Source: an uncultured SAR86 cluster bacterium (GTDB taxonomy: Bacteria; Pseudomonadota; Gammaproteobacteria; Magnimaribacterales; Magnimaribacteraceae). Taken from it: 64,000 bases of DNA. The notes beneath the pieces are model-generated. The model ran no database searches. It had not been told where the DNA came from and worked only from the letters and a program-made list of their open reading frames with translations. This document shows positions 1-64,000 of this stretch, one piece after another. The DNA is taken from the NCBI GenBank assembly GCA_902606175.1, contig CACLEZ010000007.1, positions 28,012 through 92,011 on the forward strand, given 5' to 3'. Numbering within the stretch: the first letter of the stretch is position 1; each line of letters opens with the position of its first letter. A program made the position numbers and the translations under genes.

Positions 1-1
1 A

Positions 2-361
2 CAAAATAAAAGGTTTAATGAGCGTAAAACAGACCCATTAAAAACATGGAAGTTAAGTGCAAATGACCTTAAGATTGCTGAAAAGTGGGATATCTTCTCT
101 TTCTTTAAGGATCAGATGTTTAAACTTACCTCAACGGATAAAGTACCCTGGGTTATTATCAATGCTAATAATAAAATGGTCGCAAGATTGAGTGCCTTGA
201 GATATCTACTTAATGAAATAGATTACGACAACAAAAAACTCAGCAAACCAACGACATGGGAAGGTAAGATCAATAATTACAGAATTACTCATAATGATGT
301 CGAATTCTCCAATCTATCGTACTTACAGTTTAAGACTTTAGAAAAAGCGTTTAAAAAATAA
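2..361 (+). CDS. ppk2: Polyphosphate kinase 2 (PPK2), C-terminal part, cut by window edge
   Basis: The ORF track starts this at an internal Met (116), but the frame stays open to base 2 and encodes typical PPK2 C-terminal sequence (RFNERKTDPLKTWKLS, then SFFKDQMFKLTSTDKVPW). PPK2 enzymes transfer phosphate between polyphosphate and nucleoside di- or monophosphates in the cytoplasm. The Walker A and B motifs would lie upstream, outside the window. The gene ends 9 bp before a Ppx/GppA phosphatase on the same strand, so the two probably form a polyphosphate-handling pair. The PPK2 subclass cannot be decided from this fragment. Confidence 0.85.
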   Translation, partial: QNKRFNERKTDPLKTWKLSANDLKIAEKWDIFSFFKDQMFKLTSTDKVPWVIINANNKMVARLSALRYLLNEIDYDNKKLSKPTTWEGKINNYRITHNDVEFSNLSYLQFKTLEKAFKK

Positions 362-370
362 AATATTCAA

Positions 371-1264
371 TTGAAGAAAAGCGAATTTCATCGAATTGCA
401 ACTATAGATATTGGAACTAATGGTATTAAGTTCAAGCAGTACAGAATAGATGTGAATAAAAAATCAAAAATACAGCAGGATACATTTAGTAGGGTAAATA
501 TAAGACTGGGTGAAGATGTATTTAATTACGGATTGATAAGTGAAAATACACAAAAGAAATTATTTAAAGAACTCAGCAAGCTTATAGAATCGGTAAAAAA
601 GAGAAATATTAAGTGGATAGGTATATGTGCCACTTCGGCAATGCGAAGTGCAGAAAATGGTAAAGATATTTGCGAAAGACTTGCAAGTGAATTGAACGTT
701 GATGTAAGACTTCTTAGCGGTAATGAGGAAGCGTACTTTCTAAAATATCTGAATACAAAAAAAATCATGGATTTAAACAATTACCTATCAATAGACATAG
801 GCGGAGGTAGCACTGAATTGCATATCAAACATGGTGATGAAGAGTATTTACAATCGATAGATCTGGGTGCTGTCAGGTTATTGCAACAAAAAGATTTAAA
901 AGAAGAGTGGGATAAGTTGGATGATTTTTTAAATAAGATTGGATATTTAAATGCAGAGGCTCTTGTAGGAATTGGAGGCAATATAAGATCTCTTCTTGAA
1001 ATATCTGGAAAAGATAAATTTACATCTTTAAGTTATGAAGAATTTATAACTTTACAAAAGAAACTTGAAAATAACTCCCTTGATGATAGAAAGAAATTAT
1101 TTAATTTAGGTGATCATAGAGCTGATGTCATAGTTCCTGCAACCAAGATAATAGAAAGGATTTTAAATAAGACAGGTATAAAAGATTTATATGCTCTCAA
1201 TTGGAGTCTATGCGACGCTATAGCATTCGATTACTACCTCAAGAACGAAGAAGCGTTTATATAA
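371..1264 (+). CDS. ppx: Ppx/GppA-family exopolyphosphatase
   Basis: The 297-residue protein has the ASKHA-fold Ppx/GppA signatures: IDIGTNGIKF near residue 13, GICATSAMRSAENG near 95, and the phosphate-binding loop IDIGGGSTELHI near 141. A further GIGGN lies near 200. The length matches the short two-subdomain Ppx form, without the C-terminal HD-like domain of long Ppx/GppA. The start is TTG at 371, just downstream of the PPK2 stop. It probably releases orthophosphate from polyphosphate or hydrolyses pppGpp. The PPK2 neighbour favours polyphosphate, but substrate specificity cannot be read from sequence. Confidence 0.8.
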   Translation: MKKSEFHRIATIDIGTNGIKFKQYRIDVNKKSKIQQDTFSRVNIRLGEDVFNYGLISENTQKKLFKELSKLIESVKKRNIKWIGICATSAMRSAENGKDICERLASELNVDVRLLSGNEEAYFLKYLNTKKIMDLNNYLSIDIGGGSTELHIKHGDEEYLQSIDLGAVRLLQQKDLKEEWDKLDDFLNKIGYLNAEALVGIGGNIRSLLEISGKDKFTSLSYEEFITLQKKLENNSLDDRKKLFNLGDHRADVIVPATKIIERILNKTGIKDLYALNWSLCDAIAFDYYLKNEEAFI

Positions 1265-1267
1265 TTT

Positions 1268-2533
1268 CTATAGAAATATTCCTTTAAGGGTAAAGAAAAA
1301 TAGTATGGATAAACCTGCTCCGACTGGCAGTGTAACTACCCAAGAGACTATTATTCTTCCTACAACTGAGAAATCGACTGCTGATAACCCTCTTGCTAAG
1401 CCAACACCTAATACGGCTCCAACTAGTGTATGAGTTGTCGAAATAGGTAAGCCTGTTCCAGAAGCTAATACTACGGTTGTTGCAGCAGCTAATTCAGCAG
1501 CAAATCCTCTACTTGGTGTTAATTCTGTGATGTTTCTGCCTACTGTTTCAATAACCTTGTAACCTAAAGTGGCTAATCCAGCAACAATACCCGTTGCTCC
1601 AAGCAAGAGAATCCACCATGGCATAGAAGACTTGGCAGCAATTTCACCACCTGATTGAACAACACTCGCTATAGCGGCCAGTGGACCTACTGCATTTGCA
1701 ACATCATTTGAGCCATGTGCAAAGGCCATAGCGCAAGCTGTGAAAACCATAAGAACCGCAAAAACTTTTTCAACCCCATCAAAGGTAACATCACCGCGTT
1801 GTTGAGTTGTATTCTCTATTTTCCTAAGAAAGAAAGTTCCGATAAGTGCAATACCAAAACCAATAGCGATGGAATACGTTAAACTTTCTCCAAATGTCAA
1901 AGACAGTCCTATATGTTTCAAGCCTTTTAGTAATGTCACCATTGCTATAACAAAACCCACTAAGAACATGTATCCAGGTACATATTTCTTAGCATTTTCA
2001 AATGGCTTATTTGTGTTCAGAATTAATTTTTGTACTGAGAGGAAGATTATGAAAGCTATAGTTCCTGACATTAATGGAGAAACTACCCAGCTGGATACAA
2101 TAGATCCGACTTTTGACCAACTAACAGCATCAACACTTATTCCTACTGCAGCAAATCCAACAATAGCACCAACAATCGAGTGAGTTGTAGAAACGGGCCA
2201 ACCTCTTGATGAGGCTATTAGTAACCATGTTCCTGCAGCTAGGAGAGCTGCCATCATTCCAAATACTAATAAATCTGGTGAATCTTGAAGTAAATTAGGA
2301 TCTATTATTCCCTTCCGTATAGTAGAAGTAACTTCACCTCCTGCAAGGTAAGCTCCGGCAAATTCGAAAATACAAGCAACCAGAATAGCTTGTGCCAAAG
2401 TAAGAGCCCTAGCACCGACAGAAGTTCCCATTGCATTAGCTACATCATTTGCTCCAATACCCCAGGCCATAAAGAATCCAAAAACACAGCCTGAGATGAG
2501 TAAGTAAGGTCCGTATAAAATAATAGTTTCCAT
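1268..2533 (-). CDS. pit: PiT-family inorganic phosphate transporter
   Basis: The 421-residue, highly hydrophobic inner-membrane protein has the duplicated PHO4 signature: GANDVANAMGTSVGA near residue 27 and HGSNDVANAVGP near 274. Each repeat also has an STTH motif (STTHSIVGAIVG and STTHTLVGAVLG). PiT carriers import phosphate with a cation. The ATG follows an AGGAA ribosome site, 9 bp after the DUF47 gene. That DUF47-PiT order is a common regulatory pairing. The gene converges on ppx with a 3 bp gap. Confidence 0.93.
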   Translation of the reverse strand: METIILYGPYLLISGCVFGFFMAWGIGANDVANAMGTSVGARALTLAQAILVACIFEFAGAYLAGGEVTSTIRKGIIDPNLLQDSPDLLVFGMMAALLAAGTWLLIASSRGWPVSTTHSIVGAIVGFAAVGISVDAVSWSKVGSIVSSWVVSPLMSGTIAFIIFLSVQKLILNTNKPFENAKKYVPGYMFLVGFVIAMVTLLKGLKHIGLSLTFGESLTYSIAIGFGIALIGTFFLRKIENTTQQRGDVTFDGVEKVFAVLMVFTACAMAFAHGSNDVANAVGPLAAIASVVQSGGEIAAKSSMPWWILLLGATGIVAGLATLGYKVIETVGRNITELTPSRGFAAELAAATTVVLASGTGLPISTTHTLVGAVLGVGLARGLSAVDFSVVGRIIVSWVVTLPVGAGLSILFFFTLKGIFL

Positions 2534-2542
2534 ATTAGTTTC

Positions 2543-3220
2543 CTATCTAGATGCAATTAAGGAGATTCTGTGGCCAACTTGTTCAGCCCTATCAGATAAT
2601 TCTCCAATTTTATTAATAACGTCGTACAAAAACATAACATCTACAGGTGGTAGATCTTTTTCTATCTTAAAGAGCTCACCTCTCAAAGTGATTTCGGTTT
2701 GATCATTACTATTTTCTAAAGAATCCAATTTCTCTACTAAAATTTGCATTTTTTCAGCAGCCTTTCCCCCAAAAGAAAATTGAAATAATTCATCTATATG
2801 ATCTACAGCTTCAGCTGCTGCATAAGTTATCTCTTTAGCCTCAAGAATGAAATTTTGAAATGATTGATGTATGGTCGAGGGAATTTCCATATTTCTACCT
2901 ATCATTAACCCAGAAATATCTTTCACAGTATTTGGAATATCATCAGCTAATTTTATTAGATCCAATATATCTTCCCTTGGGACAGCAAAAAAGATACTTT
3001 TAGGCAACAGACTTCTAGTTTCAGCCTTTAATTCATCTGCTTGATTTTCCAGATCGGAAATTAATTTCCTGGATTGAGTTGCCCCGCTCCAATCTGAGGC
3101 TACGACAAATTCAATAAATCTAAGCAATTCATCAACTGAGTTTGTAGAAACTTGCATATGAGCCTTTATTGGGCCGAAAGGTGACTTTCTAATGATGTCA
3201 TTGTAGCCAGTAGATTTCAT
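2543..3220 (-). CDS. PhoU-like DUF47 (TIGR00153 family) phosphate transport regulator
   Basis: The 225-residue all-helical soluble protein begins with KSPFGPIKAHMQVS, typical of the DUF47/TIGR00153 family. It also has the acidic LISDLENQADELKAE helix and a PREDILDLIKLADDI helix that supply metal-binding acidic residues in PhoU-like folds. These proteins are encoded directly upstream of PiT transporters and are thought to modulate them. Here the PiT gene follows after 9 bp. A Pho-box-like repeat lies about 70-90 bp upstream of the ATG. Confidence 0.87.
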   Translation of the reverse strand: MKSTGYNDIIRKSPFGPIKAHMQVSTNSVDELLRFIEFVVASDWSGATQSRKLISDLENQADELKAETRSLLPKSIFFAVPREDILDLIKLADDIPNTVKDISGLMIGRNMEIPSTIHQSFQNFILEAKEITYAAAEAVDHIDELFQFSFGGKAAEKMQILVEKLDSLENSNDQTEITLRGELFKIEKDLPPVDVMFLYDVINKIGELSDRAEQVGHRISLIASR

Positions 3221-3291
3221 AAATGGTCTCCACAGATTATTGGTTGAAATTTCTTAAAAATATTCATTATTAGGTATTCTGAATTCTTATT

Positions 3292-3309
3292 GTGTCAAAT
3301 TTGTTACAA
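3292..3309 (-). promoter_or_regulatory. Candidate Pho box upstream of DUF47-PiT
   Basis: Read on the minus strand the site is TTGTAAC-AAAT-TTGACAC. These are two 7-mers in direct repeat with an 11 bp period, the architecture of the PhoB box CTGTCATAWAWCTGTCAY. By hand alignment 13 of 18 positions agree. The orientation and distance suit transcription of the DUF47-PiT pair. A weak -10-like CAGAAT lies about 10 bp downstream. Chance matches are possible in AT-rich DNA, so this is a candidate only. Confidence 0.4.
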
Positions 3310-3343
3310 ATTTAAGAAAGGTTTGTAAAAAGGTTCAGAAGAT

Positions 3344-4270
3344 TTAAAACTTATATTCAAACCCTATTCCTGTTATTTCTTTTTCTTTAGATGTATTGTC
3401 TCCACTTAAATCCGTGAAGAAGAAGAAAGCTTTAGCTTTACTGCTTAACTTATAGTCATAGCCAAAAGAAAATTGCTTTCCTGAATCTAATTTCATATCG
3501 GACTCTGCCTGTTGAAATTTAAGTGTTCCCTTATCACCTACCTTCTGGGAAAAACTAATAACATAACCGTCTTCTTCTACTCCTGTAGATAATTTTTTAC
3601 TATCTTGAAACATAATTCCTAATTGACTGCGGTTGAATGGAATTTGAAGTGTTAATCTTGTTGTGTCGTAGCCTTTAAGTTCAGAATCAAAGGCCAAGGC
3701 AATATAAAAATTTTCTGAGTCGTAACTGATAGAGGTTGAAGTTGAGTCACCTATGCTGTCATCACCAAGCCCTTCTGTGCCTTTTATTGCATTAAATGTT
3801 GCAGAAAAGCCGTTAATCTTTGGAGTTGTATATCCTACCAGGTCGCTCATCCTGTTCTCACCTTGCAATATATTTTTAATATCACCTGCAAGGTCATTAA
3901 AAAGATCTATTTTCTTTTGTGATTTTTTTGTGGCTGTGTCGTGCTTACCAAGGAAAATAGTACCCACAGATCCTTTTAAACCCACAAAACTATTTCTTTG
4001 TTTAAAAGTTCTATCTTTTGATTCATCTGCAGTTCCATCTACAGGATCAATTTCGTATTCAGCTTGATAAATAGCTTCTATTCCTTCTCCAAAATCCATA
4101 CTTCCTTTTATACCCAATCTAGAAGCGTTGCTTACCATATCCACTTCGGTACCAGAAGATGTATCTTGAGATTCAACTGATATCCAAAGTTTTCCGTACA
4201 CAGTTGGTTCCTCAGATTGTAAATAAAGAACAGGAACAAGTAAGAACATAGAAAGAATTTTAAATTTCAT
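3344..4270 (-). CDS. Outer-membrane porin, Gram-negative porin family
   Basis: The 308-residue protein has a signal peptide (MKFKILSMFLLVPVLYLQS, probable cleavage before EEP). The mature protein starts with a beta-strand (YGKLWISVES), has alternating amphipathic strands and loop acidic stretches, and ends in a C-terminal Phe (GIGFEYKF) as required for Bam-dependent outer-membrane insertion. SRLGIKGSMDFGEGIEAIYQAEYE is the conserved porin_4 region. Its position between PhoBR and the PiT genes suggests a phosphate- or polyphosphate-responsive channel. Ligand specificity is inferred only from context. Confidence 0.85.
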   Translation of the reverse strand: MKFKILSMFLLVPVLYLQSEEPTVYGKLWISVESQDTSSGTEVDMVSNASRLGIKGSMDFGEGIEAIYQAEYEIDPVDGTADESKDRTFKQRNSFVGLKGSVGTIFLGKHDTATKKSQKKIDLFNDLAGDIKNILQGENRMSDLVGYTTPKINGFSATFNAIKGTEGLGDDSIGDSTSTSISYDSENFYIALAFDSELKGYDTTRLTLQIPFNRSQLGIMFQDSKKLSTGVEEDGYVISFSQKVGDKGTLKFQQAESDMKLDSGKQFSFGYDYKLSSKAKAFFFFTDLSGDNTSKEKEITGIGFEYKF

Positions 4271-4316
4271 ATTTTTTCTCCAATATATATTTTGTACTTT
4301 AAATATGAAATGTTAC

Positions 4317-4334
4317 GTTTGTGTTTCGTAACAG
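4317..4334 (-). promoter_or_regulatory. Candidate Pho box / inverted repeat upstream of porin
   Basis: The minus strand reads CTGTTAC-GAAA-CACAAAC. The first heptamer matches the PhoB half-site CTGTCAY at 6 of 7 positions, the second only weakly (about 12 of 18 overall). It sits about 47-64 bp before the porin ATG, with a -10-like CATATT about 10 bp further on. The site overlaps a perfect 7 bp inverted repeat (TGTTACG...CGTAACA, 4311-4333), which could instead be an operator or a weak terminator for phoR. Confidence 0.3.
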
Positions 4335-4354
4335 GAACAGGTTTGGAAAAAGGA

Positions 4355-5443
4355 TTAGTTTTTTTTGTTTAGGGTGAACCAGAAAATTGTACCATCGGGG
4401 TAGGCTTTTTCGTTACCCACAGAACCACCCATAAGATTTACTAAATTCTTGACTATAGATAAACCCAATCCAGTTCCCTCTTTTAAAGAAGTATTGTTAT
4501 TTTGAATTCTGAAGAATCTCTCGAATACTCTTTCTCTTTGATCTGCGGGTATACCTTGTCCATGATCTTCAATTTCAAATCTCACTTTAGAGCCTTGGTC
4601 TTGCATATTAATAATGATCTCTTTACTTTCTTCAGTTATCCCGTATTTGACTGAATTTTCTATAAGATTATCAACAACTTGGAGTAATGCCTTAGTATCA
4701 CAAATTACCTTTATATCAGAAGAGATATTATTAATAATCTTTATGTCAGGATTATTTGATATAACAGAGTTTATTGAGGTTTTAAAAATCTCTGAAATAC
4801 TATTTTCTGCAAGCTCAAGATTGTATTCACCCGATTCTATAGTTGATAAATTCAAAATATCTTCCAGAAGATATGAGAGCTTTTCTGAGTTTTTTAAGAT
4901 TGCATTAGAGAATTTTTGTGCAATCTCTTTATCATCTAAAGCGCCATCAACTAGGGATTCTGAATTAGCTCTTATGACAGCAACAGGAGTTCTTAATTCA
5001 TGAGATAAATTAGCAATAAAATCTTTTCTAATATTCTCTAATTTCTTTATTCGGGTGATATCAATAAAAACAAGTGTTGTTTCAAGTGATTCATAGTCGT
5101 AGGTAGCATTTACCAAGAAACTTTTATTACCTGGATCAACACCAAAGATTTCTTCTTCTGCTGATGTATCAACTTTTGCACTTTTTATTAAATTAATTAT
5201 CTCGCCGTTATTAAAAACCTCAACTAATTTACTACCTTCATAGTCTTTAGGAATATTTAAATCCATAGAAGATACTGAATTAATTTGAGCGATACAGTCA
5301 TTTGCATCTAAGACAATAAGGCCGATACCCGTCTTATCTAATATTTGCGGTAACTCTTTTGTGGTTAAAGTACCATTTTGAACAACATTACTAGATTCTA
5401 TTTTTTTATCTTTTATAAAGAGACGTAAGATTTTAGACAACAT
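4355..5443 (-). CDS. phoR: PhoR-like phosphate sensor histidine kinase, apparently soluble
   Basis: The 362-residue kinase has a PAS domain (about 35-130), a HisKA dimerisation domain with phospho-accepting His148 in FIANLSHELRTP, and a HATPase_c domain with N box LIENSVKYG, G1 DHGQGIP and G2 GTGLGLSIV. It would phosphorylate PhoB when phosphate is short. The gene overlaps phoB by 11 bp. The N-terminus lacks a convincing membrane segment (only MLSKILRLFIKDKK), unlike the PhoR of E. coli, which is membrane-anchored. No upstream in-frame extension can add one, because phoB precedes it. Confidence 0.88.
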   Translation of the reverse strand: MLSKILRLFIKDKKIESSNVVQNGTLTTKELPQILDKTGIGLIVLDANDCIAQINSVSSMDLNIPKDYEGSKLVEVFNNGEIINLIKSAKVDTSAEEEIFGVDPGNKSFLVNATYDYESLETTLVFIDITRIKKLENIRKDFIANLSHELRTPVAVIRANSESLVDGALDDKEIAQKFSNAILKNSEKLSYLLEDILNLSTIESGEYNLELAENSISEIFKTSINSVISNNPDIKIINNISSDIKVICDTKALLQVVDNLIENSVKYGITEESKEIIINMQDQGSKVRFEIEDHGQGIPADQRERVFERFFRIQNNNTSLKEGTGLGLSIVKNLVNLMGGSVGNEKAYPDGTIFWFTLNKKN

Positions 5444-6116
5444 AATTAAATCTATAACCTACGCCACGAACTGTTTCTATTTTTGAGCCTATATCACCTA
5501 TTTTACTGCGCAGTCTTTTAACGTGTGTATCTACTGTTCTTGTGGTCACTGAGGAATTGTAGCCCCACACCTCTTCAAGTAAAACTTCTCTAGGTTGTAT
5601 GCGGCCATTTTTTTGAACCAAATGCTTAAATAATAAAAACTCCTTAGCAGTTAATTGTATTTCGGTATCGCTGATAAAAACTCGATAAGAGGAAAGGTTT
5701 ATTTCAATATCACCTAATGTGATTTTACTAGTCTCTTCCTGTTTTTCTCTTCTTTTAAGTACCGTTGTGACTCTAAGAGCAAGCTCTCGAACGCTAAAAG
5801 GTTTTACAACATAATCATCAGCGCCCAGTTCAAAGCCTAACACTCTATCGACCTCTTCCCCTTTAGCTGTAAGCATAATGATAGCTATATCATAGGAATC
5901 TGAATTATTCCTTATCTTCTTACATATATCCAAGCCTGACATATCCGGAAGCATAAGATCTAAAAGAATAAGATCCGGTTTTTTTCTTGCTATTGCATCT
6001 ATAGCATCCTTACCTTTGGAAACAGCATTAACTGTGTAACCTTCCGATTTGAATTTGAACTCTAAAGTAGACCTTAGATCTAGCTCATCTTCGACAATGA
6101 GTATTCTTTTTGACAT
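5433..6116 (-). CDS. phoB: PhoB-like phosphate regulon response regulator
   Basis: The 227-residue OmpR/PhoB-type regulator has a receiver domain with acidic pocket E9-D10, phospho-acceptor Asp53 (LLDLMLPDMSG) and conserved Lys in DDYVVKPFS. The C-terminal winged-helix domain ends RTVDTHVKRLRSKIG...RGVGYRF, which is diagnostic. It would bind Pho boxes and activate phosphate-uptake genes. It precedes and overlaps phoR and sits in the phosphate block. A 17 bp palindrome lies 13-29 bp upstream of its ATG. Confidence 0.92.
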   Translation of the reverse strand: MSKRILIVEDELDLRSTLEFKFKSEGYTVNAVSKGKDAIDAIARKKPDLILLDLMLPDMSGLDICKKIRNNSDSYDIAIIMLTAKGEEVDRVLGFELGADDYVVKPFSVRELALRVTTVLKRREKQEETSKITLGDIEINLSSYRVFISDTEIQLTAKEFLLFKHLVQKNGRIQPREVLLEEVWGYNSSVTTRTVDTHVKRLRSKIGDIGSKIETVRGVGYRFNYVV

Positions 6117-6128
6117 CTGTTAAGTATA

Positions 6129-6145
6129 TTGTCACCTAGTGACAA
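6129..6145. promoter_or_regulatory. Palindrome TTGTCAC-CTA-GTGACAA upstream of phoB
   Basis: This is a perfect inverted repeat with 7 bp arms and a 3 bp centre, just upstream of the phoB start. Each arm contains TGTCAC, the core of a PhoB half-site, but arranged head-to-head rather than as the usual direct repeat. It could be an autoregulatory operator. Its closeness to the ATG would suit repression or overlap with the transcription start. Short palindromes also arise by chance. Confidence 0.3.
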
Positions 6146-6172
6146 AATTGTAAATTGCACATATCAATTTAG

Positions 6173-6589
6173 TTAAGATATTTTATTTTTGTGATTATCC
6201 GCCACCCTTTGTCTTAATTCAGAGCTAGAAAAATTATGTTCGCGTTTATTAAAATAACATTTACCATCTGATATTTCTTTGCCAGTAAAATCTTTATCTT
6301 TGTATTCATCTCCAATGATCCTAATATCCCATTCATTTGTACTCAAAATATCTAATACATCTTGTTCTGAATCATATATCAAGACTTCATCAACATAACG
6401 ACAACCTGATACTTGGATTTGTCTTTCTACGATAGATTGCACCGGGGAATTTTTATTTTCTCTATCTATGCTTGGATCTGTTTGAATACATACAATTAGA
6501 TGTTCACAAACAGTTTTTGCTTCTTCAAACATCAGTACATGACCTGCATGAAAGAGGTCAAATGCGCCGAAAGTTATGCCTTTTATCAT
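6173..6589 (-). CDS. TagD-like cytidylyltransferase (glycerol-3-phosphate cytidylyltransferase family)
   Basis: The 138-residue single-domain nucleotidyltransferase carries the HxGH-type motif FGAFDLFHAGH at residues 7-17, the middle motif WDIRIIGDEYKDKDFTG, and a C-terminal FSSSELRQRV (the ISTT/ISSSELR-like signature). Length fits TagD/GCT, which makes CDP-glycerol from CTP and glycerol-3-phosphate. Other small alcohol phosphates, such as phosphocholine or phosphoethanolamine, are possible substrates. It lies 56 bp upstream of phoB on the same strand and may be co-transcribed with it. Confidence 0.75.
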   Translation of the reverse strand: MIKGITFGAFDLFHAGHVLMFEEAKTVCEHLIVCIQTDPSIDRENKNSPVQSIVERQIQVSGCRYVDEVLIYDSEQDVLDILSTNEWDIRIIGDEYKDKDFTGKEISDGKCYFNKREHNFSSSELRQRVADNHKNKIS

Positions 6590-6628
6590 AATTAAACGAA
6601 GTAATTTACGATCAATATAATAATTGCA

Positions 6629-6657
6629 TTGACTGTATATTTGAATGTTTATTTAAT
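6629..6657 (+). promoter_or_regulatory. Candidate sigma-70 promoter for the TauD-family gene
   Basis: TTGACT (-35) and TTTAAT (-10) are separated by 17 bp, ending 16 bp before the preferred ATG at 6674. The ORF track begins translation inside this element at the TTG. The promoter reading and a clear GGAG site at 6665 argue that translation starts at 6674 instead. Confidence 0.4.
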
Positions 6658-6673
6658 GCGTATAGGAGTCTTA

Positions 6674-7480
6674 ATGTTTGAAATTAAAAAAACACAATCT
6701 TGCTTGGGGGCATACATTGAAGGCCTAGACCTGTCCAAATCTTTTTCAGAGAAGACGTTAGGAGAACTTAAAAATGCTTTGTCTGATAATGAAGTTTTGT
6801 TTTTCAGGAATCAAAATATAACTCATGACGATCACAAAAGATTAGCTTCCGCATTTGGTTTAATGCAATCCCACCCTGCATATCCAACTATTGATGGCTT
6901 TCCTGAGATTACTATCCTTGAAAACGATGAAGAAAATCCATCCAAGATTGAGGAGTGGCATACCGATATGACATTTAAGAAAAATCCTCCTTTAGGAAGT
7001 ATATTAATTGGCAAAATTATTCCTGAGACTGGAGGAGATACAATGTTCTCAAGCTTATCAAAGGCCTATGATGATCTTTCGCACGAATGGAAGGAAAGGC
7101 TAGAAGAGATGAATGCTATTCATAGCTTTGAATTTGGTTTTAAAGAAAGTCTTGAAGAAGAAGGTGGCCGTGAAAGATTAGCTGATGCTCTTAAAGAAAA
7201 TCCACCCGTATCCCATCCTGTAATCAAACGACATCCTGTTACTGGACGAAAGGTAATTTACGTTAATAGACTCTTCACTTCGCATATTGAAGGTGATGAC
7301 ACTGAAGGTTCAATTTTAAATTTCTTGTTTGATCACATTCACCAAGAGAAATATCAATATCGGTTTTCTTGGGAAAATAACTCTATAGCTTTTTGGGATA
7401 ATAGATCTGTTCTCCATAAGCCCGTTAATGACTATTGGCCTCAACTAAGAAGAATGGAGAGAATTACTATTGAACCTTGA
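6674..7480 (+). CDS. TauD/TfdA-family Fe(II)/2-oxoglutarate dioxygenase
   Basis: The start is set at ATG 6674, behind GGAG, removing 15 non-conserved residues from the ORF-track version. The 268-residue protein has the iron-binding HxD in EEWHTDMTF (around residue 97), a second His in NRSVLHKPVNDY, and the 2-oxoglutarate-binding Arg in LRRMERITIE. Such enzymes hydroxylate taurine, alkyl sulfates, aryloxyacetates and similar acids. The substrate here is unknown. Its 3' end overlaps the convergent amidotransferase gene by 14 bp. Confidence 0.88.
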   Translation: MFEIKKTQSCLGAYIEGLDLSKSFSEKTLGELKNALSDNEVLFFRNQNITHDDHKRLASAFGLMQSHPAYPTIDGFPEITILENDEENPSKIEEWHTDMTFKKNPPLGSILIGKIIPETGGDTMFSSLSKAYDDLSHEWKERLEEMNAIHSFEFGFKESLEEEGGRERLADALKENPPVSHPVIKRHPVTGRKVIYVNRLFTSHIEGDDTEGSILNFLFDHIHQEKYQYRFSWENNSIAFWDNRSVLHKPVNDYWPQLRRMERITIEP

Positions 7481-8222
7481 ATTGGTATCTAAAGAAATCT
7501 ATCCACCAATTTGTCACTTCAAGATAATTGGATTGTTCATTTAACAAACTATACTCTGCGGATTGAAAACTTTCTTCTCCGAGAAGATCTCTTCTCTTAC
7601 AAACGACGTCATAAGCATACTCATTTGTGAATTCAGGATGTCCTTGTATAGACATTATATGATCACCTATAAAATACATCGCATTAGGAACAGAGTCGTT
7701 AGATGCTACTAAAGTCGTTCCCTCAGGAAGATTAATAACTTGATCTTGATGCGAGTGGATCAGTTTTATGTCTGTATTTGGATTTTCAAGCCAAGGAAAA
7801 TGATTATGAAATGTATATTCTTGAATTCCTAATACCCACCCTACTTCAGCTTTCTTAACCTCTCCACCAAGAGCTTTTGCTATGAGTTGATGACCAAAGC
7901 AAACACCCAGTAAAGATTTCTTCTTATCATTGAGGAGACAAATAAAACTTTCCAAGTCTCTAATCCATTTAACATCGTCATAAACGCTCAATTTAGAGCC
8001 CGTTATCAAATATCCATTGCACTCATCCATATCCTGAGGATATTTATCTTCAGTAACATCATAAATCTTAAGTCTTATATTAGGATCTGCTTCAGAGAAT
8101 ATTTTGTTATAAAAGTCATTTTGATCTCCATGCTTCACCTGAAGATCTTCTAAAACATGATCTGTCAAAAGTATTCCTATTGTTAATTCACTCACTGCTA
8201 TGAATCTTAACTTATAAAACAT
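7467..8222 (-). CDS. Class I glutamine amidotransferase-like protein
   Basis: The 251-residue protein has the class I GATase nucleophile elbow LLGVCFGHQLIAKALGG and the catalytic His in IQGHPEF, followed by the glutamate context. It resembles stand-alone GMP-synthase-type amidotransferases that act on glutamine or gamma-glutamyl compounds. The annotated start (8222) has no strong ribosome site; a GTG at 8195 (SELTIGILL...) is a good alternative. It is divergent from the crotonase at 8275 and overlaps the TauD-family gene tail-to-tail. Confidence 0.8.
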   Translation of the reverse strand: MFYKLRFIAVSELTIGILLTDHVLEDLQVKHGDQNDFYNKIFSEADPNIRLKIYDVTEDKYPQDMDECNGYLITGSKLSVYDDVKWIRDLESFICLLNDKKKSLLGVCFGHQLIAKALGGEVKKAEVGWVLGIQEYTFHNHFPWLENPNTDIKLIHSHQDQVINLPEGTTLVASNDSVPNAMYFIGDHIMSIQGHPEFTNEYAYDVVCKRRDLLGEESFQSAEYSLLNEQSNYLEVTNWWIDFFRYQFKVQ

Positions 8223-8274
8223 GACTGATCATTCAATGCCTGATATTCTTTATCAAAAACTTAAGGGAGATATT

Positions 8275-9063
8275 ATGAAAACTGATTACGAATTTCTTAC
8301 AACGGAAGTAAACGGACATATTCTAGAAGTCACAATAAATAGACCTGACGTAATGAATTCATTACATCCTCCTTCTCATAGAGAGTTCGATGAGGTGTGG
8401 AGTGAATTTACAAATGATGAAGACCTTTGGGTAGGTATTATTACAGGTGCTGGTGATAGAGCATTTTCAGCTGGTAATGACTTAAAGTATCAAGCCTCTG
8501 GTGGCGATAGGTCTGGAATGCCAGAAACTGGTTTTGCGGGTCTAACCAGTCGTTTTAATTTAAATAAACCAATAATTGCCGCAGTAAATGGTGTTGCTAT
8601 GGGAGGAGGAATGGAAATTGCTCTTGCATGTGATCTCATTATTGCTTCTTCTAATGCAAGGTTTGCTCTACCAGAACCAAAAGTCGGATTAGCTGCTCTT
8701 GCTGGTGGTATGCAAAGGTTACCCAGACAAATAGGAATGAAAAATGCTATGGGAATGATGCTTACCGGTAGACATGTTGAAGCTGCGGAAGCGAAAGAGC
8801 TTGGTATCGTAAATGAAGTTGTTGAGTCTCAAGCTGATTTGATGGATAGAGCAAGAGACTGGGCAAAACAAATAGAAGCTTGTTCACCAATGTCTATTAG
8901 AGCAACAAAACAAGTTGCTTATGAAAGCCTAAACGATGCAAGTTTGGAGAACTCAATGAAAGGCCAATATACTGCTGTGCACGATTTATTCACGAGCGAA
9001 GACTTCATTGAAGGTCCGGTAGCATTTGCCGAAAAACGTGCTCCTAACTGGAAAGGCAAATAA
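8275..9063 (+). CDS. Enoyl-CoA hydratase/isomerase family protein (crotonase fold)
   Basis: The start is moved to ATG 8275, preceded by AAGGGAGA, giving 262 residues. Crotonase landmarks are the two oxyanion-hole segments AFSAGNDLKY and AVNGVAMGGGMEIALACD, and LPEPKVGLAALAGGMQRLP. The glutamate in PEPKVGL matches the first catalytic Glu of enoyl-CoA hydratase. The second, normally in an AMEMMLTG-like segment, reads AMGMMLTG here (Gly). It may be a dehydratase or isomerase of CaiD type rather than a classic hydratase. Substrate unknown. Confidence 0.85.
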   Translation: MKTDYEFLTTEVNGHILEVTINRPDVMNSLHPPSHREFDEVWSEFTNDEDLWVGIITGAGDRAFSAGNDLKYQASGGDRSGMPETGFAGLTSRFNLNKPIIAAVNGVAMGGGMEIALACDLIIASSNARFALPEPKVGLAALAGGMQRLPRQIGMKNAMGMMLTGRHVEAAEAKELGIVNEVVESQADLMDRARDWAKQIEACSPMSIRATKQVAYESLNDASLENSMKGQYTAVHDLFTSEDFIEGPVAFAEKRAPNWKGK

Positions 9064-9069
9064 GTTTTA

Positions 9070-9111
9070 TCCTCATCAATATTTTTTATAATCAACGAAT
9101 ATTGGTGAGGA
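9070..9111. terminator. Tail-to-tail hairpin, candidate bidirectional terminator
   Basis: TCCTCATCAATATT (9070-9083) pairs with AATATTGGTGAGGA (9098-9111) over 14 positions with one G:T/mismatch and a 14 nt loop. It lies between the crotonase stop and the last codons of the convergent DUF3604 gene. The convergent location suits a bidirectional terminator, but there is no strong U-tract in either direction and part of the arm codes for the DUF3604 C-terminus. Confidence 0.4.
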
Positions 9112-11298
9112 CCAGGCTCTCTCTTGTTCTTCAGAGAGACAATCATCTTCGTATGGCGTAAGCATTGAACTACCACTGCAAATATTCACAGATTTGCAGT
9201 TGCCGAACTCATCGTATTCGCATCTAAGATTACCTGCATTGATAATTTTAGAAGTTTCTTCAATTGCTTTTACATAATAAACAACATCTCTTTCGGACTG
9301 AACAAATTCATTATCAACAAATGTAAATTCACATGACTCGCTATCATTACATTTATGAACTTTCCACGGATCTTGAATAAGGTCTGATACCTCTTCGTTT
9401 TCGTTTAATTGAGAAAGAATCCTTACAACTTCTATTCGATCTATCTTCTTTCTTTGATCTGAAGGGTTGTAGCATTCATTTCTGCACAGATCAGTGATCC
9501 TTTCTTTGCCGAGCGAACTAATTGCATATTCTGGACAACCTGGTTTTTGCTTGAATGATCCAACTGCTCTAACGATAAATCTTGGATTAGTTTTCATTTT
9601 TGTTTCAGAGCCCATAGGAATAATACCCTCACCAGAGTTTAATAAATCAAACCACAATAAAATTCGAGTTCCGCTCGTCGCATAAACTTCTTTTGTTTTA
9701 AGTGAGTTCCATATTGATTCTCTAGATTTATCTTGGGAGTGTGTAGCTACTAAACCACCGGTATAGAAAAAAGATGAAGTTCTCTCCATCTCAATTGGTC
9801 CAGGTGGTAGAGTTTGTCTAGTCCAATTTCTTCTTATTGACTCTCCATAGGGACCATCACCTTCTCTAAAACCTAAAAGGTATCCAGTTGGATCAGCAGG
9901 ACCAGCGGCTTCCGTCATTTCCCGTCGATTTATTTCTTTGTATCCAGTTCCAGGTCTAGCATTATGATTGTCCCCTGAGGCAACCAAACCAAATCTAAAC
10001 TTACTTACTCGGTCGTCTTTATTAAAATTTTGTAAGGCCAATAGATATTGTATTGAACCTTTTGGTTTATGACTAAAAGGAGGCAGAAAACAATCTTGGC
10101 ATTGATTTGAATCCAACCATTCAGAAGGATCTTCTCCTACTATGACAGACTGACCTGCAAAGCTCTCCAAAGCATAATTTAACTTTGCTTCCTCCGAGCG
10201 TTTTTTACATATTCGTGCTGATTCTCCTTCTGCTTCACATCTTTCTTTTATTATTTGTCCAGCTTGCCAGCAACCTGGAGTAAAACTCATTGTTGGATCT
10301 GGGCAAGAAACATTTCCACTACTATCAAAAGTTACGCTTCTCCATGACCTATACTCTTCTGTATTTCCATGACCAGAATAAATTTCAATAAGATTTTGTA
10401 AATTTGGGTCATGAAAGTCGTCATTTAATTGATCTTTCCAATCCGATTCATCAGGTGTATACGTTCCCCAAGATGTACCGTGGGGAATGACGATGACTTC
10501 ATGTCCCCAATCATTGAGTTTATCAAATAAGATTCCCGGATCTTTGGCATATTCCTTACAATTCAGAGGTAAGTCTCTGACTGGAACATCACTGGGACAT
10601 GGTACCGTTTGACCGTCTTTTATAAATCTCATTAGGTCATGTATTCTGGTATCTAATGAACGCATGCCCGATAGTCCTAATCTTACCGACTGTGGCATAT
10701 CCATAAAACCACCAGAAGTTGATGATATTGGCCTTGCAGGAATCTCATCATCGAAAAGGCTCTTCAAAATTACATTCCGATGTCCATAATGCGATATACC
10801 AAAGCCCTCATTTTGTGACCATTCCCATCCTAAAAAAGCTATGGTGTCTGGAGATTCACTATCGCCAGAAATTAAATTACATTGTCGGACTGCATCTTTA
10901 GTTTCTTGCCAATCTATGTGAGTTAAATCTTCAGCATGATCTGTATTCGCATAGAAATCTAGACTAGAGCAAAACCTTGCAAAATCGCATGCATCAGATG
11001 GAGGCATAGAACCTTCACCTGACAGCATGGGTAGACTTAAAAGAAAAGCATCAGACGAATAGGTTGTGTGAACATGTAAATCACCAAACAATATTACCTT
11101 TTCATTATTAATATTTAGATCACCTTTAGCTTCTAATTGATTTTGAGCCTTATCAATTAAGAAATCTGGAGATTGAGGACTAGTATTGATTGGTCTATTC
11201 GTTTCATAGGTTCCAAGAAGACCTTCTGAAATTAGGTAAACAAAAAATGAAAATATAAGAAAGAGAAATAAAACGAAGTAAATAGCTTTTCTTATCAT
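9076..11298 (-). CDS. DUF3604 domain protein, membrane-anchored or exported
   Basis: The 740-residue protein begins with a strongly hydrophobic segment (residues 5-27, YFVLFLFLIFSFFVYLI), a signal anchor or uncleaved signal. The DUF3604 metal-binding start is FGDLHVHTTYSSDA near residue 71, followed by DFYANTDHAED. Later come a DNHNARPGTGYKE motif and a cysteine-rich tail (CPEYAISS, CRNECYNPSD). The HxH plus later His/Asp pattern resembles PHP-type metal phosphoesterases. DUF3604 proteins have no firmly established reaction that I can name. A paralog lies at the right edge (62845-64000), sharing the same order of C-terminal motifs. Confidence 0.85.
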   Translation of the reverse strand: MIRKAIYFVLFLFLIFSFFVYLISEGLLGTYETNRPINTSPQSPDFLIDKAQNQLEAKGDLNINNEKVILFGDLHVHTTYSSDAFLLSLPMLSGEGSMPPSDACDFARFCSSLDFYANTDHAEDLTHIDWQETKDAVRQCNLISGDSESPDTIAFLGWEWSQNEGFGISHYGHRNVILKSLFDDEIPARPISSTSGGFMDMPQSVRLGLSGMRSLDTRIHDLMRFIKDGQTVPCPSDVPVRDLPLNCKEYAKDPGILFDKLNDWGHEVIVIPHGTSWGTYTPDESDWKDQLNDDFHDPNLQNLIEIYSGHGNTEEYRSWRSVTFDSSGNVSCPDPTMSFTPGCWQAGQIIKERCEAEGESARICKKRSEEAKLNYALESFAGQSVIVGEDPSEWLDSNQCQDCFLPPFSHKPKGSIQYLLALQNFNKDDRVSKFRFGLVASGDNHNARPGTGYKEINRREMTEAAGPADPTGYLLGFREGDGPYGESIRRNWTRQTLPPGPIEMERTSSFFYTGGLVATHSQDKSRESIWNSLKTKEVYATSGTRILLWFDLLNSGEGIIPMGSETKMKTNPRFIVRAVGSFKQKPGCPEYAISSLGKERITDLCRNECYNPSDQRKKIDRIEVVRILSQLNENEEVSDLIQDPWKVHKCNDSESCEFTFVDNEFVQSERDVVYYVKAIEETSKIINAGNLRCEYDEFGNCKSVNICSGSSMLTPYEDDCLSEEQERAWSSPIFVDYKKY

Positions 11299-11389
11299 TG
11301 AAGTATTCTATCAAACGAAATGATTAATTTATCTATAGTAATTTTGACTAATTAATTCTAAAGTATTCCCTTCTTAAATAGGGAGAGTT

Positions 11390-12154
11390 ATGTTTGATTT
11401 AACAGGAAAAACAGCAATTATTACTGGTTCATCCAAAGGAATAGGTAAATCAATTGCTATGCAGATGGCACTGCACGGTGCCAAAGTTGTCGTATCAAGT
11501 AGAAAAGCAGATGCTTGTCAGATTGTTGCTAATGAAATTAATGAAGCTTGTTCAGATTCTGAAGGTGGAGCAATAGTTATACCTTGTAACATATCGGACA
11601 AAGCAGCTTTGCAGATGCTTGTAGATGAGACGAGATTGCAACTGGGGAAAATTGATATCTTAGTTTGTAACGCAGCGTCTAATCCTTTTTTTGGTTCAAT
11701 GATGGATATTCCAGAAGATGCTTTCGATAAAGTAATGAACAACAATATTAAAAGTAATCATTTGTTATGTCAGATGGTCATACCTGAGATGACCGAGAGA
11801 AAAGATGGAAGCATAATAATTGTTTCTTCTATTGGTGGACTTAAATCTAGTACAGTCATAGGAACTTACAATATTTCAAAAGCAGCAGACATCATGCTAG
11901 TGAAAAATCTTGCTGCTGAATTTGGTCCACAAAATGTCAGAACTAATGCTATAGCTCCGGGACTATTTAAAACAGATTTTGCTAGAGCACTTTGGGAAAA
12001 TCCTGAAATTCTCAAACAATCAACAGCAACTTGTCCCCTCAGAAGGATTGGTGAACCAGACGAAATTGGAGGAGCGGCGGTTTTTCTAGCATCCGATGCC
12101 GGAACATTTGTTAATGGTCACACCCTTGTCATAGACGGCGGGTCGACAGCCTAA
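11390..12154 (+). CDS. Short-chain dehydrogenase/reductase (SDR)
   Basis: The 254-residue classical SDR has the cofactor motif TGSSKGIGKS at residues 12-21, NAAS near 93, the catalytic YNISK motif (Tyr-x-x-x-Lys) and the C-terminal FVNGHTLVIDGG. The ATG follows GGGAGAG. It opens a co-directional run in which the next gene begins 12 bp later. The overall sequence looks like dehydrogenase/reductase family 4-like SDRs acting on alcohols, ketones or acyl-CoA derivatives. No precise substrate can be assigned. TTGACT at 11344 is -35-like, without a convincing -10. Confidence 0.87.
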   Translation: MFDLTGKTAIITGSSKGIGKSIAMQMALHGAKVVVSSRKADACQIVANEINEACSDSEGGAIVIPCNISDKAALQMLVDETRLQLGKIDILVCNAASNPFFGSMMDIPEDAFDKVMNNNIKSNHLLCQMVIPEMTERKDGSIIIVSSIGGLKSSTVIGTYNISKAADIMLVKNLAAEFGPQNVRTNAIAPGLFKTDFARALWENPEILKQSTATCPLRRIGEPDEIGGAAVFLASDAGTFVNGHTLVIDGGSTA

Positions 12155-12166
12155 AAGGAGAAGAAT

Positions 12167-12985
12167 ATGAATAATGCGGTTCTTTATGAAGTAAAAGATG
12201 GTGTGGCGACAGTTACCTTAAACAGACCTGAAAGACTCAATGCTGTGAATGATGAGATCAGGGCAGGACTAAGAGAGAAATTGGATGACGCTGCGAAAGA
12301 TTCTGATGTAAAAGTGATTATTGTCACTGGTGCAGGAAGAGGTTTTTGTGCAGGAGCAGATATGGATGGACTTGCAGCTACAAGTCAAGGTGAGTCGCAA
12401 GGCTCTCAAGTCGAAGCAGAAGAACGAGAGTATGCGGCAAATGAAGTAAAGGGCTTTGATGGAGGATTTAGTTATTTTCCGACAGTCCCTAAGCCAATTA
12501 TTGCAGCTATAAATGGACCTACTGCAGGAGTAGGTTTCATTATGGCACTTTATGCAGATATAAGATTTGCTAAAGAAGGTGCTGTTTTTTCCAGTGCATT
12601 TTCTAAAAGAGGACTTATAGCTGAATGGGGTGTTGGATGGATTCTTCCTAGACTCGTAGGTATTGCTAGAGCAAATGATATTTTGTTTTCTTCAAGAAAG
12701 TTTACTGCTGAAGAGGCTGAAAATATGGGTATAGTTAATCAAACCTTTTCTGAAGATGAATTCGATAGCGAAGTTTTTAATTATGCAGCTGATCTAGCAA
12801 AAAATGTTTCCCCACGATCACTTCGAATTATGAAGCAGCAAATTTATAACGCTCAGGGAGAAACAATTCAAGAGAATCTAGATAGTTCAATGCAAGCAAT
12901 GCTTGATAGTTTTAAGTCTGAGGATTTCAAAGAAGGTGTTTCACATTTTGTAGAAAAAAGAGAAGCAAAATTTACAGGGAAATAA
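12167..12985 (+). CDS. Enoyl-CoA hydratase/isomerase family protein
   Basis: The 272-residue crotonase has oxyanion-hole segments GRGFCAGADMDG and AINGPTAGVGFIMALYADI, and the C-terminal FKEGVSHFVEKREAKF typical of the family. In the catalytic region it reads SKRGLIAEWGVGWILPRLVG, so the usual PE-x-x-x-G glutamate is absent. This subfamily includes isomerases and ring-metabolism crotonases. It sits between an SDR and an acyl-CoA synthetase, so it probably acts on the CoA ester made by the latter. Confidence 0.87.
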   Translation: MNNAVLYEVKDGVATVTLNRPERLNAVNDEIRAGLREKLDDAAKDSDVKVIIVTGAGRGFCAGADMDGLAATSQGESQGSQVEAEEREYAANEVKGFDGGFSYFPTVPKPIIAAINGPTAGVGFIMALYADIRFAKEGAVFSSAFSKRGLIAEWGVGWILPRLVGIARANDILFSSRKFTAEEAENMGIVNQTFSEDEFDSEVFNYAADLAKNVSPRSLRIMKQQIYNAQGETIQENLDSSMQAMLDSFKSEDFKEGVSHFVEKREAKFTGK

Positions 12986-12989
12986 AATC

Positions 12990-14708
12990 ATGGATATAAA
13001 GGAATTTATTAAAATAGAAGGCAGAGAAAGTTTAACTAAAGAATTTACAAAAGAAGGTTTGTTCGAACTTAAAGAAGAAACCATTAGAGGTAACAAATAT
13101 CATGTATTTGCTAACTTACCTCAAACATTAAGAGATTATTTTCAATTTCCACTAATACATGGAGAGTGGGATTTTTTGGCGTATGAGGATGAAACATACA
13201 GCTACCAAGAGGTTCTAAATACTGCTGCCGGACTAGCACATACCCTTATGGATAAATACGGTATACAAAAAGGAGATAAGGTTGCTTTTTCTATGAGAAA
13301 TTATCCAGAATGGATATACAGCTATATTGCTGTTACCTCAATCGGAGCTGTAGCAGTTCCCTTAAACTCATGGTGGCAAGGTGAGGAACTTGATTATGGT
13401 TTAACCCATAGTGAATCATCAATATTCATAGCTGATGAAGAGAGACTTCAAAGATTAGAAGGTCATGTGGAAGAGATGCCTCGTATAGCAGTGCGTTGTG
13501 ACGCAAGTAAATTTACAAATACAGCAGCTTTTGATGATGTTGTATCGCCAATGGATGCTTTTCCTGAGGTTGAAATTGATCCTGAAGATGATGCAAGTAT
13601 TATGTATACATCTGGCAGTACAGGTTATCCAAAAGGTGTAGTTTCTACTCACAGAGCAGTAGTATCTGCTCCAATTACCTGGGCGCTTATGGGTCAACTA
13701 GCTACGCAAATTGAAGTTGATGGGGAGCCTTTGCCGTCTCCAATTTCTGGTGAAAATCCTTGCACAATTGCTGCAGTACCCTTATTTCATGTAACAGGTT
13801 CTCATGCTGTCTTTTTATTGTCTTTGGTAACAGCGAGAAAGATTGTTTTTATGTATAAATGGGATGCTGTAGAAGCTTTACGTCTTATTGAAAAACATAA
13901 AGTGACTGATATGACAGGCGTACCAACTATGTCAGCAGAAGTTCTACAGGCACATAAAGATAATCCGGAAATAGACATTTCGAGCCTAAAAGGGTTAGGT
14001 TCTGGAGGAGCAGCAAGACCTCCTGAACAAATTAAAGCTCAAGAGAAAGAACATCCAGATAAAGTTGCTACCGTAGGCTATGGACTTACTGAAACTAATG
14101 CTCATGCGACGAATGCTAGTGGAATGACTTTGTATGAGAGACCAAGTACTGCTGGCTACCCTACTCCTTTTTTAAATCTCATAAAAATTATGGACGAAGA
14201 AGGTAATAAGCTGGGACCCAATGAACTTGGAGAAGTGGCGATTAAATCGACATGTAATTTTAGATGTTACCTTAAGAATGAAGAAGCGACTAATGAAGTT
14301 TTAGACAGTGAAGGTTGGTTTAGAAGTGGTGATGTAGGCATTATTGATGAAGATGGATTCCTCTATATTAAAGACAGAATCAAAGATATCGTCATAAGAG
14401 GTGGAGAAAACATAGCTTGTTTAGAGATAGAAGCTGCAATCTATGAGCATCCTTCTGTTAGAGAAGCATCCGTCTTTGGTATTCCAGATGAAAGATTAGG
14501 TGAAAAACTAGCAACAAGAATATCTCTTAATCCTGGTGCTGAACTTTCAGAAGAAGATCTTTCATCATTTTTAGCAGCAAAAATAGCTAAATTTAAGATA
14601 CCTGAATATACGTGGTTTCAAGCCGAGGAATTACCAAAAGTAGCAGCTGGAAAAATTGCAAAAAAACAAATGCGAGAAGATGCCATAAAAGAATTGGGAC
14701 TAGATTAA
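12990..14708 (+). CDS. AMP-forming acyl-CoA synthetase (ANL superfamily)
   Basis: The 572-residue adenylating enzyme has the phosphate-binding loop MYTSGSTGYPKGV near residue 206, the YGLTETNAHAT substrate/adenylate motif, and the hinge GWFRSGDVGIIDEDGFLYIKDRIKD. The C-terminal catalytic lysine lies in AAGKIAKKQMRED. It activates a carboxylic acid with ATP and CoA. The start is ATG 12990, 4 bp after the crotonase. The next SDR start overlaps its stop by one base (TAATG). The acid could be a fatty, aromatic or isoprenoid acid; the sequence does not tell. Confidence 0.92.
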   Translation: MDIKEFIKIEGRESLTKEFTKEGLFELKEETIRGNKYHVFANLPQTLRDYFQFPLIHGEWDFLAYEDETYSYQEVLNTAAGLAHTLMDKYGIQKGDKVAFSMRNYPEWIYSYIAVTSIGAVAVPLNSWWQGEELDYGLTHSESSIFIADEERLQRLEGHVEEMPRIAVRCDASKFTNTAAFDDVVSPMDAFPEVEIDPEDDASIMYTSGSTGYPKGVVSTHRAVVSAPITWALMGQLATQIEVDGEPLPSPISGENPCTIAAVPLFHVTGSHAVFLLSLVTARKIVFMYKWDAVEALRLIEKHKVTDMTGVPTMSAEVLQAHKDNPEIDISSLKGLGSGGAARPPEQIKAQEKEHPDKVATVGYGLTETNAHATNASGMTLYERPSTAGYPTPFLNLIKIMDEEGNKLGPNELGEVAIKSTCNFRCYLKNEEATNEVLDSEGWFRSGDVGIIDEDGFLYIKDRIKDIVIRGGENIACLEIEAAIYEHPSVREASVFGIPDERLGEKLATRISLNPGAELSEEDLSSFLAAKIAKFKIPEYTWFQAEELPKVAAGKIAKKQMREDAIKELGLD

Positions 14709-15490
14709 TGCAAATACAAGATAAAAGAGTTGTGGTCACAGGGGCTGCCAGCGGAATAGGCAAAGCCTTATGTGAAGCGTTTAATAAGGCAGGAGCTAAA
14801 TCAGTTGTTTGTGTTGATATGAACATTGAAGGCGCTACTGAAACTGCCAATGATATCAATGGTTTAGCGGTCCAAGCTAATGTTGGAAAAGAAGCAGACA
14901 TTATCAATGTAATAGATAAAGCAAATGAATATTCAGGTGGAATAGATATTTTTTGTTCTAATGCAGGGATTGGTGGAGTACATGGATTTTTTGAAGTAGA
15001 GACTAGCGATTGGCAAAATATCTGGGAAGTAAATGTACAATCTCATATCTTTGCAGCCAAGCATGTTCTGCCTCAAATGCTAGAGAGAGGTGAAGGATAT
15101 TTAATGAACACTTCATCTGCAGCAGGTTTACTTACTCAGATAGGTTCTGCAGGATATTCAGTAACTAAAGCAGCTGCAGTGAGTTTTGCGGAGTGGATAA
15201 AAATTACTTATGGAAATAAAGGAATTGGTGTCTCATGTCTTTGTCCTCAAGCTGTAAGAACAGCCATGACAGCTCAAGGTGCTGGAGTAGCTGGAGTTGA
15301 TGGGATGATTGAAGCTGATGAGGCAGCTGCCGATGTACTTGATGCCATTGAAAATGAAAGATTTCTTGTGACTCCTCATGCTGAGGTCTTGGAATATGTA
15401 TCTAGAAAAGGAAATGATAGAGATCGCTGGATAACTGGCATGCAAAGACTTCAAGAAAGATTTGAAGACTGGAAACCAGGAGACAGTTAG
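14708..15490 (+). CDS. Short-chain dehydrogenase/reductase (SDR)
   Basis: The ORF track begins 96 bp too early, inside the acyl-CoA synthetase. The real start is ATG 14708, overlapping the previous stop. The 260-residue protein has GAASGIGKAL, DIFCSNAGIGG (NAG motif), and Tyr-Lys in YSVTKAA. It belongs to SDRs that oxidise or reduce hydroxyl or keto groups. The C-terminus ends DRWITGMQRLQERFEDW, without the usual DGG motif. Its place after the ligase and crotonase suggests a beta-oxidation-like or side-chain-oxidation step. Confidence 0.87.
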   Translation: MQIQDKRVVVTGAASGIGKALCEAFNKAGAKSVVCVDMNIEGATETANDINGLAVQANVGKEADIINVIDKANEYSGGIDIFCSNAGIGGVHGFFEVETSDWQNIWEVNVQSHIFAAKHVLPQMLERGEGYLMNTSSAAGLLTQIGSAGYSVTKAAAVSFAEWIKITYGNKGIGVSCLCPQAVRTAMTAQGAGVAGVDGMIEADEAAADVLDAIENERFLVTPHAEVLEYVSRKGNDRDRWITGMQRLQERFEDWKPGDS

Positions 15491-15492
15491 TT

Positions 15493-16938
15493 TTGGATAT
15501 TCATCACTTACCTGCCTATGAATTGGCTAACAAAATAAAAAATAAAGAGATAAGTTCACTAGAGCTCACCCAACATTTCATAGATAGAATAGAGAAATAC
15601 GATGACAAGATAAATGCCGTTGTAGTAAGAACTTTTGAAGATGCTATAGAAGCTGCTAAAAAAGCAGACGAAGCTATTTCGAAGCAAGATTCTTTAGGTC
15701 CACTGCATGGCATACCGATGACTATAAAAGAGTCTTACAATATACAAGGACAATGCACGAGTTGGGGTATACCTGACTACAAAGGAAATATAGCCAAAGA
15801 AGATGGATTGGCTGTAAAGAGATTAAAAAAAGCGGGAGCTCATTTCTTAGGTAAAACTAATGTTCCTATGAATTTAGCTGACTTTCAAAGCTATAACGAT
15901 ATCTATGGAATTACAGGGAATCCTTGGGACCTGAAAAAGACTCCAGGAGGTTCATCAGGAGGAAGTGCTGCTGCACTCGCGGCTGGGTTTTGTTCATTGG
16001 AGGCTGGATCCGACATCGGTGGTTCCATAAGAAATCCTGCGCACTATTGCGGAGTTTTTGGACATAAGCCAAGTCACGGCATCATACCTTCATCAGGTCA
16101 TGAATTAATTCCTAATGTTCCTGAACCTGATCTATCGGTCTGTGGTCCTTTAGCTAGAAGTGCAAAAGACTTAGAAATAGCATTAGATGTAATGGTAGGC
16201 CCTATGGAAAGAAGATCTAAGGGATGGCAACTCAATCTAGCAGAATGTAATAAAACTTCTCTGAAAGATTTTAAAGTGGCTATTTGGAGTAATGATGAAT
16301 TGGCTCCAGTTTCAAAGGAAATAGCTCAAAGATGTGAAGAAGTCGGCAATAAACTAAATTCTGTTGGAACAACAGTATCCTTTGTAGCAAAACCTGAACA
16401 TGATTTCATGAAAGCTGAAATTAATTATCAATTACTTTTACAATCCGTCATGCAAAGCGGATTACCTGAAGATGAGTATCAAAAAATAGAAAAATTGGCT
16501 TCAAGTTTAGATAAAAATGATTTATCAGTAGACGCAATCTTAGCTAAAGGTACTGTGTTATCGCACAGAAATTGGATAAGACAGAACTATGCCAGAGAAC
16601 AAATCAAAATATCTTGGTCAAAGTTTTTTGAAGAATGGGATGTATTAATTTGTCCGCAGCTCGCCACAACCGCTATTGAGCACGATCACAGAAAAATCTC
16701 TGAAAGAACTGTCATGGTAGATAATCAAGAACAAAGATATTTTCAACAAATCTTCTGGCCAGGTCTTGCGGTAAATGCTCATTTACCAAGTACGGTTTTT
16801 CCAACAGGTCTATCAGGGGATGGTATGCCAATAGGTCTGCAAGTCATTGGTGGAGCTTATGAAGATAAGACAACAATTAAATTTGCTGAACTCTACGAAG
16901 AAGAATTCAAGGCCTTTGTCGTTCCTAATTTAGATTAA
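15493..16938 (+). CDS. Amidase signature (AS) family hydrolase
   Basis: The 481-residue cytoplasmic amidase shows the Ser-cisSer-Lys triad context: Lys in GIPMTIKESYN near residue 77, cis-Ser and signature GGSSGGSAAALAAG near 152-165, and nucleophile Ser in GSDIGGSIRNPAHYCG. It hydrolyses an amide (or ester) of unknown type. The start is TTG, 2 bp after the SDR. The haloalkane dehalogenase follows after 4 bp, so translation coupling and co-transcription are likely. Confidence 0.9.
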   Translation: MDIHHLPAYELANKIKNKEISSLELTQHFIDRIEKYDDKINAVVVRTFEDAIEAAKKADEAISKQDSLGPLHGIPMTIKESYNIQGQCTSWGIPDYKGNIAKEDGLAVKRLKKAGAHFLGKTNVPMNLADFQSYNDIYGITGNPWDLKKTPGGSSGGSAAALAAGFCSLEAGSDIGGSIRNPAHYCGVFGHKPSHGIIPSSGHELIPNVPEPDLSVCGPLARSAKDLEIALDVMVGPMERRSKGWQLNLAECNKTSLKDFKVAIWSNDELAPVSKEIAQRCEEVGNKLNSVGTTVSFVAKPEHDFMKAEINYQLLLQSVMQSGLPEDEYQKIEKLASSLDKNDLSVDAILAKGTVLSHRNWIRQNYAREQIKISWSKFFEEWDVLICPQLATTAIEHDHRKISERTVMVDNQEQRYFQQIFWPGLAVNAHLPSTVFPTGLSGDGMPIGLQVIGGAYEDKTTIKFAELYEEEFKAFVVPNLD

Positions 16939-16942
16939 CAAT

Positions 16943-17806
16943 ATGAAATATACAAAAAAATACAAAGATATAAAAAACGGTAAGATGGCCTTCATTGATG
17001 AAGGCAGTGGTGATACTTTTTTATTTCTACATGGCAATCCAACATCATCTTTTTTATGGAGAAATATTGCTCCCCATGTAGAAGATATTGGGAGAATAGT
17101 GATACCGGATTTAATTGGTATGGGTGATTCAGATAAACTCGAGGGAGTGGATAATCCTGGCTACAATTATCATGGTCAGTATAGTTATTTAACAGCTCTG
17201 ATGGACGAGCTAGATTTAGGAGACAATATCCATCTAATTATTCATGATTGGGGTTCCGCCATGGGTTTCCAATTTGCTAGAGAAAACCAAGATAGAATTA
17301 AGTCCATAACCTACATGGAAGCTATCGTTATGCCACTAACTTGGGATCAATGGCCCGATCCTGCAACTAAAATTTTTGGATTATTTAGGTCTGAAGCTGG
17401 AGAGGAACTTGTACTAGAAAAAAACTTTTTTGTTGAAAGAATACTTCTAGCAGATTCTTCAACTGGCTACACAGAAGAAGAAAAATCTGAGTACATAAGA
17501 CCTTTTATTAATCCAGGAGAAGACAGACGCCCTACTCTTACCTGGCCTAGACAAATTCCTCTGGATGGTGAGCCGAGCGAGGTTGTTGAAGAAGTAAGCC
17601 TTAATGCTGAATTTCATAAAGAATCGGATATTCCTAAATTGTTTATCAATGCTGATCCAGGTTCAATTCTGATTGGCGATCAGAGAGAATTTGCTAGAAG
17701 TTGGAAGAATCAGACAGAGATAACAGTGAGTGGAAATCACTTCATACAGGAAGATTCTTCAGAAGAAATAGGTGCTGCTTTAAGAAATTTCGTGGAAAGT
17801 CTTTAA
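16943..17806 (+). CDS. dhaA: Haloalkane dehalogenase, LinB/DhaA-like
   Basis: The 287-residue alpha/beta hydrolase has every catalytic residue of HLD-II enzymes: nucleophile Asp102 in HDWGSAMGF, catalytic acid Glu126 in YMEAI, catalytic His266 in GNHFIQED, and halide-stabilising Asn32 (HGNPTSS) and Trp103. These are each offset by exactly six from the LinB residues as I recall them (D108, E132, H272, N38, W109). Further shared segments are DLIGMGDSDKL, EAGEELVLEKNFFVE and RRPTLTWPRQIP. It would cleave carbon-halogen bonds of haloalkanes to alcohols. It ends a tight forward run and overlaps the next, convergent gene by 4 bp. Confidence 0.93.
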   Translation: MKYTKKYKDIKNGKMAFIDEGSGDTFLFLHGNPTSSFLWRNIAPHVEDIGRIVIPDLIGMGDSDKLEGVDNPGYNYHGQYSYLTALMDELDLGDNIHLIIHDWGSAMGFQFARENQDRIKSITYMEAIVMPLTWDQWPDPATKIFGLFRSEAGEELVLEKNFFVERILLADSSTGYTEEEKSEYIRPFINPGEDRRPTLTWPRQIPLDGEPSEVVEEVSLNAEFHKESDIPKLFINADPGSILIGDQREFARSWKNQTEITVSGNHFIQEDSSEEIGAALRNFVESL

Positions 17807-18687
17807 TTATTTTCTAAGTAAGATTCTAAATCTTTGATAATTGAGTCGGTATATTCCATAGGGAGGAAATGGGAAGCTTCTTTATAATAATTAGAATTCC
17901 AATTTGGACCAATTTTAAATAACGCCTCTCTGGCTTGAGATGAAAATGTCGAACCAATGCTTCCATAGACTACCTTAACATTCATTTTTATTTTCTTGAT
18001 GTATCTCCAGGTATCCATGGAGGATGATCTAAATGTTGCTGCTTCCCAATTAGGAGAGCACGATAATTCAATACCTGATTCAGTTGGTTGAGTTCCCCCC
18101 TTTAAATAATTTTCTATCCATTCTTGTGACCAAGTGGTAAAGGCGCCTCTTCCAGTATAAGAAGTGACTGCCTCATCAATTGAAGAAAAGTTTCTTCTTC
18201 TTTTTGCTGCACCACCAGCAATAGCCAACTCTCGATTGATACGGAGCATTGACTTTAATCTAAATTTTAAAGACTCCATTGGCCCATATAAAACTGGCTC
18301 TATCATGAATAAATGTGAGACCTTTCTGGGTTTTAAAGAAGCTATCTTTGCAGCAATGATAGATCCCATAGAGTGTCCTGAAAGGATTACGGTTCCGCTT
18401 ACACTCTCAATAAATTCCTCGCCATCACGGACAAAAACATCCCAGGTCTTTAACTCCTCAGGATTAGATTTAGCAGCAGACAATCCATGCCCTCTTTGGT
18501 CTAAAGCATAAATGTTTATTTCATTGTCATAATGAGATAGCAGTTTGTCGAAAAGAATCTTATAAGTTTCAGAGTTAAAACCTGTTGCGTGAAAGAAAAC
18601 AAAATTCTTACTGTTACCTTCAGATTGATGAACCAAGTAAGAGAAGTCTTCACCTTCTTTATTTGTAAAAGTTTTCCTTTCCATCAT
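17803..18687 (-). CDS. Alpha/beta hydrolase
   Basis: The 294-residue protein has the nucleophile elbow SGHSMGSIIAAK (Ser in GHSMG), an oxyanion segment FFHATGFNSETY, the acid strand VVYGSIGS and a late catalytic His in ASHFLPMEYTD. It could be an esterase or ring-cleavage product hydrolase. It is the only reverse gene inside the 11.4-23.4 kb forward run and meets the dehalogenase tail-to-tail. Start is either Met of MMERK. Confidence 0.85.
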   Translation of the reverse strand: MMERKTFTNKEGEDFSYLVHQSEGNSKNFVFFHATGFNSETYKILFDKLLSHYDNEINIYALDQRGHGLSAAKSNPEELKTWDVFVRDGEEFIESVSGTVILSGHSMGSIIAAKIASLKPRKVSHLFMIEPVLYGPMESLKFRLKSMLRINRELAIAGGAAKRRRNFSSIDEAVTSYTGRGAFTTWSQEWIENYLKGGTQPTESGIELSCSPNWEAATFRSSSMDTWRYIKKIKMNVKVVYGSIGSTFSSQAREALFKIGPNWNSNYYKEASHFLPMEYTDSIIKDLESYLENN

Positions 18688-18761
18688 TTTTTATAGGTAT
18701 ATAAAGCTTATAAAATACTAAGAATTGCCTATAATCAATTTATTAAAAGATAGGAGATCTC

Positions 18762-19625
18762 ATGGCATTTAAATTAGCCAACATATCTGGCAAAGCAGCT
18801 CTTGTAAAAGGTGAACATTATTATGATCTGAAAGTAATATCAAATGATACTTTCGATGAAGATACACTCAATGCCTTAAATCGTTTGGACGAACTGCATG
18901 AATTGAATGGTATTTTAGATGAAAAAACGCCTACTGGCTTATTAGAAGAAGCTAAAATAGATGCTCCTATTTCTTCACCAAAAAATTGTTATGCAGTAGG
19001 TTTAAATTATAGAAATCATGCCGAAGAGGCCGGTATGGAAATACCTAATGTACCTATGATATTTACTAAACACACCAGTTGCTTAGTTGGGCCGCATGCA
19101 GAGATCGAAATGAGAAGTGATCATGTTGATTATGAAGCTGAATTAGTAGCTGTCATTGGTAAGTCTGGAAAGGATATAAGTGCAGAGGATGCGTGGAATC
19201 ATGTTGCTGGATTATGTGTAGGTCAAGATATCTCTGACCGCGTAGTTCAATTTGCTGCGAAACCACCTCAATTTAATCTAGGTAAATCGTTTGATACTTT
19301 TGGACCCATGGGTCCTTATCTTGTTTCATTAGATGCCTTGGATAATAAAGAAAAACTCAAGATAGAATGTAAGGTCAATGGTGAAATAAGGCAAAATGAC
19401 AACACAAATGATCTCATATTCGATATTCCTTCTATTATTAAATATTTATCTGAGATAGTTACTCTTAATGTTGGCGATGTAATTTTTACAGGTACACCTG
19501 GAGGCGTTGGTGTCATGGAAGGTAAATTTCTAAAAGAAGGCGATGTTCTCACGACAAACATTGACGGTCTTGGTTCATTAGAAAATATATGTAAAAGAAT
19601 TACAAATCATTCGGGGGTTGAGTAA
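18762..19625 (+). CDS. Fumarylacetoacetate hydrolase (FAH) family protein
   Basis: The 287-residue protein has the FAH-domain landmarks YAVGLNYRNHAEEAG, the metal ligands around DYEAELVAVIGK, GQDISDRVVQ and the ending DVIFTGTPGGVGVMEG...GDVLTTNIDGLGSLEN. The family includes hydratases, decarboxylases and C-C hydrolases of ring-cleavage pathways and 2-oxo acids. It starts a second forward sub-run after the reversed hydrolase. AGGAGA precedes the ATG, and a TATAAT lies at 18730-18735. Confidence 0.88.
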   Translation: MAFKLANISGKAALVKGEHYYDLKVISNDTFDEDTLNALNRLDELHELNGILDEKTPTGLLEEAKIDAPISSPKNCYAVGLNYRNHAEEAGMEIPNVPMIFTKHTSCLVGPHAEIEMRSDHVDYEAELVAVIGKSGKDISAEDAWNHVAGLCVGQDISDRVVQFAAKPPQFNLGKSFDTFGPMGPYLVSLDALDNKEKLKIECKVNGEIRQNDNTNDLIFDIPSIIKYLSEIVTLNVGDVIFTGTPGGVGVMEGKFLKEGDVLTTNIDGLGSLENICKRITNHSGVE

Positions 19626-19673
19626 GACAAGCTTGCTTAGATAGAATAAATAGATAATTAAATTGGTGAAAAG

Positions 19674-20195
19674 ATGAAACTAGGATGGTCACACACAGTA
19701 CTTAATATTCAAGATAAAGAAAAAATATTAGATTTTTATATAAATACTTTGGGCTTTAAAGTTAGTGATAGTGGTCCAATCTTTGAAAATGGTCCTGAAA
19801 TTATCTTTATTAGCTATAATCCTGATGAACATCATCAATTAGCATTTGTCCTAGGTAGAGAAGATATAGGGTCTCCGACTGCTTTGAACCACATTTCATT
19901 TAGAGTTGAAACATATTCAGAATTGAAAGAGTTCAAAAAGAAATTTGATGCGATCAATCATGAATACATGCCTTTATGCCATGGAAATGCACTATCCTTT
20001 TATTTCAATGATCCTGAGAATAATGGGATGGAGATATTTTTAGATACTCCCTGGGATGTAGAACAACCCCAAGGTGAGCCCTGGAATCCGGAGTTGGACG
20101 AAAAAGATGCCTTAAAATGGGTAGAGAATACATTCAAAGATAAACCAGGTTTTGTACTTAAAGAAGAAAGTACAAAAGAGTTTGTGAATAGATAA
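19674..20195 (+). CDS. VOC-family (glyoxalase/extradiol dioxygenase-type) metalloprotein
   Basis: The 173-residue single VOC module has putative metal ligands His7 (WSHTVLNI), His in ALNHISFRV and Glu in GMEIFLDTPW, matching the H-H-E arrangement of type I extradiol dioxygenases and glyoxalases. A C-terminal extension (WNPELDEKDALKWVEN...) follows. It lies between the FAH protein and an SDR in the catabolic run, suggesting a ring-cleavage or isomerisation role. A two-domain extradiol enzyme would be larger, so activity is uncertain. Confidence 0.8.
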   Translation: MKLGWSHTVLNIQDKEKILDFYINTLGFKVSDSGPIFENGPEIIFISYNPDEHHQLAFVLGREDIGSPTALNHISFRVETYSELKEFKKKFDAINHEYMPLCHGNALSFYFNDPENNGMEIFLDTPWDVEQPQGEPWNPELDEKDALKWVENTFKDKPGFVLKEESTKEFVNR

Positions 20196-20211
20196 TTGAT
20201 GGGATTTAAAT

Positions 20212-20985
20212 ATGACTAATACAACATCCAATAAAGTAGCGATAATAACTGGCGGAAGTAGAGGCGTAGGAGCAGCTACAGCAAAATTGCTCGCTTCAAA
20301 GGGATGGAACGTGACCATAACATGTACAAGTTCTATTCAAGATGCAAATGAAGTAGTCCAAGAATGCGAGGGATTAGGAGTCGAAGCTCTATCCATAAAG
20401 GCAGATGTTTCTGAGAATGATGATTGTGTAGAAACAGTCCAACAAACGATCAAAAAATGGGGACGAATCGACGCGCTTGTAAATAATGCTGGAACAACAA
20501 AATTTGTATTTAATCATGCCGATCTCGATGGTTTAGATGCAGATGATTTTTTACATATATACAAAGTTAATGTTGTAGGACCTTTCCAGATGGTAAAGGC
20601 TTGTAAAGAAATGCTTATGAAAAGTGAGAATCCAAGTGTTGTGAATATTTCATCCATTGCCGGGATTAAAGGAATTGGTAGCTCCCTTGCCTATGCATCA
20701 TCAAAGGGTGCGTTAAATACAATGACGAAATCTATGGCCAGAAATCTCGGTCCTATTAGAGTCAATGCAATTTGCCCTGGTTTTATTCAAGGGGATTGGT
20801 TAAAAAAAGGCATGGGTGATGATCTTTATAATGCAGCAAAGGAGAATTTAACATCTAGTACTCCACTAAAACTTACTGTTACTCCTGAACAAGTTGCTGA
20901 AGGTATATATAACTTTATTGAAATATCAAAAGTAGTAACTGGTGAAACAATGCTCATGGATGGTGGACATCACCTTATTGTCTAA
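20212..20985 (+). CDS. Short-chain dehydrogenase/reductase (SDR)
   Basis: The 257-residue SDR has GGSRGVGAATA (cofactor loop), VNNAGTTKF, SSIAGIKGIGSS (catalytic Ser) and YASSKGAL (Tyr/Lys), and ends GETMLMDGGHH. It resembles 3-oxoacyl-ACP reductase-like or dihydrodiol dehydrogenase-like SDRs. It is 16 bp after the VOC gene and 18 bp before the GST gene, in one probable transcript. Confidence 0.87.
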   Translation: MTNTTSNKVAIITGGSRGVGAATAKLLASKGWNVTITCTSSIQDANEVVQECEGLGVEALSIKADVSENDDCVETVQQTIKKWGRIDALVNNAGTTKFVFNHADLDGLDADDFLHIYKVNVVGPFQMVKACKEMLMKSENPSVVNISSIAGIKGIGSSLAYASSKGALNTMTKSMARNLGPIRVNAICPGFIQGDWLKKGMGDDLYNAAKENLTSSTPLKLTVTPEQVAEGIYNFIEISKVVTGETMLMDGGHHLIV

Positions 20986-21003
20986 TATTTTGTTCTAAAA
21001 TAA

Positions 21004-21927
21004 ATGCAAAGGATGCAAGTAGGCCTTCAAGATTACCTAGTCGAACAAACCTCAGCAGAATGGACTCTTTATCATAATGATTTTTCACTCTGTTCCAGGA
21101 AAGTAAGAATTTGTCTGCACGAGGTAGGTTTCAAATATGATTCAAAGCATATAGATCTTATTGAAACAGGAAAGTATGAAGTGGCCTCAAAATCATTTTT
21201 AAAAATAAATCCAGGAGCAACAGTTCCTGTCTTGCTTAATAAAGGTAGGCCAATATACGAATCACATGAACAAATTAAATTCATATTCAATAGTAAGGAA
21301 AACTTTAATACACTTGAAGACCGTGATGTGAAATCAATAGATTATTGGACAGATAAAGCGTCGATGGTTGGTAATCCAGTAAAAGGTCATAAAAAATATG
21401 CAGGTAATACGATTGGACCCCTTACCTTTCCACTTTTTACAACTATGTTAAAAAACGTCTCCATCCTAGAAATCATGAAAGGATTAATTTCACACCCAAT
21501 GAAACAGAGAGTATTAATTTTTTTGCTCCTAAAAATATTTGGGTTTACTTTCATAAAATTGCCACCGATTCAAAATCTTATTCAATCTGCTTTTGAGGAA
21601 CTGAATAAACATTTATGCGAGTTAGAGACTGAATTGTCATCGAGTAAAAAAGAATGGCTCGCATCTGATAATTTCTCTCTCGCAGATATAAGCTGGTCAG
21701 TTATCCTTCATCGCCTTGATGAGTGTGGTTGGAGCGATCTATTATTTCAGAACAAACCATTCATTAAATCTTATTATGGAAAAATTAAAGAAAGAGATAG
21801 TTTCAAAAATGGAATAGTTGATCAAAATAATCCAAACCTTGAAAAGGGCATTAAAGATCTCAAACTTGCCATTCAAAATAATCAATTTCTTAAGTCCTTC
21901 CATGAGGAACTGAGTACCTTAAATTAG
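21004..21927 (+). CDS. Glutathione S-transferase family protein
   Basis: The 307-residue protein has an N-terminal thioredoxin-like domain (about 17-95: LYHNDFSLCSRKVRICLHEVGF, cis-Pro in GATVPVLL, then GRPIYESHEQI) and a long helical C-terminal domain containing SDNFSLADISWSVILHRL. It is longer than usual GSTs (about 200-250), with an insertion in the C-terminal half. SLCSRKVR suggests Ser or Cys catalysis, as in maleylpyruvate isomerase or reductive dehalogenase-type GSTs. Start may also be the ATG at 21013. The next gene overlaps its stop by one base. Confidence 0.83.
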   Translation: MQRMQVGLQDYLVEQTSAEWTLYHNDFSLCSRKVRICLHEVGFKYDSKHIDLIETGKYEVASKSFLKINPGATVPVLLNKGRPIYESHEQIKFIFNSKENFNTLEDRDVKSIDYWTDKASMVGNPVKGHKKYAGNTIGPLTFPLFTTMLKNVSILEIMKGLISHPMKQRVLIFLLLKIFGFTFIKLPPIQNLIQSAFEELNKHLCELETELSSSKKEWLASDNFSLADISWSVILHRLDECGWSDLLFQNKPFIKSYYGKIKERDSFKNGIVDQNNPNLEKGIKDLKLAIQNNQFLKSFHEELSTLN

Positions 21928-23441
21928 TGAATCATTTTGATGTTGCTATCATAGGTTTGGGACCTGCCGGCAGCATGGCAGCATTGCTCTTAGAATCTTA
22001 CGGAATGAAAGTTCTGTGCATCGATAGAGAAAAGGAAATTTACAATCTACCAAGAGCAGTAACTGTTAGTGATCAAGGCTTTAGAATGTGTCAATTAGCT
22101 GGAATTGATGACATTTACCTAAAAAATAGCACTATTCTTGGAGGTGCTTACTTCTCTAATAAAAATTTGGAAATTATTGGTGGTTCTATTGATTTAAAAG
22201 GTTTTGTATCAGCAAATGGTTGGCCGGCATCAAGCCTGTTTCATCAGCCCTTCACAGACCGTGATATTAGAAATAAATTAGAAAATTCAAATGTTGAAAT
22301 TATTTTAGAACATGAATTCATAAGTCTAAATCAAAATCAAGAATCTGTTAGTTTTAAAACTATCAATTTAAGGAATCAAGAAGAAAAAGAATTTACTTCT
22401 AGATATTTAATAGGTTCTGATGGTGGGTCAAGTGTTGTAAGAAAACAACTAGATATTCCTCAAGAAGACTTAAACTACAATCGTGATTGGGTCGTAATTG
22501 ATGTAGAGCTTAACAACCCAGATAAACTTGGAGATAAATTAATACAAGTTTGCGATAAGGAAAGGCTTGCAACTTTTGTTCCTTCTCACTTACCTTTTCG
22601 AAGATGGGAATTTATCATTCATGAGCATGAGGATAAGGAGAGCTTCTTAGAAGATACGATTATTCATGAACTAATAAGTAAATGGTTGAAGCCAGAAGAA
22701 TATAGAATCATAAGAAAGGCTGTTTACCAGTTCCATTCAGTAATTGCTAAGAATTTTCAAAAAGGGAACTGCTTTCTAGTAGGCGATGCTGCACATCAAG
22801 CTCCTCCTTTTATGGGAGAAGGAATGATGTCTGGTTACAGAGATGCAGTAAACTTATCCTGGAAAATCGCGACATCAATTAAAAATAAATTGAATGCAAA
22901 TTTAATAGATACCTACGAAATAGAGAGAATTCCTCACTCTAGATTTGTTGTGAAAAATTCTGCAGGTATTGGAGAATTAATGGAAGCTTATGCTGAGGCA
23001 GAAACTCCAGAACAGGTTGCACAAGATTTAGTTCAAAAGGGTTATGGATCCTTTATATTACCTAATCTAACAAAAGGTCTATTTTTCGGTGGAAAAGCAG
23101 ATGAGTCAATGAATGCTGGAGAGATTTTCCCCCAACCCGTAGAGTTTGAAAATAAAGAAATAGTAAGGAGAATGGATCATATTTTAGGAAAAGGGTTTTC
23201 TTTAATATCAAACTATCCATTTGAAATTTCTGAAGATAATCATGAATTTCTTGATTTATTAGGGTGCAAGTTAGTCACTCTTGAAAAGAAATATATTGCA
23301 GAAAATCCTTGGATGAAACCTCTATTGGAAAAGGATAGAACTTATCTTATTAGACCTGATAGGTATATTTTTGGATCAACAAATTCAAATATTTCTATTG
23401 ATATGCTTATCAATGATTTAAAAATGAGAATAATGAATTAA
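21927..23441 (+). CDS. FAD-dependent aromatic-type monooxygenase (MhpA/PcpB-like)
   Basis: The 504-residue flavoprotein starts with GTG, coupled to the GST stop (TAGTG). Class A flavin hydroxylase motifs are IIGLGPAGSMAALLLESYG (FAD ADP-binding), the DG motif LIGSDGGSSVVRKQL near 167, and the GD motif VGDAAHQAPPFMGEGMMSGYRDA near 287. It should hydroxylate an aromatic or phenolic substrate with NAD(P)H and O2. The closest family feel is 3-(3-hydroxyphenyl)propionate or chlorophenol hydroxylases. It ends the forward catabolic run. Confidence 0.88.
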   Translation: MNHFDVAIIGLGPAGSMAALLLESYGMKVLCIDREKEIYNLPRAVTVSDQGFRMCQLAGIDDIYLKNSTILGGAYFSNKNLEIIGGSIDLKGFVSANGWPASSLFHQPFTDRDIRNKLENSNVEIILEHEFISLNQNQESVSFKTINLRNQEEKEFTSRYLIGSDGGSSVVRKQLDIPQEDLNYNRDWVVIDVELNNPDKLGDKLIQVCDKERLATFVPSHLPFRRWEFIIHEHEDKESFLEDTIIHELISKWLKPEEYRIIRKAVYQFHSVIAKNFQKGNCFLVGDAAHQAPPFMGEGMMSGYRDAVNLSWKIATSIKNKLNANLIDTYEIERIPHSRFVVKNSAGIGELMEAYAEAETPEQVAQDLVQKGYGSFILPNLTKGLFFGGKADESMNAGEIFPQPVEFENKEIVRRMDHILGKGFSLISNYPFEISEDNHEFLDLLGCKLVTLEKKYIAENPWMKPLLEKDRTYLIRPDRYIFGSTNSNISIDMLINDLKMRIMN

Positions 23442-23467
23442 TAGGCTAAATTTAGTTGGGCTTAAAA

Positions 23468-24001
23468 TCAATTCTTCCAAAATTTGATCATGTTGATGGT
23501 GGTGAGATCTTTAGCAATAAAATGATGATATAGAGAAGCAAGAATATGAATTACAACAAAGGCTATAATTAAATTTGTGAAAATCTCATGAAAAAATCTA
23601 ATAGCATCATAGATCTGCAGGTCTCCATTACCCGTCGTTAAATTTAGTGCATTAAAAGCAAAAATCGGGTCAGTTGCATACCTGGCCGTTAAAATACCGG
23701 TAACAACCAATCCACCCATCAAGAAGTAAAGTCCGTAGTGACCTATTTTAGCTGAAATCACTTGCCATCTCGGCATAGATTCAGGATATCCTGGAGATCC
23801 ATATTTATATCTTAAGAAAACTCTCAATATAAAAAGAAAAGTTATGATAAGTCCCATACTGGTATGATCAATCCTTGATTCCAGTCTATCTAAGATATCC
23901 ATTTCTCCACCAAATTTTTGGGCTATATTGAGATCCAACATAATGATGATGGCCATAATCCAATGAATTATCTTTTGAGATTTTAAAAAATCAGACTTCA
24001 T
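23468..24001 (-). CDS. Cytochrome b561-type membrane protein
   Basis: The 177-residue protein has four hydrophobic helices. Candidate haem-ligand histidines lie in KIIHWIMAI, DHTSMGLI, KIGHYGLYFL and VIHILASLYHHF, as in the bacterial CybB family. It probably passes electrons from quinol across the inner membrane. It directly abuts (0 bp) the upstream lipoprotein gene, at the end of a reverse operon. Confidence 0.87.
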   Translation of the reverse strand: MKSDFLKSQKIIHWIMAIIIMLDLNIAQKFGGEMDILDRLESRIDHTSMGLIITFLFILRVFLRYKYGSPGYPESMPRWQVISAKIGHYGLYFLMGGLVVTGILTARYATDPIFAFNALNLTTGNGDLQIYDAIRFFHEIFTNLIIAFVVIHILASLYHHFIAKDLTTINMIKFWKN

Positions 24002-24373
24002 CTACTTGAAAGGCTTACAATCTAAGGCAAACAAATAACTTTGTATATTACTTTCATCAATATCGCCCCATACTCTGCAAAAGGTTCTTCCGTCTTCTCT
24101 ATTTCCAAACTCTAGTTCTACGACCTTTAAACGAAATAAAACTTCATCCGTATTCTTTCTTGTTACTTCATAAAAACCATCCATAAAAACTTTTTGTCCG
24201 GTGACATCTACTGAGTAAATCATTTCCATTTTTTCTTTAGTAACATGCATGAAATTAAGTGGGCCACTCCACTCAACACCATTAGGTTGAGATGAATTTG
24301 AGCAAGAGCCCAAAATACAACTCATTATGAAAACTACCGATTTATGTTTTATCTTTTGTCCTATAGTCACCAA
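24002..24373 (-). CDS. Small predicted lipoprotein of unknown function
   Basis: The 123-residue protein has a lipoprotein signal: basic start (GQKIKHK), hydrophobic SVVFIMSCI, lipobox LGSC with lipidation at Cys24. The mature domain is short, mostly beta-like, with two cysteines (RTFCRVWG and ALDCKPFK) that could form a disulfide. I do not recognise the family. It overlaps the preceding crotonase gene by 32 bp and abuts cytochrome b561, so an envelope redox role is conceivable. Confidence 0.7.
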   Translation of the reverse strand: MVTIGQKIKHKSVVFIMSCILGSCSNSSQPNGVEWSGPLNFMHVTKEKMEMIYSVDVTGQKVFMDGFYEVTRKNTDEVLFRLKVVELEFGNREDGRTFCRVWGDIDESNIQSYLFALDCKPFK

Positions 24374-25172
24374 AGTCTTTATCTCTTTTATCCAATGCTT
24401 CTTTTAATCCTGATGAAAGCTCTTTGAGGTGTTCTTTGGTTGAATTGCTATGCATTGCGAGCGCTTGTAATTCAGTCCCTGCTCTTATGCCGTCTCTCAT
24501 GCCCATTATCTCCATCTGTCTATGTATGGATCTTTTATTGATTGCTTGGATGTCTGAAGGTACTTTAGCTACTTTACTGGCAATCTTTTCGACTTCTTTT
24601 GACAGAATATTTTCAGAGAAAGATTTATTTGCAAAACCATTTTTTGCTGCTTCTTTTCCTGATATCGTTTCTCCAGTAAGCATCATCTCCATTGCATTCC
24701 TCATTCCTAACAACCAAGGAAAAAATTGATTATCTGGAGGGCTCATTGATCGTACTACTGGATACCCTATTTCGGCATCATCTGAGCAATAAACTAGATC
24801 ACAGGAAGCGGCAAGTTCAGTTCCCCCCGCAAGACAATAGCCATGAACTTCGGCTATAACAGGTGTTGAAAGATCCCATATCTTAAATGCCCCCTCTACA
24901 ACATGACGAGGCCAAAAGCCATCTGTCTTACTAGAGTGATATGGCAGATCTTTACTATTATCATAAGAGAGATCATAACCTGCACAAAAACAAGACCCCT
25001 TACCGGATATGATGATAGCTTTTACTTCTGGATCGCTATCTAAAGTCTCTAAGCAAGAAAAAAGCTCTTTTCTTAATGGATTGCATAGGGCATTCCGTTT
25101 ATCAGGTCTGTTTAAAAGAATACGCCTTACCGAGGGCTTAATTTCGATACATTCAATAAATTCATAGTCCAT
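24342..25172 (-). CDS. Enoyl-CoA hydratase/isomerase family protein
   Basis: The 276-residue crotonase has GKGSCFCAGYDLSYD and EVHGYCLAGGTELAASCDLVY forming the oxyanion hole. The first catalytic Glu region reads IGYPVVRSMSPPDNQFFPW (no Glu), while the second keeps Glu in NAMEMMLTGETISG. This is the opposite pattern to the crotonase at 8275. It lies between a Rieske ferredoxin and a lipoprotein in a reverse operon. Substrate unknown. Confidence 0.85.
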   Translation of the reverse strand: MDYEFIECIEIKPSVRRILLNRPDKRNALCNPLRKELFSCLETLDSDPEVKAIIISGKGSCFCAGYDLSYDNSKDLPYHSSKTDGFWPRHVVEGAFKIWDLSTPVIAEVHGYCLAGGTELAASCDLVYCSDDAEIGYPVVRSMSPPDNQFFPWLLGMRNAMEMMLTGETISGKEAAKNGFANKSFSENILSKEVEKIASKVAKVPSDIQAINKRSIHRQMEIMGMRDGIRAGTELQALAMHSNSTKEHLKELSSGLKEALDKRDKDFGDYRTKDKT

Positions 25173-25181
25173 AAATGGATA

Positions 25182-25505
25182 TTACTCTGAAATCCTTTTT
25201 TTAACACTAATAGAGGTACCCTCAATTAATATTTCAAAAGTTTCTAAATCTTCGAAGGCGGGAGGTGATTGTACAGATCCATCTGTTAAATCAAACACTG
25301 CACCATGTACGGGACAAGTTATAAAATTATCTATTATTTGACCTCCACAAAGTGGAATGTCTGCATGGCTACATTTATCCTCTACAGCAAATACACCTTT
25401 GGTTGTATGACAAATTAAAATATCTATTCCATCTAATTGGACAGATTGAGATTGGTTGATATCTATATCTGTTATGTCCGCAACATTGATAAATTCATCA
25501 CTCAT
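25182..25505 (-). CDS. Rieske-type [2Fe-2S] ferredoxin
   Basis: The 107-residue protein has the Rieske cluster ligands C-x-H and C-x-x-H in CSHADIPLCGG and CPVHGAVFDLTDG, spaced as in BphF/CarAc-type soluble ferredoxins. No signal peptide is visible. Such ferredoxins feed electrons to Rieske oxygenases, but no oxygenase alpha subunit occurs in this window. It overlaps the transporter gene upstream by 8 bp and precedes the crotonase by 9 bp. Confidence 0.88.
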   Translation of the reverse strand: MSDEFINVADITDIDINQSQSVQLDGIDILICHTTKGVFAVEDKCSHADIPLCGGQIIDNFITCPVHGAVFDLTDGSVQSPPAFEDLETFEILIEGTSISVKKRISE

Positions 25506-26769
25506 CTTTAACTGCCTTATTTACTTGAAAACCCATGTAAGAAATAAAAAGGGCAAAAGGTAAAGCAGCCCAAGTGACTGACAGGACAGCTATTCCAGTT
25601 CCAACTAAACCTCTTACAAACCAACCTCCAATGACATCACCTGATCTTGCAAGAAAAGTATCTATAAAAACGGTTGATTTGTATCTATCTTGTTGCTTTA
25701 ACTTTGTATAAATAGACTCTCTAGTAGGCTTATTAAGTCCGTATTCAAATATTCTCAGGCTTATCACAACTATCATAACTGTAGTGATTGTTGGATAAAA
25801 AGCATAGGCCATGAAAGCAATAGCAAAAAGAACTCCGTATATAGATAACACAGTCAAAGAACCTACTCTGCGTAAGATATAGGAAGCAAGGAAGAGCTGC
25901 ATTAACAGGGTTAATGGGGTAACAATTTGCTCTATTCTTGCAAAAAAACCTGTCCTTTCGCATGGATCTTGCGACCATTCCTGAACAATGCCAAGAGAAA
26001 TCATCCAAGAAGTTGTCATTAGCATAGTAAATAGTATTACATAAAGACCGATATTTCTTATCGCAGGATCTTTGATGATATTTTGAATTGCCTCGAAGCT
26101 AGATCCGCCTAGCTCTTGAGAAGAATTTTCATGATCTACTATTCTTGGCTTGAATGTTCTAGAAAAATATATTGCGAAAAGAAGTGAAAAAATTGAAAAA
26201 ATTATCAGGCTCATAGGCCCCAAATCAGAAATAGATGTATTGCCACATATTTCGGTAGAAAAATATCTAGCAACAGTAGAACCAAAGAAAGCCCCTAATG
26301 AACCCCCTGCGCTGATGATACCAAAGAATTTTTTAGAGTCTGTATGAGAAAAGAAATTAATCATAGTTACCCAGAAAATAGATACAACGAAAAATGAGTA
26401 TACGTTAGCCCAAATATAGAAAGCTCTGCCGGTCCAAATACGTCCTTCATCTCCTGCAAATGTCCACAGTATTAAAAACAGAATTAAATTTATAATGAAG
26501 AATGAATAGATATAAAGAATTAACCGATTTTGATTGATTCTAGAAACTAGCCAGGAATATATGGGATTTATAATCAGCATAGCCAACATAACACCCATCA
26601 AGAGCCAGGGAAGATTATAAATTCCGCCTTGAACAGCTAGTTCATTTCTAACTGGTCTTAATGCATACCATGAAGCCAAAACGAAGAAGAAAAATAAGAA
26701 AGCTCTTAGCAAAATTATTTTTTCATTTTTCTCTATTCGTGGTAAAAAACTTATCAAATTTCTTTCCAT
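25498..26769 (-). CDS. MFS / Npt1-Npt2 nucleotide-transporter-like membrane protein
   Basis: The 423-residue polytopic protein has about 12 hydrophobic helices. The first helix ends SWYALRPVRNELAVQGG, the LRPVR-E signature of Npt1/Npt2-like carriers. Later SKKFFGIISAGGSLGAFFGS and the C-terminal KPTRESIYTKLKQQDRYKSTVFIDT region also fit that family. Whether it carries nucleotides or something else in free-living bacteria is unsettled. It is first in the reverse operon with the Rieske ferredoxin. Confidence 0.75.
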   Translation of the reverse strand: MERNLISFLPRIEKNEKIILLRAFLFFFFVLASWYALRPVRNELAVQGGIYNLPWLLMGVMLAMLIINPIYSWLVSRINQNRLILYIYSFFIINLILFLILWTFAGDEGRIWTGRAFYIWANVYSFFVVSIFWVTMINFFSHTDSKKFFGIISAGGSLGAFFGSTVARYFSTEICGNTSISDLGPMSLIIFSIFSLLFAIYFSRTFKPRIVDHENSSQELGGSSFEAIQNIIKDPAIRNIGLYVILFTMLMTTSWMISLGIVQEWSQDPCERTGFFARIEQIVTPLTLLMQLFLASYILRRVGSLTVLSIYGVLFAIAFMAYAFYPTITTVMIVVISLRIFEYGLNKPTRESIYTKLKQQDRYKSTVFIDTFLARSGDVIGGWFVRGLVGTGIAVLSVTWAALPFALFISYMGFQVNKAVKDE

Positions 26770-26833
26770 ATTGTCATTATATTGTCGAAATTCTTAACTA
26801 CCATATAACTAAATTTATTTTTATACTAAATTT

Positions 26834-27544
26834 ATGGATGCGCAGCCTTTTGAGATTTTTGGGAATTCTCACTTAGTTACATTACTACTGATATTAGCTG
26901 CAGCCTTCTTATTTCCACTGTTTATAAAAAATAGTGATCTAAGTAATAAAGTTTTGATTGCTAAAGTCTTAGGATTCTCTGTTATTACTCTGGAATTAAC
27001 TAAACCTTTTATTTGGCACTATTGGATGGATTTTCCCTGGATCAAGTTGATACCTATTCATATGTGCAATTTATCTACACTGTTTATTGGGATATTTTTA
27101 CTCACGGAAAAAAGAATATTTTTTGAGGTATCTTTTTTTTGGGGTATCGGAGGTGGAATTAATGCATTAATTACCCCTGATATTCCTAAAACTTTTCCAG
27201 ATCCACAATTTATATTATTTTTTATAGGCCATGGGCTTTTAATAATTGCCATAGCCTATGCCTGCATAGCTTTAAAAAATCGACCGACCCTTAGCTCTGT
27301 AAGAAATGGGATTTATGTATCCTTATCGATTCTACCAATCATATATATCGTTAATATGATTTTAGGACCCCCAGCGAATTATTGGTATCTAGGCACAAAA
27401 CCGATTGGTGAAAGTATTTTAGACTTTTTTCCAGAACCCCCTTTGCATATACCGCTGTTGATTTTTATAGGAGCAATACTATTTTTTATAATCTACTCAC
27501 CCTATTGGATATACGATAGATTTAAGAAGAAAGATGTTGGATGA
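26834..27544 (+). CDS. TIGR02206/YwaF-family integral membrane protein
   Basis: The 236-residue protein has six to seven hydrophobic segments. The N-terminus FGNSHLVTLLLILAAA and the motif IPIHMCNLSTLFIGIFLL match the YwaF/TIGR02206 family, whose function is not established. It overlaps the convergent VOC-like gene by 23 bp and is divergent from the nucleotide-carrier-like gene. Confidence 0.7.
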   Translation: MDAQPFEIFGNSHLVTLLLILAAAFLFPLFIKNSDLSNKVLIAKVLGFSVITLELTKPFIWHYWMDFPWIKLIPIHMCNLSTLFIGIFLLTEKRIFFEVSFFWGIGGGINALITPDIPKTFPDPQFILFFIGHGLLIIAIAYACIALKNRPTLSSVRNGIYVSLSILPIIYIVNMILGPPANYWYLGTKPIGESILDFFPEPPLHIPLLIFIGAILFFIIYSPYWIYDRFKKKDVG

Positions 27545-28367
27545 GTAAAGTTGGTATGTTGTAGACATTTGATTTTACAGTCGCAACCAAAGTATTTGGT
27601 TTTCTACCTTCCTTTACAGGTGTAATTTCGAATCCTTCATTTAAAAGTCTTGAATGAGTTTTTTTGATATCTTCCACATCCCATGCAAGACCCCATAATT
27701 TGTCCTCTATTTTATTTTCATCCTTTTTCGCTATGACTTCTATTGTGGTTTTGTTAAGTCTAAAAAATAGCATTCTACCGCCCCATTTTTCTACTGTCTG
27801 ATCCAATGCAAGTCTTATTCCGTAAGTATCCTGATAAACGTCTATAAAACCATCTGGATCATTTGTATTTATAACAACATGATCCAGTTTATTTACGGAT
27901 GTATCAGAGAATTTATTTGGCAAGGGTAAATTTCCTTCGGTGTGTTGTATTAAAAAAGCAAACAAACCGCGTGTGAGGTCACTTGGAAGGAACAAGCTTT
28001 TCCATCTTCGTACTTCACCATTATCAAAATCCATTCCCTCTCCGTTTGAGATAGTTGAAGGTTTAAAATCTTTATTTAGGATTTGATTCTCGCAATCTTG
28101 AATATTATCTGTACCAAGCACTATGCCAGTTAATCCTTCACCCTTTTCTTCTATAGACTGTTTTACAAGTGTTGCGCCTATTCCCTCCCCTTTGGCCGCT
28201 AAGATCTCAAAGTATGTATTACTAAAATTATAGATAGCATTTATGGTTCCAAGCTCGGAGTGTTCGCCTCTCCAAACAGGTTCCGAGCCAAAAAATTTAG
28301 TAAAATTATCTTCAGCTATTGCAATGTCTTTGACAGAGACTATTAAATGGTCGAGTCTATTGATCAC
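27522..28367 (-). CDS. Glyoxalase-like (VOC) domain protein
   Basis: The 281-residue protein starts INRLDHLIVSVKDIAIAEDNFTKFFG and has a second module at VNKLDHVVINTNDPDGFIDVYQDTYGIRLALD, so it is a tandem VOC protein. The LDHL/LDHV histidines are in the metal-ligand position. The length fits two-domain VOC proteins, such as extradiol-type or uncharacterised glyoxalase-like_dom proteins. The small membrane protein gene upstream overlaps its start by 11 bp. Confidence 0.78.
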   Translation of the reverse strand: MINRLDHLIVSVKDIAIAEDNFTKFFGSEPVWRGEHSELGTINAIYNFSNTYFEILAAKGEGIGATLVKQSIEEKGEGLTGIVLGTDNIQDCENQILNKDFKPSTISNGEGMDFDNGEVRRWKSLFLPSDLTRGLFAFLIQHTEGNLPLPNKFSDTSVNKLDHVVINTNDPDGFIDVYQDTYGIRLALDQTVEKWGGRMLFFRLNKTTIEVIAKKDENKIEDKLWGLAWDVEDIKKTHSRLLNEGFEITPVKEGRKPNTLVATVKSNVYNIPTLLIQHLSS

Positions 28368-28635
28368 TTTTTTTCCTCAAGAATTTATTTTTAACATATA
28401 TAAAGAACACCTTAATTTTAGCAACAATTTCAGGTCCAGCCAGATAAATACCCAGAATGACAAATATCCAGCTAATTAAATAAACTAAAGATGGATAGAT
28501 TATTCTTTCAAGAGCAGACAGACTAGAATCTGCTGCAAGTTTTACCATCAACCCGTAGCAAAGATAATTTAGAATTAAAAAGATTATTCCCACAAAACGT
28601 TTTAATAAAGAAAAAATAAGTGCAGGATTTTTCAT
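28357..28635 (-). CDS. Small two-helix membrane protein, unknown
   Basis: The 92-residue protein has two likely transmembrane helices (FVGIIFLILNYLCYGLMV and LVYLISWIFVILGIYLAGP) and a basic tail (KNKFLRKKSDQ). I do not recognise the family. Overlap of 11 bp with the VOC gene suggests translational coupling. Confidence 0.6.
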   Translation of the reverse strand: MKNPALIFSLLKRFVGIIFLILNYLCYGLMVKLAADSSLSALERIIYPSLVYLISWIFVILGIYLAGPEIVAKIKVFFIYVKNKFLRKKSDQ

Positions 28636-28693
28636 GATTTATACATTCTCAAATATTTATTCACAAGACAGGATATTTGAGTAATATTACGTC

Positions 28694-30784
28694 ATGTTTA
28701 AGAAGTACGTACCTTTTCTTTTGCTTTTTATTTTTAGTTGTACAAATAAGGATAATTCCATGAACCCTTTTCTAAATGAATATGAAACCCCTTTTAAGAT
28801 TCCTCCTTTTGAGGCCATTGAGTTTAATCACTACCAACCAGCTTTTGATCAGGGTATGAAGGAGCACCTCGAAGAAATAGACACTATAGCTACTAACATT
28901 GAGGAACCCTCGTTTGAAAATACTATTGAAGCATTAGAGAGGTCAGGTAAAACATTAGATAAAGTGAGTAATGTCTTTTTTAATCTTCTGGGATCTAATA
29001 CTAATGATGATATGGATTCTCTTGCCATGAGCATAAGTCCAAGATTATCTTCCCACAATGATTCAATTCTATTAAATAAAAAACTTTTCGAAAGAATTGA
29101 AGAGATTCATCAAAACAGACAAACTCTTAGTCTCTCTGTGGAACAAAATAGATTACTAGAAGAGACTTATAAAAGATTCATTAGATCAGGCGCAAATCTG
29201 GATCAAAATTCGATGGACAGGTTAACTAAAATTAACAGCTCTTTATCATCTTTATCTGTTCAATTTGACCAAAATGTTCTTAAAGAAACAAACTCCTTCA
29301 GCATGGTTATTGATAACGAAGATGATTTAGATGGCCTACCTGAAGAGGAAATAAGACAAGCTGCTCTTTTAGCTGAATCTGAAGGTCAGAATGGAAAATG
29401 GGTTTTCAAACCTACTCGGGTGAGTATGTATCCTTTCTTAACCTATTCAACTCAAAGAGATCTTAGAGAAGAACTTTACAATTCTTATATACGACGCGGA
29501 GACAATGATAATGAATTTGATAATAAAAAAATAATTTCTGAAATGATTGCACTACGCCAAGAAAAAGCTTCAATGCTTGGTTTTGATAATCATGCTGACT
29601 ATGTCTTAGACAATAGCATGGCAAAAACTCCCGAAAATGTTAACAAACTTCTTCAAACAGTTTGGGAACCTGGTATCGAAAAAGCTAAAGGGGAAGTTCA
29701 GTCAATGCAGGAATTAATCTCTGAAGAAGGAGCAAATTTTAAATTAGCGGCGTGGGATTGGTGGCACTATTCAGAAAAATTAAGGCAAGAGCAATTTGAC
29801 TTTAAAGAAGAAGAAGTCAAGCCATTCTTCAGTGAAGAAAAGGTTTTAGAGGGAGCTTTTGATGTTGCTAATAAATTATTTGATATAACTTTTACCGAAA
29901 GAAATGATTTACCAAAATACCGCGATAATATTCGTTCTTTTGTTGTAGAGGACTCTGATAATAAAGTTATTGGTATCTTTTATACAGACTTTACACTCAG
30001 ACCAAATAAGGGGGGCGGTGCATGGATGAGTACTTTTAGAAGTCAAAGTAAGTTCGACGGGGATGTCATACCCATCGTTATCAATGTATGTAATTTTCCT
30101 CCAGAAAATGCTGATGGTATTTCTCTTCTATCCTTCGAACAAGTCGAGACCTTATTTCATGAATTTGGTCATGGGCTACATGGCCTACTATCAAATGCTC
30201 AATATCCAAGCCTATCTGGAACTTCCGTAACCAGAGACTATGTGGAATTCCCGTCACAAATGATGGAAAATTGGGCAAGAGAACCAGAAGTTATTAAAAC
30301 TTTTGCAAAACACTATCAAACAGGTGAGGTTATTTCTGATGAATTGCTAGATAAGATATCCGCTGCTGGTACATTCAATGAAGGTTTTGCAACAACTGAA
30401 TATGTAGCTGCGGCTCATTTAGACATGGCTTACCATACAGATAAAAATACAATCACGGATATAGATAAATTTGAAGACCAGGCTCTAGAGGATCTTGGTT
30501 TAATAACCGAAATAGAAGCGCGATATAGAAGCACTTATTTTGGTCATATATTCGCTGGTGGATATTCATCGGGATATTACAGTTACTTATGGACAGAGGT
30601 ACTCGAAGCTGACGCTTTTGAAGCTTTTAAAGACAAAGGACTATTTGATAAAGAAACTGCTGATAAACTTAAAAAGTACGTCTATTCAGCTGGTAATACA
30701 GATGATCTGATGACTCAGTATGTGAGGTTTAGAGGTAAGGAACCTGAGATAGAACCTCTTCTTAAAAAAAGAGGATTGAATTAA
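28694..30784 (+). CDS. M3-family zinc metallopeptidase, predicted lipoprotein
   Basis: The 696-residue protein is a peptidyl-dipeptidase/oligopeptidase A type enzyme. It has a zinc motif HEFGH in ETLFHEFGHGLHGLL (about residue 490), third ligand Glu in YVEFPSQMMENW, and a C-terminal FGHIFAGGYSSGYYSYLW signature. Unlike cytosolic OpdA it has a lipoprotein signal (FLLLFIFSC, Cys16), like periplasmic or outer-membrane-anchored Dcp-type peptidases. It would digest imported oligopeptides. Confidence 0.92.
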   Translation: MFKKYVPFLLLFIFSCTNKDNSMNPFLNEYETPFKIPPFEAIEFNHYQPAFDQGMKEHLEEIDTIATNIEEPSFENTIEALERSGKTLDKVSNVFFNLLGSNTNDDMDSLAMSISPRLSSHNDSILLNKKLFERIEEIHQNRQTLSLSVEQNRLLEETYKRFIRSGANLDQNSMDRLTKINSSLSSLSVQFDQNVLKETNSFSMVIDNEDDLDGLPEEEIRQAALLAESEGQNGKWVFKPTRVSMYPFLTYSTQRDLREELYNSYIRRGDNDNEFDNKKIISEMIALRQEKASMLGFDNHADYVLDNSMAKTPENVNKLLQTVWEPGIEKAKGEVQSMQELISEEGANFKLAAWDWWHYSEKLRQEQFDFKEEEVKPFFSEEKVLEGAFDVANKLFDITFTERNDLPKYRDNIRSFVVEDSDNKVIGIFYTDFTLRPNKGGGAWMSTFRSQSKFDGDVIPIVINVCNFPPENADGISLLSFEQVETLFHEFGHGLHGLLSNAQYPSLSGTSVTRDYVEFPSQMMENWAREPEVIKTFAKHYQTGEVISDELLDKISAAGTFNEGFATTEYVAAAHLDMAYHTDKNTITDIDKFEDQALEDLGLITEIEARYRSTYFGHIFAGGYSSGYYSYLWTEVLEADAFEAFKDKGLFDKETADKLKKYVYSAGNTDDLMTQYVRFRGKEPEIEPLLKKRGLN

Positions 30785-30786
30785 TC

Positions 30787-31662
30787 TTGGATGATCCTAT
30801 CCACCTGCCCTTTAAGAATGGAAAAGGTGGGGTTGATATTGGTTTAAGGCCGATTGATGAGAGTTCTTGGTTAGAAATAGATCATCTTTTTTCAGAGGAA
30901 ATTGCCCTTAAAGAAAAATTATATCTAGAAAAGAAAGATCAGGTTTTAGTAACTTCTCCAAATTCGCAAGATATTCAAAAGGAGGTTTTAAATCTTGTAT
31001 TAGGACATCTAAAGAATCATCATAATGATTCGTATGAACTAAAGACGGATACCATCGAATCAAAAAGAAATAACCATCTATATTATTTTGATGATTTTCA
31101 AGATCCTTTAGAATTGGCATCACTTCTTGTTCAAGAAGATCTGATCATCATGAAACCAAAAGAAAATATCTTTTATCTTGATGCAGCTTCACTTTGCGCT
31201 CCAACAAGATGGTCATTGAAAGAAAAGTTTCAACAATCACTTTCTGAACTTCATCAATCTGTTCCTGGTTATAAAGATAAAATAGATTCAAGGGTTAACA
31301 CCATATTTACCAACCTGCCAGATCAGAAAATATTTGAAAGATACAACTGGTCAATATTTGATAGTCCTGAACTTTTTCAACCTATTAGTAATAAGAGCTT
31401 AGTAGAAATTAAAAATACTAGACCTGAAGAATTATTCATTAGAGTAGAAAGGCAGACGATTAGAAGGTTGCATTGCTCAAAAGCCATCTTGTTCGCGGTA
31501 AGAGTTCATGTAAATCCCATAACAGCCATAATAAGTAATAAAAAAGCTATTTTTGATCTTATTCAAGCAATACAAAATCTTGAAGAAAATATGAAAACTT
31601 ACAAAGTTATCAAACCATTTGAAGAGAATCTAATAAATTGGCTAAAATCAAAAAATGAATGA
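30787..31662 (+). CDS. DUF3445, haem-dependent oxidative N-demethylase-like protein
   Basis: The 291-residue protein has the DUF3445/HODM alpha-like features: an N-terminal IGLRPIDESSWLEIDH, SLCAPTRWSLKEKFQQSLSELHQSVPGY (conserved family core), and FIRVERQTIRRLHCSKAILFAVRVHV near the end. Characterised members bind haem in a PAS-like fold and demethylate dimethylamine. The start is TTG, 2 bp after the peptidase gene. The next gene overlaps by 8 bp. Partner HODM subunits are not seen in the window. Confidence 0.82.
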   Translation: MDDPIHLPFKNGKGGVDIGLRPIDESSWLEIDHLFSEEIALKEKLYLEKKDQVLVTSPNSQDIQKEVLNLVLGHLKNHHNDSYELKTDTIESKRNNHLYYFDDFQDPLELASLLVQEDLIIMKPKENIFYLDAASLCAPTRWSLKEKFQQSLSELHQSVPGYKDKIDSRVNTIFTNLPDQKIFERYNWSIFDSPELFQPISNKSLVEIKNTRPEELFIRVERQTIRRLHCSKAILFAVRVHVNPITAIISNKKAIFDLIQAIQNLEENMKTYKVIKPFEENLINWLKSKNE

Positions 31663-33295
31663 CTGGTGGAAAAAGGCAATAATCTATCAAATTTATCCTA
31701 GGTCGTATTTAGATACATCTAATAATGGGGTTGGTGATCTCAAAGGCATTACAAAAAAAATAAACTATATCTCAAGCCTAGGTGTTGATGCTGTCTGGCT
31801 ATCTCCTTTTTTTATGTCACCTATGAAGGATATGGGATATGACGTCAGTAATTATGTAGAAATAGACCCATTGTTTGGACATATGGATAACTTTGATGAA
31901 TTAATTGAAGAGGCACATAAAAAAAATATAAGAGTTATCATTGATCAGGTTCTGTCACATAGCTCAGACAGGCATGAAGCTTTTATCGAAAGTAAAAGTA
32001 GTAAATCTTCAAGAAAATCAGATTGGTATGTATGGGCTGATGCCAATGAAGATGGATCTCCACCTAATAATTGGTTATCTGTCTTTGGTGGTTCAGCATG
32101 GGAATGGGAGCCCCTTAGAGGACAATACTATCTTCATAACTTCCTGCCTAGCCAACCTGACTTTAATTTTCATAATGAAGAGGTTCAAGATTTCTTACTA
32201 GGAGAAGTTGAATTTTGGCTCAAAAAAGGGGTAGATGGTTTTAGGCTAGATACAGTCAATTATTACTTTCATGATCAGGAATTGAGGGATAATCCAAAAA
32301 GTCCAATACCTTTCAAGAAGCCTCCAATAAATCCTTACTATATGCAAAATCAATTGTTTGCTATTAATCAAGATGAGAACTTAGTATTTTTAAATAAATT
32401 TAGAAATTTATTAAATTGTTATCCAGAAACAACTTCAATTGGTGAAATTGGGGATTCACATAGAGCGATTAAATTAATGAAGGAATATACCAAAGGTTCA
32501 AGGATTCATATGGCCTATAGTTTTAAGCTTCTTGGTAAAGAATTTTCAGCTCCTTTTTTTAGAGAAACCATCAAGGAATTTTATAATGAGGGTAATGATA
32601 GCTGGCCTTGTTGGAGTTTTTCAAATCATGACGTCACAAGACATCTTTCAAGATGGGATAAAAATGAAAGTGATAGTTTTGCAAAATTAAGTTGTGCCCT
32701 ACTCCTTTCACTACCGGGTACTCCATGTTTATATCAGGGTGAGGAAATTGGTCAGGTAGAGACAGAACTAGAATTTGATGAATTAACTGATCCTCCAGGC
32801 ATCAGATTTTGGCCGAAAAATAAAGGAAGAGATGGCTGCAGAACACCTATGACTTGGGACCATCAAAAGATCAATGCCGGTTTTAGTAGTAAAACTCCAT
32901 GGTTACCGGTGAAGGAGAAACAGATCAATAGATCAGTAAATCTGCAAGAAGATGAACCGAATTCGATCTTAAATTTTTATAAACAATTTATTCTTTTCCG
33001 AAAGTCCAATCCAGCTTTATCAGCAGGAAAGCATATTTTCTTGAATGAACACAAGGATTTACTAGTATTCAATAGAGAGATTCAACATCTAAAAACACTT
33101 TGTATATTTAATTTGAGTGAGAATGCTTACGTCATTGATATAGGTGGTCTAAGTATGGATAGTAATATTTCATCGAATATAAATATCAAAGATGATCAAA
33201 TAGAGATTAATGAATATGGTTTAATTATAATTTCAGATATACAGAACAATATAGATGACTTAGATAATATTTTAGAATTTAAGAAAATTCTATAA
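31655..33295 (+). CDS. GH13 alpha-glucosidase (oligo-1,6-glucosidase type)
   Basis: The 546-residue cytoplasmic enzyme starts WWKKAIIYQIYPRSYLDTSNNGVGDLKGI, the standard GH13_23/31 start. Catalytic residues are Asp in DGFRLDTVNYYF (nucleophile), Glu in TTSIGEIGDSH (acid/base) and Asp in WSFSNHDVTRH. It would release glucose from alpha-linked oligosaccharides, possibly sucrose or trehalose derivatives. It has no signal peptide. A GPH-type sugar transporter lies far away in the window. Confidence 0.9.
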   Translation: MNDWWKKAIIYQIYPRSYLDTSNNGVGDLKGITKKINYISSLGVDAVWLSPFFMSPMKDMGYDVSNYVEIDPLFGHMDNFDELIEEAHKKNIRVIIDQVLSHSSDRHEAFIESKSSKSSRKSDWYVWADANEDGSPPNNWLSVFGGSAWEWEPLRGQYYLHNFLPSQPDFNFHNEEVQDFLLGEVEFWLKKGVDGFRLDTVNYYFHDQELRDNPKSPIPFKKPPINPYYMQNQLFAINQDENLVFLNKFRNLLNCYPETTSIGEIGDSHRAIKLMKEYTKGSRIHMAYSFKLLGKEFSAPFFRETIKEFYNEGNDSWPCWSFSNHDVTRHLSRWDKNESDSFAKLSCALLLSLPGTPCLYQGEEIGQVETELEFDELTDPPGIRFWPKNKGRDGCRTPMTWDHQKINAGFSSKTPWLPVKEKQINRSVNLQEDEPNSILNFYKQFILFRKSNPALSAGKHIFLNEHKDLLVFNREIQHLKTLCIFNLSENAYVIDIGGLSMDSNISSNINIKDDQIEINEYGLIIISDIQNNIDDLDNILEFKKIL

Positions 33296-33326
33296 CTTAT
33301 TGTTTTTAAATAAAAAAAGGGAAGAA

Positions 33327-34454
33327 ATGAATATAAAGGGAACATGTGAAGATAAATTTTTAAAAGTAAAAGAATTGTTTGATGAATTGCATGATACGGA
33401 TAGAGAAATAGGATCTTCTTTTGCAGTTTATAAAGATGGAGATCCAATAGTTGATATATGGGGAGGTTTCTCAAGCAAAGAGAAAACAAAGGAATGGGAA
33501 CAAAATACCTTAGCTAACGTATGGTCAACCACCAAAGGTGTAGCTGCCATAACGCTAGCTCATGCGTATGAAAATGATTTAATAGATTACGAAGAGAAAG
33601 TATGTGAATACTGGCCTGAGTTTGGTTGCAACGGAAAGGAGGAAATTACTGTAGGTATGCTTCTATCCCATCAAGCCGGTATTTGTGGTTCCATGGCAAC
33701 AAAAGCCGAAGACTATTACGACCAAAAAATAATGGCTAATGAACTTGCTCTAATGAAACCAATTTGGGAGCCAGGAACAGCTTCAGGATATCATTCCATG
33801 ACTTACGGATGGCTAACCTCTGAATTAATTTTAAGAGTCTCTGGAAAATCTTTAGGTAATTATTTTAGAAGTGAGATAGGTGATCCAAATAATATAGATT
33901 TTTATATCGGTCTACCTGAAGCAGAGGAATATAGAGTTGCTGAAATGGTTCCATTCGCAAAGGAGAGTAATGAAGCAAATAATCATCCGAATGAAGCTCA
34001 AATTGCATCTGGAAGAGGTCCTAACCTGCTTAAACATCAAAATACAAGAGAATGGAGATCTGCGGAAATACCATCGGCCAATGGTCAGGGTTGCGCTTCA
34101 GGTATTGCTAAACTTTATAGCCTAGTTGTTACTGATGAAGAATCAAAAAAAATTCTTAAAGATTCAACAATTGATACCATGACAAAGGAAAGAATAACCA
34201 ATAGAGATTTAGTTTTAGATGTTGTTACAAGATGGGGTTCAGGATTTATTATGAATATGCATAAAGTAATATACGGTCCAGAGGAAAGCTCTTTTGGCCA
34301 TTCCGGATGGGGGGGTTCGTGTGGATTTGGAGATCCTATTAACAAAATTGGTATTTCTTATGTCATGAATAACATGAAAAATAATTTTGCAGCCGATGGA
34401 AGATCATTAGAACTCATAAACGAAACATACAGATGTTTAAAGGGAGAAAATTAG
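33327..34454 (+). CDS. Serine hydrolase of the beta-lactamase class C / EstB fold
   Basis: Start set at ATG 33327 behind GGGAAG, dropping nine residues from the track; 375 residues. Active-site motif SxxK is STTKG, the Tyr motif is GYHSMTYGW, and the third motif is GHSGWGGS. No signal peptide is visible, so an intracellular esterase or peptidase is more likely than a beta-lactamase. The SDR that follows starts 1 bp after the stop, so they are probably one transcript. Confidence 0.87.
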   Translation: MNIKGTCEDKFLKVKELFDELHDTDREIGSSFAVYKDGDPIVDIWGGFSSKEKTKEWEQNTLANVWSTTKGVAAITLAHAYENDLIDYEEKVCEYWPEFGCNGKEEITVGMLLSHQAGICGSMATKAEDYYDQKIMANELALMKPIWEPGTASGYHSMTYGWLTSELILRVSGKSLGNYFRSEIGDPNNIDFYIGLPEAEEYRVAEMVPFAKESNEANNHPNEAQIASGRGPNLLKHQNTREWRSAEIPSANGQGCASGIAKLYSLVVTDEESKKILKDSTIDTMTKERITNRDLVLDVVTRWGSGFIMNMHKVIYGPEESSFGHSGWGGSCGFGDPINKIGISYVMNNMKNNFAADGRSLELINETYRCLKGEN

Positions 34455-34455
34455 T

Positions 34456-35253
34456 ATGGCCCGACTAGAGAATAAAGTAGCACTTATTACAGGTGGAACC
34501 AGTGGTATTGGAGCAGAGACAGCTAGATTATTTATTAAAGAAGGTGCACAAGTTGTTATTTCAGGCAGGTCTGAAGAAAAAGGATCTAAATTAGCAGAAG
34601 AATTGGGTGAAAATGCCTCTTATTGCTTATCAGACATAACAAAAGAAGAAGATATAAAAAAGGCAATTTCTTTCACAACTGATAAATTAAGCAAGTTGGA
34701 TATTCTTTTTAATAATGCCGGTGGGCCAGTTGGAGCAGGTCTTGAGAATGTGACTCAAAAGGATATTGATTATGGGGTTCATTTACTTCTTGCTAGTGTC
34801 ATTCTTGGTACCAGATATGCCATTGGTCCTATGAGAGAGAATGGTGGAGGTTGTATTATCAATAATTCAAGTATTGCAGGAATTAGATATAGACAAGGGG
34901 ATCCGCTATATTCTGCTTTAAAAGCAGGTGTTACTCATTTCACAAAAATGTCTGGAGTCGAACTTGGGAAAGATAATATAAGAGTAAATGCGATATCACC
35001 TGGAGCTATTGCGACTCCAATATTCTGGGGAGGCTCAGGAGTATCTAATACACTCAGCGCTGAAGAGAATGAAAGAAAATTAAAAAAACTCGAAGGCAAC
35101 CTAGCTCAAGCAGTACCATTGAAAAGATCAGGTCTAGCATCAGATATAGCGGAAGCTGCACTCTATTTGGCTAGTGATGCAGGAAGTTTCGTTAGTTGCC
35201 AAGATATCGTAGTTGATGGCGGTAGAACAGCTATGTTCAATGAGAATTCTTAA
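34456..35253 (+). CDS. Short-chain dehydrogenase/reductase (SDR)
   Basis: The 265-residue SDR has TGGTSGIGAET, NNAGGPVGAG, the catalytic SSIAG serine and YSALKAG, and ends FVSCQDIVVDGGRTA. Its closest class features are SDR dehydrogenases acting on secondary alcohols. It is immediately downstream of the esterase-like serine hydrolase: the hydrolase could free an alcohol that this enzyme then oxidises (inference). Confidence 0.86.
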   Translation: MARLENKVALITGGTSGIGAETARLFIKEGAQVVISGRSEEKGSKLAEELGENASYCLSDITKEEDIKKAISFTTDKLSKLDILFNNAGGPVGAGLENVTQKDIDYGVHLLLASVILGTRYAIGPMRENGGGCIINNSSIAGIRYRQGDPLYSALKAGVTHFTKMSGVELGKDNIRVNAISPGAIATPIFWGGSGVSNTLSAEENERKLKKLEGNLAQAVPLKRSGLASDIAEAALYLASDAGSFVSCQDIVVDGGRTAMFNENS

Positions 35254-35331
35254 TTTAAAAAAAAGTGGACCCAAAATAAAGACTATATCCTGGGAAGGGA
35301 TGGGTGAAATCTAGAAAATGAGCCCACTCAA

Positions 35332-35347
35332 GTTACATCCATGTAAC
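35332..35347. repeat. Palindrome GTTACAT-CC-ATGTAAC between convergent genes
   Basis: This is a perfect inverted repeat with 7 bp arms and a 2 bp centre, in the 161 bp gap between the SDR and the convergent winged-helix gene. No U-tract follows in either direction, so a classic terminator is unlikely. The rest of this gap shows nothing I can call. Confidence 0.3.
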
Positions 35348-35414
35348 AAGGTTAATTTATAGAAAATTAGCGCATCTACAAGATTTATAGAGACTAAAAG
35401 TTACAACTAATTAC

Positions 35415-36017
35415 TTAGCTTTTATTTTTATTTTTGTTTTTATCTATAGCAATTACGTTCGGAAGCTGTTCTTGACCAAAAACAGCTTTAGCTGTTCCAG
35501 CCAAAAGAGAAATGAAACTGTTGATTGAATCAAACCACTCTTTCTTCATTCCTGCATTAGCAAGCTCTTTATTGATAGTTGCAGTAGAGCCTTGGCTGAT
35601 AAATGATGCCGACTCCCACATACGATTCCGTCTCATCATAAAACAGTAATCTGTTACTTCTTGCAAGATAGAATCATCGAAAGAATACATGGTTACTCTT
35701 CTGTCTTTTTCAGATTTAAATGCTTGTATATAACCCAGGTTTAAGCCCTCTCTTATTGTAGCTTTGATAGAGTCTATTTTTAATCTTTGAGATCCAATCT
35801 TTTCCGTTCTAGTTAAGTCTGTATAACTTACCATTTCGCCATTTCCGTACTTCCAAAGGAAAGTATGAAAAATTGAATATCTTGTTGAGTTGCCCAGAAA
35901 CCAAACATACCAATCTTTTGAAACATAATAATGTTGGCCACCTGAAAAATAATGCATAGCCTCTCCTCGCATTACTGATCTCATATCTGAATTTGACCAA
36001 TCTCTTTTTATTTTCAT
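35415..36017 (-). CDS. Predicted winged-helix DNA-binding protein, unknown family
   Basis: The 200-residue protein has no signal peptide. A central segment fits a MarR-like winged helix: a helix pair (RTEKIGSQRLKIDSIKATIREGLNLGYI) followed by a beta wing (QAFKSEKDRRVTMYSF). The tail is lysine/asparagine-rich. It is divergent from an MFS transporter with 106 bp between them and an inverted repeat in that gap, the layout of a local regulator. The assignment rests on pattern, not on a recognised family. Confidence 0.55.
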   Translation of the reverse strand: MKIKRDWSNSDMRSVMRGEAMHYFSGGQHYYVSKDWYVWFLGNSTRYSIFHTFLWKYGNGEMVSYTDLTRTEKIGSQRLKIDSIKATIREGLNLGYIQAFKSEKDRRVTMYSFDDSILQEVTDYCFMMRRNRMWESASFISQGSTATINKELANAGMKKEWFDSINSFISLLAGTAKAVFGQEQLPNVIAIDKNKNKNKS

Positions 36018-36032
36018 TTAAGTGCTCCGAGT

Positions 36033-36052
36033 GTGTTACTTAACTATAACAC
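36033..36052. promoter_or_regulatory. Inverted repeat GTGTTA-N8-TAACAC, candidate operator
   Basis: Six-bp arms separated by 8 bp lie in the divergent intergenic region, 16 bp upstream of the winged-helix gene and about 70 bp upstream of the MFS gene. Location suits autoregulation and control of the transporter. Arms are short, so chance is possible. Confidence 0.35.
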
Positions 36053-36123
36053 TTAGAATTAGATTTTTTCAAATATTATTAAAGTTAATCTCTATGATAT
36101 GATCTTTAGTAAAAGGGGTTCCT

Positions 36124-37404
36124 ATGAATGCATATAGGCTTTTATTTTTCCTAACACTTCTCAATCTTCTCAATTTTGTAGATCGCCAACTTATTGCTAG
36201 CTTTGCTAATTTTATTGTCCCTGACTTAGGTCTCACGGACACACAATATGGATTCTTAACAACCGTTCCTTTTATTGTTTTTTATTCTATTGCAGGTCTG
36301 TTCATGGGCGTTCTTGCAGATATGGTGAATAGACCAAAACTCATAGCATTTGGTGTAGTTTTATGGAGTATTTTTACTGCTCTCACAGGTGCAGCTAAAG
36401 GTTTCATATCAATGGCCCTTCCAAGAATGTTTATTGGTGTGGGTGAGTCAATTCTAACTCCAACATCTATGTCTCTTCTATCAGACTCATTTCCATCGAA
36501 AAAAATGGGTTTTGCAGCAGGGTTTTATTATATGGGTGTCCCTATTGGTGTGGGTGTCAGTCTTTTAATTGCAGGTTATTTAGGTGAATCATTAGGGTGG
36601 AGGAATTGCTTCTATTTATTGGGCGCAATTGGACTCGTTTTGGGTCTTTGTGCCCTTCTTTTCAAGGATAGAAAAAGAAAAAGTAATGTTTCAGGTGATA
36701 TGAATCAAACCTTATCCAAAGAAAGTACCATTAATATAATAAGAACATTAGTAAAAGCTCTTCAAACTTCATCTGCATTAAGATTCACAATAATTGCAGG
36801 TGTTTTTTATCATATAGTTCTTGGTGCCTCTGGTTTTGAACAACTTTGGTTAGTGCAAGAAAGAGGATTTGAAAGATCCGAAATAGCACAGCTTGTTGGC
36901 TGGATTGGAGTATTCGCTGGTCTTTCAGGAAACTTAATAGGTGGATTATTAAGTGATTGGTGGCAAGAAAATACTAATCAAGGACGTCCTATGTTTTTAT
37001 TCTGGCTTGCCCTGCTAACCTTACCGATTGGGATTTTTTATAGATTTGTAGAACCAGGCACATCGGTTTTTTGGATTGGAATAATCATAGGATATTTTCA
37101 ATTAGGTTGCTTCTTTGGTCCAACTTTTTCTACCGTACAAGAGTTAGTGCCTGAAAACATAAAAGCAACAGTAGTTTCATTTTATATACTTACTCTAAAT
37201 CTAATAGGATTAACTATCGGATCCTTGGGAGGAGGTTTTTGTGCAGATCTCCTGAGGTCTTCAGGCTATTCAGAGCCCTACACTATAATGTTAGTGATCT
37301 TTTCAATAATTAGTATAGTTTCTATACCCTGTTATTATTTAGCTGGAATAAAATATAAAGAAGATAAATTGATCTTAGAAGAAACATTCAAAAAGGAAAG
37401 TTAA
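36124..37404 (+). CDS. MFS transporter (spinster-like)
   Basis: The 426-residue carrier has about 12 membrane helices. The start LLNLLNFVDRQLIASFANFIVPDLGLTDTQYG resembles spinster/Spns-like MFS members, and LADMVNRPKLIAFGVVLWS is the MFS loop 2-3 motif. Substrates of such carriers are often organic acids or lipids; none can be assigned here. It starts behind AAAAGGGG and is followed 1 bp later by a metallo-hydrolase, suggesting a transporter-hydrolase operon. Confidence 0.87.
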   Translation: MNAYRLLFFLTLLNLLNFVDRQLIASFANFIVPDLGLTDTQYGFLTTVPFIVFYSIAGLFMGVLADMVNRPKLIAFGVVLWSIFTALTGAAKGFISMALPRMFIGVGESILTPTSMSLLSDSFPSKKMGFAAGFYYMGVPIGVGVSLLIAGYLGESLGWRNCFYLLGAIGLVLGLCALLFKDRKRKSNVSGDMNQTLSKESTINIIRTLVKALQTSSALRFTIIAGVFYHIVLGASGFEQLWLVQERGFERSEIAQLVGWIGVFAGLSGNLIGGLLSDWWQENTNQGRPMFLFWLALLTLPIGIFYRFVEPGTSVFWIGIIIGYFQLGCFFGPTFSTVQELVPENIKATVVSFYILTLNLIGLTIGSLGGGFCADLLRSSGYSEPYTIMLVIFSIISIVSIPCYYLAGIKYKEDKLILEETFKKES

Positions 37405-37405
37405 T

Positions 37406-38080
37406 ATGATAAATGATGATTTATATCTAGAACAAATACTAGTCGGTCCAATGGAAAATTTTATTTATTTGATTGGATCAAAAAGAACAAGAGAAGTTGC
37501 GTTGATAGATCCTGCATGGGATGTTGAGGGTTTACTGAATCATATTCATGCTAGAGATCTGAAGCTTTCATGTGTTTTGGTGACGCATTACCATCCTGAT
37601 CATGTCGGTGGTGGTATGGGAGGACACTCCATTGAGGGTCTCGCAGAGTTATTAGAGAAGGAATCTGTTAAAACCTTTGTGAATAAGCATGAGGCTGAGG
37701 GTTTAAAAAAAGTAACTGGGTTATCCGACATCGACATGAACGAAGTAGATTCTGGCGATCATTTAAAGATTGGAGATAATGATATAGAATTTCTTCACAC
37801 ACCAGGGCATACTCCCGGTTCTCAATGTTTTAAGGTAAATAATAATCTTATTTCTGGAGATACCCTTTTCGTTCAAGGCTGTGGAAGAGTTGATTTGCCT
37901 GGCTCTAATTCAGAAGATATGTTTCATAGCCTCAGAAAGCTTTCGGATCTTCCAGACGATACTATTATCTATCCTGGACACAATTACGGTCCCAAAGAAT
38001 CTGAGACTTTAGAAAAAGTAAAAGAAATAAATAGCTATCTTAGAATTGAAGAGCTAGAACTGTGGAAACAAATAATGTAA
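37406..38080 (+). CDS. MBL-fold metallo-hydrolase (glyoxalase II-like)
   Basis: The 224-residue protein has the metal motif THYHPDHVGG, a second His in HTPGHTPGSQCF, Asp in ISGDTLFVQGCGRVD and His in YPGHNYGP. These are the ligands of glyoxalase II/persulfide dioxygenase-type MBL enzymes. GRVDLPGS is common in persulfide dioxygenase/ETHE1-like and GloB-like proteins. It is coupled to the MFS carrier. Thioester or persulfide hydrolysis is possible. Confidence 0.87.
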   Translation: MINDDLYLEQILVGPMENFIYLIGSKRTREVALIDPAWDVEGLLNHIHARDLKLSCVLVTHYHPDHVGGGMGGHSIEGLAELLEKESVKTFVNKHEAEGLKKVTGLSDIDMNEVDSGDHLKIGDNDIEFLHTPGHTPGSQCFKVNNNLISGDTLFVQGCGRVDLPGSNSEDMFHSLRKLSDLPDDTIIYPGHNYGPKESETLEKVKEINSYLRIEELELWKQIM

Positions 38081-38181
38081 TTGGAAATTTTTAGGTTTAT
38101 TTAATGAAATTTTTTTAAATCTTGTTAAAGTTATATTCATTAAATTAATAAGTAGTTATAAAGAATTTTAGAGGAACAAAA

Positions 38182-38601
38182 TTGAATAAATTCATAGTTG
38201 AAATAAGTAGGATCAACTCACTTATCCATTCACTTAGTAGTTTTGGGCTCTCCATTCTCTATACAGTTGGTCACGTTATCATAGCCTGGGCTTGCGCTAC
38301 TTTAATATTCAATGCTAGCTTTCTAGTTGCTTCTGCTGACGCAATCTTAGAACCAATAATTAATGGGTTTTGGTTTTATCTACTTCACAAATACGCGCAC
38401 AAAAAACTTAAGACGGGATCACTGGCTGTCATCTATACCTTAGGACATTTTCTTATTGCAACTTCTTGGAGCTTCTTCTTACTAGGTTTTGCTCTAGATA
38501 AAGCAATTCTCGATGCCATCATAGAGCCTTTGCTAAATGGATTTTGGTTCTACTCTTTAGTCTACATTTGGAATAGTCAACCAAAGCAAGTAACTAATTA
38601 A
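38182..38601 (+). CDS. Duplicated DUF2061 membrane protein
   Basis: The 139-residue protein consists of two tandem DUF2061-like units. Each has a GH motif and ends in a near-identical EPIINGFWFYLL / EPLLNGFWFYSL helix, preceded by an A-x-x-DAI segment. Four transmembrane helices are predicted by eye. The family function is unknown. The start is TTG, preceded by GAGGAAC. It stands alone between the MBL gene and the convergent YkoF-like gene. Confidence 0.75.
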   Translation: MNKFIVEISRINSLIHSLSSFGLSILYTVGHVIIAWACATLIFNASFLVASADAILEPIINGFWFYLLHKYAHKKLKTGSLAVIYTLGHFLIATSWSFFLLGFALDKAILDAIIEPLLNGFWFYSLVYIWNSQPKQVTN

Positions 38602-38625
38602 GACAAGATAAATCAAAAAATATCC

Positions 38626-38874
38626 TTATAGAGCTTCATAGTCTGGTATAACTTTCATAACATAAACGGCTTTGTCATATTTGGTGTGAGCTTCAGATAT
38701 TGCGTCTTGTGCGGCTTTCATTGTGTAGGCATATTCTCCTTGAATAATTGTACTAGTTGGAAAAGTTTGTACCTTGATTTCCGGGAAGGTATTTATTATT
38801 TTGATAAATCCATTTATTGGTTCAATAAACTCATTCTTATAGGGATACATACTTATATCTATTGTTACTATCAT
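38626..38874 (-). CDS. YkoF/MTH1187-like small ligand-binding domain protein
   Basis: The 82-residue protein has VTIDISMYPYKNEFIEPINGFI and TFPTSTIIQGEY, the conserved beginning and STxxxG core of YkoF/MTH1187-type thiamine-binding domains. Only a single domain is present, as in MTH1187-like proteins. No thiamine transporter is adjacent, so the ligand is open. tRNA-Gly lies 21 bp upstream. Confidence 0.68.
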   Translation of the reverse strand: MIVTIDISMYPYKNEFIEPINGFIKIINTFPEIKVQTFPTSTIIQGEYAYTMKAAQDAISEAHTKYDKAVYVMKVIPDYEAL

Positions 38875-38895
38875 CTAATAAAAACTTATTTTAAT

Positions 38896-38971
38896 TGGAG
38901 CGGGTAGTCGGAATCGAACCGACATCATCAGCTTGGAAGGCTGAGGTAATAAGCCATTATACGATACCCGC
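38896..38971 (-). tRNA. tRNA-Gly (anticodon TCC)
   Basis: The 76-nt cloverleaf on the minus strand starts GCGGGTATCG and ends TACCCGCTCCA, with CCA encoded. The acceptor stem GCGGGTA/TACCCGC pairs perfectly. The anticodon loop CTTCCAA gives TCC. The T-arm has GGTTCGATTCC. A TATAAT lies 14 bp upstream (38985-38990), fitting a dedicated promoter with a GC-rich discriminator. Confidence 0.96.
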
Positions 38972-39050
38972 AAAAGGGCTTTGCATTATACATAAATCTG
39001 TAAATGTATTCTAAATATGAACCTGCTACTCTTGCTGAGAACTCGAACAA

Positions 39051-39413
39051 TTAACTATCTTCGGCATCAAACATTTTACCTGCGGTACACTTAGAAACTG
39101 CATCGAATTGCTCGTCAATATCTTGGATAGTACCATTTTTAATTTCATATCTAATTTGTCCCCAATGAATGGAATCTTCATAAGTATCTATATACATAAA
39201 ACCTTCCATATTATCTGATAATACTGCCTCCAAAACTTGACTGCTTACCTGTTTATCATTGAGTTTATTTACACTTTCAACCCAAGCTGAATTGATTCTT
39301 TTCACGTCTTCCATTGTTCCATTCTCAATTAATTCACATTCAAGAATCACTAAAGTAGATGAAAAGATTGTTAGGGGTAATAATAAAACTAGAATTGCTA
39401 ATATTTTTTTCAT
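39051..39413 (-). CDS. Small secreted protein, unknown
   Basis: The track starts at TTG 39428, but GAGGAG then ATG at 39413 is the better start (120 residues). A signal peptide is clear: MKKILAILVLLLPLTIFSS. The mature part has two cysteines (LECELIENG and SKCTAGKMF) and no motif I recognise. It is divergent from another secreted protein at 39532. Confidence 0.65.
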   Translation of the reverse strand: MKKILAILVLLLPLTIFSSTLVILECELIENGTMEDVKRINSAWVESVNKLNDKQVSSQVLEAVLSDNMEGFMYIDTYEDSIHWGQIRYEIKNGTIQDIDEQFDAVSKCTAGKMFDAEDS

Positions 39414-39531
39414 AAATTTTCTCCTCAAACCACCTTACTCTTTTGTTGCTAAGTGTAAAGAAGACTTTTAAAAAACTACATGAAGGTACCATTGTCTGTT
39501 ATCTTATAATCACAAAGAAATTGGAGTTTTT

Positions 39532-40209
39532 ATGAAATCACTTAAATATTATGTTGCAGTTTTATGCATAGGTTTTCTTTCAACAACATATTCTGCTGGT
39601 TATGCTGATGCTTATTTTTATAAAGCCAAACCTGGTAAATTAGCTGAAGCTGCAGAATTGATGAGAGAAGGAAGAGACATTGGTCTTGCAAATGACCAAC
39701 TGGTAATTGTGCATCAACAAAATATCGGTAGAGGAGCAGAAAAAATGTTCTTATGGGTTGACTTCTTCAATACATATGAAGATAGAGCAAAAGCATATAC
39801 TGCAGAAGCTTGGACGCCCTATCTCGAGAAATTTAATAGCCAAGAGATTCTTGAACCCGTAAGAAGCTATCAGATGACTTCTTTGGATGATATAGATCCA
39901 GGAGATTACATAGTTCAGGTTTGGGTATGGAATCCAAAGAAAGGAAAAACAGCTGAAACGTTAGAAGCCCTAGAAGAAGCAAAAATTATATTTGAAAAAC
40001 ATGGTTTTCTCATAGATCTTTGGCAGCATGGTTTGGGTAGTAAAAATTATTATCAATTTGTAATGTTATCAACTTCAGAAGAAGACCAAGCAAAATCTCT
40101 TACATCTTTAGAAGGTGATGCCGAATGGCGAGAGAAACAATTGGAGTGGTTTGATGAAGAGAAATACGGAAAATTAGTTGAAAGCTATCAAGTTACTAGC
40201 CTTGATTAA
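39532..40209 (+). CDS. Secreted tandem dimeric alpha/beta-barrel-like protein, unknown
   Basis: The 225-residue protein has a signal peptide (MKSLKYYVAVLCIGFLSTTYSA) and an internal duplication: each half ends in nearly the same octapeptide (SYQMTSLD near residue 120, SYQVTSLD at the C-terminus). Each half contains a PGKLAEA.../KGKTAET... helix followed by strands, like NIPSNAP/ABM-type ferredoxin folds. Function unknown. The medium-chain dehydrogenase starts 7 bp downstream. Confidence 0.68.
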   Translation: MKSLKYYVAVLCIGFLSTTYSAGYADAYFYKAKPGKLAEAAELMREGRDIGLANDQLVIVHQQNIGRGAEKMFLWVDFFNTYEDRAKAYTAEAWTPYLEKFNSQEILEPVRSYQMTSLDDIDPGDYIVQVWVWNPKKGKTAETLEALEEAKIIFEKHGFLIDLWQHGLGSKNYYQFVMLSTSEEDQAKSLTSLEGDAEWREKQLEWFDEEKYGKLVESYQVTSLD

Positions 40210-40216
40210 ATAAATC

Positions 40217-41329
40217 ATGACATTATCAAAACAAATCAAGTCTAAAATCTCTAAGGAAGGTTTACTAACTATATCTTTAGATGAAGTTGAGGTTCCTGAA
40301 CCTGGTGATGATCAAGTTCTTATTAAAGTTCAAGCAACACCAATAAATCCATCGGATCTGGGGCTCTTGGTTGGACCTGCAGATATTTCTTCACTAAAAG
40401 AAATTAAAAAAGGTTCACTGGTAGAAATGAAAGTTCCAGATGGGTTAATTAGATCTGTTGCAGCAAGATTTGATCAAGACTTGCCTGTCGGTAATGAAGG
40501 TGCTGGAATAGTCGAATCTGCAGGGAAAGGGGCAGAACATTTGATAGGCAAAACTGTAGGTCTAGCTGGGGGCGCAATGTATTCTGAATATAGATGTGTT
40601 CCAGCATCAAGTTGCTTGGTGATGAATGAAGGGACTACACCAGAGCAAGCTGCATCTTGTTTCGTAAACCCATTAACTGCTCTTGGGATGGTAGAGACTA
40701 TGAGGTTGGAAAATCATACCGGCCTTGTTCATACAGCGGCTGCATCTAATCTAGGCCAAATGTTAATTAAAATTTGCTTATCGGAAAATATTCCCTTAGT
40801 AAATATAGTTAGAAAGGAGGAGCATGTAGATATGCTTAAATCCCTTGGAGCAAAATATGTCTGCAATTCAAGTTTGGATAGTTTTATGGAAGATCTTGTG
40901 GAGGCTCTTGTTCAATCAAGATCCACTTTAGGCTTTGATGCAACTGGAGGCGGAAAACTATCTAGTCAAATATTAACTGCGATGGAAGTTGCCGCAAATA
41001 AAACTGCAACTGAATATAGCAGATACGGATCAGATCAATTTAAACAGGTTTACATCTATGGCGGACTCGACAGAAATCCGACTACGCTTACTCGTTCTTT
41101 TGGATTTTCTTGGGGATTAGGTGGTTGGTTACTCACTCCTTTCATAGGAAGAGTGGGGCCAGAAAAGTTTAGTGAATTACGCAAAAAGGTTGCTGATGAA
41201 ATTCATACTACTTTTGAAAGTAAATACTCCAATATTATTTCTTTAGAAGAAGCATTAAGTAGTGAAAGTATTCTTTCTTATACCAAACAAGCTACCGGAG
41301 AAAAATATCTTATAAAACCTAATCTATAG
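40217..41329 (+). CDS. Medium-chain (zinc-type/quinone-oxidoreductase-like) dehydrogenase
   Basis: The 370-residue MDR-family protein has a GroES-like N-domain (TPINPSDLGLL, GNEGAGIVESAG) and a Rossmann domain starting HTAAASNLGQMLIKIC. The structural/catalytic Zn cysteine cluster is not seen, which fits the quinone-reductase-like branch. NADPH-dependent reduction of an enone or quinone is likely. It sits between a secreted protein and a prolyl-hydroxylase-like oxygenase. Confidence 0.82.
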   Translation: MTLSKQIKSKISKEGLLTISLDEVEVPEPGDDQVLIKVQATPINPSDLGLLVGPADISSLKEIKKGSLVEMKVPDGLIRSVAARFDQDLPVGNEGAGIVESAGKGAEHLIGKTVGLAGGAMYSEYRCVPASSCLVMNEGTTPEQAASCFVNPLTALGMVETMRLENHTGLVHTAAASNLGQMLIKICLSENIPLVNIVRKEEHVDMLKSLGAKYVCNSSLDSFMEDLVEALVQSRSTLGFDATGGGKLSSQILTAMEVAANKTATEYSRYGSDQFKQVYIYGGLDRNPTTLTRSFGFSWGLGGWLLTPFIGRVGPEKFSELRKKVADEIHTTFESKYSNIISLEEALSSESILSYTKQATGEKYLIKPNL

Positions 41330-41332
41330 TTA

Positions 41333-42133
41333 ATGCAGAAAGACTTAACGCAAGATAAATTAGATTGGATATTTGAAAATATCAAAAAAGACAGCAACGA
41401 AAATGAACTATTAGAGTCTCTAATAGCTGAAGGTTTTGAGATCTCTCAGTGCAAAATAGCTCTAGGCCTAGATCTTGGTATAGAGGATTTAGTTCAAGCA
41501 AAGGAAGTGCCTTTAATTCAACACAACTATTCCTCAAATAAAAGTATTTCAGTAAGTAATATTAAGAATGTACCCGCGGAGATTTACGAGGTTGAAAACT
41601 TTCTTTCAAAAAAGGATTGCCAGAGATTAATTGACGAAATTATAAGTCAGCTTAGACCCTCAACAATTGCAAGTTCTGGAGAATATGATCCAACTTTTAG
41701 AACAAGTAGTACCTGTGATTTAGGGTATAAAAATACTTCCTTTATAGATGCTATCGATAAAAAAATATGCGATTTTATTGGCATAGATATTTCCTATGGT
41801 GAAGTGCTACAAGGTCAACATTATCTTGAGGGTCAAGAATTCAAAGAACATACCGACTACTTCGATGCAGAACAATTAATAGATCATGATAAAGGTAGAG
41901 GTCAAAGAACATATACATTTATGATCTATTTAAATGATGTTCTTGAAGGTGGTGAGACAGAATTCCCTAAATTAAATAGAATGTTTTCTCCTAAAGCTGG
42001 AAAGGCGCTCATATGGAATAATCTAAACGAGGATAGTACGCTTAACGGAAATACCACACATCAAGCACATCCTGTTCAAAAAGGTAACAAAACTATAGTT
42101 ACAAAATGGTTTCGAGAAAATTTCAAAAATTAA
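41333..42133 (+). CDS. Prolyl 4-hydroxylase-like Fe(II)/2-oxoglutarate oxygenase
   Basis: The 266-residue protein has an N-terminal helical region (1-85) and a P4H domain: iron ligands HTD in EFKEHTDYFDAE and His in TTHQAHPV, 2-oxoglutarate Lys in GNKTIVTKWFREN, and YTFMIYLNDVLEGGETEFP. The substrate could be a protein prolyl residue or a small molecule. It follows the dehydrogenase by 3 bp. Confidence 0.87.
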   Translation: MQKDLTQDKLDWIFENIKKDSNENELLESLIAEGFEISQCKIALGLDLGIEDLVQAKEVPLIQHNYSSNKSISVSNIKNVPAEIYEVENFLSKKDCQRLIDEIISQLRPSTIASSGEYDPTFRTSSTCDLGYKNTSFIDAIDKKICDFIGIDISYGEVLQGQHYLEGQEFKEHTDYFDAEQLIDHDKGRGQRTYTFMIYLNDVLEGGETEFPKLNRMFSPKAGKALIWNNLNEDSTLNGNTTHQAHPVQKGNKTIVTKWFRENFKN

Positions 42134-42159
42134 ATCTTTTGTCATTTTAAGAGTATCAA

Positions 42160-42849
42160 TTATTTTCTCAAGCTTCGTAAAATTGTTAAAAAAATAAAAT
42201 ATACATTTGTTAATGACCAAAATAAAAAAGCTATTCTTAGGACTGTTTCATCTAAATAATTAAAATACAACAAAAGCACCGTTGTAATCATCCATAACAT
42301 CAAAATAGATAAAGTAGATTTTCTAAACTGTTTTACTCTAAAAGGATGTATGTACTTTAAAGGAATAAAGGTAAGAAAGGACAAGGCAAAGATAACCAAA
42401 AGATTGGTAAAAGGGTCCGTATCTAATATATAAAAGTAGAGAATTACAACATTCCAGAGTGCAGGAAAGCCGGAGAAATATAGATCAGAAGTTTTTAGAC
42501 TGTTATTTGCAAATGTATAACATGAGACTATAAGAATAGTAGCTACTGATATTAAAGCCATTCCTTCAGGTACTAAATCAAGCCAATAAATTACAAAAGC
42601 AGGTAGAAAAACATAATTTAGATAGTCGATGATATTATCTAAATTTTCACCATTTATGTTTGGTGTATATTTTTTTACATCAACCCTTCTGGCTAGAGAC
42701 CCATCTACTCCATCTATAAAGAGTGCTATTGCAAGATAGAAAAAAACTAATGGTAAATTTCTTTCTATGGATGCAATCAGAGCTAAAAAGCTAAAGAAAA
42801 CACCAGATACGGTAAAAAGATGTACTCCGTATGAAAGAAAGACTCTCAA
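42160..42849 (-). CDS. pcs: CDP-alcohol phosphatidyltransferase, phosphatidylcholine synthase type
   Basis: The 229-residue integral membrane protein has the CDP-alcohol signature in the Pcs form: DGVDGSLARRVDVKKYTPNI, then NGENLDNIIDYLNYV (DGxxAR...GxxxDxxxD). About eight membrane helices follow. Pcs condenses CDP-diacylglycerol with choline to make phosphatidylcholine. Phosphatidylserine synthase is the alternative. The start is TTG, 2 bp after the SnoaL-like gene. The ribosome site is weak (AGAG). Confidence 0.78.
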   Translation of the reverse strand: MRVFLSYGVHLFTVSGVFFSFLALIASIERNLPLVFFYLAIALFIDGVDGSLARRVDVKKYTPNINGENLDNIIDYLNYVFLPAFVIYWLDLVPEGMALISVATILIVSCYTFANNSLKTSDLYFSGFPALWNVVILYFYILDTDPFTNLLVIFALSFLTFIPLKYIHPFRVKQFRKSTLSILMLWMITTVLLLYFNYLDETVLRIAFLFWSLTNVYFIFLTILRSLRK

Positions 42850-42851
42850 AA

Positions 42852-43283
42852 TTACTCTGACTTTAATTTATCTAGCATTTTGCCCATCATTGCATGTAGC
42901 GTATTCACTGCCTGTAAAGGTCTCACTATTACTTTAAATTCAATAATTTTATTATCCTGATCCCATGTAATAAGGTCAATGCCATTAACGTATATCCCAT
43001 TCATTTCAGTTTCGAATTCTAAACATGCAGAATTACCGTTAATAATTTCTTTCACATACTTAAACTTAGAGCTCTTTTTATCTGGGTCTTTATTTGTTTT
43101 TTCAGAACTAAATACGCCTGAAGCAGCAGACAAATATAACTTCGTGATTTCTTTTCCTCTTTGGGGTGTAAATACTACTGGTGAATAAAATATAACATCT
43201 TCGTGAAGAAGCTCATCTAGTTTATCTGCTGCTCCCGAACCGCCGCTTTTCATTACATCATGCCATTTATCTACTGCATTCAT
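42852..43283 (-). CDS. SnoaL/NTF2-like small protein
   Basis: The ORF-track start lies inside tRNA-Arg; the real start is ATG 43283 behind AAGGAT, giving 143 residues. It has the cone-fold pattern of SnoaL-like proteins: WHDVMKSGG, ADKLDELLHEDVIFYSPVV, and FKVIVRPLQAVNTLHAMMG. Such proteins can be small isomerases or binding proteins; no function is assignable. It precedes the phosphatidylcholine synthase gene by 2 bp. Confidence 0.78.
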   Translation of the reverse strand: MNAVDKWHDVMKSGGSGAADKLDELLHEDVIFYSPVVFTPQRGKEITKLYLSAASGVFSSEKTNKDPDKKSSKFKYVKEIINGNSACLEFETEMNGIYVNGIDLITWDQDNKIIEFKVIVRPLQAVNTLHAMMGKMLDKLKSE

Positions 43284-43308
43284 TTTTATATCCTTATTCA
43301 ATGTTTTT

Positions 43309-43385
43309 TGGCGGGGCTGGCAGGATTCGAACCTGCTACCTTCTAGTTCGTAGCCAGACACTCTATCCAAATGAGCTACAGCCCC
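43309..43385 (-). tRNA. tRNA-Arg (anticodon ACG)
   Basis: The 77-nt cloverleaf on the minus strand starts GGGGCTGTAGCTCA and ends CAGCCCCGCCA with encoded CCA. The anticodon loop CTACGAA gives ACG (read as ICG). The T-arm has GGTTCGAATCC. It lies 43 bp downstream of csrA, the same neighbourhood as in E. coli and Pseudomonas, where ACG tRNA-Arg genes follow csrA/rsmA. A TATAAT at 43394-43399 could be its own promoter. Confidence 0.96.
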
Positions 43386-43428
43386 TAGAATAGATTATAA
43401 CTCCTATTCAGATAACTTCATTCGCTAT

Positions 43429-43596
43429 CTAATCTTCACTTGAGATACGATTGTATACTTCTTCGCGATGAATTTTGACATCGTCCGGAGCAGTAATACC
43501 TATCCTTACCTGCCCTCCTCTGATATCTAAAACCGTTATTTTGATATCATCGCCAATGTACATTGACTCTTCAGCCTTCCTGCTTAGTACTAACAT
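43429..43596 (-). CDS. csrA: CsrA/RsmA carbon storage regulator
   Basis: This 55-residue gene is absent from the ORF track because it is below the length cut-off. Translation is [18 protein letters not shown]..., with [20 protein letters not shown], an unmistakable CsrA. CsrA binds GGA motifs in mRNA leaders and controls translation and stability globally. A strong GGGGAGGG precedes the ATG. It is followed by tRNA-Arg. Confidence 0.97.
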
Positions 43597-43631
43597 AAAC
43601 CCTCCCCAGTAATCTATGTATCTATAAGAAC

Positions 43632-43653
43632 CTTATCAGTTATAAATGATAAG
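43632..43653. repeat. Hairpin CTTATCA-N8-TGATAAG upstream of csrA
   Basis: A perfect 7 bp inverted repeat lies between the SRPBCC stop (43665) and the csrA start (43596). It may be a weak terminator of the upstream gene or a structured csrA leader. On the plus strand it is followed by AAAAAGGTTTTTT, on the minus strand by GTTCTTAT. Too AT-rich for confidence. Confidence 0.3.
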
Positions 43654-43664
43654 AAAAAGGTTTT

Positions 43665-44054
43665 TTAAGCGTTTTTTAGTACTTTTTCGAGTTGGTCAAG
43701 AGATGAAAGCATACCTTGTCTGATAGCTTCGGAAAATTCAGGAGGATCAATTTCGGTAGTCCATTCAAAAATTGTATTACCTTCAATTTCTGATAATTTA
43801 ATTTTTGCTAGATGGTGTTGAATGGGAATCACAGTCTCTATAGCAGAATACGAAAGCTCCATATTCTCATCATTACATTCTATTATTTCTTCAACCAGTC
43901 TGCCCATACCTGTCATTTTGAAGATCCTCTTATTGCCATCAAGTTCAATACTCTCAACTCCCGGCACCCAGTCACTTCTAGAGATGTTACTGACAATATT
44001 CCAAATACTTTCTGGGGGAAATTCAAACTCCCTTGTCTCTTTAATCTTATTCAT
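43665..44054 (-). CDS. SRPBCC (START-like) family protein
   Basis: The 129-residue protein has the polyketide cyclase/START-like pattern: REFEFPPESIWNIVSNISRSDWVPGVESIELDG...RIFKMTGMGRLVEEI and NTIFEWTTEIDPPEFSEAIRQGM. This fold binds hydrophobic ligands; no specific ligand can be named. It overlaps the secreted-protein gene by 4 bp. Confidence 0.78.
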   Translation of the reverse strand: MNKIKETREFEFPPESIWNIVSNISRSDWVPGVESIELDGNKRIFKMTGMGRLVEEIIECNDENMELSYSAIETVIPIQHHLAKIKLSEIEGNTIFEWTTEIDPPEFSEAIRQGMLSSLDQLEKVLKNA

Positions 44055-44524
44055 AGATTTCTTACTTTTTTTATTCGAATTTTATTTTTTTCACCTTTTA
44101 TCTTTAAAAACATAGATCCAAACAAACCAGTTTCAAGAACAACTTTATCACCCGGTGTAGGAATATCTTTTTTTCTAATGGTTTCTATATTTTTCCAGAC
44201 AGACTTATCATTCAATTCAAATAAATAATCCCTTCCAGACAATCTCACTCCTACCAGGACGAGATTATCATTTATGACAGATCTTGGTGCTTTGACTATT
44301 ACCTTATCATCTTGTCCCTCACCATCTTCGATCTTCTCTTGAAAGATGGCTATATCTTCCTGATCAACAAGAATTAATTTTTTATCAGTATTAAAGAAGC
44401 TATCAAAACAAGACAGTCTTTCTTTATCGTTTTCTATCAAAGTGCAGTCTTCAATTTTCTTATCATCTGAAACTAAAAAATTAGATAGATAGAAAACAAA
44501 TGATATAAGAAAGAATCTTTTCAT
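44051..44524 (-). CDS. Secreted protein with CxLI-x-D-x-ERLxCFD motif, unknown
   Basis: The 157-residue protein has an N-terminal signal (MKRFFLISFVFYLSNFLVS). A conserved-looking motif (DCTLIENDKERLSCFDSFF) places two cysteines 12 apart, probably disulfide-bonded. This motif recurs in many small periplasmic proteins of unknown role, including some next to secretion genes. The rest is beta-rich. Its start overlaps the upstream SDR stop by one base. Confidence 0.62.
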   Translation of the reverse strand: MKRFFLISFVFYLSNFLVSDDKKIEDCTLIENDKERLSCFDSFFNTDKKLILVDQEDIAIFQEKIEDGEGQDDKVIVKAPRSVINDNLVLVGVRLSGRDYLFELNDKSVWKNIETIRKKDIPTPGDKVVLETGLFGSMFLKIKGEKNKIRIKKVRNL

Positions 44525-45384
44525 TAACTATTTTTTGCAGCTTCAGGTGGTTCAATGTCATCAGGAACAAAAAAGTCTGGTGCCAATTCTGAAAAAGGAA
44601 CTTCAGCATACTGAGAGAAATCAGTCACTCCATTATCAGCAAGCAAATTATCATCAATACAGAAATTCCCTGTAAATTCCTTGGAATCTTTAGTTAATAT
44701 TACATAAGCTGCATCAGCCATTATCTCTGGAGATCTTGATATATTCATAATACTATCTCCTCCTAACGCGTTCTTTATAGCTGCAGTCGCAACAGCAGTT
44801 CTGGGCCACAGGGCATTGACAGCAACCCCATCTTCTTTAAATTCTTCTGCCATACCAAGAACGCAAAGACTCATTCCGAATTTAGCCATCGTATAAGCAA
44901 CATGTGGACCGAACCATTTTGGATCCATGTCCAAAGGAGGTGACAAATTTAGAATATGAGGATTATCAGACTTTAGCAGATGCGGAAGGCAAACTTTACT
45001 GACCAAAAAAGTGCCTCTAGCATTTATTTGATTCATTAAATCATACCTTTTCATATCAGTTTGAAGAGTACCAGTCAGTTGAATTGCTGATGCATTGTTT
45101 ACGCAAATATCAATACCACCGAAATGATCTAAGCCTTTATTTACTGCATCTCTTACATTTTCTTCGTCTCTTATATCGCAAATTACAGGTAATGCCTGAC
45201 CGCCCTCTTCAATGATTTCATCTGCAGCGGTATAAATGGTGCCTGGAAGTTTAGGATGAGGTTCAGCTGTTTTTGCAGCTAAAATGATATTCGCTCCATC
45301 CTTGGCAGCTCTCTTGGCAATTGCGAGTCCTATACCTCTGCTGGCCCCAGAAACAAATAAAGTTTTATTTTTAAGATCGTTCAT
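44524..45384 (-). CDS. SDR, hydroxysteroid-dehydrogenase-like (HSDL2-type)
   Basis: Start set at ATG 45384 behind AAAGGAG (track start is 45 bp earlier). The 286-residue SDR has FVSGASRGIGLAIA, VNNASAIQ, the YTMAKFG Tyr/Lys and the LNLSPPLDMDPKWFGPHVAYT context typical of HSDL2/citronellol-dehydrogenase-like SDRs. It probably acts on a lipid or branched alcohol. It lies 11 bp downstream of the RimB-RimK fusion gene. Confidence 0.84.
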   Translation of the reverse strand: MNDLKNKTLFVSGASRGIGLAIAKRAAKDGANIILAAKTAEPHPKLPGTIYTAADEIIEEGGQALPVICDIRDEENVRDAVNKGLDHFGGIDICVNNASAIQLTGTLQTDMKRYDLMNQINARGTFLVSKVCLPHLLKSDNPHILNLSPPLDMDPKWFGPHVAYTMAKFGMSLCVLGMAEEFKEDGVAVNALWPRTAVATAAIKNALGGDSIMNISRSPEIMADAAYVILTKDSKEFTGNFCIDDNLLADNGVTDFSQYAEVPFSELAPDFFVPDDIEPPEAAKNS

Positions 45385-45395
45385 ATTTTTCTCCT

Positions 45396-46769
45396 TTAAC
45401 TTGGTGATATTCCTAATTTTTTTTCGCAAAATGAGATGATTTGACCTGCAATATCAATCTCTAGTGTCTTTTCTATACCTTGAATACCTGGTGAACTGTT
45501 TACCTCTAGGACCAATGGACCTCTATTACTTCTTAGTATATCAACTCCAGCAACGGAAAGCCCTATTGCCTTGGCAGCTCTAACTGCTATTCCTCTTTCT
45601 TTTGGAGATATAGATGTACTGTGAGCCACGCCACCTTGGTGTAGATTAGATCTAAAGTCATTTTCTTTATTGGACCTTAAAACAGATCCAACAACCTTAC
45701 CATCTATGACTAAACATCTTAAATCTTCTCCTTTTGACTCCTCTATAAACTCTTGCACTAAAAAATTAGCTTGTAATCCTCTAAATGCATTTATGACCGT
45801 CTCAGCAGCCTTCTTAGTTTCAGCTAAAATTACACCTTTTCCTTGAGAAGATTCTAATAATTTTATAACAAGAGGCATTGTTCCAACTGTATTAATTACT
45901 CCCATAGTATCTTTAGGAGAAGAAGCAAACCCTGTAACAGGCATATTAATGTTAGCTGAAGCAAGTAATTGATGTGCTAAAAGCTTGTCTCTTGAGTTTG
46001 CAATTGCCTGAGGATCATTTAATGGTAAAGCGCCTGTTAATTGAAACTGTCTTGTTACAGCAAGACCATAAGACGTAATTGATGCTCCAATTCTTGGAAT
46101 TACCACATCATATTTAGGAAGGGGATTTGAGTCATAAAAGATTTCAGGATTTCCTGTATCAACATCTAAAAAACATCTGGTAGAGTTTATTGGTTCGACT
46201 TGATGACCTCTTTGCTGACCTGCAATTACTATCCTCTTAGAGGTATAATTATTTGGCTCTCTTGTTAAAAGAGCAATTCTTAATGCTCTGCGAGATTTCA
46301 AAACCCTTTTCTTTCTGGTTGAGTAGGGATTTTTAGACTGAGGTTGACCATTTAAGAAACTTTCATTGGGAAAAACTGTCATATCTACACCTATTGAGCT
46401 TCTGCCCAATAACATTCTATATTGCATGCTATGTCTATCCGTTAGAGATATTTCCACTGACCAAGTTTGCCCTGAAATTTCAATATCAGTTTTTATGAAG
46501 TATCTTTTTTCAGATTCTCCATTTGAGCTTGTAACCTTTCTTCGGCCAATCAATGGTGCCGAACAAGAAATAGTAAAATTTGGTTTTTCTGGAAGAGGAG
46601 AGATTTCGAATCTAACAAACTTTTTCTTTTTTACTTTAAATACTTCAATGTGTTTAGCGTGAAGTACAGAGGTTTGTGCTCCAGTATCAACTTTAGCCTT
46701 TATATATGGAAGATTGATTGCAGGGAGACTCACCCACTCTTCCCATCCTAGATCTATGCTTGCATTCAT
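45396..46769 (-). CDS. RimB-RimK fusion: aspartic-protease-like domain plus ATP-grasp glutamate ligase
   Basis: The 457-residue protein joins two domains. Residues about 1-150 form a retropepsin-like RimB/zinc-protease (PF05618-type) domain (IKAKVDTGAQTSVLHA, RMLLGRSSIG). Residues about 163-457 are a RimK ATP-grasp ligase (ANSRDKLLAHQLLA, ESSQGKGVILAET, VLEVNSSPGIQGIE). RimK adds glutamates to the C-terminus of ribosomal protein S6, and RimB is encoded next to it in pseudomonads. Here they are one ORF with no stop or frameshift. It lies 12 bp downstream of tRNA-Ser. Confidence 0.85.
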   Translation of the reverse strand: MNASIDLGWEEWVSLPAINLPYIKAKVDTGAQTSVLHAKHIEVFKVKKKKFVRFEISPLPEKPNFTISCSAPLIGRRKVTSSNGESEKRYFIKTDIEISGQTWSVEISLTDRHSMQYRMLLGRSSIGVDMTVFPNESFLNGQPQSKNPYSTRKKRVLKSRRALRIALLTREPNNYTSKRIVIAGQQRGHQVEPINSTRCFLDVDTGNPEIFYDSNPLPKYDVVIPRIGASITSYGLAVTRQFQLTGALPLNDPQAIANSRDKLLAHQLLASANINMPVTGFASSPKDTMGVINTVGTMPLVIKLLESSQGKGVILAETKKAAETVINAFRGLQANFLVQEFIEESKGEDLRCLVIDGKVVGSVLRSNKENDFRSNLHQGGVAHSTSISPKERGIAVRAAKAIGLSVAGVDILRSNRGPLVLEVNSSPGIQGIEKTLEIDIAGQIISFCEKKLGISPS

Positions 46770-46781
46770 ATAATTTCATGA

Positions 46782-46871
46782 TGGCGGAGAGAGAGGGATT
46801 CGAACCCTCGAAGGCTTTGACACCTTACACGCTTTCCAAGCGTGCGCATTCGACCACTCTGCCATCTCTCC
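46782..46871 (-). tRNA. tRNA-Ser (anticodon GGA)
   Basis: The 90-nt class II tRNA on the minus strand starts GGAGAGATGG and ends TCTCTCCGCCA with encoded CCA. The anticodon loop TTGGAAA gives GGA. The long variable arm and T-arm GGTTCGAATCC are present. The RimBK gene follows 12 bp downstream. Confidence 0.96.
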
Positions 46872-46885
46872 TTTTTTGTTGCGGC

Positions 46886-46891
46886 ATTATA
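46886..46891 (-). promoter_or_regulatory. -10 box (TATAAT) of tRNA-Ser
   Basis: A consensus TATAAT on the minus strand lies 14 bp upstream of the tRNA 5' end, followed by GC-rich GCCGC. A weak -35 (TTCAGA) occurs 18 bp further upstream. Readthrough would also transcribe rimBK. Confidence 0.45.
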
Positions 46892-46929
46892 GTGTTTTTT
46901 ATAGAAATGTCTGAATAACAAATTGTTTA

Positions 46930-47130
46930 TCAGTAATGTGGAGGTTTTTCAGCTATATCTTCAATAATATTCTTTTCGTTAGATTCTTTTAAAGACTTTA
47001 ATTCTTCTTTTAATAAAACAATCTCTTTCTGTTGTATGCTCAATTCTTTACTAAGCTTTTCTATAGTATCTTCCTGAAAGGTCGCTCTTGCTTCCAATTC
47101 ATTTAATCTTTTGCCTTCTGAATCTATCAT
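46930..47130 (-). CDS. slyX: SlyX family protein
   Basis: The 66-residue protein is a single coiled coil with heptads (LNELEARATFQEDTIEKLSKELSIQQKEI) and the diagnostic C-terminal PPHY. SlyX function is unknown. It lies 10 bp downstream of queF on the same strand. Confidence 0.87.
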   Translation of the reverse strand: MIDSEGKRLNELEARATFQEDTIEKLSKELSIQQKEIVLLKEELKSLKESNEKNIIEDIAEKPPHY

Positions 47131-47140
47131 TTATAAAATT

Positions 47141-47938
47141 TTATTGTCTAATATCTCTTGTAATTTCAATATTAAAATTTGGTGTCGTTCTGATTGGATT
47201 AATTTCAATTCCACCTCTTCTAAGAAAATTTGCCCTTACTGAAAGGTCTTTCAATCTGCACCTTTTCAGTAGGTCTGTGAAAATTCTTTCCACGCACTCC
47301 TCGTGAAATCCCTGATGATTTCTGTAGGAAAGCAGATAACGAAGAAGTCCATCATGTTGAATAGAGTTTCCATTATAGGAAATATATATCGTTGCCCAGT
47401 CAGGCTGAGAGGTAACAGGGCATAAACTTCTAAAAAGACTACATGACAAATATTCGCTAGTATTTTCTTTTTCACCTGGTTGAATTACTTGAGAGTTTGG
47501 GTACGAATCTATCTTCTCTAAATATTCTTCATCTATAGAAGCTGAGCTGTCTGAGATTGATCTTGGTAACATGTCTAAATCAACATCAACTTCTGTTTTC
47601 AATGCTTTATCTAAATCATCTTTAATGAGATCTTTTAGAGTATCTAGGGATTTAAATTTTTTATTATTAAGAGAGTATAAATATAACTTTAAAGATTTTG
47701 ATTCCACAAAATATTTTGAGTTGCAATCATATGAGATATTGAGAATCTTATTTTGAGGGATGCCCACATCATTGAGCCATGAGGTTTCGTAGGAAGTCCA
47801 AAAGTCCCTACCATGAAAATCAGAAAATTCATTTAAACCATTTTTTATCCTTGACTCTAATCTGCTTATTGGTGAAAGAATCGTAGGATCATACTGCAAG
47901 GGAATGATTGAATCTTGACCGAGGATTGTATTCTCCAT
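47141..47938 (-). CDS. queF: NADPH-dependent 7-cyano-7-deazaguanine reductase
   Basis: The 265-residue long-form QueF has the nucleophilic Cys in SCSLFRSLCPVTSQPDWATIYI, the motif YFVESKSLKLYLYSLN, and the C-terminal domain ending. QueF reduces preQ0 to preQ1 in queuosine biosynthesis. Other que genes are not in the window. It is 3 bp after the ABC permease gene. Confidence 0.94.
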   Translation of the reverse strand: MENTILGQDSIIPLQYDPTILSPISRLESRIKNGLNEFSDFHGRDFWTSYETSWLNDVGIPQNKILNISYDCNSKYFVESKSLKLYLYSLNNKKFKSLDTLKDLIKDDLDKALKTEVDVDLDMLPRSISDSSASIDEEYLEKIDSYPNSQVIQPGEKENTSEYLSCSLFRSLCPVTSQPDWATIYISYNGNSIQHDGLLRYLLSYRNHQGFHEECVERIFTDLLKRCRLKDLSVRANFLRRGGIEINPIRTTPNFNIEITRDIRQ

Positions 47939-47941
47939 TAT

Positions 47942-48730
47942 CTAAGTTCTGATACCTCGTCCTTTATTCAGAAACCATAAACAAATAGAAGCAAAAAGAA
48001 CTATAAATCCAATAATCATAAAAATTGCGTAGTTAATTGAAAACCCAAGAGCCTCAAGGTCTGAGGCTCCCAAAATAGAGTATCTAAAAGCATTAATCAT
48101 ATAAAGAATTGGATTAGCCAATGAAACTGTCTGCCAAAAAGAAGGTAGTAATTGAATAGAGTAAAAAACTCCGCCAAGATAGATTAGAGGTTGCATTATA
48201 AAGGTTGGAATAATTGATATGTCATCAAACGATTCTGCAAAGAGAGCATTTAAAAATCCTCCTAATGAAAACAAAATAGATGTGGAAATGACTACAAATA
48301 TACTCAAAGTCCAGTTATTTACTGACAAATCATAGAACCATAAAGATACAATCGTAACTATTGCTCCAACTAAAAGTCCTCTGGCAACTCCTCCAAGAAC
48401 CCAACCAAGTAAAATTAAATAGTGAGGTAATGGAGTAATTAATAACTCCTCAATACTTCTTGCAAACTTTTGACCGAAAAAAGAAGAGACGACATTGGAA
48501 TAAGAATTGCTTATGACCGACATCATGATCAAACCTGGGATCATGAATTGCATGTAGTCGAATCCTCCCATTTGTCCAATTCTTTTACCAATGAGCGTTC
48601 CAAAAATAACAAAATAAAGCATAATCATGATTGCTGGTGGAATAAGAGTTTGTGTCCAAATTCTCATAAACCTATGGATCTCTTTGTATAAAATTGTCAG
48701 TAGTGCTCTATATTGCTCTAATGGAGTCAT
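47942..48730 (-). CDS. ABC-2 type transporter permease
   Basis: The 262-residue protein has six membrane helices in ABC-2 arrangement and the GYMQFMIPGLIMMSVISNSYS-like IPG/LLM region (FMIPGLIMM), then VFYSIQLLP. It is YadH-like. It overlaps the ATPase gene by 4 bp, forming an exporter pair of unknown substrate. Confidence 0.88.
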   Translation of the reverse strand: MTPLEQYRALLTILYKEIHRFMRIWTQTLIPPAIMIMLYFVIFGTLIGKRIGQMGGFDYMQFMIPGLIMMSVISNSYSNVVSSFFGQKFARSIEELLITPLPHYLILLGWVLGGVARGLLVGAIVTIVSLWFYDLSVNNWTLSIFVVISTSILFSLGGFLNALFAESFDDISIIPTFIMQPLIYLGGVFYSIQLLPSFWQTVSLANPILYMINAFRYSILGASDLEALGFSINYAIFMIIGFIVLFASICLWFLNKGRGIRT

Positions 48731-49656
48731 CTCTCTCCTCCATTTAAGTTTGAGTCAACTAACCCCATGAATAATTCTTCTAAACGACCTGTATCATTTC
48801 TCATACTTGATATTTGAATTCCAGAATTAGATAAAACTTCAAAAATAGTATTGAGACCTTGCCCCTTTCCTATAGTCACTTTAAGTTTTTGAGGATTTTC
48901 TAATACGGCATCATATCCAAGATTAGCAGGTAAAGTTTGTAGAGGATTCTTGAGATCAAAAACAAAAGTCTCCTCTTCTAGGCGAGTTAAAAGTTCTTGC
49001 ATGCTAGTATTTTCAACAATCTCTCCTGAATCTATTATTGCTATGTTGCGGCATAATCTTTCAGCTTCCTCTAGATAATGTGTGGTTAAAATTATTGTAG
49101 TTCCTTCGCTATTGATTTCAGTCAGAAAGTCCCAGAGAGATCTCCGTAGTTCTATGTCTACACCTGCAGTTGGTTCGTCTAATATCAGAAGTTCAGGGTT
49201 ATTTACTAAAGCTTTTGCAACCATAACCCTTCTTTTCATACCACCAGAAAGTTTTCTGGCTTGCTCGTTACGTTTATCCCAGATATCAAGCTTCTGCATA
49301 TAGTATTTAGCATTTTCTCTGGCCTCTTTAAAGCTTAATCCATGATAGCCGGCTTGATTCCTGATAATATCACCAACCTTTTCGAATTGATTAAAATTAA
49401 CTTCTTGGCCTACAACACCGAGTTTCTTTTTCGCTAAAGAGTGATTTTCATCAATATCTATATCTAGAATTTTCACTTGGCCTGAGGTTTTAGTGACAAG
49501 CGAGCTTATTACTCCGATCGTTGTAGATTTGCCCGCGCCATTGGGACCAAGCAATGCAAAGAAGTCGCCTTGATTGACCTCTAAATCAATTCCTTTTAAT
49601 GCCTGTAAGCCTCCTGAGTATTCCTTCTTAAGATTAGAGATAGATAGGGCTTTCAT
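48727..49656 (-). CDS. ABC transporter ATP-binding protein
   Basis: The 309-residue ATPase has Walker A GPNGAGKST, Q-loop region VVGQEVNFNQF, signature KLSGGMKRR, Walker B LLILDEPTAGVD and the H-loop TTHYLEEAERL. A C-terminal domain follows (about 210-309), as in drug/polysaccharide-type ABC-2 ATPases (YadG-like). It precedes the permease and follows the VWA gene by 3 bp. Confidence 0.92.
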   Translation of the reverse strand: MKALSISNLKKEYSGGLQALKGIDLEVNQGDFFALLGPNGAGKSTTIGVISSLVTKTSGQVKILDIDIDENHSLAKKKLGVVGQEVNFNQFEKVGDIIRNQAGYHGLSFKEARENAKYYMQKLDIWDKRNEQARKLSGGMKRRVMVAKALVNNPELLILDEPTAGVDIELRRSLWDFLTEINSEGTTIILTTHYLEEAERLCRNIAIIDSGEIVENTSMQELLTRLEEETFVFDLKNPLQTLPANLGYDAVLENPQKLKVTIGKGQGLNTIFEVLSNSGIQISSMRNDTGRLEELFMGLVDSNLNGGER

Positions 49657-49659
49657 GAG

Positions 49660-50835
49660 TTATTTACTCAAATAAGCCATACTCTCTTCAAGACCTCTAA
49701 TGGTTAAAGGAAACATATTATCTTCAACAAGGCTTCTGGTAAGTTCAACAGATGCACTGTACTCCCAATGTTCTTTGGGAACCGGGTTAAGCCATACTAA
49801 TTTGTCGTATATTCCTACCATTCTTTTCATCCAAAGAGCTCCTGCCTCTTCGTTCCAGTGCTCAATGCTTCCTCCTGGATTAGTGATTTCATAAGGAGCC
49901 ATAGTCGCATCTCCTACGAAAATAATTTTATAGTCGCCTGAATACTTATGAATTATATCCTCTGTATAAACTCTTTCATTTTGTCTTCTTCTGTTGTCTT
50001 TCCATACAGTCTCATATATGAAGTTATGAAAGTAGAAGTATTCTAAATTTTTAAATTCTGTCTTTGCAGCAGAAAATAGTTCCTCACAAACCCTAATATG
50101 AGGGTCCATAGAACCGCCTACATCAAACAAAACGAGTACTTTTACAGCATTTCTTTTTTCAGGGCGGAATTTAACATCTAGAAGTCCAGCTTTTTTTGCT
50201 GTCGAGTCAATAGTGTTATCTAAATCAAATTCTTCATTGGCACTGTCTCTTATAAGCTTTCTAAGTCTTCTTAGAGCAACTTTCATATTTCTAGTGCCTA
50301 GCTCTACATCATCATCTAGATTTTTAAAGTCTCTTGCTTCCCACACTTTAGCTGCTTTACCTTTTCCGCCTTCTCCGCCAACCCTTATACCTTCTGGGTT
50401 TTCACCAGAGTTACCAAATGGAGAAGTACCTCCCGTACCTATTTGCTTGCTACCACCTTCATGTCTCTCTTCCTGTTCTTCAAGCTTCTTTTTAAACTCT
50501 TCAAGAAGTTTCTCCAGCCCACCTAGCGATTGAATCTCCTTGAGTTCCTCTTCAGTTAGGTGTTTCTCAAATTCAGCTTTTAGCCATTCATCAGGAATTA
50601 ACATTTCCAATATATCGTCTAGACTTTCAATCCCTTTAAAATAAATATCAAAAGCTCTATCGAATTTATCATAGTGCTTTTCATCTTTAACCAGAATAGC
50701 TCTGCTTAGAAAGTAAAACTCATTCATATTTGCGAAGGCAAGTCTCTTGTCTACAGCGGCAATTAAGTCCAGCAGCTCCCTTAACGAGCAAGGGATTCCT
50801 GTAGCTTTTAGAGTATTAAAAAGAGATATAAACAT
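49660..50835 (-). CDS. VWA-domain (CoxE-like) protein partnered with MoxR ATPase
   Basis: The 391-residue cytoplasmic protein has a helical N-terminal part, a glycine-rich charged linker (GGSKQIGTGGTSPFGNSGE) and a C-terminal von Willebrand A domain with MIDAS motif DVGGS in LVLFDVGGSMDPHI. MoxR-VWA pairs act as chaperone systems for metalloenzyme or complex maturation. It overlaps the MoxR gene by 1 bp, confirming the pair. Confidence 0.85.
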   Translation of the reverse strand: MFISLFNTLKATGIPCSLRELLDLIAAVDKRLAFANMNEFYFLSRAILVKDEKHYDKFDRAFDIYFKGIESLDDILEMLIPDEWLKAEFEKHLTEEELKEIQSLGGLEKLLEEFKKKLEEQEERHEGGSKQIGTGGTSPFGNSGENPEGIRVGGEGGKGKAAKVWEARDFKNLDDDVELGTRNMKVALRRLRKLIRDSANEEFDLDNTIDSTAKKAGLLDVKFRPEKRNAVKVLVLFDVGGSMDPHIRVCEELFSAAKTEFKNLEYFYFHNFIYETVWKDNRRRQNERVYTEDIIHKYSGDYKIIFVGDATMAPYEITNPGGSIEHWNEEAGALWMKRMVGIYDKLVWLNPVPKEHWEYSASVELTRSLVEDNMFPLTIRGLEESMAYLSK

Positions 50836-51689
50836 TAAGAGTTTGTATTACCTTCCCTTCTTGCCATAAACGCTAATCTTTCCAATAATTGAACATCTTG
50901 TTCATTCTTCACAAGAGCTCCATATAAAGGCGGTATTGCTTTTGAAGGATCTCTGTTTTTAAAAATCTCATCAGGAATATCATCGGCCATGAGAAGTTTT
51001 AACCAATCAATCAACTCAGAAGTAGATGGCTTCTTTTTCATCCCAGGGACTTTTCTGATATCAAAGAAAATCTCTAATGCATCTTTTACCAAATTCTTCT
51101 TAACCTTAGGATGATGAACTTTTACAATTTTTTCCATAGTTGGTCTATCTGGGAAGTTAATATAGTGGAAGAAACATCTTCTCAAGAAAGCGTCAGGGAG
51201 TTCTTTCTCATTATTACTTGTAATAATTACTAGAGGTCTTTGAACGGCTTTAATTGTTTCTTTGGTTTCATAAACATAAAACTCCATGCGATCTATCTCT
51301 TGAAGCAAATCGTTTGGAAATTCGATATCAGCCTTATCTATTTCATCAACAAGCAAGACAGCCCTTTCATCAGAAGTAAAGGCCTCCCACATTTTTCCTT
51401 TTTGAATGTAGTTTGAGATATCTTTTACTCTTTCATCTCCAAGTTGTGAGTCACGTAATCTTGTTACTGCATCATATTCATAAAGACCTTGTCTTGCTTT
51501 AGTTGTAGATTTTATATGCCATTCTATTAATGGCATATTGAGTGATTCAGCAACCTGCTCAGCAAGCATGGTCTTACCAGTGCCAGGTTCACCTTTGATA
51601 AGTAACGGCTTTTCAAGCTCTATAGCAGCGTTAACAGCCATACTAAGATCTTCAGTCGAGATGTAAGAATCAGTCCCTTTAAATTTCAT
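50835..51689 (-). CDS. MoxR-family AAA+ ATPase
   Basis: The 284-residue AAA+ protein has Walker A KGEPGTGKTM, Walker B VLLVDEIDKAD, sensor 1 PLVIITSNNEKELPDAFLRRCFF and the MoxR C-terminal helical lid. With the VWA protein it probably remodels a client complex. The genes for that client are not obvious here. An ABC exporter follows. Confidence 0.92.
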   Translation of the reverse strand: MKFKGTDSYISTEDLSMAVNAAIELEKPLLIKGEPGTGKTMLAEQVAESLNMPLIEWHIKSTTKARQGLYEYDAVTRLRDSQLGDERVKDISNYIQKGKMWEAFTSDERAVLLVDEIDKADIEFPNDLLQEIDRMEFYVYETKETIKAVQRPLVIITSNNEKELPDAFLRRCFFHYINFPDRPTMEKIVKVHHPKVKKNLVKDALEIFFDIRKVPGMKKKPSTSELIDWLKLLMADDIPDEIFKNRDPSKAIPPLYGALVKNEQDVQLLERLAFMARREGNTNS

Positions 51690-51771
51690 AATTGTTCCTT
51701 TTAAAAATTATCATGACTTTATCACAAACTAAAAAAATCACTAGCCATCTTTTGGGAGACAGATCTTCCAA

Positions 51772-51789
51772 ATAATAAATATTTATTAT
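51772..51789. repeat. 18-bp AT-only palindrome
   Basis: ATAATAAATATTTATTAT is a perfect palindrome in the 119 bp gap between the DUF4345-like gene and moxR. It contains only A and T, so chance is a likely explanation. No other element is visible in this gap. Confidence 0.3.
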
Positions 51790-51808
51790 GTTGAAAATGA
51801 CAATTTTA

Positions 51809-52180
51809 TTAATCTACTGATTTAATCTTTCTAACACTTATTAACAACATAGTTGAAGAGAAGATTTCAATAAATATTGCTGACATTAAAAATTCAGTTC
51901 CGTGAATAAGGGCTGCATATATTCTAAATATTGCTGCAGAGCCTAGTAAAGAAATAGTAGCATAAATCCAGACATGCTCATTTCTGTAAGCACCTATTAT
52001 GGACATTAGACCTGCGGTAAAGAAGAATGAGGTGAAATCACCTATTTGAGTATTACCTCCCTCTCCTTCCAATAAAGACATAGATAATCCAGCTGCTGCC
52101 GACGAAGGATCTATTATCCAGTTGAATGCTGATAGCATCATTATTGCCCCTATGATTCCGGGAATTAACCTAGCCCACAT
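51809..52180 (-). CDS. Small membrane protein, DUF4345-like
   Basis: The 123-residue protein has four hydrophobic segments, starting WARLIPGIIGAIMMLSAFNWIIDP. The FFFTAGLMSIIGAYRNEHVWIY region matches DUF4345-type proteins. Function unknown. It follows the aldose dehydrogenase-type gene by 9 bp on the same strand. Confidence 0.62.
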   Translation of the reverse strand: MWARLIPGIIGAIMMLSAFNWIIDPSSAAAGLSMSLLEGEGGNTQIGDFTSFFFTAGLMSIIGAYRNEHVWIYATISLLGSAAIFRIYAALIHGTEFLMSAIFIEIFSSTMLLISVRKIKSVD

Positions 52181-52189
52181 GTTTTATCC

Positions 52190-53287
52190 TTAATTTGGTT
52201 GAACTTTTATAATCTCTCCTCCGCTTCCGTCAGTTGCCAGAAGAATTGACCCATTTGGAAGATATGCTATATCTCTTATCCTGCTTAAATCATCAAATAT
52301 TATATGCTCCTCAATTATTCGATTACCTTCTAACTCTAACCTTCTAACACTTCCAGGTTTCATAGAAGAGACAAATATACTGCCTGTCCATTCAGGGAAT
52401 AATTCTTTGTCATAAAGCATCATTCCCGAGGGCGCTATTGAAGGTACCCAGTATTTTATAGGTTGTTCCATTCCTTTCATCTCAGTGAATGGAGAAATAA
52501 TTGAACCATTGTAATCCTTACCATAAGTTATAGCCGGCCAGCCATAATTGTTTCCTGGTTTGATAATATTTATTTCATCTCCACCCATTGGTCCATGTTC
52601 TAAACCATAAATATTTCCTTGATAATTTATTATGCCTTGAGGATTTCTGTGTCCATAAGACCAAATTTCTGGAAGAGCATTTGAGTTTCCAGAAAATGGA
52701 TTATCTTCAGGTAAAGAACCATCAGAATTGATCCTTACAATCTTCCCAAAATGATTATCTAGTGTTTGGGCTTTTTCGCGATAGTTAAAACCATCGCCAT
52801 TGGTGATTAGCAAAGTACCATCATCCATGAATACCATTTTGGCTCCATAATGAAGAGCAGTATTTCGAGAAGGAAAGGCGCTGTAAATTTCTTTAATATC
52901 TTTTAGCTCATTATTGGAGAGGACGGCCCTGATAACTTTTAAAGTGTTGGTTCTTGTGCCTTCATCACGGGCAGAAAATGCTAAGTATAAAACTTTATTA
53001 TTTTGAAAATCTGGATCTAAAACCACACCAGACATTCCACCTTGCCCTTTGAAAAGAACTTCAGGTGTGCCTGCTACTGGCGCTAAAAGTAACTCACCAT
53101 CTTTTATTTGCCTTAAGCTACCCGATAATTCTGTAAAAATAATATTCCTATCATCAATCACAGCGAGACTCCAAGGCCTATCAAGACCTTCAGCTATTAC
53201 TGTGTAGTTGTAATCAACTTCCTCTGATCTAAGAAATAGAGTTAGCACTGAGATCAGTATTACAAATAAAAATTTGTTATATTTCAT
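52190..53287 (-). CDS. PQQ-dependent aldose sugar dehydrogenase (Asd/YliI-like)
   Basis: Start set at ATG 53287 behind AAAGGTG, giving 365 residues with a signal peptide (FLFVILISVLTLFLRS). Asd/soluble GDH-like beta-propeller motifs include GLDRPWSLAVI, YGLEHGPMGGDEINII and GNNYGWPAITYGKDYNGS. It would oxidise aldose sugars in the periplasm using PQQ. It overlaps the upstream membrane gene by 11 bp. No PQQ biosynthesis genes are in the window. Confidence 0.86.
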   Translation of the reverse strand: MKYNKFLFVILISVLTLFLRSEEVDYNYTVIAEGLDRPWSLAVIDDRNIIFTELSGSLRQIKDGELLLAPVAGTPEVLFKGQGGMSGVVLDPDFQNNKVLYLAFSARDEGTRTNTLKVIRAVLSNNELKDIKEIYSAFPSRNTALHYGAKMVFMDDGTLLITNGDGFNYREKAQTLDNHFGKIVRINSDGSLPEDNPFSGNSNALPEIWSYGHRNPQGIINYQGNIYGLEHGPMGGDEINIIKPGNNYGWPAITYGKDYNGSIISPFTEMKGMEQPIKYWVPSIAPSGMMLYDKELFPEWTGSIFVSSMKPGSVRRLELEGNRIIEEHIIFDDLSRIRDIAYLPNGSILLATDGSGGEIIKVQPN

Positions 53288-53735
53288 TTTCACCTTTACT
53301 GGTTTGCATAAGACTATAGATGTATCCACCAAGGCATCCGCACATTGTCATACACAACTTGCCGATATTTGTTCTTGATCCGGAGATGGGTTCCAGGTTG
53401 TCTAAAGCGAATGGTAGGAAAATCATTAAAAAGAGCATAGACATTCCGCCTGCAAGAACATAAGGAAATGTCCTATTCATCCAAATTTTTCTAGATATTA
53501 GTTTTGTACAAAACAAAAACAGAATCAAGGGTATTGAAATTAGTAGATAGAGTGGTATCTGAGAGTTAAAGTTCATACCAACTACATCTTTCAAGAAAGT
53601 AGAAGTTACTAAATTAAAATCTATTGGCATATTCAGAGAACTGAGCCATAGAAGATTGCTTGATGTTGATACAACTACAACCAGTATTGTTACAACTAAG
53701 GCAGCTAATAATAGATCAAAGAAAGTTCTAATCAT
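53277..53735 (-). CDS. Four-helix membrane protein, unknown
   Basis: The 152-residue protein has about four membrane segments (FFDLLLAALVVTILVVVV; IPLYLLISIPLILFLFC; FPYVLAGGMSMLFLMIFLPF; a Cys-containing C-terminal one). Cysteines cluster as CMTMCGCLGG. I do not recognise the family. It is translationally coupled to the CoA-transferase (8 bp overlap) and to the dehydrogenase. Confidence 0.6.
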   Translation of the reverse strand: MIRTFFDLLLAALVVTILVVVVSTSSNLLWLSSLNMPIDFNLVTSTFLKDVVGMNFNSQIPLYLLISIPLILFLFCTKLISRKIWMNRTFPYVLAGGMSMLFLMIFLPFALDNLEPISGSRTNIGKLCMTMCGCLGGYIYSLMQTSKGENEI

Positions 53736-54951
53736 CTTGGGATTGATTTTGAGCGTCCATCATAGCTTTTATCAACATCCTGTTTTGATCTTCTCTTTCT
53801 TCCATTCTTTCTATTATACCATTCTCAATCTTAAGCTCTTCAAGGATTTGTCTATTATCAAAGCCTAGAATAGGCGCTAGAGTTCGTGGAAACTCTTTTT
53901 GTCCTTTTAAGTTAGCTGGGGGTTTTGGCATTCTCATTTTACCTAACTCGGGATGGTCTATTTCAACAATTGAACCTTGTTCAATGACCTGAGGGTCAAG
54001 ATGAACTTTGTTTAAATCATTGCAAAGTGAAGCTGAGATTCCTTCATTATCCATTTTATCTTCGAGTTCTTTGCAAGATAAATTCCTAGTAATTTTATTT
54101 ATTTCCTCTGTTAATTCTTCTTTATTAATAATTCTAGAAACAAGATTGTTATACTTTTCGTCTAAGTGTAATGAGAGGCTAAATACTTCACAAAATTTTG
54201 TGAATACTTCATCATTTGCAATAATTATTAAAACTACCCCTCCATCTTTAGTTTCATAAACCTCGAATAGATCTGCAAGTTCACCTAAATTTATACCGCC
54301 TTCCTCAAATGTATGATTCATCATTAGATCGGGCCAATTGTAGTAGAGTGCAGATTCCATCATAGATATTGGAAGATATTGACCTCCTTCTCCATTGGCT
54401 TTTTGATATAAAGCGGCTGAAATTGCTTGAGCACTTGTTAATCCAGTTACCTTGTCATAAATAATTGTTCTTATCAATTCGGGAAATTCACTATTTTGAG
54501 CATGAGGAATTCCAACAGTTCCTTGGATTAAAGGATCATATACTTTCTTTTCTTTATAGGGTCCAGATTGTCCGTAACCTGATATCGAACAATATATCAA
54601 ATCAGGTTTAATCTTTTTCAAAGTCTCATAATCAATTCCAAGTTTTTTAACTATACCTGGCCTATAGTTTTCAATTAATATGTCAGCAGTTGACACTAGT
54701 TCCAGTAAAACTGATAAATCTTCTTCATTTTTGAAATCTAGGCATATACATTTCTTGTTTCTATTTAGAGTAGAAAACATGGCTCCCATACCATCTTTAA
54801 TAGTTCCCATAAACCTAGCAAGGTCTCCAATACCTGGTGGTTCAATCTTTATGACCTCTGCGCCTTGATCGGCAAGCATCATTCCAGCAAAAGGTCCCGA
54901 GACTGTAGAAGTTAATTCAAGTACTCTAACTCCTTTAAATGGTCCGCTCAT
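53728..54951 (-). CDS. CaiB/BaiF-family CoA-transferase
   Basis: The start is ATG 54951 behind GGGGGAG, removing 31 residues of the track ORF. The 407-residue class III CoA-transferase has RVLELTSTVSGPFAGMMLADQGAEVIKIEPPG, ENYRPGIVKKLGIDY and CSISGYGQSGPY. It transfers CoA between acids, or racemises as AMACR does. A second family member lies at 56013. It is divergent from tatD. Confidence 0.9.
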   Translation of the reverse strand: MSGPFKGVRVLELTSTVSGPFAGMMLADQGAEVIKIEPPGIGDLARFMGTIKDGMGAMFSTLNRNKKCICLDFKNEEDLSVLLELVSTADILIENYRPGIVKKLGIDYETLKKIKPDLIYCSISGYGQSGPYKEKKVYDPLIQGTVGIPHAQNSEFPELIRTIIYDKVTGLTSAQAISAALYQKANGEGGQYLPISMMESALYYNWPDLMMNHTFEEGGINLGELADLFEVYETKDGGVVLIIIANDEVFTKFCEVFSLSLHLDEKYNNLVSRIINKEELTEEINKITRNLSCKELEDKMDNEGISASLCNDLNKVHLDPQVIEQGSIVEIDHPELGKMRMPKPPANLKGQKEFPRTLAPILGFDNRQILEELKIENGIIERMEEREDQNRMLIKAMMDAQNQSQDD

Positions 54952-54993
54952 ATCTCCCCCTAAAAAATATAGTGTTTTATAATAGTGCTCATA

Positions 54994-55797
54994 ATGCCAC
55001 TTATTCAAGAACAATTTTTTGATATCGGAGCCAATTTGACACATAAGTCCTTTACGGAAGACTTAGATTCTGTGCTAGCAGAAGCAAATAAACTGGGAGT
55101 TAGAAGACTCTCTGTTACCGGAAGTTCTCTGAAAGAGAGCATAGAGGCTTTCGAAATTAGTCAACTGTATCCCGAAACTTGTATTTCTACCGCAGGAATA
55201 CATCCACACAATGCAAAGGAATATTCTCGTGAGTCCTTTAGTGAAATAAAAGATCTATTAAAAAATGATTTGGTTAAATCAATAGGAGAAACTGGTTTAG
55301 ATTTTAATAGAAATTTTTCATCTCCAGAAGATCAACAAAAGAGCTTTGAAGCTCACCTTGAATTATCCATTGAATTAAGCAAACCATTATTTCTTCATGA
55401 GAGGGATGCCCATGAAAAATTTGTTGAAATTACTTCACCATATTTAAAAGATTTGCCTAAGAGTGTTGTGCACTGTTTCACCGGAACAGAAGAAGCATTA
55501 CTAAAATATCTTGATATGGGATTCTATATAGGAATAACGGGCTGGTTATGTGATGAAAGAAGAGGAAAACATTTGGAAAAGCTCATATCTTTAATACCAT
55601 TAGAAAAATTAATGATTGAAACTGATGCGCCCTATCTTCTGCCTAGAGATATGGGAATAGATAATTCGTCTAGAAATGAACCAAAATATCTAAATCATAT
55701 TGCCAGAAAAGTTGCAGAGTTTAGAAAAGAAAGTGAAGAATTAGTATTTACTGCTATTTATATGAATTCATTAGACTTTTTTGATATATCAGTCTAA
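54994..55797 (+). CDS. tatD: TatD-family 3'-5' exonuclease/DNase
   Basis: The start is ATG 54994; the track also allows GTG 54985. The 267-residue TIM-barrel hydrolase has the true-TatD beginning FFDIGANLTHKSF, GIHPHNAKEY, IGETGLDFNRNFS, KPLFLHERDAH and VHCFTGTEE. It trims DNA or RNA 3' ends. It overlaps the convergent glutaredoxin-like gene by 9 bp. Confidence 0.92.
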   Translation: MPLIQEQFFDIGANLTHKSFTEDLDSVLAEANKLGVRRLSVTGSSLKESIEAFEISQLYPETCISTAGIHPHNAKEYSRESFSEIKDLLKNDLVKSIGETGLDFNRNFSSPEDQQKSFEAHLELSIELSKPLFLHERDAHEKFVEITSPYLKDLPKSVVHCFTGTEEALLKYLDMGFYIGITGWLCDERRGKHLEKLISLIPLEKLMIETDAPYLLPRDMGIDNSSRNEPKYLNHIARKVAEFRKESEELVFTAIYMNSLDFFDISV

Positions 55798-56016
55798 AAG
55801 TTTATATACTTTCTCTTTATCGAAAGGCCATAGCAACTCTTTTTCACCATAGAGAATAACTGGAATTTTATCCCAATATTTATCAACATATGTTCTTTTT
55901 GAATATACATCTACAGTAGTCAATATGCAGTTTTTAAAATTTATCTGAGAAAGTAATAATTCAGCTTCTTTGCATAAATTACAGTCTTTTCCAGAGACTA
56001 GGATAAGCTCCTTCAA
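55789..56016 (-). CDS. Glutaredoxin-like (DUF836) thioredoxin-fold protein
   Basis: The 75-residue protein begins KELILVSGKDCNLCKEAELLL, a CxxC at residues 12-15, and has DKIPVILYGEKELLWPFD with the cis-Pro (KIPV). DUF836 proteins are small redox proteins of unknown partner. It overlaps the upstream racemase gene by 4 bp. Confidence 0.8.
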   Translation of the reverse strand: MKELILVSGKDCNLCKEAELLLSQINFKNCILTTVDVYSKRTYVDKYWDKIPVILYGEKELLWPFDKEKVYKLLD

Positions 56017-57143
56017 ACTATAGAACCCGAAGAAATTAATCTCTCATATTCATTTCTATCAATACCTATTGATTCTAATATTTCTTTTGAATGTTCACCT
56101 GCAATGGCGGGTGGTAATGTAATTTCATTTTGAGTTCTATCGAATCTTGGTGCAGGTGCGGGTTGGGTTACTCCTTCAATTTCAATAAATGTTTGTCGTG
56201 CAATATTATGCGGATGCATAGGTGCTTCACTCATATCTAATACAGGTGCAAAACATACATCACTTCCTTCCATAAGATCGCACCACTCCTCTCTTGTCTT
56301 TGTTAAAAAAACATTCTTGATAAGTTGTTTTTTATTTTGCCAAGTATCTCTTTTCATTTGATCTCCAAAGTCCTCTTGAGACAACTCTGCCTTTTCACAA
56401 AGCAAGGCATAAAATTGAGGTTCAATCGACCCAATTGATACATATTTTCCATCCTTACACTCGTAAGTATCATAAAAATGAGCTGCTCCATCTAAAAGAT
56501 TAGTTTGACGTTCCAGGTTCCAGAATCCTGATTGATGCATTGAATACATCATTGTCATTAGTAGAGAAGATCCATCAGTCATGGCTGCATCAATGACCTG
56601 CCCTTTACCGGAATTCTTAGTCTCTAAGAGAGCGGCCACAATACCTAAAGCCAATAACATACCACCGCCTCCAAAATCTCCAATGAGATTTAAAGGTGGA
56701 ACGGGTGGAGAATCATTTCTTCCTATTGCAGCTAAAGCTCCTGACAAAGCAATATAGTTAATATCATGTCCAGCTGCATTCGCTAATGGTCCAGTTTGAC
56801 CCCATCCAGTCATTCTTCCAAAAACTACTTTCTCATTCCTTTTTTGGCATACATCAGGTCCTAGCCCTAATCTTTCCATTACACCAGGCCTGAAACCTTC
56901 AAAAATAGCGTCTGCACTTTCGACTAACTTCAATACTACCTCTACTCCGTCTTCGCTCTTTAAGTCTACAGCGATTGATTTCTTCCCACGGTTTGCTGGT
57001 TCTTCTCTTGAACCTGTCCCTGCAGCCGAAGCTCTGTCAACTCTTATAATCTCTGCTCCAAGATCAGCCAGGATCATTCCACAGAACGGTCCAGGGCCTA
57101 TTCCAGCCATTTCAATAATCTTGAATCCCTTTAGTGGTCCCAT
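56013..57143 (-). CDS. Alpha-methylacyl-CoA racemase (AMACR) / CaiB-type
   Basis: The 376-residue protein has GFKIIEMAGIGPGPFCGMILADLGAEIIRVDR, EGFRPGVMERLGLGPDVC, GRMTGWGQTGPLANAAGHDINYIALSG and GDFGGGGMLLALGI. The GHDINY and GDFGGG segments match AMACR (base His and Asp). It would epimerise 2-methylacyl-CoA esters from branched or isoprenoid chains, or sterol side chains. The RND gene lies 1 bp upstream on the same strand. Confidence 0.9.
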   Translation of the reverse strand: MGPLKGFKIIEMAGIGPGPFCGMILADLGAEIIRVDRASAAGTGSREEPANRGKKSIAVDLKSEDGVEVVLKLVESADAIFEGFRPGVMERLGLGPDVCQKRNEKVVFGRMTGWGQTGPLANAAGHDINYIALSGALAAIGRNDSPPVPPLNLIGDFGGGGMLLALGIVAALLETKNSGKGQVIDAAMTDGSSLLMTMMYSMHQSGFWNLERQTNLLDGAAHFYDTYECKDGKYVSIGSIEPQFYALLCEKAELSQEDFGDQMKRDTWQNKKQLIKNVFLTKTREEWCDLMEGSDVCFAPVLDMSEAPMHPHNIARQTFIEIEGVTQPAPAPRFDRTQNEITLPPAIAGEHSKEILESIGIDRNEYERLISSGSIV

Positions 57144-57144
57144 A

Positions 57145-59622
57145 CTAGTCTCCTGTCAATTTTTCTTTTCCCAACGGTTTAAAATAAAGAATCAGTTGGG
57201 GTAACAACGTTAATGCCCCTAATAATGCCATAATCATCGCTAATGATACAAAGAACCCAAAGTAGACACTTGGATTGAAGTTAGAAGTTGAAAATACTAA
57301 AAACCCAAGAATTATTGTTAATGACGTATAAAACATTGCCCTACCTATGGTTCTATGACTATCTTTCATGGCTTGAACATAGATTCCAGAAACTTTAAAT
57401 TCTTTTTTAAATCTATGAATATAGTGGATTGTATTATCTACAGCCATACCAACGCTGATAGCGGCAACAGTGATGGTCATAATATCCAGTGGTATTGAAA
57501 AAATACCCATAGTTCCCAATACAACTCCTGCTGCCAATAGATTAGGAATAATCCCAATAATAGATAAATACAAAGAACGAAAAAGAATTAAAAACATTAA
57601 AAAAATAATACTAAAGACAATAACAATAGTTCCTATCTGCGAATCGAATAAGCTTTGTAACATATTGTTATAAAGCACTGCTAAGCCAGTCAGTCTAAAT
57701 TGTTCTTCTTCCAAACTGTAATCTGTTTTTAAAGTCTCAGAAATTTCATACAAGAGTTCATTTCGATTCAGGCCCTCGGCAGACTCAATCACCCTGGCAG
57801 ATATCCGTACTTGATTTTCATCGTTGCTAATATAAGAACTCAATAAATTCTCTTTAATTTCTTCTGGAAGCATGTTTTTAACCAGAGCTAAATCTAGCTC
57901 CGACAAAGGTTCACCATCTTTTAATTCAGTAGCTACTTTTATACCACTTGCAACAGAAAGAACTTTTCCTATTTCCGGTAAAGAGTCTAAGTAGTCATGA
58001 ATCTGCTCAAGCTTTTCTAAAGAAATAGTATTCCACCAGTAGCCATTATTAATTGATTCTTCATCTTCAAAACCAAAGTCATCATCAAAAGACTCTTCTT
58101 CTATATCAGTTATCCAATTTTTGGGTGCATTGATAACAACATCTAATGGTGCTGTACCGCCAAGTTTGTTATCAAGTAAGTCCATGCCTTTATAGATTTC
58201 TGTAGATGGCTTGAAATAGTCTATAAATCTATTCTCCACTGTAAGTTGGTTGATGCCGTATATCGATATACAAAATAAAATAATTCCGATAAGACTAACG
58301 TAATTCCCTAATTTTTCAGTTAACTTAGAAAAAGCTACAGTTACACCTTTGCTGAAATCTTTCGATTCTTGGTCAAGACTAGAGGTAAAAAGTAGGCTGA
58401 ATACTGGAAAAAGAACAAAGGAAAAAATAAAAGCAAAAAATATTCCTGCAACCATCATCTTACCAAAGTCCATTACAGGTTTAATTTCACTCACTCCTAA
58501 AGAGGCAAAAGCTATGATTGTAGTTAGAGCAGTATAAAAACAAGGTTTTAACATTTGTTCTACAGTTAAAGCTACTAAATCCCTTTTTTCGAGTGAAGGA
58601 TTAATCTCGTATAGCTCTTGATATCGAACAATTAAATGTATTGTTAATGAGATTGATATTATTAATAGAAGTGAGATGAAATTTGAAGAAACTACTGTAA
58701 CCCTCCAGTCCATCCAGCCCAGAAAGCCAATAACGAAAAGAGCAATTAAAGCACTTGAAACTAAGGGCATTGCAACCCAACGTAATTTTTTAAAAATGAT
58801 ACTCAAAGTTATAACAAACATAATCAGTACACCAATAGCGAAATATTGAAGATCGGTTTTTATAAAACTAATCATGTCAGAAGCAATCATTGCGGTGCCG
58901 CCAAGGTATATATCACCGTTATCTTTAAAACTTTCTATGGCATTTCTTGTCGACTCAATTAGCGCGTCTCTATCTATAGATGCTTGTGAATTGAGTGTTT
59001 TTATTTCCTCATTTATATTTTTTAGCTGTAAATCATGAGTAGAAGGTAAATATTGTTCAGAATTTATCAAGTCAAGAATTTGATAACGTTTATTAATAGC
59101 TTCTTCGTAAGACTCATTACTTTCTAGCAATAATTGCATTGCGGTATAAGTTGCATCTTTGTCCGTGAGTAATTCTGTGTATAAGGGGCTATTTTTAAAT
59201 TCTAGCCTTGCTAAATCTTTATCAGTGCCTTCATCTTCAATAGTCCGAAGATTATCAGCTAGTTCACTCATACTCATTTTAGGACTGAAAAGTAAAGGTG
59301 CATCTAAATAACTAAGAACTGAATCTACTCCTTCGATTTGTTCAAAAACATCTACCATTTCTCTCACTTGAGAAATAGTCTCGTTAGAAAATAGGTCTTC
59401 TGTTGGTTTAAAGATTACGATTAAAAAGTCAGATGAAGCATAATCAGAATTTACTTCTCTATAATATTTGAGATCATCATCACTCTCTAATACTAGAGAA
59501 TCGGATGAGGCATCTAGCTTAAAGTTATTAAGATTTAATATAGAGAAAGATAAAGCGATAAGAAAAGAAATAAAAAGTATCTTTGGGTAAGATGTAATGA
59601 ATTTAGAAAAGACCTTAGACAT
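57145..59622 (-). CDS. RND/MMPL-family membrane exporter
   Basis: The 825-residue protein has two RND halves, each with an N-terminal helix, large periplasmic domain and five membrane helices. The second has the signature GMAVDNTIHYIHRFKKEF. MMPL-type transporters export lipids or hydrophobic compounds. It lies 1 bp upstream of the AMACR gene, so the pair may handle a branched lipid (inference). Confidence 0.87.
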   Translation of the reverse strand: MSKVFSKFITSYPKILFISFLIALSFSILNLNNFKLDASSDSLVLESDDDLKYYREVNSDYASSDFLIVIFKPTEDLFSNETISQVREMVDVFEQIEGVDSVLSYLDAPLLFSPKMSMSELADNLRTIEDEGTDKDLARLEFKNSPLYTELLTDKDATYTAMQLLLESNESYEEAINKRYQILDLINSEQYLPSTHDLQLKNINEEIKTLNSQASIDRDALIESTRNAIESFKDNGDIYLGGTAMIASDMISFIKTDLQYFAIGVLIMFVITLSIIFKKLRWVAMPLVSSALIALFVIGFLGWMDWRVTVVSSNFISLLLIISISLTIHLIVRYQELYEINPSLEKRDLVALTVEQMLKPCFYTALTTIIAFASLGVSEIKPVMDFGKMMVAGIFFAFIFSFVLFPVFSLLFTSSLDQESKDFSKGVTVAFSKLTEKLGNYVSLIGIILFCISIYGINQLTVENRFIDYFKPSTEIYKGMDLLDNKLGGTAPLDVVINAPKNWITDIEEESFDDDFGFEDEESINNGYWWNTISLEKLEQIHDYLDSLPEIGKVLSVASGIKVATELKDGEPLSELDLALVKNMLPEEIKENLLSSYISNDENQVRISARVIESAEGLNRNELLYEISETLKTDYSLEEEQFRLTGLAVLYNNMLQSLFDSQIGTIVIVFSIIFLMFLILFRSLYLSIIGIIPNLLAAGVVLGTMGIFSIPLDIMTITVAAISVGMAVDNTIHYIHRFKKEFKVSGIYVQAMKDSHRTIGRAMFYTSLTIILGFLVFSTSNFNPSVYFGFFVSLAMIMALLGALTLLPQLILYFKPLGKEKLTGD

Positions 59623-59624
59623 CT

Positions 59625-60548
59625 TTATATTTTATCTTGTTTTGCATTAGCACCCATATGCACGTGCCCTCTTTCTTCAGCTAAATCAATCTGCAATTGT
59701 CTTTGAGAGAATCTTTCCTTATCTTTTTTAGAAGAAACGTTGTAACACTTATGGCAAGATACTCCCTTTTCGTAATATTTTGATTCAAGATCAGTTTTTG
59801 ATAGAGGTCTTCTGCAACCAAAACATTGAAGAAAATTTCCTGGTCTTAAATTCTTATCTACAGTTACTCTCTCATCAAAAACAAAACATTCGCCTTCCCA
59901 TAAGTTTTCATCTTGAGCATCTTTGAGATATCTTAAAATACCACCGTCTAGTTGATAAACATCTTTAAAGCCCTCGTTCATCATGAAAGAAGAGGCTATT
60001 TCGCATCTAATACCTCCCGTGCAAAACATAGCTATCTTTTTATCTTTAACATTAGACAACTCTTTATCAATGAAATCAGGAAATTCAGTTAGATTATCCA
60101 TCTTAGGAATAATAGAGTTATTAAAGGTACCTATTTCTGTTTCGTAATTATTCCTGACATCAAGAATAATTGTATTGGGATCTGTAATTAATTTATTCCA
60201 ATCCAGATGATTTAAATGTTTACCTCTTGCAGTGACTGGATCAAAATCACCCTTTAATGGTAGCAATCTATTTCTGCACTTAATTTTTAATCTCTTGAAA
60301 GGTAATGACTCAGAAGAAGACCAAGTTTCTTCTTTTATAGTTAATTTAAATTTCTTTTCCAATAAGGCAACTAACTCAATTAAAGCTTTTTTCTTTCCCG
60401 ATAAAGTAGTGTTAATTCCCTGCGGGGTCGAAAAAAAAGTTCCAACTATGCTGTTTTTAATACAGTGTCGCTCAACAGTCCTGCCAACTTTCTTATGGTC
60501 ACCTATTTTTTCGATGGAATAGAAGGTAACGACATGATTATCTGCCAT
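59625..60548 (-). CDS. trhO: tRNA uridine hydroxylase / rhodanese-like TrhO
   Basis: The 307-residue YceA/TrhO protein has an N-terminal ferredoxin-like part, a rhodanese domain with active loop MFCTGGIRCE, and a C-terminal cysteine pair region (CFGCRRPLS, VSCHKCY). TrhO makes 5-hydroxyuridine at tRNA position 34. It lies 2 bp upstream of the RND gene. Confidence 0.92.
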   Translation of the reverse strand: MADNHVVTFYSIEKIGDHKKVGRTVERHCIKNSIVGTFFSTPQGINTTLSGKKKALIELVALLEKKFKLTIKEETWSSSESLPFKRLKIKCRNRLLPLKGDFDPVTARGKHLNHLDWNKLITDPNTIILDVRNNYETEIGTFNNSIIPKMDNLTEFPDFIDKELSNVKDKKIAMFCTGGIRCEIASSFMMNEGFKDVYQLDGGILRYLKDAQDENLWEGECFVFDERVTVDKNLRPGNFLQCFGCRRPLSKTDLESKYYEKGVSCHKCYNVSSKKDKERFSQRQLQIDLAEERGHVHMGANAKQDKI

Positions 60549-60557
60549 TTTAATTTT

Positions 60558-60878
60558 TTAGTTATCGTTTTTACTTCCGCCCAAACAATCTGGAGAAGGT
60601 TCTGCTTTTTTATTCTTTTCTATCCATTCATTTTCGGTGAAAGTATGAATAGATAAGGCGTGTATCGGTCCATCAATTTCTTCTTGTATCTCCGCATAAA
60701 TAAGTTGATGTCTCTTAACTAAATTGAGTCCTTCAAAAAGATTGGAGATAGCTACTATCCTTACATGAGATTCTCTTCCTGGTTCTACGTTATGAAGATA
60801 ACTTTCGTCTATTACCTCTAGATGACTAGGGTCTAGCGCTTTTTTTAATTTATCTTCTATAGATGTAATTGCACTCAT
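60558..60878 (-). CDS. BolA-family protein
   Basis: The 106-residue protein has the BolA core: HLEVIDESYLHNVEPGRESHVRIVAI, SNLFEGLNLVKRHQLIYAEIQEEI, and HALSIHTFTENEW with the invariant His. BolA proteins work with monothiol glutaredoxins in Fe-S and redox regulation. It precedes trhO by 9 bp. Confidence 0.92.
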   Translation of the reverse strand: MSAITSIEDKLKKALDPSHLEVIDESYLHNVEPGRESHVRIVAISNLFEGLNLVKRHQLIYAEIQEEIDGPIHALSIHTFTENEWIEKNKKAEPSPDCLGGSKNDN

Positions 60879-60887
60879 TGTTCAATT

Positions 60888-61346
60888 TTAATTGCTTTCA
60901 AGCTCTAAGAGAAATCTTTTAACATCCAATCCGCCAGTGAAGCCCCCTAAACCTGATTTTGATACTACCCTGTGACAGGGTACAACTAATGGAAGGGGAT
61001 TCTTTCCACAACTAGAACCAACAGCTCGATAAGCTTTAGGATTACCAACTTTTTTTGCAAGATAGGAATATGTAACACACTCTCCATAAGGTATTTTGAT
61101 CATTTCTTTAAAGACTTCTGACCTAAAACCAGTAAAAGGTAATCTGTATTGAATACTAAAATTTTTTCTACCTTCAAAAAAGTACTCATTAAGCTGATTA
61201 ATTATTATTTTGAAGGTATTTTCATCATTTCTTGCATTTGCATCACAAAAAACCTGGTTCGAGAAAGATACGCCTATTAAGTCTGAATCATCCTTTAGTA
61301 AACTTATTCCCCCAACTGGTGAGTTATATAAGTGAGTAAAAAGCAT
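60888..61346 (-). CDS. ogt: Methylated-DNA--protein-cysteine methyltransferase
   Basis: The 152-residue protein has the active-site PCHRV motif (LPLVVPCHRVVSKSG), the RAVGSSCGKNP helix region and the arginine-finger-like IPYGECVTYSYLA. It repairs O6-alkylguanine. Its start overlaps the sugar transporter stop by one base, which is an unusual genomic partner. Confidence 0.93.
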   Translation of the reverse strand: MLFTHLYNSPVGGISLLKDDSDLIGVSFSNQVFCDANARNDENTFKIIINQLNEYFFEGRKNFSIQYRLPFTGFRSEVFKEMIKIPYGECVTYSYLAKKVGNPKAYRAVGSSCGKNPLPLVVPCHRVVSKSGLGGFTGGLDVKRFLLELESN

Positions 61347-62827
61347 TAACTATTTTTCCAAACCTTAGTATCTGGGTTTGCAGCGTTTTCTTCGTGATCA
61401 TCTCTGGTAAGGGTATAGCCTGAAACTAGAGATAAGGCGCTTCCAAAAGCAATAATACAAATAGGTATGTACCATAAAGCTAGATTAGCTAATATTTGAT
61501 CTGGAACGACATTATCAAGCATCTTTCTTGCCTCAGGGTCAGGAAAAGAAATCAGAGTTAAAATTATTCCAGCAAAGGTTAATCCAAAACCACTAACTGC
61601 TTTATCCGCAAAGCTTCTAGCCGAGAAAAGTATCCCCTCTTCTCTTCTTCCTGTTTTGAGCTGAATGTCTTCAACTAAGTCCATTAGCATCGAGGCGAGT
61701 GTTGCAAATACTATGATTCCTGAAGCAACATTAATAACTACGTGTACACATAAAACTGGAAGTAGATAAGGACTTCCATTTTCTGGGAACAAGGAAGTTC
61801 CATAAACAAGATCTATATACCTAAGGGCGAAAGGTAAAGCAGCGAATATTATTTGAAATGCCCAAATGGACATAACAGTAATCTTTTTACCAAACCTATC
61901 TGAAAGAATTGGAGCAATGAAAATGGCTATTATTGGAGCAAGATATAGACACAATCCCCTCGTTAACATCTCATTCGTATTTAAGCCCCAAAAAAAGGAA
62001 TCAAAATATATGGCAAATGCTGCCTCAATTCCACCAGCCAAAGCAGCGAGAAGACCTGAAAAAAACAGAAACATATAAGATCTGTTTGCCAGCAAGGTTT
62101 CTTTTAGTTCTCTTAAAACTTTTCCTAGAGGTGCTGCTTTAGATTCAGGTGGGGCTAACAATCTTGGTATATGTTTATGGGTACCAAGACTGGTAACTAG
62201 AATTCCAACAAAAATAAGTATGGCTGCTACAAGTCCATAATCTGCCCAAGCATCTGGATTAAATCTACCATCAGAATAAGCATCAGTTACATTATTTGGT
62301 CCAAACCAAAACCAAACCAAATTATAAGTAGTAAGGCCTCCAAACCAACCGAAGAAATATCTAAAAGACATTAATGAAGTCCTTTCTACATAATTACTAG
62401 TAAGCTCAGGTCCGAGAGAAATTGAAGGAACCTCGTAGAAGGTAATAAAAACTCTAATAATGATTGCACAAACCAAAAAGTAAAAAAATAATTGCCAATC
62501 TGAGTAGTATTCTGGTGGTGTCCAAAGAAAATAATAAGTTATGGCAACTGGTATAGCGGCAGCATACATATATGGATGTCGCCTACCCCACTTAGATCTA
62601 GTTCGGTCTGAATAATAACCAACCAAAGGATCTGTTATAGCGTCAATTACTAATATTATATTTAACGCGAGTCCTGTCATCCATCCTGGCAAACCGAATA
62701 CGGAGTTGTACACGAATAGAACAAAAAAACTAAAACCGTTATTCTTAATACCAAAAGAAATAGATCCAAATCCGTAAAAGAACTTGGTTTTGAAATCTAA
62801 CTTAGTTTCTTGTGCCTGTTCTTCCAT
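61346..62827 (-). CDS. GPH-family (melibiose-type) sugar:cation symporter
   Basis: The 493-residue carrier has about 12 membrane helices. The GPH signature YYSDRTRSKWGRRHPYMYAA lies near residue 72, and MDLVEDIQLKTGRREEGILFSARSFADK later in the sequence matches melibiose/glucuronide transporters (YihO/GPH class). It probably imports a glycoside. The DUF3604 gene is 17 bp upstream. Confidence 0.88.
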   Translation of the reverse strand: MEEQAQETKLDFKTKFFYGFGSISFGIKNNGFSFFVLFVYNSVFGLPGWMTGLALNIILVIDAITDPLVGYYSDRTRSKWGRRHPYMYAAAIPVAITYYFLWTPPEYYSDWQLFFYFLVCAIIIRVFITFYEVPSISLGPELTSNYVERTSLMSFRYFFGWFGGLTTYNLVWFWFGPNNVTDAYSDGRFNPDAWADYGLVAAILIFVGILVTSLGTHKHIPRLLAPPESKAAPLGKVLRELKETLLANRSYMFLFFSGLLAALAGGIEAAFAIYFDSFFWGLNTNEMLTRGLCLYLAPIIAIFIAPILSDRFGKKITVMSIWAFQIIFAALPFALRYIDLVYGTSLFPENGSPYLLPVLCVHVVINVASGIIVFATLASMLMDLVEDIQLKTGRREEGILFSARSFADKAVSGFGLTFAGIILTLISFPDPEARKMLDNVVPDQILANLALWYIPICIIAFGSALSLVSGYTLTRDDHEENAANPDTKVWKNS

Positions 62828-62844
62828 GATTAATAAATATTAGA

Positions 62845-64000
62845 CTAAATCCCCGTAAAATTAATATAGATAGGTGAAGACCAAGCTCGTTCTTCTGAAA
62901 GAGTTAAGCAATCATCTTCCTTATCAGTTCTTGAATCACCATAACAGATATTTACTTTAATACACTCTCCTTTCTCATCGAAAGTACATCTTAGATTGCC
63001 GCCATTCACAACAGGCGAAGGCTCTTGAATAGCTCTAACGTAATAGATTGTGTCTCTTGAGGTATCCTTGAACTCCTCATCTACAAACTCAATCTCACAA
63101 CCTTGTTGACTTGGATTACATTCAAAAGTCTTCCATGCATCATATATAAGGCTTTCAATAGGCTCGTTTTGACTTATTTGTGGTGTAATCTTAACTACTT
63201 CAATTCTTGAGATATTTTTTCTTCTATCAGAAGGGTTATAGCATTCGTTCTTACAAATTCTTTCGATTTCTTCTTGGGTAATATCTGTAGATGAATAATC
63301 TGGACAACCTGGTTTCTGCTCAAATGCACCTACGGCTTTGACTCTGAATCGAGGATTATCTGACTGATTGACTGTACTTCCCATAGGACTCGATGAATCT
63401 TGGCGCACTAAATCAAACCAAAGAAGAATTCTATCACCTGTAGTTCCATAAGTTTCCTTACTAGTTAGGCTTTGCCAAATAGACTCACGATCTCTTCCAG
63501 AACTATGAACAGCTGCTAATCCACCGGTTGTAAAGAAAGAAGCTTCTCGTTCTGCCTCAAAAGCTCCAAATCCGGCTCTTAGACCTAGTAAAGGCTGATC
63601 TCTTAAATCATTTGATCTATCTTTGATTTCTTCGACTGGATAAAGAGCCTCACCTACATAATCATGGCTTGGACCATTAGCTTCAGTCGTGACAAATCTA
63701 TCAATTTCTTTGTATCCTGTACCTGGTCTGGCTCTATGATTATCGCTCGATGCAATAAATCCAAAATTAAATCTCATTGGATTTTCTTGATCAAAGTTAG
63801 AGATTGCAAGTCCGTACTGTGCCGATCCAGCAGGTCTATAATTAAAAGAAGGCAGATAACAATCTCTGCATTGTCCTGAATCCAACCAATCTTCTATTGT
63901 TACACCAGGAACAGTTAGGTGTCCTGCAACACCCATAACAGCGTAATTGTCCCTTGCCTCTGCAGCTCTCGAAGAGCACTCACTATCCGAGAATCCATTA
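62845..64000 (-). CDS. DUF3604 domain protein, C-terminal part, cut by window edge
   Basis: The frame stays open past the Met at 63936 to the edge (EARDNYAVMGVAGH...). The fragment aligns in order with the C-terminal half of the DUF3604 protein at 9076: WLDSGQCRDCYLPSFNYRP, SSDNHRARPGTGYKE, TTGGLAAVHSSGRDRESIW, CKNECYNPSDRRK and the tail ERAWSSPI. The GPH transporter follows, so this copy may be tied to a transported substrate. The metal-binding start would be outside the window. Confidence 0.86.
   Translation of the reverse strand, partial: NGFSDSECSSRAAEARDNYAVMGVAGHLTVPGVTIEDWLDSGQCRDCYLPSFNYRPAGSAQYGLAISNFDQENPMRFNFGFIASSDNHRARPGTGYKEIDRFVTTEANGPSHDYVGEALYPVEEIKDRSNDLRDQPLLGLRAGFGAFEAEREASFFTTGGLAAVHSSGRDRESIWQSLTSKETYGTTGDRILLWFDLVRQDSSSPMGSTVNQSDNPRFRVKAVGAFEQKPGCPDYSSTDITQEEIERICKNECYNPSDRRKNISRIEVVKITPQISQNEPIESLIYDAWKTFECNPSQQGCEIEFVDEEFKDTSRDTIYYVRAIQEPSPVVNGGNLRCTFDEKGECIKVNICYGDSRTDKEDDCLTLSEERAWSSPIYINFTGI

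Follow-up and report, generated by a model that had tools for sequence, protein, structure and literature searches.

Most known haloalkane dehalogenases come from culturable bacteria and from contaminated soils, and few of their natural substrates are known. SAR86 is among the most abundant groups of bacteria in the surface ocean. A preliminary description of one stretch of SAR86 DNA (64,000 nucleotides, hereafter the window) proposed that it carries a complete haloalkane dehalogenase gene with the catalytic residues of LinB. We asked whether the gene is what it appears to be, whether it belongs to the lineage, and on what its product might act.

The open reading frame is intact, running from an ATG start through 287 codons to a stop at positions 17804-17806, and is therefore complete, as had been claimed. 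When its product was laid without gaps against LinB (translated from plasmid pLB1), an offset of six residues gave 152 identities (~54%), compared to 12-20 at neighbouring offsets of 4, 5, 7, and 8, and phmmer matched residues 5-286 of the product to LinB residues 11-292 (E 7e-99). At this offset, N32, D102, W103, E126, and H266 fall on LinB N38, D108, W109, E132, and H272. The coordinates, the residues, and the constant offset of six in the preliminary description are thus all correct, and the core that it took to be collinear without indels indeed aligns gap-free. This catalytic pentad is intact in each of the SAR86 copies in our alignment (61/61), and seven further assemblies from the genus carry copies that are 97-98% identical. 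As dN/dS is ~0.03-0.04 in pairs of close relatives, indicating strong purifying selection, the open reading frame and its pentad are not a chance pattern.

Table 1. Positions within the window of the dehalogenase gene, its catalytic and cap residues, and the genes preceding it.
Feature	Position	Strand	Basis or remark
Short-chain dehydrogenase, first gene of putative operon	11390..12154	+	
Enoyl-CoA hydratase/isomerase family, putative operon	12167..12985	+	
AMP-dependent acyl-CoA ligase, putative operon	12990..14708	+	
Short-chain dehydrogenase, putative operon	14708..15490	+	Likely ATG at 14708; listed ORF opens at 14612
Amidase (Amidase signature family, PRK06170), putative operon	15493..16938	+	4 bases upstream of dehalogenase
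Haloalkane dehalogenase, HLD-II subfamily, 287 aa	16943..17806	+	ORF, alignment, profile, tree, model
N32 codon, second halide-stabilising residue (LinB N38)	17036..17038	+	LinB alignment; invariant in 61/61 aligned SAR86 copies
D102 (nucleophile) and W103 (halide-stabilising) codons (LinB D108, W109)	17246..17251	+	LinB alignment
E126 codon, catalytic acid (LinB E132)	17318..17320	+	LinB alignment
Cap stretch 168-180, LLADSSTGYTEEE in place of LinB 174-186 LPGLILRPLSEAE	17444..17482	+	LinB alignment
D171 codon (LinB L177, main tunnel mouth)	17453..17455	+	Alignment; L177 position from PMC8584953
H266 codon, catalytic base (LinB H272)	17738..17740	+	LinB alignment

Family assignment was approached through profiles, structures, and a tree. 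The protein passes the NCBIfam model for LinB-type haloalkane dehalogenases (PRK03592, 361.8 bits vs a cut-off of 241) and falls well below the cut-offs of the two other haloalkane dehalogenase models (PRK00870, 115.8 vs 265; PRK03204, 92.9 vs 466). Its top sequence matches in the PDB are AncLinB-DmbA (7pw1, 1e-111), DmbA, and LinB, with Renilla luciferase lower. HLD-II enzymes are defined by a D-H-E plus N-W pentad, HLD-I enzymes by an Asp catalytic acid with Trp-Trp, and HLD-III enzymes by an Asp acid with Asn-Trp (PMC8584953). The window protein has Asp-His-Glu with Asn-Trp, the HLD-II pentad, and neither of the other two patterns, its acid being Glu126 and its second halide residue Asn32. 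An AlphaFold model built with 20 relatives as input (mean pLDDT 77, pTM 0.83) has an alpha/beta-hydrolase core with an HLD-II type helical cap and superimposes on the LinB and DmbA crystal structures with a TM of about 0.9 over 285 columns, although the fine geometry of the cap is uncertain at a pLDDT of about 50-65. Sequence, profile, structure model, and tree agree that the window protein is a member of HLD-II near LinB, an enzyme of a known kind.

Alignment and phylogeny, proposed in the preliminary description as a check, place the protein in HLD-II among LinB, DmbA, and DhaA. In a maximum-likelihood tree built from 112 proteins of the HLD-II type, it lies in a clade made up of SAR86 proteins only (39 rows, bootstrap/SH-aLRT 100/100), drawn from two genera of the window's family (g1 and g6; working codes, with f1 for the window's family, f1-f4 for SAR86 families, and g for genera), from f2, and from part of f3. 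The other f1 genera carry the dehalogenase that is sister to this clade (support for the two together, 100/95), and a separate clade unites LinB and DmbA with two others. The SAR86-only clade adjoins LinB/DmbA within HLD-II, and in an earlier tree Renilla luciferase branches outside. The stem of the SAR86 clade is long, at 0.53 changes per column. Because a second HLD-II type in eight f3 genomes (L082-L087, L094, L095) groups with Parvibaculum and other gammaproteobacteria, HLD-II genes probably entered SAR86 more than once. We rejected the idea that the window's gene arrived recently with a mobile element, in the manner of linB on pLB1, given the synteny conserved across its genus and a sister genus and the SAR86-only clade; linB is an IS6100-flanked plasmid gene, whereas the SAR86 gene is a conserved gene of its lineage.

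How widely the gene is carried was determined across genomes, many of them incomplete, so that absences are soft. The window's own genome is 1.32 Mb and 80.7% complete, and f1 is probably the family to which Magnimaribacter belongs, to judge from genome size and a P450 gene (PMC11582366). Within f1, the gene is present in 31 of 35 genomes, including all four that are at least 90% complete, and order-wide a match at E<=1e-50 was found in 88 of 203. By family (counts tallied by hand from the match table), f2 has a match in 30 of 40 genomes, one of them interrupted by a stop, and f3 in 26, where f3 and f4 together comprise 128 genomes. For comparison, homologues above the family cut-off occur in 33/369 genomes of an even sample of Gammaproteobacteria and in 17/398 of a phylum sample. 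The dehalogenase is near-standard (near-core) in the window's SAR86 family. The interrupted f2 copy (G063:C1:427963-428523) has an internal TAA, with a match limited to residues 99-286, and is possibly a recent pseudogene. An apparent copy in the fourth family, f4 (L073, G201:C24), was set aside: over 10.2 kb, the contig that carries it shows 99.8% identity to one from g6 (L050) and was most likely misbinned in the public genome.

We next consider the surroundings of the gene. In g1 and g6, a short-chain dehydrogenase (SDR), an enoyl-CoA hydratase, an AMP ligase, a second SDR, an amidase, and the dehalogenase follow one another in that order with gaps of <=12 bases, the dehalogenase being last; there is a 4-base overlap between its stop and a convergent alpha/beta hydrolase gene. 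In two f2 genera (g8 and g10), orthologues of the SDRs and the ligase lie no more than about 5-6 kb away from the dehalogenase. In other f1 genera (L067, L068, L069, L070, L071, L098), it is preceded on the same strand, in a conserved row, by genes for an MMPL-family transporter, for an unknown protein (about 400-420 aa), and for a LolA-like protein of outer-membrane lipoprotein sorting; a TonB-dependent receptor, suspected in such lineages from gene size, was dismissed when Pfam identified the MMPL transporter and the LolA-like protein. A functional tie to a single operon was likewise rejected, as the six-gene order is confined to g1 and g6 and the gene is placed elsewhere in others. What stays constant is the enzyme, not a pathway. 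An SDR could oxidise an alcohol product, and the ligase and hydratase could process the resulting acid onward; the operon partners (amidase, acyl-CoA ligase, SDRs) point to no halogenated substrate, and the neighbourhood varies between SAR86 lineages. A search of the same genome for a type II haloacid dehalogenase partner returned a sub-threshold HAD match alone (32.3 vs 125.4 bits). Elsewhere in the window (18762-23441), FAA-hydrolase, glyoxalase/dioxygenase-like, SDR, GST-like, and FAD-dependent 3-(3-hydroxyphenyl)propionate hydroxylase-like genes stand in a row that is conserved across the genus, possibly an aromatic-compound degradation cluster beside the dehalogenase.

The cap region was said to differ from that of LinB, and it does (168-180, Table 1). 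We argue that this difference has been conserved across much divergence. The LinB L177 position is Asp in 58/58 sequences of the SAR86 clade and its sister group and in 0/57 other pentad-bearing HLD-II proteins, which have Ser, Gly, Ala, Thr, Leu, Asn, Phe, or Tyr (one gap); these are sequence counts and not independent events, and a single ancestral change accounts for them. Pro175 (LinB numbering) is also lost in these 58 SAR86 sequences, and the SAR86 clade proper fixes Y227N, L231H, E84G, G127S, and A153L (LinB numbering), where position 227 is mostly Tyr and 231 nearly always Leu or Met outside it. In LinB, L177 sits where the main p1 tunnel opens, obstructs it in part, and helps to determine specificity (PMC8584953). 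Few positions in these enzymes vary more, and a review links high variability among pocket residues to this position (PMC6100074). The change that matters for substrate range is probably the invariant Asp171, not the whole cap stretch, and the enzymes of this SAR86 clade and its sister may possess a lineage-specific tunnel variant.

We also compared the protein with characterised enzymes. With LinB (Sphingobium, HLD-II), the window protein shares the gap-free core, pentad, 54% identity, and fold, as well as W140, P144, F151, F169, W207, P208, and I211 around the pocket, but differs by L177D, P175L, D147A, F143W, and A271N, and in the core by Y227N and L231H. DmbA (Rv2579, PDB 2qvb) and AncLinB-DmbA (7pw1), the best PDB matches in both sequence and fold, share Trp at 143 with the SAR86 protein, and DmbA also has Ala in the 147-equivalent region; both have Ala at the tunnel mouth, in contrast to Asp in the SAR86 clade. 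DadB of Alcanivorax, compared through its published description, is likewise a characterised marine gammaproteobacterial HLD-II enzyme near LinB/DmbA (pentad D108, H271, E132, N37, W109), but has Ser177 and a wide tunnel (PMC3938430).

The pentad by itself is insufficient proof of dehalogenase activity, which we infer, because Renilla luciferase keeps the same five residues. This monooxygenase also shares the fold and matches the window protein well in sequence (7e-68) and in model (TMq 0.87), as would be expected of a luciferase-like oxygenase; LinB and DmbA nevertheless score closer (334 bits vs 232 for the luciferase), and Renilla luciferase lies outside the HLD-II group that holds the window protein (its reference sequence and that of HaloTag were checked against the PDB). 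As we also know of no source of coelenterazine in SAR86, such a function appears highly improbable. A degraded or misassembled gene, for which the internal stop in the f2 relative might speak, is refuted by the intact reading frame, the near-identical copies in other assemblies, and the low dN/dS, and is scarcely credible.

Alternatively, the pentad may have been retained by an enzyme whose physiological role is another hydrolysis (of an ester, lactone, or epoxide) or some other reaction, on a natural product of greater bulk; dehalogenation would then be no more than a side activity. The substrate or even the main activity of the SAR86 clade could have shifted, because its stem is long and changes are fixed at L177, Y227, L231, G127, A153, and E84, the first introducing a charge at the tunnel mouth; the amidase, acyl-CoA ligase, and SDRs next door, and the absence of a halogen-specific partner from the operon, would also suit such a role. 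However, N32 and W103 are invariant in all 61 copies, and it is not evident why an esterase should retain them. Additionally, LinB and DmbA, the closest of the characterised relatives, are genuine dehalogenases according to the literature. We consider this alternative unlikely.

Very probably, then, the gene encodes a hydrolytic HLD-II haloalkane dehalogenase (EC 3.8.1.5), a conserved SAR86 gene that was not recently acquired and whose product probably acts on natural organohalides of seawater; its catalysis, substrates, and ecological role are what we infer. By homology with LinB, a substrate would come in by the main tunnel, which runs between the cap and the core. N32 and W103 would hold the leaving halide, D102 would attack the carbon in an SN2 reaction that yields an alkyl-enzyme ester, and a water activated by H266 together with E126 would release the alcohol. 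Substrates are probably natural brominated, iodinated, or chlorinated organics in surface seawater, and the alcohol could be fed into the oxidative and beta-oxidation type metabolism of the lineage. As streamlined genomes (about 1.1-1.8 Mb) retain little that is dispensable, a near-core dehalogenase points to a natural substrate that is steadily available in seawater. More tentatively, and with considerable doubt, we suggest that the fixed tunnel-mouth Asp, together with Y227N and L231H in the core, tunes this subgroup to a specific natural marine organohalide that is polar, cationic, or larger than usual haloalkanes, for which SAR86, one of the commonest bacteria of the surface ocean, would be a routine sink.

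The preliminary description also held that few dehalogenases are described from streamlined marine lineages. In the narrow sense this stands, as no report of this gene emerged from titles, abstracts, and passages of the open-access papers that mention both SAR86 and dehalogenases, and the paper on the SAR86 isolate does not bring up dehalogenases in its main text (PMC11582366). It does not extend to marine enzymes generally, since DadB, DmmA, DpaA, and DmxA have been described; macroalgal microbiomes are also rich in dehalogenases (PMC10919026). The analysis adds a dehalogenase clade that is specific to a streamlined and abundant marine lineage, is near-core there, and has an acidic residue fixed at the mouth of its tunnel. 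The cultured isolate, Magnimaribacter HIMB1674 (PMC11582366), could make the substrate question testable.

Finally, eight gammaproteobacterial proteins (L119, L120, L126, L127, L128, L130, L131, L158) score above the PRK03592 cut-off with the nucleophile Asp replaced by Gly or Ala (H-G/A-W-G/A-S) and the halide-binding Asn by Ile, Val, or Met, the Glu and His being kept. Seven of the eight form one well supported clade; these nucleophile-less, dehalogenase-like proteins are probably misannotated and may have another function.
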